DNA from: an uncultured Verrucomicrobiota bacterium
GTDB lineage: Bacteria > Verrucomicrobiota > Verrucomicrobiia > Limisphaerales > JADLHS01
Length of the DNA: 33,254 nt
NCBI GenBank assembly: GCA_903828255.1
Contig: CAIKLQ010000436.1
Coordinates: 1-33,254, forward strand
Direction: 5' to 3'
Notes under the pieces: model-generated
What the model saw: the letters and a program-made list of their open reading frames with translations, nothing else
Told to the model about the DNA's origin: nothing
Databases searched by the model: none
Part shown: piece after piece, positions 1 to 33,254 of the stretch
Position numbering within the stretch: position 1 is the first letter of the stretch
Layout of the letters: every line of letters begins with the position of its first letter
Program-made: the position numbers and the translations under genes

Positions 1-69
1 CGGCGACCAGGTTCGGGTGATTGCGACGGAGTTTCGGGCACAGTGGGGGAAGGATTCATGGGACTAAAT

Positions 70-738
70 TTACGGCTCGGCATCCAGCTTGATCAAACCA
101 TGAGCGAGGGCAAAGCGCGTCAAGCCGGCCAGGCTGTGAATAGTGAGCTTTTTCATGATGTGCTCGCGATGGGTCTCGGCGGTGCGCACGCTGACGTCCA
201 GCTTCGCGGCGATTTCCTTATTGATCAGGCCGTCGGCAAGATGCACGAGCACCTCCCGCTCGCGCTCGCTCAGGAGCGCCACCGGATCGGGTGCGTCCCC
301 TTCGGCGGGGGCCGCGTCCAACGTGGGGCGCGCGACGGCGGGGCTGAAAAACGCTTCCCCGGCCTGTACCGCCAGAATCGCGCGGAGCAGTTCTTCGATC
401 GGCGCGTCTTTGAGCACGTAGCCGCGGGCGCCCGCCTTGATGATCCGCGCCACGGTTTCGCGCTGGTTGTGCATGGAGAGCACCAGGACTTTGACGTGGG
501 GCAATTCCTTGTGCAAGGCGGCGGTCGCCTGCAAGCCATCCATGCCGGGCATTTCGATGTCCATGAGCACGAGGTCGGGCCGCAGGGCTTTGACTTCCAG
601 GATCGCCTGCGCGCCGTCGGTGGCCTCGCCCACAAGTTGAAGGTTCTCGCGGTTTGACAGCAGGACCCGCAACCCCTGGCGCACGACCGGGTGGTCGTCC
701 ACGAGGAGAATCTTAATTTTGGCTTTGGGGCGGCTCAT
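70..738 (-). CDS. NarL/FixJ-family response regulator with LuxR-type HTH
   Basis: This is a two-component response regulator of about 222 residues that should bind DNA after phosphorylation by a histidine kinase. The receiver domain covers roughly residues 8-123: acidic pair in LLVDDHP, phospho-acceptor Asp60 in DLVLMDIEMPG, and conserved Lys110 in GYVLKDA. The LuxR/GerE helix-turn-helix follows at about 150-212 (LSEREREVLVHLADG, then NKEIAAKLDVSVRTAETH). I chose the ATG at 738; the frame stays open 13 codons further upstream, but those Arg-rich residues do not look like a receiver start. No histidine kinase is visible, so the partner is either beyond the left edge or elsewhere. The family assignment is secure; the target genes cannot be read from the sequence. 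Confidence 0.95.
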   Translation of the reverse strand: MSRPKAKIKILLVDDHPVVRQGLRVLLSNRENLQLVGEATDGAQAILEVKALRPDLVLMDIEMPGMDGLQATAALHKELPHVKVLVLSMHNQRETVARIIKAGARGYVLKDAPIEELLRAILAVQAGEAFFSPAVARPTLDAAPAEGDAPDPVALLSEREREVLVHLADGLINKEIAAKLDVSVRTAETHREHIMKKLTIHSLAGLTRFALAHGLIKLDAEP

Positions 739-966
739 ACGCGCGAATCTGATAACCCGCCGGGCGCGACAAAGCAAGCGCGCGGCGGCGTCTCCCCGGT
801 TCAGTTCGAGGCTAAATCGGGTCGGGCCGAAAACCTCCGGTATCGAATCCGCCGCATTCTCGACCGCGCTTTCGCCCGCGAATTTCCATTTGTTTCGAGG
901 CCGAGGACGGAACGGGCCCGCACTTCAGGCTGATACCGCTGCGATCTGGCAGATTGGAAGCTTGCG

Positions 967-2076
967 CTACGCCGGCTCCTGCTGCGTCAGGCAGTGGAGT
1001 GAACCAAACCCCAACACGAGATCCACCGCGTGAATGCCCACCACCGGCCGATCTGGAAACAACTCGCCCAGGATGCCGAGGGCAATGCGGTCGTTCGGAT
1101 CATTGAAGGTCGGCACGATCACGGCGGCGTTGCCGATGTAGAAATTCGCGTAGCTCGCGGGCAGCCGCCAGCTCCCGTAATGCAACGGCGCGGGCATCGG
1201 CAGCGCGATGACCTCCGGCTTCGAACCGTCTTCCAAACGCAGGTCCGGGATGCGTTCCCAGTTTTCCGCGAGCGGCCGGTAATTGACGTCGCGCGCGTTC
1301 GGCTCCCGAATCAGCACCAGCGTGCGCGGATTCACGAAGCGGCAGATGTCGTCAATGTGCCCATGCGTGTCGTCGCCCACGGGCCCGGCGGCCAGCCAGA
1401 GCACGTTAGTGACGCCGAGATATTTTTTGAACTGTTCGTCGTATTGCGCCCGGGTGAGGCCGGGATTGCGCACCTGAATCTTCGGATGCAGATAACATTC
1501 CTCCGTCGTGAGCAACGTGCCGCGCCCGTTCACCTCGATGCCGCCGCCTTCGATGACAAAATTCTTCCCGTTGAACTGCGCGTTGAACAGGCGGCGCTTC
1601 AGCAACTTCGCCGCCGTCTCCGGCACGCGGGTATCGCGCTGCCAGTTCTGGTATTTCGCCCAGGCGTTAAAATGGAAGTGAACAATCGCGGTTTCCCCGT
1701 TCGCTGTTGAGGGTGGGCGGTGGGATGGGGAAGGTTTCCGCTGCACATGAATCGGCCCGCTATCGCGCGTCCAACCGCGATTTGTCGGATGCACCACGAA
1801 CTGGACGTTCTTCAAATTAGCGCGCGCGCGTTTCAGGTAACTGCGCGCCAACGTCGCCTCGCCCTGGTGGCGGACGAGGATGCGCACCCGTTCACCGGCG
1901 GAAAGTTTGCGCACCATTTCGCCATAGACCCAGCGGATGGTGGCGAGTTTGTCCGGCCAATCGGATTCGTTATGCGGCCAACCGAGCCAAGTGGCGGCGT
2001 GCTTCTCCCATTCCGCCGGCATGGTATAGCCGAGTTCCGCCGGCGTCGCATCAGGGGTCGTATTCATTTTCGCCAT
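967..2076 (-). CDS. Agmatine deiminase / peptidylarginine deiminase family protein
   Basis: This protein of about 369 residues belongs to the guanidino-group-modifying PAD_porph/AguA family, whose usual reaction is agmatine to N-carbamoylputrescine plus ammonia in polyamine synthesis. Visible family signatures are TMPAEWEKHAATWLGWP at the N-terminus, TRDSGP with Asp105, VIEGGG near 176, DDTHGHIDDICRF with the catalytic His and Asp near 240, and HCLTQQEPA at the end with the nucleophilic Cys362. There is no signal peptide, so a cytosolic agmatine deiminase is more likely than a secreted peptidylarginine deiminase. The ATG at 2076 is used; ATG 2067 is an alternative. A Pro/Ser-rich stretch at about 113-127, right after the TRDSGP strand, looks like an extra loop. 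The gene ends in TAG, which shows that TAG is a normal stop here. Confidence 0.93.
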   Translation of the reverse strand: MAKMNTTPDATPAELGYTMPAEWEKHAATWLGWPHNESDWPDKLATIRWVYGEMVRKLSAGERVRILVRHQGEATLARSYLKRARANLKNVQFVVHPTNRGWTRDSGPIHVQRKPSPSHRPPSTANGETAIVHFHFNAWAKYQNWQRDTRVPETAAKLLKRRLFNAQFNGKNFVIEGGGIEVNGRGTLLTTEECYLHPKIQVRNPGLTRAQYDEQFKKYLGVTNVLWLAAGPVGDDTHGHIDDICRFVNPRTLVLIREPNARDVNYRPLAENWERIPDLRLEDGSKPEVIALPMPAPLHYGSWRLPASYANFYIGNAAVIVPTFNDPNDRIALGILGELFPDRPVVGIHAVDLVLGFGSLHCLTQQEPA

Positions 2077-2913
2077 AAAAGTCCGGGAAGCATAAAGTTT
2101 TGGCGGGCGGAGGCAAGCGAAGTGCGGCGGCGGCCGGGGTGCGATCGGCAGTAGCGGATCGGCGCGCGGCGTTCCCGCCGCTGCAACGTCCGCAAAATCC
2201 GGGGCGTGGTTGAAAGTGAGTGCTGGCTCTTGGCCGAAGGTGGAGCGGGCTGAAGCCCGAGGCGGGCGCGGTCCCCCCGGGAGCTTCGGAAACCGGGCTA
2301 GACCGAGACTGGGCAAAGGGAAGGTTCTGCAATCCCAAAAGATTCAGCGCCGGAATTTCCGAACCGCGCAGGCGAACGGGGAGCTTCACTGGCACACCGA
2401 CCGTTCCGCGCTGCGGCCAAAGCCGGTGAAGCGCCAAAAACTCCTCAATTGCCCCGTAAAACCGCAGCTTCTGACGCCCGGCGACCTCGATAGCCGCGCC
2501 ATATTACGAAGGAAGATAGCGATCATGGTAAGGAAGATTGCTATCCTGTTAAGTAAGATTTCGATCCTACTACTTAAGTTTGCGATCCCTCAAAGGAAGA
2601 TCACAATCTTGTGCATGAAGATCACGATCCTCAAAAGTAAGCTCGCAATCGTCTCAAGGACGACGACCTGCGTCTTTAGGACGCTGACGAGCGCATAACG
2701 GAAGCAGTTAGGCGCGGCGTCCCGCGGCCAAACACTGGCAGCCCGCCGGGCGAGCTTCAGCGCAAACTTCAGTGGCGGGAAATTGAATTCGGACTGCGGG
2801 TGCTTGGGGTGAAAAAATCTTCTGGCAAACCATCGCCGGCAGGCGCAAGAATTCAGGCCGTGAACCAAGTCGCTCAATAGGACGCAGAATCGCGGTTGAC
2901 CAACTCCAACACC
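2077..2913. other. Gene-poor intergenic stretch with repeats
   Basis: No convincing gene lies here; open frames on both strands have no recognisable domain. The stretch holds the presumed promoter of the deiminase gene, a block near 2210-2450 that looks like decayed dispersed repeat (it shares the 14 bases TTCCGAACCGCGCA with 19301-19314), the 21-bp tandem array described separately, and the upstream region of the small membrane protein gene at 2914. Confidence 0.6.
2492..2701. repeat. Degenerate 21-bp tandem repeat array (about 7 clear units, 3 weaker)
   Basis: Seven consecutive 21-base units start at 2513, 2534, 2555, 2576, 2597, 2618 and 2639. Six begin AAGAT or AAG, all carry an ATC-like core in the middle, and most end AAGG or AAGT. 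A weaker unit precedes them (2492) and two follow (2660, 2681). Because 21 is a multiple of three, the plus frame reads as a seven-residue repeat of the form K-[IFL]-[AST]-I-x-x-x. Units are 50-70 percent alike by eye, so the array is old or under relaxed selection. I cannot tell whether it is translated. Confidence 0.85.
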
Positions 2914-3297
2914 ATGAGTATTCCGGGTTACAAACGTCTATCGATTGCGCTGGGAGTGTTCTCGGTTGGTTCGCTCGCGATTTGTCTTTGCCTTTGTTGG
3001 AGTCATGCTTGGCTTACGATTCGGGTGGCATGGGCGAGCGAGCAGACAAAGGTTTTTGACGAGATGCGTACTCAGGCACGTCAGAGTGACGCCACTGGTG
3101 CTGCTCGCTGTCTTGATTATGTCGTCGGCTACTATCCGTCTGGCAGCAAGCAGGAGAAAGGTTCGCGACTTGACCACATGGTTGAGCGAGAGCGCTCTCT
3201 CGCAGTGCGGGACATTGTTGCGCATCTTCGCACCAAGACTGGCGAAGATTTAGGTGAGAGTTCAGAAGCTTGGATTCAGCGGTATGGAAAGCGTTAG
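2914..3297 (+). CDS. Small membrane-anchored protein of unknown function
   Basis: A protein of about 127 residues with one strongly hydrophobic segment near the N-terminus (LSIALGVFSVGSLAICLCLC) followed by a soluble, charged part. The C-terminal half contains YYPSGSKQ, GSRLDHMVERER and TKTGEDLGESSEAWI, which reads like a conserved domain, but I cannot name it. Translation may start at ATG 2914 or six codons earlier at 2896; the shorter form puts the membrane segment nearer the start. It probably sits in the inner membrane with the C-terminal part on one face. It stands alone, preceded by the 21-bp repeat array and followed by the convergent GH36 gene. The stop codon TAG lies inside the string GCGTTAGGC. 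Confidence 0.75.
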   Translation: MSIPGYKRLSIALGVFSVGSLAICLCLCWSHAWLTIRVAWASEQTKVFDEMRTQARQSDATGAARCLDYVVGYYPSGSKQEKGSRLDHMVERERSLAVRDIVAHLRTKTGEDLGESSEAWIQRYGKR

Positions 3298-3390
3298 GCA
3301 CACTTGGCCTGAACGCCAAAGGCTGAAAAGAACCGCAACGCATGTGGCCCGTCCGCTCGGTCGCATGCGCCACTCGCAGACGAGCGTCTT

Positions 3391-5895
3391 TCAGTTCGTC
3401 TTCCGATAAACCCAGACGCTCGCGGTGGGTTGGTTGGTGGCGGTGATTAACAGGCCGCGCCCGGCGAGTTCCGCGCCGGTGTATTCGCGGGGGGCGTCCG
3501 GTTGATCCAGGTCGGTGACGGCGTAGCGCGCCTGCGGGTCGAGCCCGCGCAGTTTGAAGCGCATGGATTCGTAGTCGCTCGCGGCGCGACGGAAGACTTG
3601 CACCATCCCGCGCCCGCGCTCCGGCAAGTCAAACTGCCAGGCCAGCCACAGTTCCTCGTTCAACTGGTAGGAGGTCAGCGGATAAAAATCGCCGAGGAAA
3701 CAATCCGCCACTTGCCGCCATTGCTCCGTGAGGCGGCGAATCAACGGCCAGTCCACGCGCGGTTGGCGCACGTCGGCGCAGATCGCGAACGCCGGCGAGA
3801 GGTAGCTGCGCACCGAGTAAACGAAGTCGCGTTCCGTGAAGTAAACGCCCTGGCCGAAGTAGGGCAGCCACGTCGCGAGTCCGTAGGTGTGGCCCTGGTT
3901 GCCGGGCGCGTAGGTGGGGTTGCCGTCGAACGCTTGGTAATCGCTGCGCAGGAGCGGCACGGCGCGGCGCAGCGTTTCCAGGTCGTTGCGCCGGCCACCC
4001 GAGGCGCAACTGTCAATCATCAGGCCCGGATGCCGGCGACGCAGTTCGTCCCACCACGCGAGGTAGCCTTCCACGTGGCGGATTTCCGTGAGGCCCTGAC
4101 GATCCAGCGCGTCGTTCGCGCGCCAGTATGGAAGCGGGTCCAGGTTGAAATCCTGCCGGTAGAAATCAATCCCTTCGCGCGTGAGCATGGCGTCCACGTG
4201 ATCGGTCAGCCATTGGCGGGCGTCGGGGTGGCCGAGGTTTAACAACTTTTGCTCGCCGTCGCGACCGAGCAGCCAGGCGGGATTATTCGTGTAGAGAAAC
4301 GAGCCGGGCGTGACGCGCTCCGGTTCAAACCAGACGATCAGCCCGGCGCCGTTCGCGTGGGCGAGTTCGCTGATGGGCTTGAAGCCGTGCGGATAGCGGA
4401 CGGGGTCGGGCGTCCACGTGCCGGTTTGCGGCCAGTCGGAGCAGGCGTACCAGCCGGCGTCAATCCACCAGTAATCGAGCTTCACGCCGGCTTGCTGAAA
4501 GGCGTTGAAGAATTGCCGCTCGCCGGCCTCGCTGGTGCGGATGCCGGGAAAGAAACCGCCGCTGCACGACGTGAGAATCGGGCGGGGCGGCTGGCCGGCG
4601 CGGTCGCGGGGGGAATTGTGCGCGAGCATCCAGCGTCGCCAAGTGTTCTGGGCGCGGACGCGATCGCCCTGCCAGAATTGCAGCGTGACGAGCGGGGAGC
4701 GGACTTCTTCGCCGGGGCGCAGCTTGAAGTGCGTCAACTCCTGTCCGCCGCGCACGCGCAAGCCTGCGGCGGCTTCGCGCGTGAACTGCGCCGCCCATTG
4801 CCCCGGCCAGCCGATCACGACGATCACGCCTTCGCCCGGCCACTCGACGTTGAAGTAGGGAAAGCCGACGCTCGTGGGCCGCCCGCCCGCCGGCGCGAAG
4901 CGATGCTCGGACTTCGGCGGCAACGTCAGCCGGCGCGGTTCGTAGCTGTCAGGAGTGCAATTATCGCCCGCGTGGTGATTCAGCACAAACTCGCCCTGAC
5001 CGGTGCGCGTGAAGCACGTGTCAACGGCTTGAATGTCCGAGAGGATCGGCGTGTCGGTCGCGCCGGTGTTTTTGAAATGGAGCGTCCACTCCACCGTCGG
5101 GAAATCGGCATACTCGACGGCGACGCAGCGCACTTGCAGGCCGGTTTGCGGATCGGTCCAGACGGCGGTGCGCTCGGTGCGGGCTTCGTCGAGCTGCCGC
5201 GAACTGCGCTCCAGCTTCCACGCGGGCAGGAGGTCGGAGGAGGATTTGTCGCCGTAGCTGAACGAGAAGGGCGGCTCGGTGGAAGGCGGCCCGCGCTCGC
5301 CTTCGCGCAACGGCAAATCCGCGAGCCAGACTTCGCGACCGTCCTGGAGCGTCACTTTCGCCTCGACCCAATCACCTTGATCGCAGGAGTTGCCGTCGGG
5401 CGTTTCTTCGATTTGCAGAACGAACTCCCTCGCGCCGCCGAGTTCCACGCGCACCAGCTTGGCTGGCGAGCTTTCGCGCATCACGCCCGAACGGAATTTT
5501 TCCCCGCCGCCGACGCTCACGGAGAAATCCACGCTGCCGCGCCCGCCGCTCGTTTGATCGTTGCTGTCCACGCCTACGAGGGCGTTGAAGCTCGCGCCAG
5601 GCGCCGGCAGCCGCACGATGATCTTGCTGGGCGCATGGCAATAAAGGCCACGGGTGTATTCCTTGTCCGCGAGACGCATGGGCCGGCCCCCGCGGGCGTT
5701 CTTCTGCACGATGCCGTGATTCGCGAGGACAACGAGCGCCGGCTCGGCTGTGGCCGGCAGGTTCGTGCCTTGGAATTTCGCGGCGGACCAAAGGCGGGCT
5801 TGGGTGAATTCCTCGGGGGTGGCCGACGCTGCACGGGCCAGCGGCGAGATTGCGAGCAGCAGACCCGCGAGGAGCAGTGGAGTTAGGCGCTTCAT
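3391..5895 (-). CDS. Secreted GH36-type alpha-galactosidase with N-terminal NPCBM-like domain
   Basis: A protein of about 834 residues from the ATG at 5895, which begins a clear signal peptide (MKRLTPLLLAGLLLAISPLARA). Residues about 40-200 look like an NPCBM carbohydrate-binding domain (KEYTRGLYCHAPS, GVDSNDQ). A beta-sandwich follows, and then the melibiase TIM barrel at about 440-730. In the barrel, DYWWIDAGWY, FEPERV and FYRQDFN (nucleophile Asp582) are followed by SCASGGRRND and LRSDY (acid/base Asp652). A C-terminal beta domain closes the protein. The expected role is hydrolysis of alpha-galactosides in the periplasm or outside the cell. The frame stays open upstream of 5895, but the Arg-rich sequence there is unlike a signal peptide. 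It is transcribed divergently from the propeller gene. Confidence 0.92.
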   Translation of the reverse strand: MKRLTPLLLAGLLLAISPLARAASATPEEFTQARLWSAAKFQGTNLPATAEPALVVLANHGIVQKNARGGRPMRLADKEYTRGLYCHAPSKIIVRLPAPGASFNALVGVDSNDQTSGGRGSVDFSVSVGGGEKFRSGVMRESSPAKLVRVELGGAREFVLQIEETPDGNSCDQGDWVEAKVTLQDGREVWLADLPLREGERGPPSTEPPFSFSYGDKSSSDLLPAWKLERSSRQLDEARTERTAVWTDPQTGLQVRCVAVEYADFPTVEWTLHFKNTGATDTPILSDIQAVDTCFTRTGQGEFVLNHHAGDNCTPDSYEPRRLTLPPKSEHRFAPAGGRPTSVGFPYFNVEWPGEGVIVVIGWPGQWAAQFTREAAAGLRVRGGQELTHFKLRPGEEVRSPLVTLQFWQGDRVRAQNTWRRWMLAHNSPRDRAGQPPRPILTSCSGGFFPGIRTSEAGERQFFNAFQQAGVKLDYWWIDAGWYACSDWPQTGTWTPDPVRYPHGFKPISELAHANGAGLIVWFEPERVTPGSFLYTNNPAWLLGRDGEQKLLNLGHPDARQWLTDHVDAMLTREGIDFYRQDFNLDPLPYWRANDALDRQGLTEIRHVEGYLAWWDELRRRHPGLMIDSCASGGRRNDLETLRRAVPLLRSDYQAFDGNPTYAPGNQGHTYGLATWLPYFGQGVYFTERDFVYSVRSYLSPAFAICADVRQPRVDWPLIRRLTEQWRQVADCFLGDFYPLTSYQLNEELWLAWQFDLPERGRGMVQVFRRAASDYESMRFKLRGLDPQARYAVTDLDQPDAPREYTGAELAGRGLLITATNQPTASVWVYRKTN

Positions 5896-6299
5896 GGCTG
5901 AGTGATGGTAAACTTCGGATAGCCCGGCACGCGGCGACCATTCCATCGTGACAAACTCATCCGCACGACAACGACGATTGCCAGAATTCGTTCCCACCGC
6001 AAGCATGCGGGCGCCACAGCGCCGGTTTCGGGTCTGAGTGAATGCAGGAGTGGCCCGGGTGTGACTGTCCTCGACCACGCTCCGAGCGGCACCTGCTGAG
6101 CACCTGACTCGGATCGCTGGCGCCGCCCGTTTCTGGTGGCCGCAATTCTCATTTTGGCGGAGCGCGGGGATACAAAAAACAGCCTGGGCTTGTGCGAGCG
6201 TGCTGCGACTGGTCGAGACGACCCAGCCGCGCTCCGTACCAAAACGCTGTTTCTGGTGGACGCCCGGTTGCGGGCCGTTGTACGATCAGCGGCAAATTC
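5896..6299. promoter_or_regulatory. Divergent intergenic region between GH36 and propeller genes
   Basis: This 404-base region separates two divergent start codons, so it should contain both promoters, although no confident -35/-10 pair can be named. It includes a palindromic repeat (6158-6236) and GC-rich sequence at 5990-6130 that looks like decayed dispersed repeat. Neither gene has an obvious Shine-Dalgarno sequence. Confidence 0.5.
6158..6236. repeat. Inverted repeat with 10-bp perfect arms
   Basis: CGGAGCGCGG at 6158-6167 is the exact reverse complement of CCGCGCTCCG at 6227-6236. The interior carries further partial pairing (CCTGGG near 6183 with CCCAG near 6222). The size and the complementary ends suggest a dispersed palindromic element rather than a terminator; there is no T tract. 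Confidence 0.7.
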
Positions 6300-7631
6300 A
6301 TGAGTTCCTCTGTGCCGATGCTCGATCAAGCCAATCAGGTCCCGCCTGAAACCAAACGGTATCCCTACGCCTTCCACGTCGCGCTCGACGGCAACGGGAT
6401 CAACGGCTTGGAAGGCATGGCGGGCGTGTGTCTCTTTTTGTTCGATCCCGCCGACAATTCTTACGCCTACAAGATCACTTACTACGATGGCATCGCCGCG
6501 GGCCACGCTGTGAACGTCAATGCAGCCGGCACGCATGGGTTTCTCGGCAATGTGGGCCAACACCTGGTCTTTTATGACGCGAAGAATCTGCGCGAGTTTG
6601 ATCGCATTTCCACGCTGCGTTTTGAGACGAGTGAAACCAGCCTGCAAGGGAGCACTCATTCGATCTGGCTGAACAATCAGGAGTTCATCACCGCCATCGG
6701 TGACTACTTCTATCGCTTCAACCTCAAGGACCTTTCCAAAGGCGAGAAGCTCGGACCGCACAAACTCAAACTGCCCCACGCCATGAAGCTGACCGCGTCG
6801 GGCCGGTATCTCTGTTACGGCGGCATGGACAGTCCCGCGTATGGCCGGCGCGGCGAGGCCAAGGAAGTCGGCGTGTGGGACATGCAAACGGGCGAAGCCA
6901 CGCGCATCCGGCTGCCGACCACTTGCTGGCATTTGGTGCCGCACAAAACCAAGGACCTTTTCTACTGCGTTTCCTTCCGCGTCGCGCCGCTGGATCAGGT
7001 GGATTACCACGAATGGGCGCTGGCTTACCTGAAGGAATACGCCTACGAAATTGACGCGGAAAGCAAGCAGGTGACGCGGCATTGGGCGACCAGCCGCGAT
7101 ACTCCGGCCCACATCAATTCCGACGTCACCATCTCGGACAAGGAACTGATCTTTTGCAACGGGGCCAGCCAGACGATCGTTTTCATTGATCTCGAAAGCT
7201 TCGCGAAATTCCGGATCATTGACGAACGGCCGGACATTGCCACCAGCCTGCAATGCTCGCGGCAGATGGCGACGCAGGTCTATGATTCACTTTGCCGGGG
7301 CGGCATCTTCAACCACACCCGGCACATCATGGGGGCCTTGCGCATCAGCCGCTTCGTGTTCCTGGATTCGATTTACGCGTGCCAGCTTTCCCAGGACCAG
7401 AGCCTGTTGTTCACGGCCAATCGCGGGCTGAATCACATCACAGTCTATGATTATCCCTCCAACGAAATCCGCCTGCGGGTGAAGATGCCGGACCTGCATG
7501 AATTCGTGAGTCTGCCGAAGATCGCCGATCCACGACTGGGCTTCCACCACAGCTATCTGATCAGCCCGCCGAAGCTTTCGCCCGTGACGGAGGCTTCTGC
7601 CCGTCGAGCAAGTGCCCGACGGCCTCGATGA
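6300..7631 (+). CDS. Beta-propeller-like (YVTN/WD40-type) protein of unknown function
   Basis: A protein of about 443 residues with repeated short blade-like strands, for example GVCLFLFDPADNSYAYKITYYDG, AGTHGFLGNVGQHLVFYDAK, ELIFCNGASQTIVFIDLES and LLFTANRGLNHITVYDYPSN. This suggests a seven-bladed propeller of the YVTN/lactonase type. His- and Cys-containing motifs occur (PHAMKLTASGRYLCYGGM, FNHTRHIMGALRISRF), but I cannot assign a reaction. There is no signal peptide. The ATG at 6300 is chosen because the upstream in-frame sequence is Arg/Cys-rich and unlike the rest; ATG 6318 is also possible. The last 71 bases overlap, tail to tail, the 3' end of the SRPBCC gene. The Arg/Ala-rich last ~16 residues come from that overlap, so the stop may have drifted downstream. 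Confidence 0.85.
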   Translation: MSSSVPMLDQANQVPPETKRYPYAFHVALDGNGINGLEGMAGVCLFLFDPADNSYAYKITYYDGIAAGHAVNVNAAGTHGFLGNVGQHLVFYDAKNLREFDRISTLRFETSETSLQGSTHSIWLNNQEFITAIGDYFYRFNLKDLSKGEKLGPHKLKLPHAMKLTASGRYLCYGGMDSPAYGRRGEAKEVGVWDMQTGEATRIRLPTTCWHLVPHKTKDLFYCVSFRVAPLDQVDYHEWALAYLKEYAYEIDAESKQVTRHWATSRDTPAHINSDVTISDKELIFCNGASQTIVFIDLESFAKFRIIDERPDIATSLQCSRQMATQVYDSLCRGGIFNHTRHIMGALRISRFVFLDSIYACQLSQDQSLLFTANRGLNHITVYDYPSNEIRLRVKMPDLHEFVSLPKIADPRLGFHHSYLISPPKLSPVTEASARRASARRPR

Positions 7632-8124
7632 GGTTGCGAAAATTCTTCGGGATCAACGCCGTCACAAACGTCTCGACGCCACGGGCCAGCGTGCCCTCGA
7701 AAATCGCCGGCACGCCAGGCAGGTTGTTCAGGGAAAGTTCCAGATCGCCCTCGAAAGTCACCCGCGTGCCGCGGCCACCCATCGCCGGTTCGTAGCGTGT
7801 GACGCCCGAACACTTGATGCGCTCGGTGAAGAAGTGCGGTTCGGTGCGCCAGGAACATTCCAACGTTTTCACCCGATATTCCGCGCGGTCGGTCCAGGCC
7901 AGCATCTCGGGCTTGATATAGCTGGTGACGATGGCCGGCAGTTTCGGCTTTGCTTTCCAGATGTTCACCAACCGCACCGTGCCGTCGGCGGCTTCCTCGC
8001 GCGATTGCACGGTCACGCTTTCCATGTCCTCAATGAAGGGAATGACCTCCGGCAGCCGATCGCGAATGGTTGTCCAGACTTCGGCACAGGGATGTTTGAG
8101 GACGCTGATGGATTTGATCTTCAT
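7561..8124 (-). CDS. SRPBCC (START/polyketide cyclase-like) family protein
   Basis: A 187-residue soluble protein with the helix-grip pattern of the SRPBCC superfamily. It starts MKIKSISVLKHPCAEVWTTI, where the first strand leads into the helix typical of polyketide cyclase/START folds. Further strands (WRTEPHFFTERI, GTRVTFEGDLELS) and a long C-terminal helix follow (LARGVETFVTALI). These proteins bind hydrophobic ligands in a cavity, and some act as cyclases or aromatases. It is the last gene of a four-gene operon; its ATG overlaps the stop of the epimerase gene by four bases (ATGA), which implies translational coupling. The 3' end overlaps the propeller gene on the other strand. The C-terminal RAKASAG tail is low complexity. 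The ligand is unknown. Confidence 0.88.
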   Translation of the reverse strand: MKIKSISVLKHPCAEVWTTIRDRLPEVIPFIEDMESVTVQSREEAADGTVRLVNIWKAKPKLPAIVTSYIKPEMLAWTDRAEYRVKTLECSWRTEPHFFTERIKCSGVTRYEPAMGGRGTRVTFEGDLELSLNNLPGVPAIFEGTLARGVETFVTALIPKNFRNLIEAVGHLLDGQKPPSRAKASAG

Positions 8125-9221
8125 GCAGTGCGTTTCCGGGAACGGGCGGGGGCTTTGCCTTGGCGCAGACGCTCCGCGCTCGCCCGCAGGGTTTCCCACG
8201 CCGCATAGACTTCGGCCAGCGGCTGCAGCTCGGCGCGCAGCGGCATCGGAATGTGCGGGGTGCTGAGCAACCACGCGATCGCTTCGGCCAACGCCTCGCG
8301 TGCCGGGCGGGGAGAGTAACCCAGCGCCGCCGCGCGTTCGTGGTTGTACCAATAGTAGCGGCCAACCATCTTCGCCTGGGTGCGGGTCGAGAGCGGCGGT
8401 TTGCGGGTCAGCCACGAAACGAATTCCTGCGCCGTCGCCGCGAGGTAAGCGGAGGTGTGATTGGCGGTGTACTTCGAGGGGCTGGCGCCGCAAAGTTCTG
8501 CGATCAACCGATGAATCGCGGGCCACTCGAGATTCTCCGAACCGAGAACGTAGCGCTCCCCCGGCACGCCCTTTTCGGCGACGAGCAAATGTCCCCGGGC
8601 CACATCGCGCACCGACACGAGATTGCAACCACCGGGCCAGGTGAGCTTCCACGGGTCCTTGAGATACGAACATACGATGGCGTTGCTGGGGCTGAGCCGA
8701 TAATCGTACGCGCCGAGGCACATTCCTGGACAAACCGCGACAAGTTCAAGCCCAAGCTCCGCGGCGCGGGCGAACCCGGCTTCTTCTTGGGCGGCTTTGG
8801 CGGCGGAGTAGGCATCGGTTTCATTGCCGGGGCTGCTTTCGTCCCGCACCTGTTTTTCCGTGGCGGAGCCGAGCACCACGGTGGAGGAGGTCAGCACTAC
8901 GCGACCGACGCCGGCGGCGTGCGCGGCGTTCACGGTATTGAGCGTGCCTTCGACGGCGATTTTTTTCAGCGCCGCGGCTGGGTGATTCCAATACGCGAAG
9001 ACGGCTGCCGCGTGGAACAGCACGTCACAGCCTTCCGCCGCGGGTTTGAGGCTGTCGGCGTCCAGCACGTCACCGAAAACGGTTTCCACCGCCAAGCCCT
9101 CCAGACTGCGCCGATCACTTTTCTGCCGCACGAACGCGCGAACTTCATGTCCCGCGTGCAACAATTCGCGCACGAGATTGGCGCCGACCAGCCCGTTGGC
9201 CCCGGTGACAAGAACTTTCAT
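8121..9221 (-). CDS. NAD(P)-dependent epimerase/reductase, extended SDR family
   Basis: A 366-residue extended short-chain dehydrogenase. The N-terminus, MKVLVTGANGLVGANLV, carries the TGxxGxxG nucleotide-binding motif. FGDVLDAD, DVLFHAAA and TSSTVVLG precede the catalytic YSAAK (YxxxK). The sequence resembles the dihydroflavonol-4-reductase / HpnA-like branch, whose members reduce or epimerise activated sugars, sterols or polyketide-like ketones. The C-terminal third is helical and carries a basic tail. The start is ATG 9221, one base after the upstream DUF362 stop codon; the stop overlaps the SRPBCC start. Together with its partners this points to a hydrophobic or ketonic substrate, but that is inference from context. 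An HpnA role in hopanoid synthesis is possible, but no squalene/hopene gene is present nearby. Confidence 0.9.
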   Translation of the reverse strand: MKVLVTGANGLVGANLVRELLHAGHEVRAFVRQKSDRRSLEGLAVETVFGDVLDADSLKPAAEGCDVLFHAAAVFAYWNHPAAALKKIAVEGTLNTVNAAHAAGVGRVVLTSSTVVLGSATEKQVRDESSPGNETDAYSAAKAAQEEAGFARAAELGLELVAVCPGMCLGAYDYRLSPSNAIVCSYLKDPWKLTWPGGCNLVSVRDVARGHLLVAEKGVPGERYVLGSENLEWPAIHRLIAELCGASPSKYTANHTSAYLAATAQEFVSWLTRKPPLSTRTQAKMVGRYYWYNHERAAALGYSPRPAREALAEAIAWLLSTPHIPMPLRAELQPLAEVYAAWETLRASAERLRQGKAPARSRKRTA

Positions 9222-9222
9222 C

Positions 9223-11478
9223 TCAGTTGGGAACTTCCGCGCTGGCTGGCTGGCCGGGCAAGCCCACGTCTTTGCGCATGGCATCGGCGAGATCGGTGAA
9301 GAAAGTCGCCGTCTCGCCCCGGGCGTTTTGGAAAAGTCCCGCCAGATTGAACCCGGCGCGAGTCGGGCCGGGGTCCGGCGGCCCGCTGGTAAAGTGGCGA
9401 AAGCCCTGGCCGTCAACCGTGGCGGCGGTGCCCGGTTTCGGTCCGATTCCAAGAGAGCGCAAGACGCCGGACAGATCGCCGACGTTGCCGGCGAGCGCCT
9501 TGCCGAGACTGGTGAAGATCTCGATGATGGCTTCCAGTTGCGGATTCGGGGCGGCGGCATTTTCACCAGCCGTGGGATCCCAGGCCCGGCCAATCCGAAA
9601 CTCGCGGCCCTGATACTGCGCCTCAAAATTCGCGATGGTTTGGCGGAAGTAACGCGTGTAGGCGTCCACGACGAGGAAATCCTTGATCTTCGGCGCAAGG
9701 TCAATGTTGACCGCCTGCCAAAAGAGCGGTAGCGCGAACTTCTGCCGGGCCACAATGGTCACGCGCGTCTGGTCCGGGTTCGCGGCGGCGAAGGTCACGA
9801 TGCCGTCATCGAATTCCGCCGAGCCGTTGCTGCTCTTGATCGTGCGCCAGAAAATCGTCTGCTCGCGTTCGCCGTAGCGAATGTATTCCAGCTTGCCGAC
9901 ATCAATGGGTTGGCCGCCGAAGAAGGCGATCCAGTTGGGCTGCGGCAGGTAGATGTTGCGCTCAGCTTGGTAAATGACCTTGCCGGCCTCGTCGCGGGCG
10001 ATGGGCACGCACGCGCCGCCGATGTAATCATTCATGGACTGCACGGCGCGCGCAATGTCCACCCGCGCCACGAATTGCTCGAACGGCACCGGCGTGAGGT
10101 GCGAAAACTCGAAGAGCACGGAACCATCCAGATAACGCCAGCGCAGGCCGTTCGGCTCCGGCGGCGTCTCGCGAATGATCCGGTGCAGCGGCTGCATGTA
10201 ATCCACCACCGCTTCGTAATCAGCCGGCTTGAAGGCCGCCGGGTCGAAATCGAGCGGCGCTTCCCGCCACAACAGGCGCTCCTTGTTGTAGCTGATCTGG
10301 TACGCTTCGAGGCCGCGATGCGCATAGGCCAGCACGTAGTTCAGGCCGACGAACATCGCGAAGGCGGCATTGTTGGAATCAAGCTGGGAAAGATATTTGG
10401 TCGCCACGGCGTTGATCCGGTCGTTCACCAGATCCTTGAACGGGAACAGTTCGCGGTTCACCGTTTGCAGCCACGGCTTCACCAGACGGCTGAGGGCGGG
10501 CGACTCCTGACGTTTCCGCACGGCATCAATCAGCAGCGGCGCGGGATTGATCCAGCCCGGATAAGGCGTGAGGTCGCCGATGATCTCGTGACGCGGCGGC
10601 AGGCCGACCTCGCGCAGGGCTTTGGCGTTCAGCGGCGAGGCATAGGGATCGGCCCCCATCTTGAGGCTGGCCGCCCAATCCACCAACAAGGCGTCGGCAC
10701 CGGCGATGATCGCGCGCGTCTCCAGCGGATGCGCGGCGCGCGAACCTTCGCTGCCGTGATTGCTGATGAAGGCGTCAATGAGATTGAAATGCGCCGGGGT
10801 TTGCCGGTGAACTGCCACGCAAACGTCCCAGGGCTTGAGGCGGTGCCGGTAGTGGTATTCCTTGTCGCGCAGCGGGAGCACGCCCAGCAGGTTTTGCAGG
10901 CAGAGGGCGAAATGGAATTCCTCGTGGGTTTTGTTCTTGGCGAAATTGATTCGATAATGCGCTTCCACCCAGGCGCGGCCGAGGCCGGTGTCGTGTAACC
11001 CGCTCTCGACCGGGAACGGCACGGGCACCACCTCATCGCTCAAATCTACAATGTCGTAGGCGCGGCCCTGCGGCGTGACGTAGTGGTAGCCGACCAGTTC
11101 CGCCAGGACGGCGACGTCGCGATTTTCGAGCCACAAGCTCCAGACATTGCGGGCCTCGCCCACGCTCACCCGCGTGTAGCCGCGGTCGTGGAGCAGATCA
11201 ATGAGGTGTTCAACCAGTTCGGGATCCGTGCCCGTCGAATCCCCGGGATTGAACAGTTCGAGATCGGGCTTGATGAGGATGGAAAATTCGCTGCCCGGAA
11301 CGGCGGCGACTTGCAACGCTTGCTCCAGTTGCGGCCAAAAGCCGGACTGCGTCAACGCCGCGTCCAGCAGGGAAAACTTGTCGTTGGCCTGCGTCTGGGC
11401 GATGACCACCAGCGGAGTTTCCTTCGCGGCGGAGCGGGACTTGGCCGGGACTGATTTCTTCCTGGTTCGGGACGCCAT
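9223..11478 (-). CDS. DUF362 protein with C-terminal SRPBCC-like half
   Basis: A 751-residue two-part protein. After a basic N-terminus (MASRTRKKSVPAKSRSAAK), residues about 24-330 match the DUF362 pattern: SILIKPDLELFNPGDSTGTD, then the HYRINFAKNKTHEEFHFALC block and NHGSEGSR. DUF362 proteins are often fused to 4Fe-4S ferredoxins, but no CxxCxxC motif is present here. Residues about 400-620 look like an SRPBCC/START-type lipid-binding fold (LFEFSHLTPVPFEQFVARV at the beginning, then alternating strands). A Pro/Gly-rich linker and a short helical tail end the protein. It lies 39 bases after the phasin-like gene and one base before the epimerase gene, so it is clearly in an operon. ATG 11478 is used; a GTG two codons upstream is possible. 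Enzymatic function is unknown. Confidence 0.85.
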   Translation of the reverse strand: MASRTRKKSVPAKSRSAAKETPLVVIAQTQANDKFSLLDAALTQSGFWPQLEQALQVAAVPGSEFSILIKPDLELFNPGDSTGTDPELVEHLIDLLHDRGYTRVSVGEARNVWSLWLENRDVAVLAELVGYHYVTPQGRAYDIVDLSDEVVPVPFPVESGLHDTGLGRAWVEAHYRINFAKNKTHEEFHFALCLQNLLGVLPLRDKEYHYRHRLKPWDVCVAVHRQTPAHFNLIDAFISNHGSEGSRAAHPLETRAIIAGADALLVDWAASLKMGADPYASPLNAKALREVGLPPRHEIIGDLTPYPGWINPAPLLIDAVRKRQESPALSRLVKPWLQTVNRELFPFKDLVNDRINAVATKYLSQLDSNNAAFAMFVGLNYVLAYAHRGLEAYQISYNKERLLWREAPLDFDPAAFKPADYEAVVDYMQPLHRIIRETPPEPNGLRWRYLDGSVLFEFSHLTPVPFEQFVARVDIARAVQSMNDYIGGACVPIARDEAGKVIYQAERNIYLPQPNWIAFFGGQPIDVGKLEYIRYGEREQTIFWRTIKSSNGSAEFDDGIVTFAAANPDQTRVTIVARQKFALPLFWQAVNIDLAPKIKDFLVVDAYTRYFRQTIANFEAQYQGREFRIGRAWDPTAGENAAAPNPQLEAIIEIFTSLGKALAGNVGDLSGVLRSLGIGPKPGTAATVDGQGFRHFTSGPPDPGPTRAGFNLAGLFQNARGETATFFTDLADAMRKDVGLPGQPASAEVPN

Positions 11479-11517
11479 GCGCACACTTCCGGTTGGCCGG
11501 GCAAACGGGAAATGAAC

Positions 11518-11853
11518 TTACGCCGCAGCTTTGCCGGCGGACTTTCTCGATCTGGGGGCCGGCACCGGCGGCGCCGCCTGAAGACCGAGCGCCTTCTCGC
11601 AGGCAGCGGCCATGTCATTGGCCAGGGCCAGACCGTGGTCAGCGGCGGCGGACCAACAGGCGAGATTCAACTCCACGAGCCGGCGGAAACCTTCACCGAC
11701 CGTGGGCCGCGGTTGGGTTTTGTCTCCGGCGAGCAAGGCCTTGGTCGCGTCCGTCGTCAAGGTTGACATACGGTTGAACAGTTGGATCTGGCCTTGGATT
11801 GATTTGCTCAACAATCCTTTGGCTTGGTCGGTTACAGTTTTTGTATCAGCCAT
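11518..11853 (-). CDS. Phasin-like small helical protein
   Basis: A 111-residue, mostly alpha-helical protein without Cys-rich or catalytic motifs. The core (TDQAKGLLSKSIQGQIQLF, NRMSTLTTDATKALLAGD, VELNLACWSAAADHGLALA) is amphipathic, and the tail APRSRKSAGKAAA is Ala/Lys/Arg-rich. This matches the general look of phasins, which coat polyhydroxyalkanoate granules, but no PHA synthase or thiolase is present, so the name describes appearance only. It is the first gene of the minus-strand operon with DUF362, epimerase and SRPBCC. A weak AAAGAAG purine run sits about 4-10 bases before the ATG. It may coat another hydrophobic inclusion or act as a scaffold. Confidence 0.75.
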   Translation of the reverse strand: MADTKTVTDQAKGLLSKSIQGQIQLFNRMSTLTTDATKALLAGDKTQPRPTVGEGFRRLVELNLACWSAAADHGLALANDMAAACEKALGLQAAPPVPAPRSRKSAGKAAA

Positions 11854-11977
11854 AAACTTCTTTCGACTTTCGGTTCGGGTTTGGTTGCGTCCGTCCGGGT
11901 AATTGCAGCCAGAGGGTAGTTCGTGCCGTTTCTGGTAGCCAGCAAATATTGACTAATCCAGCGGCAACGGGCAGGCG

Positions 11978-13051
11978 TCAAAACTGTTTCAAGAACCGCA
12001 CGTCGTTTTCGTAGAAGAGGCGGATGTCGTTGATGCCGTAGCGGAGCATGGCGATGCGCTCAATGCCGAAGCCGAACGCCCAGCCGGTCCAGACCTCGGG
12101 ATCGTAGCCGACGGTCTCGAAGACCTGCGGATGCACCATGCCGCAGCCCGCAATCTCCAGCCAGTCCTTCCCCATCTTCTTCACCAGCGCGTTGGTGAAG
12201 TCAATTTCGTAGCTCGGCTCGGTGTAGCTGAAATAGTGCGGGCGAAAGCGAATTTTCACATCGCTGCCCATGAGTTCCTTGAAGACGAATTCCACCGTGC
12301 CTTTGAGATCGCCGACGGTCACGCCCTTGTCCACGTAAAGGCCCTCGATCTGGTGGAAGGTCGGATTGTGCGTGGCGTCGGCGTTGTCGCGGCGATACAC
12401 GCGACCCGGCACGATGATGCGGACGGGTGGCGGCTGCGATTGCATAACGCGGATTTGGACGGAACTGGTATGCGTGCGGAGGAGCAGTGAGGCAGGCGTC
12501 TCGCCTACCGACGCCCCACTGGCCGGCCCGGTTGGTGTCAGCTTGCCTTCAGGCGAGGACGCTCGCCCCATTAAATAAAACGTGTCCTGCATGTCGCGCG
12601 CAGGATGGTCGGCGGGCGTGTTCAGCGCGTCGAAGCAATGATACTCGTCCTCAATCTCCGGCCCATCGGCGACGGCGAAGCCGATTTTGCGGAAGGCGCG
12701 GACGATGTCCTCGGTGACTTGCGTCAGCGGATGCAGCCGCCCGAGCGCGCGGCGGCGTCCGGGCAACGTGAAATCCGTCGGCTCCTTGGGCCGGGCGGCG
12801 GCGAGCTCGAGTTCCTCGCGGCGGGCGGCGAGCGCGGCTTCGAGTTCGATCTTGGCGGCATTGATCAGTTTGCCAGCCACCGGCTTCTCTTCCTTCGGCA
12901 GCGAGCCGAGTTGTTTCATCAACGCGGTGAACTTGCCATGCGGCCCGATCCACGCACCTTTGGCATGGTCAAGCGCGGCGAGATCTGGCGCGGCTTTAAG
13001 CTCCGCGAGCGCGGTTTGTTTCAATGGTTCGATGTCGTTCAGCAAGGACAT
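11978..13051 (-). CDS. pheS: Phenylalanine--tRNA ligase alpha subunit
   Basis: A 357-residue PheS, the catalytic subunit of class II phenylalanyl-tRNA synthetase. The N-terminal coiled-coil tRNA-binding arm spans about 1-90. Class II motifs follow: GPEIEDEYHCFDALN, motif 2 region RVYRRDNADATHNPTFHQIEG, and motif 3 GWAFGFGIERIAMLRYG. The start is ATG 13051. Residues 161-189 are an extra low-complexity stretch (begins MGRASSPEGK) between DTFYL and LRTHTSS, which normally lie only a few residues apart. Its DNA is palindromic repeat, described separately, and the frame is kept on both sides. pheT is not adjacent; the next gene downstream, 124 bases away, is the phasin-like gene. Function should be intact if the loop is tolerated. 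Confidence 0.97.
   Translation of the reverse strand: MSLLNDIEPLKQTALAELKAAPDLAALDHAKGAWIGPHGKFTALMKQLGSLPKEEKPVAGKLINAAKIELEAALAARREELELAAARPKEPTDFTLPGRRRALGRLHPLTQVTEDIVRAFRKIGFAVADGPEIEDEYHCFDALNTPADHPARDMQDTFYLMGRASSPEGKLTPTGPASGASVGETPASLLLRTHTSSVQIRVMQSQPPPVRIIVPGRVYRRDNADATHNPTFHQIEGLYVDKGVTVGDLKGTVEFVFKELMGSDVKIRFRPHYFSYTEPSYEIDFTNALVKKMGKDWLEIAGCGMVHPQVFETVGYDPEVWTGWAFGFGIERIAMLRYGINDIRLFYENDVRFLKQF
12488..12571. repeat. Palindromic repeat inserted in frame in pheS
   Basis: About 84 bases (28 codons) with two hairpins: AGGCG TCT CGCCT at 12494-12506 and GGCGAG GACG CTCGCC at 12552-12567. It separates two parts of PheS that are almost adjacent in other family members, without breaking the frame. 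The hairpin-rich, GC-rich composition is that of a dispersed intergenic element. Confidence 0.75.
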
Positions 13052-13154
13052 GCGGAGAGTTAGCCGGAAAAAGTTGTAAAAGTCACAAACGAAATGCTGT
13101 CAGAAAAATTCTGAGTGACGCGCCGGGGGCTTCCTGTTAAGAGCTTGCCCGCTC
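13052..13154. promoter_or_regulatory. Divergent promoter region with short inverted repeat
   Basis: This 103-base region separates divergent pheS and gluconolactonase-like genes. It contains TCAGAA AAA TTCTGA at 13100-13114 (6-bp arms), flanked by GTCA and TGAC. It could be an operator or a weak hairpin; no confident promoter boxes were identified. Confidence 0.4.
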
Positions 13155-14121
13155 ATGAATGAATTCGCGACCGCCCCATGCCGATTCCTGCATCGCCCGG
13201 TCCTGCTCACACTGCTTTGCTTCTCCGCCTCGCTCGGGCTGGCGCGAGCCGCGGATTTCGAGGTGCGGGAGGAAGCGGAATTCAAGCAGATCGTGCCGTC
13301 AGGCGCGAAGCTGGAGAGGCTCGCCACCGGCATGAAATTTCTTGAAGGCCCGGTGTGGTGCACCCAGGACGGCGGCTATCTGGTGTTCAGCGACATTCCG
13401 ACGGATGAGCTCAAGAAGTGGACAGCCAAGGAGGGCCTCACGGGGTTTCGCAAACCGAGCTTCAATGCCAATGGCAACGCCGTGGATCGCTTGGGCCGGC
13501 TCCTCTCCTGTGAACACACCGGCCGGCGCGTGAGCCGGCGGGAAGCGGACGGCTCGTGGCAAACGGTCGTGGACCAGTCCGGCGGCAAGAAATTCAACTC
13601 GCCGAATGACGCGGTCGTGAAGTCCGACGGCACGATTTGGTTCACCGACCCGCCGTATGGTTTGCCCAAAGGCGCTCCGAAAGAGCAGGATGGCAATTAC
13701 GTTTTCCGCTTCGATCCGCGAACCAAGACCGCCACCGTTGTCGTCAAAGATTTCGACATGCCCAATGGTCTGTGTTTCTCGCCGGACGAAAAGAAGCTCT
13801 ACGTCGCAGACTCCGGCCAGCCGCATCACATCCGCGAGTTCGCTGTCCAGCGGGACGGCACGCTCACGGGCGGCGCGGGGTTTGCCGTGATTGATAAAGG
13901 GGGTGCCGGATGGGATTCGGTGCGACGCGCAGGGTCGGGGTTTTTCGAGCGCGGGCGATGGCGTCCACATTTTCGCGCCGGATGGAAAGTTGATCGGCAA
14001 GATTCTCGTGCCGGAGTCACCGGCCAATTTGGGTTTCGGCGGCGCGGACGGCAAAATACTTTTCATCACCGCGCAAACCTCGCTTTATTCAATTTCTCTG
14101 CTGGTCAAGGGTGCAAAGTGA
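13155..14121 (+). CDS. SMP-30/gluconolactonase-family protein, frameshifted
   Basis: A secreted six-bladed propeller of the SMP-30/gluconolactonase family, which hydrolyses sugar lactones using a divalent metal. The signal peptide is in RPVLLTLLCFSASLGLARA. Family motifs include FLEGPVW (metal-binding Glu region), NGNAVDRLGRLLSCEHTGRR, KKFNSPNDAVVKSDGTIWFTD and MPNGLCFSPDEKKLYVADS. The first frame runs to about 13898. At the G5 run 13899-13903 the family sequence continues in another frame (GVPDGIRCDAQGRGFSS through LGFGGADGKILFITA) and ends at TGA 14121. Removing one G restores one open frame of about 321 codons. If the unshifted frame is used, it ends at 14132 with an unrelated tail. This is a recent mutation or a homopolymer sequencing error. 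It is the first gene of the catabolic cluster; SSS transporter translation starts within a few bases of its end. Confidence 0.85.
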
Positions 14122-14128
14122 AACTGAC

Positions 14129-15685
14129 ATGACAACACATTTCAACTGGTTGCTGGATGGAAGCATCGTCGGGCTGTATCTGCTGGCGACGATGGTCGCC
14201 GGACTGATGGTGCGAAAGTATGTGGTGCGGGTGGACCACTTCCTCGTGGCCGGGCGCGAGATGAATGTCTATCTCGGCATCGCGTCGCTGGCGGCCACGG
14301 AATTTGGCATCGTGACCTGCATGTACACGGCGCAGGCGGGTTACACGCGCGGGTTTGCGGGTGCGATTCCCGGCCTCTGCAACGCCATCGCGATGTTCGT
14401 CGTGGGCTACACCGGCTTTTGCGTGAAGCCGCTGCGCGATTCCGGCGTAATGACCATCCCGGAGTTGTTCGAGCAGCGCTACGGCAAGACGGTGCGCTGG
14501 CTGGCGGGCGTGGTGATCGTGCTGGGCGGCCTGCTCAACATGGGCGTGTTCCTGCGCGTCGGCGGGCAGTTCCTCGTCGTCTGCTGCGGCATGAACCTCC
14601 GCTATCTCGAACTCGCGATGACCGTGCTGCTCATCGGCGTTGCCGTTTATACCATCCTCGGCGGAATGTTGTCCGTGCTGGTGACGGATTTTCTCCAGTT
14701 CGTGGTGATGAGCCTCGGCTTGCTGGTGGTGACTTTCCTGGTGCTGCATCAAGTGGGCTGGGACAAAATTGTCACAGCAGTCCAGACCCATCACGGCGAA
14801 GGCGGGTTCAATCCGTTCGTCACCAAAGACCTGGGCTGGCCGTTTGTGTTGTCGAATTTGCTGACCAACACCGCCGCCGTGCTCACTTGGCAGACGTGCA
14901 TCGCGCGGTTGCTCGCGGCCAAGGACAGCAAGACCGGGCGCAAAGTTTATACCGGCACCGCGTTTTTCTTCGTCTGCCGCTGGGTGATTCCGGGCATCTG
15001 GGGCATCGCGGCGCTGGCCATGATCGAACCGTCCGTGGTGGCGAAGATCGGTCTCCAATTTGGCGAGAAGGACGGATCGCTCTTCGCCATGCCGTTTCTG
15101 CTGAGCCAGATGGTGCCGGCGGGCATGATGGGCCTGCTCGTGGCGGCAATGCTCGCGGCGGACATGTCCACGGATTCGTCCTACATGCTCACTTGGGGCA
15201 GCGTGATCTACAACGACATCCTCGCGCCGTTTCGCAAAACGGCGTGGTCCGAGAAGAAGGGCCTGCTCTGGAATCGCTGCATCATCGCGCTGATCGGCGT
15301 GTTCCTGCTGATCTGGGGGCTTTGGTACAAGCTCGAAGGCAACCTGTGGGAATACCTGCAAACCACCGGAACGATTTATCTGGCGAGCATGTCCATTCTG
15401 CTAATCGCGTGCTGCTATTGGAAACGGGCGAACAACTGGGGCGCCATCGCGGCGATCGCGGTCGGCGCAGCGCTGCCCGTGCTGGCGCTTTCGCTGAATA
15501 TGTTTCTGAAGGTGGCGGTGCTCGACGCCGCCGGACAGGCGCTCGTCAAAGAGGGCAAAGCCGTGACCGAAGGTTGGGCCACACACTACATTGGCGATAA
15601 CTTCGTGAACATCGGCACCTACGCTGCCGTGGTCGTGGCGATGGTGATTGGCTCTTTGCTCAAACCCCAACCCCGCCGCGACTGA
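14129..15685 (+). CDS. Sodium:solute symporter (SSS) family transporter
   Basis: An inner-membrane transporter of about 518 residues with some 13 predicted transmembrane helices and the SSS/LeuT-like pattern. SIVGLYLLATMVAGLMVRKY is followed by FLVAGREMNVYLGIASLAATEFG, which matches the family's first helices and the sodium-site region. The loop TWQTCIARLLAAKDSKTGRK and the AAMLAADMSTDSSYMLTWGS segment are also typical. Such proteins take up sugars, sugar acids, amino acids or nucleosides with sodium. The neighbouring lactonase and isomerase suggest a sugar or sugar-acid substrate (inference). ATG 14129 follows the lactonase stop by seven bases; GTG 14111 in the same frame would overlap it. 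It forms a pair with the small membrane protein next to it. Confidence 0.93.
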   Translation: MTTHFNWLLDGSIVGLYLLATMVAGLMVRKYVVRVDHFLVAGREMNVYLGIASLAATEFGIVTCMYTAQAGYTRGFAGAIPGLCNAIAMFVVGYTGFCVKPLRDSGVMTIPELFEQRYGKTVRWLAGVVIVLGGLLNMGVFLRVGGQFLVVCCGMNLRYLELAMTVLLIGVAVYTILGGMLSVLVTDFLQFVVMSLGLLVVTFLVLHQVGWDKIVTAVQTHHGEGGFNPFVTKDLGWPFVLSNLLTNTAAVLTWQTCIARLLAAKDSKTGRKVYTGTAFFFVCRWVIPGIWGIAALAMIEPSVVAKIGLQFGEKDGSLFAMPFLLSQMVPAGMMGLLVAAMLAADMSTDSSYMLTWGSVIYNDILAPFRKTAWSEKKGLLWNRCIIALIGVFLLIWGLWYKLEGNLWEYLQTTGTIYLASMSILLIACCYWKRANNWGAIAAIAVGAALPVLALSLNMFLKVAVLDAAGQALVKEGKAVTEGWATHYIGDNFVNIGTYAAVVVAMVIGSLLKPQPRRD

Positions 15686-15690
15686 AAGGA
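15684..15690 (+). promoter_or_regulatory. Shine-Dalgarno sequence for the small membrane protein gene
   Basis: GAAAGGA ends eight bases before ATG 15699 and overlaps the symporter stop codon. Most other starts in the window lack such a motif, and it fixes the start of the small gene at 15699 rather than at the upstream in-frame codon 15648. Confidence 0.65.
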
Positions 15691-15698
15691 CTATTACC

Positions 15699-15905
15699 AT
15701 GAATCTCTCTGCCATGCTGACCAACCATCCATTTTGGGGACTGCTGACCCTGGCGGTGCTCGTGTGGTATTCGACGATCACGGTTTACGTCGGAATTCGC
15801 GGCGCGGCCGACATCAAGCACATGCTGCGCACGCTGAAGGAAAACCACCCGAAGCCGGGCCCGGAGAATTCGCGGGAAGCCGCCGGGGTGGATAAAGGGA
15901 ACTGA
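15699..15905 (+). CDS. Small one-helix membrane protein, likely SSS accessory subunit
   Basis: A 68-residue protein with one transmembrane helix (HPFWGLLTLAVLVWYSTITVYVG) and a charged C-terminal tail (MLRTLKENHPKPGPENSREA). It lies 13 bases after the symporter stop and has its own Shine-Dalgarno sequence. Its position, size and topology suggest a small accessory subunit, in the manner of other SSS transporters with a one-helix partner, but I recognise no named family. A tail of about 38 residues would face one side of the membrane, perhaps for docking or stability. Confidence 0.8.
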   Translation: MNLSAMLTNHPFWGLLTLAVLVWYSTITVYVGIRGAADIKHMLRTLKENHPKPGPENSREAAGVDKGN

Positions 15906-15962
15906 GCCACCGTTTCGCCAGCGACAAAATCCAAAACCGAGTAACCGAACTAAAAAAACTCT

Positions 15963-16727
15963 ATGTGTTGCTTCTCCCGCCCTGTGATTTCGGTCAGCGC
16001 CACCAACATCTTTGCCCGGGCCGCGGAAAATGGCCGGCAATTCCTGGTTTACAGCATGACGGTGATTACCAAACACGAACTGGCCATGGGGCTCCCTTTG
16101 CCGGTGAAAATTGGCACGGGCGAAAAGGGCGTCAACTTCATTGACCTTAGCGGCTACGCTGGCTTCTTCACCGACCTGCTAAAGGGTTTTCCTGTTTCTA
16201 AAAGTGAAGGGGCATTGCCGCCGCCCGACTCCGCTCACACCCAAGCCGCGGCAAGACCGCTGGCCGTGGTGAAAGTCGGCAGCTTTGAAGCCTCCTTCGT
16301 TCCCACGGTGAAGGATTTTTCCCGCCTCGATGAACGGTTTCGGCTCCCCGCCGATGCTTGGGACAAGCTTCCGGGCTACCGCGATTTCGGTTTCGCCGTC
16401 TTCAAGCTCAAGTCGGGCGCGGCGACGGTGCATCCCATGGCGTTTTCCTTTCCGCGGCGCGACCTGAAGACTTTGTTTTTCCCGACCGTCCACATTCACG
16501 ATGGCAAGGTGCATCCCAAGGGGGACTTTGACCACGCGCTCTATTGCCAGCCCTCCGAGCATGAGCGCCTGGCCTTGGACGGTTGGGAGGAATCTTCCCG
16601 CAACGCCAGCGCCTTCATGAAGATCGCCAGCACCAAAGGGCTGGTGGCGGCGGACCACCATTGCTATCGCCGGGAGCTGCACGGGCAGTTGCCCAATCGC
16701 GATACTTTCCTTAGCATCATCGCGTGA
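15963..16727 (+). CDS. Conserved-looking protein of unknown function in sugar cluster
   Basis: A soluble 254-residue protein that I do not recognise. It has no signal peptide or membrane segment. Notable pieces are KEGYAG-like ELAMGLPLPVKIGTGEKGVN, DLSGYAGFFTDLLKGF, an Ala/Pro-rich loop near 80-95 (ALPPPDSAHTQAAARP), FGFAVFKLKSGAATVHPMAF and FFPTVHIHDGKVHPKGDFDH. The last two, with GLVAADHHCYRRELHG near the end, are rich in His and Asp and could bind a metal, which is speculation. It lies 57 bases after the small membrane gene on the same strand, with an A-rich leader (CTAAAAAAACTCT) in place of a Shine-Dalgarno sequence, and 74 bases before the dehydrogenase gene. Confidence 0.8.
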   Translation: MCCFSRPVISVSATNIFARAAENGRQFLVYSMTVITKHELAMGLPLPVKIGTGEKGVNFIDLSGYAGFFTDLLKGFPVSKSEGALPPPDSAHTQAAARPLAVVKVGSFEASFVPTVKDFSRLDERFRLPADAWDKLPGYRDFGFAVFKLKSGAATVHPMAFSFPRRDLKTLFFPTVHIHDGKVHPKGDFDHALYCQPSEHERLALDGWEESSRNASAFMKIASTKGLVAADHHCYRRELHGQLPNRDTFLSIIA

Positions 16728-16801
16728 TCCATTGACGCGCGGGGAACGGGCGAAGCGCGCGGCGGCAGTTTGAACCAAACAAAACTAAACTAGAAAAAAC
16801 T

Positions 16802-17704
16802 ATGTCAGAAAGAATCGGATTTGTCGGAGTCGGTCGCATGGGCGCCAACATGGCGCGGCGGCTGAAGGAATGTGGCTACACCGTCGGCGTCGTCTATGAC
16901 GTGAACGCCGCCGCGGCGCAAACGCTGGCCCAGGAAATCGGCAGCGTAGCCGCCGACCAGTTGAAGGTCGTCACCGCACTCTCGGACGTGATCATCACCG
17001 TCGTCACCGATGACCAGGCGATGAAGAAGATCTACGGCGGCGGGGGGTTATTAAGCCGCGCCAAGGGCAAGCTGTTCATCAACTGCGCCACCATTTCGCC
17101 CGCCGTCCACGTGTGGGTCGAGCAAAAGTGCGAGGCCAAAGGCGCGAGTTCGCTCGAAGCCTGCATGGCCTCCAGCATCAATCAAGCGCGGCAGGGCACG
17201 CTCTACCTGATGATCGGCGGCAAAGCCGAGGTGTTCGAGCGCGCCAAACCGCTGCTCGAAAAATTGAGCGACGAAGGAAAATTGCTCCGTTACATCGGCA
17301 CCGCCGGCAAAGCGGCGCAGGTCAAAGCGCTCGTCAACATGGTGATGAACATCAACACCGCCGGGCTGGCCGAGGGCCTCGGCTTGGGCGCGGCGCTCGG
17401 ACTCGACCTCGCCACGCTCCGCGAAGTTTTCTCGCAGACGGGCGCCAACTCCCGCGTGCTGGTGACCGACGGCGAGGACATGCAGAACCGCGATCACTCC
17501 TGTTTCTTCTCCGCCGCGCACGCCGCGAAGGATTCCGGCATCGCGCTCAAACTCTCCAAGGAGCAGGGTTTGAACCTCCCGCTCGCCACCGCCGCCAAGA
17601 AACAATACGACCGCATGGTGAAGGAGGGCTTTGGCGAACTGGACAAGTCGGGCATTGCGGAACTGACGTTCAAAGGGCGAGGCAAGGCTGCCAGCAACGG
17701 ATGA
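16802..17704 (+). CDS. NAD(P)-dependent beta-hydroxyacid dehydrogenase (3-HIBADH-like)
   Basis: A 300-residue member of the 6-phosphogluconate/3-hydroxyisobutyrate dehydrogenase family. The N-terminal Rossmann domain starts RIGFVGVGRMGANMARRL with the GxGxxG motif, and the all-helical C-terminal domain begins near 165. The catalytic Lys175 sits in GTAGKAAQVKALVNMVMN. The usual substrate-binding signature, D-x-P-V-S-G-G, is replaced at 119-125 by EACMASS, followed by the normal ARQGTLYLMIGG. The acid group contacted by this motif may therefore differ. Typical reactions oxidise a beta-hydroxy acid or reduce a semialdehyde (for example tartronate semialdehyde), which suits a sugar-acid pathway. 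The leader CTAGAAAAAACT directly before ATG 16802 is A-rich. Confidence 0.92.
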   Translation: MSERIGFVGVGRMGANMARRLKECGYTVGVVYDVNAAAAQTLAQEIGSVAADQLKVVTALSDVIITVVTDDQAMKKIYGGGGLLSRAKGKLFINCATISPAVHVWVEQKCEAKGASSLEACMASSINQARQGTLYLMIGGKAEVFERAKPLLEKLSDEGKLLRYIGTAGKAAQVKALVNMVMNINTAGLAEGLGLGAALGLDLATLREVFSQTGANSRVLVTDGEDMQNRDHSCFFSAAHAAKDSGIALKLSKEQGLNLPLATAAKKQYDRMVKEGFGELDKSGIAELTFKGRGKAASNG

Positions 17705-17722
17705 CCCTTGCCCCGGCCTTCT

Positions 17723-17761
17723 CCGTCGGACCTGTCGGACAATTCCGAAAGGTCCGACGGG
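17723..17761. repeat. Inverted repeat with 11-bp perfect arms after the dehydrogenase gene
   Basis: CCGTCGGACCT at 17723-17733 pairs with AGGTCCGACGG at 17751-17761 across 17 bases that contain a partial direct copy (GTCGGAC). It starts 18 bases after the dehydrogenase stop and has no T tract, so it looks like a dispersed palindrome that could stabilise the mRNA end. Confidence 0.7.
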
Positions 17762-17890
17762 CCCCACAATGAAAGTGTATTCTTCGACAGTCCAGCGGCC
17801 AAACACCACAACCCCGTTGTGAGCGATTCGATCTTTCCCTCCGGTCCCTAGACGGGCTTTTACAATTACAGCCCGAAGGACAAGCATCGC

Positions 17891-18238
17891 ATGGACCTGC
17901 ACCTGACATTCGCGGGCGGCAAGATGACCGGCGACGGCAACGACGACGTGGGGCGCTTCCTGATTCGCGGTCAATACGACGAGAAGTCCTTGGAGTGCTC
18001 GTGGATCAAAACCTACGTCGGCGCACACGACGTGTTCTATCGCGGCTTCCGCGAGGGCAAGGGAATTTGGGGCACGTGGAAAATCACCGAGCGCTTTCAC
18101 GGCGGCTTTCACATCTGGCCGAAGCGCGCTGGCGAGGGCGAAGCCGCAGCGGCTTCCATCGAAGCGGCTGCGCCAGCCCCTGCCGTCGCCGAAGAAATCG
18201 CGCCGCGCCCCTTAATGACCCATGAAAACAAAGACTGA
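17891..18238 (+). CDS. Small protein of unknown function, 5' part interrupted by TAG
   Basis: The open part from ATG 17891 encodes 115 residues: LHLTFAGGKMTGDGNDDVG, FLIRGQYDEKSLECSWIKTY, VGAHDVFYRGFREGKGIWG and KITERFHGGFHIWP, then an Ala/Pro/Glu-rich tail. The beta-rich sequence looks like a compact barrel domain, but I know no function. The same frame continues upstream as TGFYNYSPKDKHR, which reads naturally as coding. It is stopped by TAG at 17849-17851, where a Trp codon would fit. Before that stop, GTG 17819 would give MSDSIFPSGP. The intact gene was therefore probably 17819-18238 (139 residues). The stop may be a mutation or a sequencing error. The 3' end overlaps the isomerase gene by 17 bases, so the two are coupled. 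Confidence 0.7.
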   Translation: MDLHLTFAGGKMTGDGNDDVGRFLIRGQYDEKSLECSWIKTYVGAHDVFYRGFREGKGIWGTWKITERFHGGFHIWPKRAGEGEAAAASIEAAAPAPAVAEEIAPRPLMTHENKD

Positions 18239-19091
18239 AACCATCCTCCCTATCTTGCGCCACGTCGCCAACCTGTGGACCCTTGTCTGGCATCCCACGA
18301 AGGCGCACGAGTGGACGCTCGAACGCAAGCTCCGCGCGGTGAAGGATGCCGGCTTCGACGGTTTTACCACGCAACTCACCCGAAAACACGCGAAGCTCGG
18401 CGACCAACTCGGTTTGATGCGCGTGGGCTATTTCGCGTCCGGCAACCCGCGCGAGTTCGCCGCCTTGCTGCGTTCCCAAAAAGACGCCGGCGCGCGGCAT
18501 GTGAACGTCCAGCTTGGCGATCACGACACGCCGACGCCGGTGGCGATTCGTCTCGCGCAAAAACTCCTGGCCGAGGGCAAAAAGCTCGGCCTCGAAGTCG
18601 CGGTCGAGGTGCATCGCGATACCTGCACCGAAACGCCGGAGAAAGCTTACGCTCTGGCAGATGGCTACCAGCAGGCCGCCGGCGAACTCCTGCCCATGAC
18701 GTGGGATTACTCGCACCTCGCCGTGGTGAAACATCTGCTGGCGCCGTTCTGGCCGCGGCTCGGCGGGCGCCCCGATTTGATCCAACGCGCGCAGCAGTTT
18801 CACTTTCGGCCGTTCAACGGCCATCATTGCCAGGTACCCGTGACTGACGGGCGCGGGCGCTTCACGCCGGAATTTCGCGACTACGTTCCATTCATGGATC
18901 GGGTCATGGAAACCTGGCTCGCCACCACGCCAGCGGGGCGCGAGTTGATCGCCGTGCCGGAACTCGGCCCGCTTTGGCTTGGCTACAACCTGCACGCGTT
19001 TCCCAGCAGTTGGGAGGACGCGAAAGTGTTGCGCGAGCAAATCGAGAAAAGCTGGCGCCGGGCGCTGAGAGCGGCGAAGTTTATTTCATGA
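18222..19091 (+). CDS. Sugar phosphate isomerase/epimerase-like TIM-barrel protein
   Basis: A 289-residue protein with the AP-endonuclease-2/xylose-isomerase-like TIM-barrel pattern. The strands carry LRAVKDAGFDGFTTQLTRK, LRSQKDAGARHVNVQLGDHD, LGLEVAVEVHRDTCTETPEK and LPMTWDYSHLAVV, which place Glu, Asp and His residues at the ends of barrel strands, where this family binds a divalent metal. FHFRPFNGHHCQVPVTDGRG and IAVPELGPLW complete the site. Members isomerise or epimerise sugars, keto-sugars or inositols; the exact substrate cannot be read here. There is no signal peptide. The start ATG 18222 overlaps the end of the preceding gene by 17 bases. It is the last gene of the plus-strand catabolic cluster. 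Confidence 0.88.
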   Translation: MKTKTETILPILRHVANLWTLVWHPTKAHEWTLERKLRAVKDAGFDGFTTQLTRKHAKLGDQLGLMRVGYFASGNPREFAALLRSQKDAGARHVNVQLGDHDTPTPVAIRLAQKLLAEGKKLGLEVAVEVHRDTCTETPEKAYALADGYQQAAGELLPMTWDYSHLAVVKHLLAPFWPRLGGRPDLIQRAQQFHFRPFNGHHCQVPVTDGRGRFTPEFRDYVPFMDRVMETWLATTPAGRELIAVPELGPLWLGYNLHAFPSSWEDAKVLREQIEKSWRRALRAAKFIS

Positions 19092-19392
19092 TTTCCCGAA
19101 GACGATGAGCGCTGCGCCTCGCACCCCGCCACCAGCGGCCCTTTACTCACGCGCGCTGCCGACGTCGAGTCGTTCTACCAGCTTCGACCGGGAAGTCGAT
19201 ACCGGCCACGGCCGCTACGTTTGCGGCGAGGAGCCTTCGCTGCTCCGCTCGATCGAAGGCCAGCGACCCGAAGGCCTGGCGCCGCCGCCTGAAGGCGAAA
19301 TTCCGAACCGCGCAAAATCCAATTGACCGGTTGCCGGTTTTACCTAAGCTCACGCCGTCACATTAACCACAAACCAAAACCTGATTATATCT
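19092..19392. other. Intergenic region, no gene seen
   Basis: About 300 bases between the isomerase and the DUF5069 gene. A short open frame (19105-19326) has no recognisable domain and an Arg/Pro-rich composition. The section 19250-19320 is GC-rich with partial palindromes and shares TTCCGAACCGCGCA with 2357-2370, so it is probably decayed dispersed repeat. The promoter for the next gene should be in the AT-richer last 60 bases. Confidence 0.5.
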
Positions 19393-19836
19393 ATGGTAAA
19401 AATTGTTCCTCTGATTAGTTCCGGCGTCGCTGGCCCCCTCGGCGTGTTGCACCTCCCGCGCCTCTGGCTCAAAGTCTCGCTCGAAGCGTGCGGCAAACTA
19501 GCCGACGGCTACCCGGGCCTGGGCAAAGGCTACGATGCGATGGTCTGCAGCGCGCTCGGACTCAGCCCGGACGCCGTCAAGAAATACATCGCCGACGCCA
19601 AGCCCACCTATCCGCAGTTGGAAGCGTGGATCAAGCAGCAGCCGGGCGTGAAGCTGGACAAAGCCACGATCCACAAGCTCAACGTGGCGATGCAAGGCTA
19701 CATTCACGACGACACGACGGCCAGCGGCATCCTCAAGGCGAGCGGCATTACCGACGCCAGCTCGGTCTGTCCCGACGCCATCAACTTGAACAACCTGGAC
19801 GACTGGCAGGAGTTCCACGCGGCAGAGTTGAAGTAG
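19393..19836 (+). CDS. DUF5069 domain-containing protein
   Basis: A 147-residue soluble protein. GVAGPLGVLHLPRLWLKVSL, CGKLADGYPGLGKGYDAMVC, LGLSPDAVKKYIADAKPTYP and QLEAWIKQQPG match the pattern I associate with DUF5069, a family of unknown function. The rest is helical (KATIHKLNVAMQGYIHDDTT) and ends NNLDDWQEFHAAELK. The ATG at 19393 is preceded by an AT-rich leader (GATTATATCT) without Shine-Dalgarno sequence. It is a single-gene unit: about 300 bases separate it from the isomerase, and a strong terminator follows 22 bases after its TAG stop. Confidence 0.88.
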   Translation: MVKIVPLISSGVAGPLGVLHLPRLWLKVSLEACGKLADGYPGLGKGYDAMVCSALGLSPDAVKKYIADAKPTYPQLEAWIKQQPGVKLDKATIHKLNVAMQGYIHDDTTASGILKASGITDASSVCPDAINLNNLDDWQEFHAAELK

Positions 19837-19858
19837 TCGCATTTGTTTCTTTCTTCCC

Positions 19859-19892
19859 GCCGGCGCGCATGACAAGTGCGCGCCGGCTTTTT
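19859..19892 (+). terminator. Rho-independent terminator
   Basis: GCCGGCGCGCA at 19859-19869 pairs perfectly with TGCGCGCCGGC at 19877-19887 around a seven-base loop, followed directly by five T residues. It ends the DUF5069 transcript. Confidence 0.92.
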
Positions 19893-20216
19893 CGTTTCCG
19901 GTGCCCGGGCCGACTTCAATCAGGAAAAGCAAGCGAAGGGTCTGGAGTTTCACCTTCAAGCGGCTCGGGGCAGGTGCGATGAGACCCACGTTCCGCCCCA
20001 GTCGGCGGCGCTGGCGCTGGAACAAAGTCAACCCTTTGCCAGGAATCTTAGAAAATGATGCCGACAACCTTTGGTCGTATATGCATCAAAAGGTTGTCGG
20101 GGTCAGTTACAGGACCTGTTTTTGGCTCCACCGAAAACAGCGCCGCACCCAAGGTTCGATCGGCTGCAATTACAGTTGCCGTTTGCAATCGGCCCGCGCG
20201 CCGTTAACTTGACAGC
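19893..20216. other. Intergenic region before the FIST gene
   Basis: No convincing gene lies here. The region holds a perfect 12-bp hairpin (20061-20100, separate entry) and the presumed promoter of the FIST gene; the open frames have no recognisable domain and overlap one another on both strands. Confidence 0.5.
20061..20100. repeat. Inverted repeat with 12-bp perfect arms
   Basis: CCGACAACCTTT at 20061-20072 pairs with AAAGGTTGTCGG at 20089-20100 across a 16-base AT-rich loop. No T tract follows on either strand. It lies about 120 bases before the FIST gene start, so it may be a dispersed palindrome or a regulatory hairpin in its leader. Confidence 0.75.
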
Positions 20217-21404
20217 GTGAACACGGAATTTTCAGTCGCCTCCCACTGGCGGGGCGACTTCGAGGAAGCCGGCCTGCGCGAGTGGGCCGAGAACCTGCGC
20301 CGGCAATTGCGGGCCCCGCAGGTTTCGCTGGGCCTCGTGTTCATGACCCCCAAGTTTTTCGAGCACGCGAAGCAGGTGTTGGAAATTCTCCGGGTCCATG
20401 CGCGCATCCCGTTGCTGGTCGGTTGCTCCAGCACCGGCTTGGTGGCAGGCGCGGAGGAAATTGAGGAAAACGGCGGCGTCGCCCTGGCGCTCTACTCGCT
20501 ACCGGGCGCGGTGCTCAAGGAGTTTTACTTCACCCAATCCCAGGTCGAGGAATCCAACGGCGGCGGTTATTGGCGGCTGGAAACCGGCCTCGAATCAGAG
20601 CACACCAACGGCTGGCTCGCGTTCATTGACCCGTTCCATCTCGACGCCGAATCGTGGTTGCGCGGCTGGAACGAAGCTTACGCGCCACTGCCAGTATTCG
20701 GCGGATTGGCGAGCGGTACGCCTGCGGACCAGACGACGCAGGTGTATCTGAACGGCGATGTCTTCGAGGAGGGCGGCGTGGCGCTCTCCGTGGGCGGTGC
20801 CGTGAAGCTGGCGGGCGTCATCTCCCAGGGCTGCACGCCGATCGGCGAGACCTGGACGCTCACGCGCGTGGAGCAGAACCTGATTCATCGCATCGCCAAT
20901 CGTCCGGCGTACGAGGTTTTGGCGGAGACCGTGAACAAATTGTCCGCCGATGATCAGCGCAAGGTGCGCGGGAACCTGTTCATCGGTTTGGTGGTGAACG
21001 AATACCTCGAAGATTTTCATCGTGGCGATTTTCTCGTGCGCAACCTGCTGGGCGGAGACCCCAACTCGGGGGTGCTGGCCGTCGGGGCGCTGCCGCGCGC
21101 GGGCCAGACGATGCAGTTCCAGCGGCGCGACGCGGGCGGCGCGAGCGATGACATGAGCGAATTGCTTGGGCGCACCCGCCGCCAACTGGCCGGGGCGAAA
21201 ATTTACGGCGGTTGTCTGTGCTGCTGCAACGGGCGCGGCAAAAATCTGTTCGGCCGCTCCAGTCACGACGCACAGTTGGTGCAGCAACAACTGGGCGGCA
21301 TCGGGCTGGTCGGCTTTTTCTGCAACGGCGAGATCGGGCCGGTGGGCGAAAAGAATTTTCTCCACGGCTACACGGCTTCATTGGCGTTGTTTGTGGAGAA
21401 GTGA
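20217..21404 (+). CDS. FIST domain (FIST N and FIST C) sensory protein
   Basis: A 395-residue soluble protein with the FIST N pattern (LGLVFMTPKFFEHAKQVLEI, RIPLLVGCSSTGLVAGAEEI, NGGVALALYSLP, LPVFGGLASGT) and the FIST C pattern from about 220 (NRPAYEVLAETVNKLS, LFIGLVVNEY, GLVGFFCNGEIGPVG, NFLHGYTASLALF). FIST domains are proposed to sense small ligands such as amino acids and are usually linked to kinases or cyclases. Here the domain pair stands alone, with no signalling partner in the window. The start is GTG 20217; the next ATG is 42 codons in and would delete part of FIST N. Four Cys residues cluster at CLCCCNGRGKN near residue 340, which is typical of FIST C. Confidence 0.92.
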   Translation: MNTEFSVASHWRGDFEEAGLREWAENLRRQLRAPQVSLGLVFMTPKFFEHAKQVLEILRVHARIPLLVGCSSTGLVAGAEEIEENGGVALALYSLPGAVLKEFYFTQSQVEESNGGGYWRLETGLESEHTNGWLAFIDPFHLDAESWLRGWNEAYAPLPVFGGLASGTPADQTTQVYLNGDVFEEGGVALSVGGAVKLAGVISQGCTPIGETWTLTRVEQNLIHRIANRPAYEVLAETVNKLSADDQRKVRGNLFIGLVVNEYLEDFHRGDFLVRNLLGGDPNSGVLAVGALPRAGQTMQFQRRDAGGASDDMSELLGRTRRQLAGAKIYGGCLCCCNGRGKNLFGRSSHDAQLVQQQLGGIGLVGFFCNGEIGPVGEKNFLHGYTASLALFVEK

Positions 21405-21487
21405 AGGCGTGCTGCGCGTTGCGTGCTGCATCAAGCGGCAGGCCACCGCCCCGCAAGACTTGACGCAAACGCAATACGGAACACGCC

Positions 21488-23383
21488 TCACCCCTTCTTT
21501 CCAAACTCCCGATCCAGCGGCACGAGCAGCACAACGAGGAAACTCGGAATCGTCGCCAGGATGACCCACACGAAGAAATGCTGGTAGCCGATGATTTCCT
21601 GCAACCAGCCGCTCCACATGCCGGGCAGCATCATCCCCAGCGCCATGAAGCCGGTGCAGATCGCGTAGTGGGCCGTCTTGTGCTCACCGCGCGCGATGTA
21701 AATCATGTAGAGCATGTAGGCGGTGAAACCAAAGCCGTAGCCGAATTGCTCAACCGCCACGCAGAGCGTGATGATCACAAAGTTATCCGGCTGCGCGCTG
21801 GCGAGGTAAATGAACATCGCGTCCGGCAGGTGCATGATGATTACCATCGGCCACAACCACGATTTCAGCCCGTGCTTTGAAGCGACGAAGCCGCCGGCCA
21901 AGCCGCCGCACGTCAGCGCCAGGATGCCGATGGTGCCGTACACCCAGCCCACCTGACCGATCGTCAGCCCCAACCCGCCCACCTCCCGCGCGTCCAGCAG
22001 GAACGGCGTGACCAGTTTCATCAGTTGCGCCTCACCGAAGCGGTAGAGCACGAGGAACAACAGCAGCGCGAGGATTCTGGGTTTGGCGAAAAACGCGCCG
22101 AAGGTTTTGAAGAATTCCTTGATGAACGCCGGGATGTCCTGCGCGTTTCCGGGTTGGTCGCCGGCGGGCTGCGGGAGAATGAACTTGTGCCAGAATCCGA
22201 ACAGTGCAAACAGGCCGAGCAATACTAGAAAGGTGACCGTCCACGATAGCGGAATGTTGCCGGAGCGGACTTCGAACACCGCGCGCGTCGCCGCTTTGAG
22301 TTTCGGGTCGAGTTGAATGACCGCGAGCGCCGGCCGGTTCCAGTTCGTGTCGTCAAAGACGAGCCGCGCGCCTTCGGCCAGCGACACGCTTTTGTCCCCG
22401 GACACGAACGCCGGCGTGACGACGATTTCCCGGCCCGGGGGTTGGGTCAGACGCAGTGTCACCACGCCGAGGTTGCCGGCGAGGTCGCTTTCGGCCGCCG
22501 CGTCCCGGCCAAAATGGGGGCGCAGGAAATTTTCCAACGGCGCACCAACCCTTCGGCTCCACCAGGATTTCCCCACCTGCTGCTGGCCCGCGCGGCCCGC
22601 GCTTTGTCGAGTGCGATGAAAATTGTTGATCGTGTTCCAACTCTTGACGACTCCGAGCAAAGCGGCCACTTCCGCTTTCGTTCGCGATTGCGGGGCGATT
22701 TGGATTTGAGCCGGCTCGACCGTGACGCGCAATTTTCCCGCCCGCCCGCGGTCCGCTCCGGCGTCAGGAGAAACGGCCGGCGTCAGAGTTCCGGCGCTCA
22801 GTTGCGCCAGGTCCAAGGTTTCGACGAGCGCCACGCCGGGTTTCGCTTCGACGTTGATCTGGACTTTCGGCAAACCGGTCTGGCTTTGAATCCCGCCCGC
22901 CAGAATCACCAGCAGCCCCTGCCCAAAAATCATCGAGATGCGAAAGAAGGTGCTTCGGATGCCAACGAAAAACGCCTGCTGCTTTTCGTTCAAGGCGAAC
23001 ATGTAAAAGCCGTCCGCCGCAATGTCGTGCGTCGCGGAACTGAACGCGACGAGATAAAACAATGCGAGTGTCGCTTTGAAAAAAATCGGCAGCGGCAGGC
23101 ACAAACCCACCGCCGCGAACCCAGCCCCAACCAGAAGTTGCGTTGTCCAGATCCACCAGCGCCGCGTTCGCAGGATGTCCACGACCGGACTCCAGAGCGG
23201 TTTGATCACCCACGGCAGGTAAAGCCAGGCGGTGTAAAACGCGAGGTCGGCGTTCGAGACGCCGAGGCTTTTGTACATGATCACCGAGACGGAATTGACC
23301 ACGGCGAACGGCAAGCCTTGTGCGAGGTAAAGCGTGGGAATCCAGGCCCACGGACTGCGGGGGGTCGGTTGGTGTGCTGGCAT
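21488..23383 (-). CDS. AmpG-like MFS transporter with large inserted domain
   Basis: A 631-residue inner-membrane transporter of the MFS, closest in pattern to AmpG-type muropeptide permeases (IPTLYLAQGLPFAVVNSVSV, LPWVIKPLWSPVVDILRTRR, SSATHDIAADGFYM). Six helices lie before about residue 165 and six after about 378. Between them is an unusual hydrophilic insertion of roughly 210 residues (KVQINVEAKPGVALVETLDL to EVRSGNIPLS), beta-strand-rich in its second half, that replaces the short central loop. The C-terminal half includes LYRFGEAQLMKLVTPFLLDA and YGFGFTAYMLYMIYIARG. Import of cell-wall or glycan fragments is plausible. ATG 23383 is used; the upstream in-frame stretch is Arg/Pro-rich. 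It converges with the FIST gene. Confidence 0.88.
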   Translation of the reverse strand: MPAHQPTPRSPWAWIPTLYLAQGLPFAVVNSVSVIMYKSLGVSNADLAFYTAWLYLPWVIKPLWSPVVDILRTRRWWIWTTQLLVGAGFAAVGLCLPLPIFFKATLALFYLVAFSSATHDIAADGFYMFALNEKQQAFFVGIRSTFFRISMIFGQGLLVILAGGIQSQTGLPKVQINVEAKPGVALVETLDLAQLSAGTLTPAVSPDAGADRGRAGKLRVTVEPAQIQIAPQSRTKAEVAALLGVVKSWNTINNFHRTRQSAGRAGQQQVGKSWWSRRVGAPLENFLRPHFGRDAAAESDLAGNLGVVTLRLTQPPGREIVVTPAFVSGDKSVSLAEGARLVFDDTNWNRPALAVIQLDPKLKAATRAVFEVRSGNIPLSWTVTFLVLLGLFALFGFWHKFILPQPAGDQPGNAQDIPAFIKEFFKTFGAFFAKPRILALLLFLVLYRFGEAQLMKLVTPFLLDAREVGGLGLTIGQVGWVYGTIGILALTCGGLAGGFVASKHGLKSWLWPMVIIMHLPDAMFIYLASAQPDNFVIITLCVAVEQFGYGFGFTAYMLYMIYIARGEHKTAHYAICTGFMALGMMLPGMWSGWLQEIIGYQHFFVWVILATIPSFLVVLLVPLDREFGKKG

Positions 23384-23687
23384 CAGGTTTGGCGGCAGCG
23401 GAAATCCGCGCGGCCCGCGCTCGTTAAACCTCAAAAGCCGCGCGGCGGCAAGCGGGAATAATTGCGCGAGCCACGGGCGGAGCGATTAGTCGAATACGCA
23501 CGACCGCCGACTCACCTACCTGCCGGACCATGACGAACCGGGCCGCCGCATGATCAAAGCTCAACCGCCTCCCTCGAACGGGTCGGCTAAACACTCCAAA
23601 CCCCAGCGTGCGAACCAGTCCGCACGTTTCAAGTCCGGGGATTGCGGCCGCAAGCTGTGCCAGGATCTCTCGATCCTCCGGGCTACC
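23384..23687. other. Intergenic region, no gene seen
   Basis: About 300 bases between the MFS start and the DUF1080 stop, both on the minus strand. I see no coding frame with recognisable sequence, no terminator and no clear repeat. It should contain the promoter of the MFS gene. Confidence 0.45.
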
Positions 23688-24752
23688 TTACTTCGCAGGT
23701 GTGAGAATCAGCTTCCGGAACGCGATGGGGCCGTGGTCGCCCTGCAGCAGGATGGGGCCGGGCTTGGCCTCGTCACTATCCAGTGCGCCGCCGGTAATCC
23801 CCGGGATGGTTTGTCGCTCGATGATCCGCTCGCCGTTTAGCACCACGGTAACGAGCCGGCCAACCAAAGTTATCTCCATGGTCTGCCACTCGCCGGGTGT
23901 TTTTGCGGCATTGACGCTGGGCGTCAGAAAGCCATACACGCCACCGATACGATGGGCGTCGGGCGGCAGCCCAAAGTTGTCCTCGATCTGCACCTCGTAT
24001 CGGCCGCGGAGGTAGATGCCGCTGTTACTCTTTTTCGGATAGCGAAATTCCGCATGGAGCTTGAAGTCCGTGAAGTTCCGCTCGGTTAGCAAGTCGTTGC
24101 CGGGGATCGCATTAGTCAGCAGGCCGCCCTGGACCAACCAACCGTGCTTAGCCTCCGGATGGCGCGGCTTCCAGCCGGCAAGGTCCCGTGCGTTGAAAAG
24201 TTCGATCGGCGGGCCCCACTTGGGCGGTTGCTCCCGTTGGAGCGATGGGGCGCGGCGGCCCTCGAAATGAATCCGCTTCCCCTGATCGTCGGTAACTTCG
24301 CCGCGCAGCACATCCCCTTCGAGCTTGGCATCGAACACCACATCGTTGGGACGCCGCTCCCATTGCGGCGGCAGCGCAAAATGAATTCGCCCCTGGTCTT
24401 CCTCGATTTGGCCGATGGGACGGGCGCTGCCAAACTGACCGACGTAACTACCGACCAACGTGCGATAGCCGGATTGGCTGACTTCGAGCCAGGACGGGTA
24501 TTCGCGCTCAGAACCGCGAACCACCAAATCCCAGCGACCAACCACCGCTGGCGGCTCCCGCTTCACGAAAGGATCGTCGCCAGCGGCGAGCGCCGAAACC
24601 CCGCCCAAGAAAAGAACGGTCGCGGCCCCGATCGTCCGAGCCAAAGCCCCCGATCTCCTCGGAGGCTGACTGGTCAACGGCGGCAGGCTGATCAACCCGG
24701 GTTGGGTGTGGTTGCTGGTCTGGATCTGCGAGTTGGTAGTTCTTAGTTTCAT
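23688..24752 (-). CDS. DUF1080 (3-keto-disaccharide hydrolase) family secreted protein
   Basis: A 354-residue protein with a long polar N-region and a hydrophobic segment (ALARTIGAATVLFLGGVSALAAG) that serves as signal peptide or anchor. The first domain (about 60-165) is a strand-rich region, SWLEVSQSGYRTLVGSYVG. The second, about 170-354, is the DUF1080 concanavalin-like fold: IELFNARDLAGWKPR, AKHGWLVQGGLLTN, NFTDFKLHAEFRYPKKSNSG, YLRGRYEVQIEDNFG, GGVYGFLTPSVNAAKTPGEW and PILLQGDHGPIAFRKLILTP. Members are abundant in Verrucomicrobia and Planctomycetes; some hydrolyse 3-keto-glycosides. ATG 24752 is used because the 15 upstream residues do not fit a signal sequence. A hairpin separates it from the cytochrome c gene upstream. 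Confidence 0.92.
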   Translation of the reverse strand: MKLRTTNSQIQTSNHTQPGLISLPPLTSQPPRRSGALARTIGAATVLFLGGVSALAAGDDPFVKREPPAVVGRWDLVVRGSEREYPSWLEVSQSGYRTLVGSYVGQFGSARPIGQIEEDQGRIHFALPPQWERRPNDVVFDAKLEGDVLRGEVTDDQGKRIHFEGRRAPSLQREQPPKWGPPIELFNARDLAGWKPRHPEAKHGWLVQGGLLTNAIPGNDLLTERNFTDFKLHAEFRYPKKSNSGIYLRGRYEVQIEDNFGLPPDAHRIGGVYGFLTPSVNAAKTPGEWQTMEITLVGRLVTVVLNGERIIERQTIPGITGGALDSDEAKPGPILLQGDHGPIAFRKLILTPAK

Positions 24753-24835
24753 AATCAAATCTCGAAGCTCGGATTCATGCCTCGGTGAGGACAGCATGGC
24801 TGATTTGCCGGGTGGGACAAGCCAATGTACAAGAC

Positions 24836-24864
24836 GAACGGCCGGACAACCGATCCGGCCGTTC
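24836..24864 (-). terminator. Terminator-like hairpin after the cytochrome c gene
   Basis: GAACGGCCGGA at 24836-24846 pairs perfectly with TCCGGCCGTTC at 24854-24864 around seven bases. It lies 22 bases beyond the cytochrome c stop on the minus strand. The plus side is followed by CTTTTC and the minus side by GTCTTG, so it could act in both directions. It shares the string GGCCGGACAAC with the hairpin at 25381. Confidence 0.6.
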
Positions 24865-24886
24865 CTTTTCAGGCGCTAACCCCGCA

Positions 24887-25216
24887 TCATTTCTTGAAAC
24901 CGCGAACCACCGTGACCAAGCCTTTGATGTCCGCATCGGTAAGACCTTCGGCCGGTTTCATGACCGTCTTGCCTTCCTTGTCCTTGGCACCTTCCTTGAT
25001 GGCTTTGGTCATCTCCTCGTCCTTCATCGCGGCCTGGACTTTGGCATCCGTGTAATTCTTGACGCCCAATTTCTGCCCCATCTTCGTCTGCCCCGCGCCA
25101 TCCGGGCCATGACACTTGGCGCAGCTCTTCTCATAAATAGCTTTGGCATCTTCGGCCGAAGCCACCCAAGCCGACAGGACCAGACCCGCAACGACTACCA
25201 GTATTTGCTTTTTCAT
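24887..25216 (-). CDS. Class I cytochrome c, periplasmic
   Basis: A 109-residue monohaem cytochrome c. The signal peptide is KKQILVVVAGLVLSAWVASA. The haem-binding motif is SCAKCHGPDGAG (Cys32, Cys35, His36), and the distal ligand is Met86 in TVMKPAEGLTDADIKGLV. The size and pattern match small class I electron carriers. It lies between two related hairpins and has no oxidase or dehydrogenase next to it, so its redox partner is unknown. The start ATG 25216 has an A-rich leader with AAAGAT just before it. Confidence 0.95.
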   Translation of the reverse strand: MKKQILVVVAGLVLSAWVASAEDAKAIYEKSCAKCHGPDGAGQTKMGQKLGVKNYTDAKVQAAMKDEEMTKAIKEGAKDKEGKTVMKPAEGLTDADIKGLVTVVRGFKK

Positions 25217-25380
25217 ATCTTTGGATTGTTTGCTTTTTTACGTTTTTGTTTTTCTCGCCACTTTGGGCGACAAGGCCATTCTGCCTTACTGTGTCCGACG
25301 GTTCAACCGCCCAGAACATTCAAAAATTCACCGCCCCTCCCAGTTTCACTCGTCCGCGTTACCGCCCCGTAGAAAACGAA

Positions 25381-25403
25381 AGGCCGGACAACAGGTCCGG
25401 CCT
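25381..25403 (-). terminator. Terminator-like hairpin
   Basis: AGGCCGGAC at 25381-25389 pairs with GTCCGGCCT at 25395-25403 around five bases. On the minus strand it is followed by TTCGTTTTC, which suits a terminator for transcripts from the dehydrogenase gene about 200 bases upstream. Confidence 0.6.
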
Positions 25404-25555
25404 CTTCACACACGGCACTGAGAACGCAGCGCCAACAACGCCGTCATAATAGTCGCCGCCCCGATTCGCAACAGTCCCCATTACGGGGGACACGGCTAAA
25501 GTTCCAAAATACCCGACATCCAACGCCGAATCGAACCCGGCTTCGCACGTTCTTT

Positions 25556-25590
25556 GAATGTTCGGCGTTCGATGTTGGATGTTGGATGCT
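25556..25590. repeat. Dispersed repeat containing GATGTTGGATGTTGGAT
   Basis: The 21 bases at 25568-25588 are identical to 30572-30592, inside the YdcF gene. They consist of short direct repeats of GATGTTG. The same element thus occurs in an intergenic and an intragenic position. A partial inverted copy lies at 25513-25536. Confidence 0.75.
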
Positions 25591-25607
25591 CGCCGTTTTC
25601 CCATCAG

Positions 25608-26561
25608 TCAGGGATTCACCACGTTGACGGGTTGCCCGGCGAGAAAGGCGCGGACATTGGCCACCGCCACGCGCAGCAGGCGGGCGCGGGCGGCTTGCGT
25701 TCCCCAGGCATTGTGCGGGGTGATGAGGCAATTCTTGGCCAGCAACAAAGGATTCGTCGCGGGCGGGGGCTCGACGGACAAGACATCCAGCCCGGCACCG
25801 GCGAGCGCGCCGCTATTCAGAGCTTCGGCGAGCGCGGCTTCGTCCACCAGCGGGCCGCGGCTGGTGTTGAGCAGCAGCGCGGTGGGTTTCATCAGGCGCA
25901 AACGCTCGGCGTTCACCAAGTGGCGGGTTTGCGGGGTGAGCGGGCAGTGGAGGCTCAGCACGTCGCTCGCGCGAAAAACTTCCTCCAACTCCACCCAGCG
26001 CACGAACGGCAGCGCACCGTTGCGCGACGGACTGTGGGCGATGACTTTCATGCCGAACGCGTGGGCCACTTCCGCCACCGCGCGCCCGATGCGCCCGAAC
26101 CCAATCAGGCCCAACGTCAAGCCGTCGAGTTCGCGCAGCGGAAAATCCCAGTAGCACCAATCCGCAGACTGCGTCCACTGGCCGGCGCGGACGGTTTGGG
26201 CGTGGTGTCCGGTGTGATTGGTGAGTTCGAGCAGCAGCGCAAACGTGGCCTGCGCGACCGAGCGCGTGCCATAGGCGGGAATGTTCGTGACGGGAACGCC
26301 GCGTTCGCGTGCCGCCGCCAGGTCCACGACGTTCGTGCCCGTGGCGAGCACGCCAATGTATTGCAACGCCGCCAGTCGTGCGAGGCTTTCGCGCGACAAG
26401 ACGGTTTTGTTCGTGAGGACGATGCCCGCGCTCGCCGCCCGCACTTCGATTAGTTCCGGCGGCGTGCGGTCGAAAATATCGCACGGGCCGAGCGCCTTGA
26501 GCTCATCCCAATTCAAGTCGCCGGGATTCAAGGTGAAACCGTCCAGCACCACGATGTTCAT
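25608..26561 (-). CDS. D-2-hydroxyacid dehydrogenase (glycerate dehydrogenase-like)
   Basis: A 317-residue NAD-dependent D-2-hydroxyacid dehydrogenase. The nucleotide-binding motif is LTLGLIGFGRIGRAVAEVA. The catalytic triad is visible as Arg in LLNTSRGPLVDE, Glu in GLDVLSVEPPP and His in CLITPHNAWGT. The substrate-binding half includes VLATGTNVVDLAAARERGV and NIPAYGTRSVAQATFALLLE. The pattern is closest to hydroxypyruvate/glyoxylate reductases rather than SerA, because there is no ACT domain. ATG 26561 is chosen; the 46 upstream in-frame codons read as dispersed-repeat sequence (RVLEEFNPNSGKGPGG). It is the gene after the decayed exosortase, 196 bases away. Confidence 0.94.
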   Translation of the reverse strand: MNIVVLDGFTLNPGDLNWDELKALGPCDIFDRTPPELIEVRAASAGIVLTNKTVLSRESLARLAALQYIGVLATGTNVVDLAAARERGVPVTNIPAYGTRSVAQATFALLLELTNHTGHHAQTVRAGQWTQSADWCYWDFPLRELDGLTLGLIGFGRIGRAVAEVAHAFGMKVIAHSPSRNGALPFVRWVELEEVFRASDVLSLHCPLTPQTRHLVNAERLRLMKPTALLLNTSRGPLVDEAALAEALNSGALAGAGLDVLSVEPPPATNPLLLAKNCLITPHNAWGTQAARARLLRVAVANVRAFLAGQPVNVVNP

Positions 26562-26757
26562 AGGTTCACGCGGAATTGTGGCCGACCGCCCATTCTCAGA
26601 TCGAGGATGGCAGACATGGCCACCGGGGCCCTTGCCGGAGTTGGGATTAAATTCTTCCAAGACACGCGAGGAAGTTACCGGGGTTTGGTGTCGACGCAAG
26701 CGGGGAGAGGCGGGTTGGGCGAGCTTATCGATGAATTCGGCGAGTGATGTTGCGGCA

Positions 26758-27490
26758 TCAATCAGAAGCCCCGGCTGGTGGGAGCAATTGGGTAAGCCTT
26801 TGGTCAGCGGTAAACTCGCCGAAGAAAAGGGAAAGCATCAAGGTCGCTTGCAGGGAACGAATGCCGCTGCACGCCTTGTCAATGCCCACGCTGCCGGTGG
26901 TCAATTCGATGACGTTGCCGTGCTGCATCGCTGGAATGCCGATCCAGCCCAGAATTTCAATCGTCAACGCCGTGTCCATGCGCGTCAATCCTTGGATAAC
27001 GGGATGCTCGATGCCGTAAGGCCAGGGAACGGCCACCAAGAATAAACATACTGGGAAGACGCACTGCGCCAAGCGCGTCGGCCCCAGCGCACCCCCCCCC
27101 CAGCAACCTAAACCCGATGACCTGCCCGGCGAGCGCCCAACTGACCAAGGCCCACTCCGGGCTGGCTTCCTAGATCAACCGCGTCGGCGCGTACAGCAGG
27201 GCGCAGAGCGCAAATAGAAGATAGAAGATGGGAGTTGGGAGATCGCCGACAAAAGATGGCGGTTGGCAGATAGCAGATGCCGGACGGGCGCTACCATCTC
27301 CGATATCCGATCTTCGATCTCCGGCGCTCATGCGCTCCCAGAGCAAATACACACAAAGAAACGGCACGGACCAGCCGTAGGCATATTGCGGATTTGGGCT
27401 CCACGGCACCCGGAGGTGGTTGATGAGCAACCCCCAAAGATACAGCAACGGCAAAACGCCGAGCACCCAGCGCCAAGTTATACGTAACAT
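26758..27490 (-). pseudogene. Exosortase (EpsH-like), decayed
   Basis: Three frames together reconstruct an exosortase, a polytopic membrane cysteine transpeptidase that processes PEP-CTERM proteins. The N-terminal part (27490 to 27173) has WVLGVLPLLYLWGLLINHLR, QYAYGWSVPFLCVYLLWER and APTRLI, then TAG at 27170-27172 where Gln (CAG) fits. The next part, EASPEWALVSWALAGQVIG, runs into a G10 run at 27102-27111, after which the sequence continues in another frame: GPTRLAQCVFPVCLFLVAVPWP, QHGNVIEL and the catalytic-Cys motif GIDKACSGIRSLQATLMLS. It ends soon after FFGEF, before the conserved Arg and His of the active site. Codons about 55-92 are dispersed-repeat DNA inserted in frame. It is almost certainly inactive unless the assembly is at fault. 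Confidence 0.85.
27205..27328. repeat. Repeat-derived insertion inside the exosortase gene
   Basis: This stretch is made of near-repeats of short words (ATAGAAGATAGAAGATGGG, GGCAGATAGCAGATGCC, TCCGATATCCGATCTTCGATC) with inverted symmetry. It is translated as DRRSDIGDGSARPASAICQ in the exosortase frame, between two recognisable exosortase segments. Confidence 0.7.
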
Positions 27491-27625
27491 TGTGGTTTTG
27501 GTTCACCCCCGCCAAGGCCACCTGGGTGCATCCGCGGTGCATCGATGCCCCGCCCACTCCCATTCACCGGATAATGTTTCATAAACTCTTAGCCCTTAAA
27601 CTTTCTGGTCCTCGGATTGAATAGG

Positions 27626-28285
27626 CTAAGCCGCCACCGCTTCCCGGCGAGGTCTCTGCTCAAAGAACACCGAGGGCGGATACCAAGCGGCAATTTCATA
27701 TCCATTCTGCGAAAGATGCTGATTGATCTTACCTGCTAGAATTACTGATAAATCTTTGGTTTGAATCTCGATACAGATGAGTCGTGGAACGAACTTGTTA
27801 AAGTTCAGGCCCGAAAGCACAGCAAAGTCATGCCCCTCGACATCAATCGAAAGAAAGTCCACGGAGGGCAGGTTGTTTTCTTCGATGAGTTGAGTCAGGG
27901 TTTTGGTTCTGAGTTTTGACTCTTCACGCTCACAGAACTCCAATTTATCCATCGACCCATAGCTACCTTGGGTCAGCCGCGAGCGTGAGAGTTTCACTGG
28001 TTGATCGGATTGATCCGAGACCGCGGCCGTCACGTTAATATCCCCCGGTCTAAACAAGTGAAACAGGCGGATCTTATTTTCGTCCATGTCCACGCTCAGT
28101 CCGCGCCAGCCTCCAAGAAATAGCCTGGCGGTGTTTGAGGCGTAAAAGGGATGAAAGCACCCCACGTCAACAAATATGCCGCGCTTTTTCTCCACAAAAT
28201 AATTGCGCACAAAAATGTCTTCCCCAAATTGCGAAAAATGCACTCTGGGTGAAGCGAATACACCAAGCAATCCTTTGAACAACAT
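27626..28285 (-). CDS. FkbM family SAM-dependent methyltransferase
   Basis: A 219-residue methyltransferase of the FkbM (Methyltransf_21) family, which O-methylates sugars or small hydroxyl groups. The N-terminus has the usual SQFGEDIFVRNYF. The SAM-binding loop is IFVDVGCFHPFYASNTARLF, and the second conserved motif is VDFLSIDVEGHDFAVLSGL with Asp148, Glu150 and Gly151. In an EPS locus it most likely methylates the glycan. The base composition is clearly more AT-rich than the neighbours, and the gene contains no repeat insertion, which suggests later acquisition than the rest of the locus. The ATG at 28285 is preceded by sequence that looks like dispersed repeat. Confidence 0.93.
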   Translation of the reverse strand: MLFKGLLGVFASPRVHFSQFGEDIFVRNYFVEKKRGIFVDVGCFHPFYASNTARLFLGGWRGLSVDMDENKIRLFHLFRPGDINVTAAVSDQSDQPVKLSRSRLTQGSYGSMDKLEFCEREESKLRTKTLTQLIEENNLPSVDFLSIDVEGHDFAVLSGLNFNKFVPRLICIEIQTKDLSVILAGKINQHLSQNGYEIAAWYPPSVFFEQRPRREAVAA

Positions 28286-28451
28286 CTAGTGTTCCTTCTG
28301 TAGGCCTGTCAAATTTCCGATTGGCAATTGCTGCTGATGGCGCGTTGGCAACCCTCTTGAGACACGCCGGGTCGGAGCCCGGCGCTCCGTTCTGCTGGTT
28401 CACAGTTCCGAGGACCGTCCCGAGTCGAAGCCCTAACGGGACTTGGCTCGA
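28286..28451. other. Short intergenic region with dispersed-repeat sequence
   Basis: Contains TTTCCGATTGGCAATTGC (a relative of the TTCCGATTGGCGATTTC word inside the adjacent glycosyltransferase gene) and a GC-rich hairpin-like block CGGGTCGGAGCCCGGCG near 28368. No gene. Confidence 0.55.
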
Positions 28452-29768
28452 TCACGCGTCGAGTCTCGGCGGTTGACCGACAACCTTGCCGCGCATCAAC
28501 CCCATCCAAACGCCGGCGCCCCAGCACAGATGCAACGTGGCAAGGATGACGGGGAGCAAGGCGAAGCGGGTGAAACACAGAGGGCGGAGCGCGGAGGGCG
28601 GAAGTGTGATTTGGGATTGGCGATTTCCGATTGGCGATTTCTGACCAGAGGAATCTCTGGATTGGTGGTCGCCGTGGTGGGTGAGAAACAAAGTCACAGT
28701 GGCGACTGAAAGAAAGCAAAGGTAGGCGGCGATCAGGATGCAGCAGGCGATCCGTCCTGCCTCGCTAAAAAGTGCCGTCAGCCCGCACAACGCCAGCGCC
28801 GCCACGAACAGCGGCGGAATCAAATGGCGCACTTTGAGGGACCCGCCCTGGGAGCGAACGAAGCGCCCTTTCCAGTTGCCGTAGCGCCAATACTGCCGGG
28901 CCAGCGCCCCGAGCGTGGAGCGAACGTAATACTTTGCCCGCAGCCAAGGCAGCAACATGATCCGGCCACCGGCGGAGCGAAGCCGATGGTTAAACTCGTA
29001 ATCCTCGTGACAAACGAACTCTTCGCGAAACAATCCCACCCGTTCGAAGGTCCGCCGGTGAATCGCCCAAAACGGCACCGTGTCCGTCGGCACTGGTGTC
29101 CAGCCCGTCTCAAGAATCCGATACGGCGAATTTCCCACGCCGAATTTTGAACTCATCGCGACAGCGATGGCTTCTCCCATCAACCCGCACCCAACCGAAT
29201 CCCAAGCCCCGCCCACGGCGAGCAAGGCGGAGGGCGGAGGGGGAGTAAGAGTAGGAGATGAGGGATTCGACGCCTCACCCGCAGCCCTCACCCCCTGCCC
29301 TTCGCTATGTATGTTTGATTGTGCCTGATTACCCTCACTCGGTCTGCGACCACCCTCTCTCGCTCCCGCGGGCGAGGGACCTTGGGCGAGAATGGCGTCG
29401 GACTCTGCCCGATCGAGGCGGAGAGCGGGTTCAGCCTGCGCGCTGGCCAGACACACGACGCACTCGCGGACGTAGTTTGGCGGAATGACCCCATGTCCAT
29501 CCACCCGCACGATCACCTCCCCGCGGGATTCGCGGATAGCCAGGTTCAAGCCCGCGGGCGTGATCTGCTTCGGATTGTCCACCATCCGCAAGCGTGAATC
29601 CGTCTCGGCCAACTCCCGCACGATCTCCCGCGTTCCGTCCTCCGACATCCCGTCCGCCAGAACCACTTCAATCAACTCCCGCGCATAGTCCTGTTGCAGG
29701 ATCGCCGTCAGGACCTCGCGAATCGTCGCCGCCTCATTGCGCACCGGCAAGATGATGGAAACAGTCAT
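28452..29768 (-). CDS. Family 2 glycosyltransferase (ExoA-like) with repeat insertions
   Basis: A 438-residue GT-A fold glycosyltransferase for exopolysaccharide extension. TVSIILPVRNEAATIREVL opens the nucleotide-sugar domain, followed by the acidic motifs LADGMSEDGT and EVIVRVDGHG. CHEDYEFNHRLRSAGG and ARQYWRYGNWKGRF complete the family pattern, and two to three C-terminal membrane helices anchor it (FVAALALCGLTALF, CILIAAYLCFLSVATVTLFL). Two extra in-frame stretches interrupt it: about residues 111-190 (Pro/Gly/Ser-rich, ALRLDRAESDAILAQGPSPA onward) and about 365-398 (GQKSPIGNRQSQI). Other members pass directly from the first part to GCGLMGEAIAVAMSSKFGVG. The ATG at 29768 matches the family start; upstream codons read HRNTETP, which is repeat-derived. 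Confidence 0.9.
   Translation of the reverse strand: MTVSIILPVRNEAATIREVLTAILQQDYARELIEVVLADGMSEDGTREIVRELAETDSRLRMVDNPKQITPAGLNLAIRESRGEVIVRVDGHGVIPPNYVRECVVCLASAQAEPALRLDRAESDAILAQGPSPAGAREGGRRPSEGNQAQSNIHSEGQGVRAAGEASNPSSPTLTPPPPSALLAVGGAWDSVGCGLMGEAIAVAMSSKFGVGNSPYRILETGWTPVPTDTVPFWAIHRRTFERVGLFREEFVCHEDYEFNHRLRSAGGRIMLLPWLRAKYYVRSTLGALARQYWRYGNWKGRFVRSQGGSLKVRHLIPPLFVAALALCGLTALFSEAGRIACCILIAAYLCFLSVATVTLFLTHHGDHQSRDSSGQKSPIGNRQSQITLPPSALRPLCFTRFALLPVILATLHLCWGAGVWMGLMRGKVVGQPPRLDA
28575..28676. repeat. Repeat-derived insertion 2 in the glycosyltransferase gene
   Basis: Contains GATTTGGGATTGGCGATTTC and the following GATTGGCGATTTC, a short direct repeat, plus GGGCGGAGCGCGGAGGGCGG. It is translated as the SPIGNRQSQI-containing loop between two membrane helices. 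Related words occur intergenically at 28316-28333. Confidence 0.7.
29199..29438. repeat. Repeat-derived insertion 1 in the glycosyltransferase gene
   Basis: About 240 bases (80 codons), kept in frame. It contains CTCGCTCCCGCGGGCGAG (7-base arms, 29356-29373), purine-rich and pyrimidine-rich runs and GGCGGAGGGCGGAGGGGG. The encoded segment is low complexity and absent from the normal family pattern. It looks like several nested dispersed elements. Confidence 0.7.
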
Positions 29769-29962
29769 CCAGTAGAAACTAACGGGTGTCTCGGTGTTTC
29801 GGTGGTCCAGCGTTTCAGAAGCAGAAGGATTCATGGCGATAGATCAGGCCGCCCAGAATCCGGCCAACCCCCGCCAACCGTTCAAGCAAGCCTTGATGCT
29901 CGATGACCGCGAGAAATTCGCAAGCGAAAGCCACTGAATGACCGGTTCACCGATACACCGCC

Positions 29963-30901
29963 TCACCGTCCGCCGTCCTCTGCCTTCTGTCCCCTCACCG
30001 CCTCCCACAACAGGCCCAGATACTCGTGCAGGGCGCGTTCGCTGTTCTGGAGATTGCCCGCACTGGGAAACAGATGGCCCGGGCTGAAGACCGACGGCGT
30101 TACCGTGTCCACAAGGTAACCGCTCGGAGCTGGCACGGCGTTGACACTGTGCCGGTGCGCCAGCACCATCGCGCGCGGCAAATGGGAGGCGGAGGAAACC
30201 AGGATGACGCGGTTCGTAGTCACTACCTGCCGACACCAGACGACTTCATCTTCGGTATCCCGCGCCGTCGCGCACACCTGCACCGCGTTGGTTGCCATCC
30301 CAAATATGAGCAACAACTCTCTCAACACCCGAATTTTCTCCTCGTCCGGCACGGCTGACCCGGAAACTGAAACCAATAGAGTGGTGTTGGGAAACAGCCG
30401 ATGCAAGCGGACGCCTTCGAGCAAACGCTGCAACGATTCGTCGCTCAAACGGGCTGCGGGCGGGCGGTTGGTATCAGCGGACAATCCCGAAGCCGAAAGC
30501 ACCATGATGAAGCTTGGCGCTCCGTCTTCCCCCTTCTGTCTTCCGCCCGAGTCCACCGGGATCCCTCCCGCTTCGATGTTGGATGTTGGATGTTGGTTGT
30601 TCGATCTTCCCCGCAAGCCGCCCGCCGTCCCTCCGTCCCCAGCCTTTTGTCCCCTGCCCACTGTCCCCTGCCCACTGACTCCCAGCACCGCCGGATACCG
30701 GGCTTCCAAATGCCTGAGCGCCAACCGCGGTAGCCAGGGATAGCTGAAGGCCAGAAGGAGAAGGGTGCCGGTGATGACCAAGCCGCGCCCGGTCCTTTTC
30801 CACCGCGTGAAGTTCCATACCCCCAGCCCCAAAAGCAAAAACCCCGCGCAGACCGGCACGGGAAAAAGAAAACAGGGAAGGAGTTTCTTGAGGAAGAACA
30901 C
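29963..30901 (-). CDS. YdcF/ElyC-like DUF218 membrane protein with repeat insertion
   Basis: A 312-residue protein from GTG 30901. Two N-terminal membrane helices (CFLFPVPVCAGFLLLGLGVW, GLVITGTLLLLAFSYPWLP) precede a DUF218 domain: RLLEGVRLHRLFPNTTLLVS, ATARDTEDEVVWCR, NRVILVSSASHLPRAMVLAH and SERALHEYLGLLW. Family members act in envelope polysaccharide or cell-wall metabolism, and are common in exosortase/EPS loci. Residues about 76-130 are an inserted stretch with NNQHPTSNIEAGG; its DNA includes the 21 bases also present at 25568. The insertion directly precedes the first strand of the domain (FIMVLSASG), where family members usually have DAIVVLGGG. The C-terminal tail RGQKAEDGGR is also repeat-derived. 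It may still fold. Confidence 0.85.
   Translation of the reverse strand: MFFLKKLLPCFLFPVPVCAGFLLLGLGVWNFTRWKRTGRGLVITGTLLLLAFSYPWLPRLALRHLEARYPAVLGVSGQGTVGRGQKAGDGGTAGGLRGRSNNQHPTSNIEAGGIPVDSGGRQKGEDGAPSFIMVLSASGLSADTNRPPAARLSDESLQRLLEGVRLHRLFPNTTLLVSVSGSAVPDEEKIRVLRELLLIFGMATNAVQVCATARDTEDEVVWCRQVVTTNRVILVSSASHLPRAMVLAHRHSVNAVPAPSGYLVDTVTPSVFSPGHLFPSAGNLQNSERALHEYLGLLWEAVRGQKAEDGGR
30512..30676. repeat. Repeat-derived insertion in the YdcF gene
   Basis: About 165 bases containing the GATGTTGGATGTTGGATG element (30572-30592, identical to 25568-25588) and direct repeats of CCCCTGCCCACTG near 30652-30678. The DUF218 frame is preserved across it. Confidence 0.75.
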
Positions 30902-31301
30902 AATTCAAAAGCGGAAACTTGGAAAGCAGAAAGCAGACGCTAGAGGGCAGATTGAAGGCTGAAGAGGGCGACAAGTCGCCGGCGGAAAAGCGGAGATAAG
31001 TCTCCGCACTCCAAAGAAGGCGCGGGCTCCAGCACGGCAGAAACCGTGGCCAGGTGAGCCGCAACGAAACAAACCAACTGCCCTGACCCGCCACCGATCT
31101 CGGTTCGTGAATCACGCGCCACCGATCCACGCGCAACCACCAATACGGCGCTAGTTTCCCTTCCCGTCGTTTGCGGTCACCCTCGTCGTGGGTCAGTCCC
31201 AAGTGCGGGTTGATTTCGCCGCCCAACTACTCCGCCACGCCTGACAACGGTTGGGGCAAACGGCGCAGGCCCACAAGCATCGCGCTTGCCGCGTTCCCTA
31301 A
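30902..31301. other. Intergenic region made largely of repeats
   Basis: No gene with a recognisable domain. It holds one copy (30943-31054) of the 112-bp dispersed repeat and, at about 31060-31230, a long minus-strand open frame with Arg/Trp-rich sequence that I do not recognise and would not call a gene. Confidence 0.55.
30943..31054. repeat. 112-bp dispersed repeat, copy 1
   Basis: About 94 percent identical by eye (seven differences) to 32216-32327, in the same orientation. It contains the palindromes GCGACAAGTCGC and GCGGAGATAAGTCTCCGC. The two copies lie on either side of the VanZ gene. Confidence 0.9.
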
Positions 31302-31787
31302 TCAGGTGGAGCGATCTTGCGGGACAGCGACCAGCGGATCCACGGGCGGCAGTGGCACAAATATCCAGCGGGAGATCCACCAAAAGCACAAAGCGCCCAG
31401 ACTGTTAGCCACAATGTCGCCAAACTCGAATTGGCGGTGGTAATTGACCAGCACGCCTTGTAGCACTTCCATGAGACCGCCATAGGCGATGGCCCCCGTC
31501 ACCACCACCAGGAACGCCGGGCGGACCATCCAATGCGCCGCCAGTGCCCAGCGCGCCAGCCATACCAGCGTCCCATAGAGCAGGAAATGGATGGCCTTGT
31601 CCTGCTGAGGCAAGAGCACAGGGATCACGGGAAACTTCTCGGCCGGAGCCAAGGAAACCAAGGTGAGGAGGCCGGTGTACGCCAGCAGCAGCCCCCACCG
31701 GATCTGCCAGCGCCAATCCAGCCACGGACGGACAGCGGATGCTGGGGGATGGGCATTGGCGGGCTTCAAATCCAGGAGAGACTTCAT
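31302..31787 (-). CDS. VanZ-like family membrane protein
   Basis: A 161-residue protein with four predicted membrane helices (IRWGLLLAYTGLLTLVSLAP, AIHFLLYGTLVWLARWAL, FLVVVTGAIAYGGLMEVLQG, DIVANSLGALCFWWISRWIF). The pattern DKAIHFLLYG with His and the GGLMEVLQ and GDIVANSLG motifs match the VanZ-like family. The precise function is unknown; members are frequent in exosortase/EPS loci. The first 25 residues are Pro/Ala-rich and may be repeat-derived. The gene stands between two repeat-rich spacers. Confidence 0.9.
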   Translation of the reverse strand: MKSLLDLKPANAHPPASAVRPWLDWRWQIRWGLLLAYTGLLTLVSLAPAEKFPVIPVLLPQQDKAIHFLLYGTLVWLARWALAAHWMVRPAFLVVVTGAIAYGGLMEVLQGVLVNYHRQFEFGDIVANSLGALCFWWISRWIFVPLPPVDPLVAVPQDRST

Positions 31788-31807
31788 CCTATACTGTTCG
31801 CGGTTAT

Positions 31808-31914
31808 AGATTGAGCTTTTCGCTCGCCCATCGGTTGGGGTGGGAACGGCCCGTCCCTATTGGTTTTTTGCAACCAGGGACGAGCCGTCCCCACCCCGAC
31901 AAAAAGCTCAATCT
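31808..31914. repeat. 107-base imperfect palindrome, MITE-like
   Basis: AGATTGAGCTTTT at 31808-31820 is the exact reverse complement of AAAAGCTCAATCT at 31902-31914. Inside, GGGGTGGG and ACGGC at 31837-31850 pair with CCGT and CCCCACCCC at 31886-31897, and CGTCCCT pairs with AGGGACG near the centre. No open frame and no obvious target-site duplication. It lies 20 bases upstream of the VanZ start. Confidence 0.88.
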
Positions 31915-32037
31915 GGGCCCGCGCGAAGTATTGCTGCTCTTCCTCATTTAGAACTTAACGCAAAGACGCCAAGAGGCAAAGCCGCGCGGCCATTGACCAA
32001 CTCCACGTCCACACCACCACGCAACCCCTCACCCTGA

Positions 32038-32064
32038 CCCTCTCCCCTTCCGAAGGGGAGAGGG
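32038..32064. repeat. Hairpin with 13-bp perfect arms
   Basis: CCCTCTCCCCTTC at 32038-32050 pairs with GAAGGGGAGAGGG at 32052-32064 around a single C, so the folded form would open a few pairs at the tip. Confidence 0.8.
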
Positions 32065-32182
32065 GATTCGTTTCCTGCGCGTGTCGTCCATCCTGCGGCC
32101 CCGCGTAATGGATTGGGCGGCTGGCCCAATCAACCGGCACACATCTCGGCCTCCTTCCGACGGGAGAAGGTTTGTAACACGA

Positions 32183-32207
32183 GGTTTTCGGCGCGACGCC
32201 GAAAACC
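32183..32207. repeat. Hairpin with 11-bp perfect arms
   Basis: GGTTTTCGGCG at 32183-32193 pairs with CGCCGAAAACC at 32197-32207 around the loop CGA. No T tract follows. Confidence 0.8.
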
Positions 32208-32215
32208 ACACGCCG

Positions 32216-32327
32216 GAGGGCAGATTGAAGGCTGGAGAGGGCGACAAGTCGCCTGCGGAAAAGCGGAGACAAGTCTCCGCACTCCAAAGAAAGCGCGGGC
32301 TCCAGCACGGCAGAGACCGTAGCCCGG
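32216..32327. repeat. 112-bp dispersed repeat, copy 2
   Basis: Second copy of the element at 30943-31054, same orientation, offset 1273 bases. It carries GCGACAAGTCGC and GCGGAGACAAGTCTCCGC, the latter a perfect palindrome arm pair around ACAA, so compensatory differences between the copies can be checked. Confidence 0.9.
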
Positions 32328-32350
32328 TAGTCCGCGAAGAAACCGCGCTT

Positions 32351-33076
32351 TCAATAGCGGTGCTCTACTCCCGTTGCCCCGGGAGGGGGAAAGGGTAGCA
32401 GGGGTGACTTGCGGCTAGCCACCTGGACCAGTTGTGGATCAGCGTTCAACTGGCGGAGTATTGTCTGCACACCAATGAGGCCCTTTTCCCGGGATAGAAT
32501 CGCAACAATAGTTAGAAGAATCAGTTTAAGGTCGAGCAAGACGTTGGCGTTCTTGACATAAAACAGGCCCAAGCGGCTTTTCCAAGGGCGAATAACCTGG
32601 TTATATTTTAGGTCGGGGTGCTCGCTGCCCTTGAGGATTTCGCCCTGGTCGGAAAAGACAATGGACGAGAAATCGGTCATCCCTGGGCGCACCTCGAAAA
32701 GGTGATATTCTTCCTCGGTATAGAGCGCCACACTCTGTGGCACCTGCGGTCGCGGCCCGACCAGGCTCATGTCACCGACAAGGACGTTCCACAACTGCGC
32801 GAATTCGTCGAGCTTGAAGCGGCGGAGATAGCTCCCGACCCAAGTGATGCGAGGATCGGTGGAGGAAGTCTTGGTGCCGCCAATCTTGTCTGCATTTTTG
32901 ACCATGGAGCGTAACTTCACCATGCGGAAGGTCTGTCCCCGCCGGCGCATTCGGGGAGCGATGTAAAAGGGGGAATGGAAATCCTGCGCCCAGATGAGGA
33001 CAAGGAAGAGCAGCAACACCGGGGACAGCAAAACCAATCCAAACAGGGCCCCGAGAATGTCCAGGCAACGTTTCAC
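32351..33076 (-). CDS. Bacterial sugar transferase (priming phosphoglycosyltransferase)
   Basis: A 241-residue monotopic phosphoglycosyltransferase that transfers a sugar-1-phosphate to undecaprenyl phosphate, the first step of exopolysaccharide synthesis. The membrane segment is LDILGALFGLVLLSPVLLLF. Family signatures are RRGQTFRMVKLRSM, ITWVGSYLRRFKLDEFAQLW and NVLVGDMSLVGPRPQVP, with the DE pair at 90-91. EVRPGMTDFSS follows. The GTG at 33076 is chosen because MKRCLDILG is the normal start. The frame is open to GTG 33202, but those 42 codons (KVRASLAPISADQR) look like dispersed-repeat sequence. The C-terminus (SPLLPFPPPGATGVEHRY) is Pro-rich. It is the first visible gene of the EPS locus. 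Confidence 0.93.
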   Translation of the reverse strand: MKRCLDILGALFGLVLLSPVLLLFLVLIWAQDFHSPFYIAPRMRRRGQTFRMVKLRSMVKNADKIGGTKTSSTDPRITWVGSYLRRFKLDEFAQLWNVLVGDMSLVGPRPQVPQSVALYTEEEYHLFEVRPGMTDFSSIVFSDQGEILKGSEHPDLKYNQVIRPWKSRLGLFYVKNANVLLDLKLILLTIVAILSREKGLIGVQTILRQLNADPQLVQVASRKSPLLPFPPPGATGVEHRY

Positions 33077-33254
33077 TCTAAATCCGGCAGTTGGAGAAAG
33101 GCCGCCCCCGATTTCAAACCGCTGATCGGCGCTAATCGGCGCTAATGAGGCTCTGACTTTTGAGGGTGCGGGGCCGCGAAGGCCAGGAGGGTTGCAGCCC
33201 ACTTGCGTCGGGTGCTACGGCCGAGGTGGCAACCTGCAAAAACCAGGAGGTTAG
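33077..33254. other. Upstream region of the EPS locus at the window edge
   Basis: Contains a short direct repeat ATCGGCGCTA (near 33124-33143) and GC-rich sequence that looks like dispersed repeat. It may hold the promoter of the sugar transferase gene; nothing is confidently placed. Confidence 0.45.

Follow-up and report, generated by a model that had tools for sequence, protein, structure and literature searches.

A degraded REPIN-like element as the very probable source of an in-frame loop insert in pheS of an uncultured Limisphaerales bacterium

How did a run of codons with a palindromic look come to lie within the reading frame of an essential aminoacyl-tRNA synthetase gene? The question is raised by the pheS gene of the window, i.e. 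the whole stretch of 33,254 nucleotides that was analysed. The gene, coding for the alpha subunit of phenylalanine--tRNA ligase, is found on the reverse strand (11978..13051) as an intact open reading frame of 357 aa, which scores 345 bits with TIGR00468, and it is the single pheS match in the genome to which the window belongs (G000), that of a member of Verrucomicrobia subdivision 3, to judge from its named relatives. The variable-loop insert, MGRASSPEGKLTPTGPASGASVGETPAS, occupies positions 12488..12571 (-), between DTFYL and LLLRTHTSS. A first-pass annotation, made from the letters alone, had reported an insertion of 28 codons here, with the frame kept. The frame is indeed kept and the 84 bases lie where described, but relatives with a short loop read QDTFYLNTTDKRLL at this place, which brings the net gain down from 28 codons to 23.

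The length of PheS is variable at this site. When 35 PheS sequences from Limisphaerales, 80-92% identical to that of the window, are aligned, all internal gaps fall within the loop between DTFYL and LLLRTHTSS, and the other gaps are N-terminal. When the 90 distinct loops of the order are considered, 32 have 17 residues or less (14 residues in 29 cases), and the other 58 range between 18 and 55 residues. At least 20 changes between short and long states are needed on a PheS tree built without the loop, a figure to be taken as approximate, since the tree is weakly supported. Closely related pairs carry unrelated loops (L063/L064, L078/L088, L039/L049). In the rest of the phylum, where over a third of the surveyed loci have no readable loop, the readable ones are mostly 12 residues long (DTFYLPDGRLL), the exceptions being 26 non-repeat residues in one family and 18 residues in one genome. 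With 14 residues as the short form in the order and mostly 12 elsewhere, a long loop inherited from the ancestor of the whole class is ruled out. The 26-residue loop, FGNVSKKNPNEKY, belongs to L345, L346 and L347, from one other family of the class; it is conserved between genera, is not repeat-like, and is an independent extension of the same PheS loop.

The loop was placed on the enzyme by alignment to solved PheS. E. coli and Pseudomonas have almost nothing at this site, and Thermus thermophilus, for which structures are solved, has a 19-residue loop, TGEGFRLEGPLGEEVEGRL (residues 155-173), shortly ahead of the HTS motif residues His178 and Ser180 (numbering counted on the sequence), which we take to line the active site. 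The site thus accepts additional length in a working enzyme, near catalytic residues in sequence. A predicted structure of the window's PheS was set aside for its low confidence (mean pLDDT 57), probably a consequence of a shallow alignment.

The insert had also been described as holding two perfect hairpins. One of them, GGCGAG-CGTC-CTCGCC (12552..12567, -), is perfect; the other, GTAGGCG-AGA-CGCCTGC(C) (12491..12508, -), has either a perfect stem of 5 bp (AGGCG-AGA-CGCCT) or one of 7 bp with a G.T pair. Hairpins with stems of at least 5 are three in the insert, versus 0.82 expected by chance (p about 0.08); for stems of at least 6 the p-value is about 0.16, and the RNA fold of the insert gives z = -0.24. 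What lies beyond chance in the insert is its homology to a dispersed family, not its hairpins taken alone.

Such homology was found with two models, both built without the pheS copies. A profile HMM has one significant match in the window, at 12486-12565 (29.4 bits, E 2.2e-8), the best score in 30 shuffled windows being 9.8 bits. The covariance model R1 identifies a decayed GTAG-REP inverted pair, REPIN-like, at 12485..12573 (-), with 38.9 bits and E 1.4e-6; the match takes in the whole model (positions 1-116) apart from an internal deletion. A full-length element measures 105-125 nt (~120), and reads GTAGTGGCGCAGGCGTCCTCGCCTGCGA ... CTGCGGGCGTCCCGCCTGCAG ... CCACCAGCCGAGACGGCCGGTGG ... GGCAGGCGGGACGCCTGCCCCACTAC, with four hairpins in mirror order and GTAG...CTAC outermost. 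Full-length copies in G004 and G013, those within pheS included, start with GTAG and finish with CTAC. Compensatory change is frequent: among 15 copies, 11 of the 38 pairs are altered on both sides, e.g. GC:7/CG:7.

Against this layout, the left hairpin of the window copy corresponds to hairpins 1 and 2 of the element, which a deletion has fused. The third hairpin, CACCAACCGGGCCGGCCAGTG (12517..12537, -), is eroded, as judged by alignment to the model and to the pheS insert of G004, where its counterpart is CACCAGCCGGCACGGCCGGTG. The right hairpin aligns with element hairpin 4, is the best preserved, and is followed by CTCACTGC where the element has CCCACTAC. The copy begins with TAAT... and ends with ...CTGC; as both GTAG tags are lost, it is a remnant and not a working REPIN. 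The palindromic insertion that had been proposed is therefore borne out by the match to a dispersed hairpin family, with the hairpins intact in relatives and degraded in the window copy.

A local duplication or replication slippage within pheS, with no mobile element involved, would be an alternative source of the extra codons, and simple tandem repeats (CGCAACACGCAACACGC, CAATCGCCAATCG) do occur in the loops of some relatives. For the window insert it is contradicted by the end-to-end match to the model of a structured family that is dispersed, and by the full-length elements with both GTAG ends that stand at this place in G004 and G013; we consider it highly improbable here, though it may account for A/T-richer loops in other species.

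The 84 bases themselves are unique: exact and near-exact searches of G000 gave short pieces only and no second copy, and an 18-mer of the insert, with up to 3 mismatches, had 17 matches in G000, versus 27 for the reversed control, with no excess. The family is nevertheless dispersed in the same genome, contrary to the possibility, raised at first, that this DNA occurs nowhere else. The nearest other copy in G000, as found in sampled contigs, is 74% identical over 85 nt; with it as BLAST query, the family turns up at 14 places in G000 and at 35 in G004. Half of this first sample had been chosen by a pattern derived from the insert; the genome-wide searches are free of such a choice. Genome-wide, R1 has 53 matches in G000, 62 in G004, 54 in G013, 62 in G048 and none in many relatives; these counts are rough, since the element is palindromic and most loci are counted twice, on both strands, and since 65 candidates were scored per genome. 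A per-genome comparison of the pheS loop with control segments was positive in G000, G013 and G002, narrowly so in G005 and G110, and gave nothing in G001, G014 and G048. In G004 it gave nothing in a small sample, and the search of the whole genome succeeded.

The same family is found in frame in other genes, namely a DEAD/DUF3516 helicase, a kinase and a GDSL protein. In the helicase, the element is at about the same site in G004 (L339:72-2726, +) and in G000 (L243:1-2871, +). The G000 helicase also has another in-frame insert, several dozen residues long and built of different repeats (LTPALAP..., NIQHPTPN, LTPTLSPSEGERE). Within the window, a glycosyltransferase-like ORF (28452-29834, -) has a repeat-like in-frame stretch, AEPALRLDRAESDAILAQGPSPAGAREGGRRPSEGNQAQ..., with no match to the element model. 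Repeats of the ATGTTGGATGTTGGATGTT type, translated as NIQHPTSNIE, are found around 25554-25600 and at 30560-30750 of the window, one set of them inside the ORF 29963-30901.

G004, whose PheS is 92% identical in amino acids and which is the sister of the window on the PheS tree (SH-aLRT 93), holds in the same loop a full-length element with both tags (108 bits). The window insert is closest to this copy (60/74 identical positions) and is 39 nt shorter, owing to two in-frame gaps, one of 12 nt at the left junction and one of 27 nt inside, by which hairpins 1 and 2 are fused. That the window insert lies in frame within an intact, single pheS, and that a relative assembled independently carries a related one there, speaks against an artefact of assembly or binning; such an error might be feared in a metagenome-assembled genome of 1053 contigs with an estimated contamination of 6.3%, and we regard it as the least probable of the explanations weighed here.

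It may be asked whether the two genomes share one insertion, or whether each gained its own copy of the family in the same hot-spot loop. Two independent events would agree with the unrelated repeats that fill the pheS loop in other lineages, with the difference between the left junctions (LAKPV precedes the element in G004), and with the different loop of G001, which is placed in the window's own genus; over its full length, moreover, the G004 insert is closer to another G004 copy (L216). A shared insertion is favoured by the sister position of the two on the PheS tree, by the fact that the window insert finds no closer partner than the G004 pheS copy, and by CGCCTGAAGGCAA, common to both inserts at a place where the aligned dispersed copies read differently. 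On balance, independent insertions appear unlikely, and a single insertion is preferred.

The two copies also allow an estimate of constraint. In the pheS flanks, dS between the window and G004 is 0.67 and dN is 0.039 (ratio 0.058); in the insert, 10 nonsynonymous and 5 synonymous differences over 22 codons correspond to a dN/dS of 0.83, and the nonsynonymous excess is significant (p-value 2e-5). Evolution is almost neutral in the insert and constrained in the rest of pheS. The encoded peptide is accordingly tolerated, as the first-pass annotation had supposed, and not conserved. The same figures bear on the idea that the loop is a functional extension of PheS under selection, contacting for instance the tRNA or a partner, its palindromic look being due to chance. 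The long loop of Thermus and the abundance in the order of loops of at least 18 residues are compatible with this idea; the near-neutral rate, the turnover of loop sequence and length among close relatives, and the fact that 14 residues suffice in some of these are not, and we hold it to be very improbable.

The origin that we favour, and regard as very probable, is an inverted GTAG-REP pair of ~120 nt (REPIN/MITE-like), inserted in frame in the pheS loop and since degraded to the present 84 bases. It draws on the homology and dispersal of the family, the covariation of paired bases, the full-length copy in the pheS loop of G004 and the near-neutral rate. A copy of the element would have entered the length-tolerant loop, in frame, in the common ancestor of G000 and G004, and would have been retained because reading frame and enzyme function survived. 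The window lineage would then have undergone both deletions, at the left junction (12 nt) and inside (27 nt, as expected from recombination between the like sequences of hairpins 1 and 2); the GTAG ends would also have been lost, and the insert would now drift under little constraint. Once translated, it would form a surface loop, leaving catalysis undisturbed. The element may have been moved by a REP-associated tyrosine transposase (RAYT), of the Y1/HUH family, as suggested by a RAYT of G004 that is bracketed by the two halves of the same element.

Other pheS loops of the order carry traces of similar events. Those of G013 and L059 hold an element of related type, GTAGCGCAGG...CCTGCGCTAC, which scores 61 and 53 bits respectively, and near-copies of the G013 one are found elsewhere in G013; weaker element matches are found in the loops of L062, L080, L135 and L035. 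Further lineages have repeat-like loops of other kinds (CTCTCCC...GGGAGAG, GTAGCGGCGGTCTGTGACCGCCG, A/T-richer tandem repeats), and for several of them a dispersed-repeat origin is only a candidate. To judge from these sequences, one and the same pheS loop has been repeatedly occupied within one order and appears to be a recurrent landing site. As empty, full-length and decayed states are all kept in relatives, the life cycle of the insert can be followed, and the loop gives a natural record of the surface loops in which essential enzymes tolerate foreign peptides.

Y1 transposases are present in all of the 11 genomes searched. No flanking elements were found beside the Y1 genes examined in G000. 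In G004, a RAYT frame (C323, L330:3827-4574, +) stands between the left and right halves of a pheS-type element (51 and 49 bits). This cassette is in frame within a host ORF of 1367 aa, sugar-nucleotide enzyme-like; the host protein is found without it in G000, G001, G002, G005 and G008, and at the empty site of G000 query residues 1-716 are followed almost directly by 981-1367. A related RAYT lies in frame in dnaE of G002 (C148, L344:94-3000, -), in an ORF of 1564 aa with no stop, and has element-like matches of 28 and 24 bits on either side. The dnaE genes of G005 (C37) and G013 (C74) also contain a RAYT, those of G006, G007, G010, G014 and G048 do not, and a scan of large RAYT-bearing ORFs identified dnaE, among those tested, in G002, G005, G013 and G102. 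In all, some twenty RAYT matches from 146 genomes, including most of the strongest, fall in ORFs whose length is at least some 950 aa.

Such matches, in open frames of about 950-1500 aa and judged by coordinates, include those of G002:C22, G110:C124, G063:C42, G107:C131, G044:C6, G089:C17 and G061:C13, among others in many Limisphaerales. Near positions 311-317 of TIGR00594, the dnaE match of several relatives breaks, with some 160-270 additional in-frame bases, which makes this a second variable site of the gene. An intein reading was tried for these genes and rejected: searches of Pfam and NCBIfam detected no Hint or splicing domain in the dnaE-RAYT and C323 ORFs, and the pheS insert, with its 28 residues, is too short.

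The in-frame RAYT form, in dnaE and in C323, is the more surprising lead, and the pheS-type element is tied to it through the half-ends of G004. A tentative reading, plausible but slightly more apt to fail than to hold, is that a REP/RAYT transposon clade of Limisphaerales lives by in-frame insertion in tolerant loops of essential genes, with an autonomous form translated within the host protein, and with short derivatives, such as the pheS insert, as its debris. The autonomous form would be made of a half-element, a transposase frame open through both ends, and a second half-element. If true, such a clade would occupy an intein-like niche without protein splicing.

Several known systems resemble parts of this picture. 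As described in the main text of PMC3733652, GTAG-tagged REPs are short, GC-rich palindromes with a terminal GTAG, dispersed and in some cases located inside ORFs; their head-head (HH) dimers have GTAG outside, and spacers which can hold further stem-loops. According to the same text, intragenic GTAG REPs are most numerous in Opitutus terrae, and some are found in tRNA synthetase genes of other species. The window family is likewise palindromic, GTAG-paired, dispersed and partly intragenic. It differs in that the insertion sites described in that text are mostly different ones, in genes of one category, whereas here one pheS loop is used recurrently, and in that whole RAYT genes are here found in frame in host ORFs. 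Phenylalanyl-tRNA synthetase is not mentioned in that main text. REPINs, in which an inverted REP pair is the mobile unit, are non-autonomous, and a RAYT is presumed to move them in trans (PMC3116915); the element described here is such an inverted pair. In that account each RAYT is a single-copy gene, and the neighbouring REPINs are in non-coding DNA (PMC3116915), whereas here it is a RAYT within the reading frame of a host gene that has half-elements on both sides. The palindromic elements of Rickettsia, intragenic CGTC repeats and RPE-1 (cited in the main text of PMC3733652), are also translated in frame within conserved genes; the likeness concerns the mode of insertion. They are CGTC-tagged or longer and belong to another phylum, and the element here is GTAG-tagged. 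In the open papers searched, no report was found of pheS as a REP target, or of RAYTs in frame in host genes. Intragenic REPs are thus known, in Opitutus and Rickettsia, and the recurrent pheS site and the in-frame RAYTs of essential genes look new: here a mobile palindrome has, very probably, become part of the protein sequence of an essential aminoacyl-tRNA synthetase. Inteins are in-frame mobile elements with their own enzyme, located inside dnaE and other essential genes. The RAYT form resembles them as a mobile element with its own enzyme, in frame in an essential gene; it differs in that the enzyme is an HUH transposase, the inserts are in variable loops, and no splicing domain is detected. 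The RAYTs of dnaE and of the sugar-nucleotide enzyme gene raise the question of whether a transposon can persist by being translated within essential proteins.

Follow-up and report, generated by a model that had tools for sequence, protein, structure and literature searches.

Four genes of the window, by which is meant the whole 33,254-nucleotide stretch analysed here, contain segments that their homologues either lack or replace with unrelated sequence. The window is contig C436 of a fragmented 8.9 Mb assembly (G000, the host genome; 1053 contigs, 6.33% contamination), from an order sampled across at least 62 families. The genes encode the alpha subunit of phenylalanyl-tRNA synthetase (PheS), a family 2 glycosyltransferase (GT2), a YdcF/DUF218 protein and an exosortase, and the extra segments that the original prediction had described in them are confirmed as real. 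As it had also claimed, the frame is intact in three of the four, being open in GT2, YdcF and PheS, and interrupted by a stop and a frameshift in the exosortase. Insertion of dispersed repeats in frame was borne out, because homologues lack the segments and the same elements occur elsewhere in the genome. The view that the segments are all of one kind with the intergenic repeats stood only in part: they are dispersed repeats, but rather than a single system they comprise at least three classes, namely degenerate arrays of 7-bp words, GTAG-type REP palindromes and CCCTCTCCC-type triplex motifs.

GT2 (28452-29834, minus strand; 460 residues in an open frame, identified by Pfam PF00535 and translation) carries two such segments. 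The larger is a 213-nt in-frame insert (29217-29429, minus strand) with a triplex-type motif (CCCTCACC/CCCTCTC..GCGAGGG), adding approximately 71 residues: in BLASTP comparisons, relatives' homologues match residues 25-135 and 207-372, with a single residue separating the two stretches. The smaller is an in-frame heptamer array with 7- and 14-bp periods (28577-28656, minus strand), composed of the words GAGGGCG and GATTGGCGATTTCC and encoding QKSPIGNRQSQITLPPSALRP, whose approximately 25 residues fall where homologues are gapped. A 48% similar copy of the 213-nt insert lies in frame within an exosortase on contig C123 of the host genome. In this second exosortase gene (L012, G000:C123, 5629-7422, minus strand), the relative of the GT2 insert spans 66 residues.

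The YdcF/DUF218 protein (29963-30901, minus strand; 312 residues in an open frame, identified by Pfam PF02698 and translation) contains an in-frame insert of heptamer words at 30521-30691 (minus strand), recognised through comparison with homologues and corresponding to about residues 71-127, approximately 57 in total. Within it are GATGTTG heptamers at 30572-30605 and two copies of TGTCCCCTGCCCAC at 30648-30677. The 21-base element TTCGATGTTGGATGTTGGATG, predicted to be identical inside YdcF and in a spacer, does occur as exact copies at 30572 in this insert and at 25568 in an unstranded spacer array of GATGTTG (25558-25595). At the position of the YdcF insert, the homologue of G010 carries another heptamer array. 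The exosortase gene (26750-27490, minus strand), delimited by tblastn with the genome's second exosortase, is disrupted twice, through an in-frame stop at approximately 27170-27172 and a frame change at approximately 27090, near a C tract. A repeat search found two heptamer arrays in its reading frame (27195-27324, minus strand), and the sequence of the matching loop differs in the paralogue on C123.

The pheS gene (11978-13051, minus strand), assigned by Pfam PF01409 and PF02912 and by matches to E. coli 7n8y and other PDB entries, contains an 87-nt in-frame linker (12485-12571, minus strand). Its approximately 26 residues (about 161-186) are missing from E. coli PheS, between chain residues 160 and 162 of 7n8y. 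This insert is a decayed REP palindrome (GGCGAGCGTCCTCGCC ... GGCGAGACGCC) with no heptamer array. It does not form a GTAG pair, as its tags have decayed (ATGG.. / ..CACTG) and its arms are imperfect, and it is called REP-derived because of its similarity to the PheS insert of the sister genome G004 only; the G004 insert closely resembles REPs flanking a RAYT transposase gene. An AlphaFold model of the window's PheS (mean pLDDT 53) was left out of the analysis.

Further repeats were observed elsewhere in the window. A palindrome-rich 141-bp direct repeat containing GACAAGTC lies on either side of a VanZ-like gene (30930-31070 and 32203-32343, 89% identical), and may be another REP-like family or the ends of a moved unit. 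At 31791-31931, a 30-nt inverted repeat (AAAAGCTCAATCT...) surrounds GGGACGAGCCGTCCC-type palindromes, and looks like another dispersed hairpin.

Heptamer arrays and triplex motifs across genomes

The GATT word GATTTCCGATTGGCGATT has 39 sites in the host genome, against two for its reversed control. In 310 kb of relatives' loci, selected for reasons other than repeats, a period of 7 was found at 28 sites, compared with 0.3 in codon-block shuffles, although the sample includes approximately 3 kb from the YdcF locus of the window itself, the source of two of the 28 matches; a period of 14 was found at 15 sites in the same sample (0.7 in shuffles), and any other period at no more than 10. In 381 kb of arbitrary host-genome contigs, 7 and 14 were the clearest enriched periods that are not multiples of three. 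Many words are involved (GATTKSC, GATGTTS, CAACACG and CTCCAAA among them), most without G tracts of three to four, and some are common to the order and beyond, with arrays of GATTKSC forming at least 118 stretches in many phyla. Organisms sharing these repeats include some named Verrucomicrobia. A suggestion that array words are unusually free of stop codons was abandoned, because the words had been picked by hand, in part from coding arrays.

Arrays often occur as inverted pairs, both in other phyla and in the family of the host, and those within genes are not palindromes. In Acidobacteriota, Chloroflexi and others, pairs of inverted GATT-type arrays surround short unique cores (L152, L160, L180, L209, L217 and L219), from which heptamer-armed hairpins may be widespread among phyla. 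One hairpin is restricted to the host's own family. Three consecutive CAACACG units have 35 sites in the host genome and 30 in G001, with none in the control; among 38 genomes they occur in G000, G001, G003, G004, G007 and G036, and are nearly absent otherwise. In G000 and G001 these arrays form the arms of a hairpin with the structure (CGTGTTG)n CGTCAAG, a variable loop of 22-26 nt, then CTTGACG (CAACACG)n, the core of which has 33 copies, all in this family, with 0-2 per genome for the reversed control. A diverged copy, found by matching this pattern, lies unstranded in the window at 21408-21485 (CGTGCTG..ATCAAG, a 23-nt loop, then CTTGACG..GGAACACG), in the spacer of a FIST gene and an MFS gene. 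Half of the hairpin, CTTGACG(CAACACG)3, is present in frame in the PheT of the host genome.

Arrays are also present in other conserved genes. A total of 66 were found in local host-genome contigs, some of which had been picked for the GATT word. They lie in frame inside Pfam matches to GatA, RsmA, MidA (three arrays), MiaA, RibD, Sua5, PurL and PheT, as well as class-III and DegT aminotransferases, an AMP-binding enzyme, MmgE/PrpD and an exosortase. Compared with solved structures, the GatA and PurL arrays are clear insertions. Those of RsmA, parts of MidA (including its second array) and the second array of PheT add little or no length relative to solved homologues, and therefore some arrays overwrite a native loop rather than being inserted into it.

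Triplex motifs, with CCCTCTCCC..GGGAGAGGG order, have 147 sites in the host genome and none in the control, and reach 239 sites per genome. Triplex formation by their DNA is putative. A motif search located an unstranded spacer copy of this type (CCCTCACCCTGACCCTCTCCCCTTCCGAAGGGGAGAGGGG) in the window at 32028-32064, where a hairpin is present with CCCTCACCC on its other side. The motifs occur in PheS of G003, G193, G048, G062 and G184, with a related form in the GT2 of the window; in G193 the full order of CCCTCTCCC, loop and GGGAGAGGG, then GGGTGAGGG, is found, with a near form in G184.

Shared sites in PheS and DnaE

The PheS linker, defined as the sequence from DTFYL to LLRTHTS, ranges from 6 to 47 residues in 83 sequences of the order. 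At one codon position it consists either of 6-10 residues, or of heptamers, REPs, triplex motifs or unclassified sequence. Automatic classification gave 26 short, 15 heptamer, eight triplex and seven REP linkers, with 27 unclassed, one row (L125) having been reassigned by eye from triplex to REP. The 57 long linkers have excesses over codon shuffles at lags of 7 (z = 9.7) and 14 (z = 6.2). Heptamer words vary by lineage: the G001 array includes the exact CAACACG 21-mer, one of 30 copies in that genome, and the G028 array is the sole exact array of its word in G028. REP-type palindromes are present in the window, G004, G005, G013, G183, G160 and G063, that of G013 being a GTAG inverted pair (GTAGCGCAGGCGTCC ... 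GATGCCTGCGCTA).

A PheS tree from which the linker had been excluded required at least 19 changes between four classes, this tree being weakly supported (12 starred branches of 80). Congeners differ in their linkers: the window has a REP and G001 a heptamer array; G048 and G062 have triplex motifs where G092 and G123, respectively, have heptamers; and G007 has heptamers where G009 is empty. Hence relatives do carry segments at similar positions, which had been expected to count against insertion if the segments were the same, but the sequences are not: this is one position with many unrelated elements, and PheS is an insertion trap.

REPs are themselves dispersed, GGCGAGACGCC having eight copies in 763 kb, with one for the control. 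A strict GTAG...CTAC pattern yielded no pairs in the local contigs, and REP cores were searched instead. Inverted cores flank RAYTs in G004 (L415), G005 (L416) and G002 (L417), and cores lie on both sides of a RAYT in G008 (L419). Within the host genome, the only RAYT of the REP-flanked class is distant (36% identity) and without these REP flanks. A different type of RAYT, with AGCCGTGGGTG..CACCCACGGCT palindromes on both sides, adjoins an orthologous GATGTTG array in G003 (L356, G003:C430) and the host genome (L357, G000:C215). The idea that such adjacency reflects RAYT-driven movement of heptamers was rejected, because both arrays sit in the same orthologous spacer, upstream of a DUF58-type gene.

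In DnaE, the linker preceding IRFGLAAIKG is usually 9 residues in relatives, as against 15-60 in the longer forms. The 36-residue linker of the host genome contains a clean GTAG...CTAC REP pair (GTAGGACAGGCGTCGCGCCTGTC ... GACAGGCGCGACGCCTGTCCTAC), and other REP pairs occupy DnaE of G058, G063 and G107. In three relatives a RAYT lies in frame inside DnaE (L416, G005:C37; L442, G002:C148; L418, G013:C74), with its junction at the site of the host's REP pair. In each, one open frame extends through the RAYT (Y1) homologue into the helix-hairpin-helix domain, starting in the polymerase finger domain or, in G013, at a contig edge. The G005 RAYT scores below the reporting cut-off of the Y1 model and is matched by a RAYT query at 59%; REP cores lie on both its sides, where the contig reaches. 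A full RAYT gene was also observed in frame within a DEAD/Helicase_C_2 helicase (L417, G002:C22), another inside a gene with a weak UDPGP match (L415/L373, G004:C323), and a RAYT reading frame itself contains REP pairs in frame (L380, G004:C74, 1141-2271, minus strand). Pfam domains of the host protein are found on both sides of the RAYT in DnaE and the helicase.

Between the congeners G005 and G002, the flanks of the DnaE insertion have dS of 0.28 and 0.43, compared with 2.05 for the RAYTs, a value near saturation, with 35% of their residues different. This disparity argues for separate arrivals, or for replacement at one site, and judged from these sequences the RAYTs apparently reached the two DnaE genes independently. 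DnaE is a second insertion trap. The DnaE-borne RAYTs have intact HVH and Tyr motifs and open reading frames, and single-stranded DNA is exposed at the replication fork. It is conceivable, if unlikely, that the DnaE loop is a true landing site for RAYTs, and that a RAYT within the replicative polymerase would be an active, fork-tethered transposase spreading REPs with replication. A literature search of incomplete coverage found no description of a RAYT in frame inside DnaE.

Proposed origin of the extra segments

The best explanation (probability approximately 0.8) for dispersed repeats that lie in frame, that are lacking in homologues, that share their sites with unrelated elements and, for REPs, that are associated with RAYTs in relatives, is that they entered coding genes at positions tolerant of extra residues. 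REP pairs would be non-autonomous elements, presumably mobilised and inserted by RAYTs, and heptamers and triplex motifs may arrive through insertion or template-switch copying. Most entries would be destructive and purged by selection, with in-frame events in tolerant loops passing this filter. Because tolerant loops are few, the same codon positions of PheS, DnaE and YdcF hold different, unrelated elements across relatives. A resident repeat would probably then be a landing pad for the next, via recombination or REP-targeted transposition; in DnaE, such a pad would apparently explain how entire RAYT genes came to lie in frame at one and the same site in two congeners and a third relative. 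Gene conversion within such a site is indistinguishable from a new insertion. As a description of the elements, selfish or passenger DNA fits best, their effect on the protein being near-neutral. Counting against this general picture are the 27 of 57 long PheS linkers that were left unclassed, the weak support of the PheS tree, the G028 array with its unique word, and the arrays that replace native sequence.

Heptamer arrays might instead grow in place through polymerase slippage from a chance short repeat, without transfer of sequence, in which case the length of 7 bp would stem from the polymerase itself; Mrazek and colleagues have proposed this (cited in PMC4679880 and PMC4692102). Heptanucleotides are the commonest repeat unit of 5-11 nt in most surveyed genomes (PMC4679880), neighbouring units in one hairpin arm share variants (CGTGCTG CGTGCTG, CGTGGTG CGTGGTG), some arrays add no length, and the uniqueness of the PheS array in G028 speaks against its having simply been copied from a family resident in that genome. 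Slippage is nevertheless doubtful as the main source, given that three CAACACG units are common within the genome and family yet nearly absent outside six of 38 genomes, that this exact 21-mer is also in PheS of G001, that arrays bear the conserved CTTGACG core, even in the PheT of the host, and that another exact 21-mer is in both YdcF and a spacer. Nor can slippage produce the REPs and triplex motifs found at the same sites. Insertion and in-place slippage can both operate, on different arrays.

That the segments are ancient native linkers turned low-complexity, resembling spacers only in composition, is very improbable. Thermus PheS (1b70) aligns in one stretch across the region, and therefore the PheS loop is naturally variable; the 27 unclassed linkers also favour this origin. 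However, the dominant period of 7 is no codon period (z = 9.7 against codon shuffles), DnaE holds a clean palindrome ending in GTAG and CTAC, and congeners have unrelated sequence. The fragmentation of the host assembly into 1053 contigs, with 6.33% contamination, might suggest that chimeric MAG contigs join repeats to genes, but such an artefact is scarcely credible when dozens of independent assemblies have open frames that continue through the inserts, the junction is identical in all, and congeners agree outside the linker.

If repeats entered genes at tolerant positions, then the essential genes of one order would constitute a record of the repeats active in each lineage, with the flanks providing the tree, and the loop the insertion history. 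Comparisons of sister species could thus be used to test the mobility of REPs, heptamers and triplex motifs, a task that rapidly evolving spacers make difficult. The sequences further suggest that inserts, even ones as large as an entire transposase, can be accommodated by a replicative DNA polymerase and an aminoacyl-tRNA synthetase, and such tolerance would offer protein engineers natural permissive sites.

Comparison with known repeat systems

The parallel drawn by the original prediction with the palindromic elements of Rickettsia (RPEs; 105-146 bp palindromes, as described in the review PMC2229807, which names Ogata 2000) holds for behaviour, as these repeats are likewise found in spacers, and in frame in many conserved genes that tolerate them. 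Membership of the RPE family would be conjectural. Set against that description, there are several unrelated classes here, including non-palindromic heptamer arrays, one codon position is reused by different elements, and RAYT genes were identified. Nor is a comparable system in Verrucomicrobiota wholly without precedent, since intragenic REPs have already been reported in Opitutus terrae. The same study of GTAG-tagged REPs and RAYTs (PMC3733652) describes REPs in R. conorii dnaE and in tRNA synthetases, and one shared REP site, in recB of two Xanthomonas. The elements described here have the same GTAG- and CTAC-ended palindromes, inverted pairs and REPs inside open reading frames, with RAYTs (PF01797) in the genomes and between REPs. 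They differ from those of PMC3733652 in that DnaE and a helicase contain complete RAYT genes in frame, apparently through independent arrivals, and in that heptamers and triplex motifs occupy sites also used by REPs.

The heptamers resemble GGGNATC of Xanthomonas and Nostoc (PMC4692102), TAACTGA of Beggiatoaceae (PMC4679880) and cyanobacterial STRR in being dispersed, degenerate 7-bp arrays, sometimes in inverted pairs. Unlike these, they comprise many words with few G tracts, and include a hairpin with a CTTGACG core; they are also located within conserved genes, whereas coding regions have fewer GGGNATC repeats than expected and TAACTGA occurs mostly at protein ends. The triplex motifs follow the same order (CCCTCTCCC..GGGAGAGGG..GGGTGAGGG) as the intrastrand triplex motifs of E. 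coli (TMECO; PMC4666352), from which they differ in attaining up to 239 sites per genome, and in occurring in frame in PheS and GT2. Intragenic REPs (PMC3733652) and the over-representation of heptamers (PMC4679880, PMC4692102) are already known. The sharing of insertion sites by unrelated heptamer, REP and triplex classes, and the presence of RAYT genes in frame inside a replicative polymerase, appear to be new, as do, as far as could be checked, heptamer arrays within many conserved genes and the CTTGACG heptamer hairpin.
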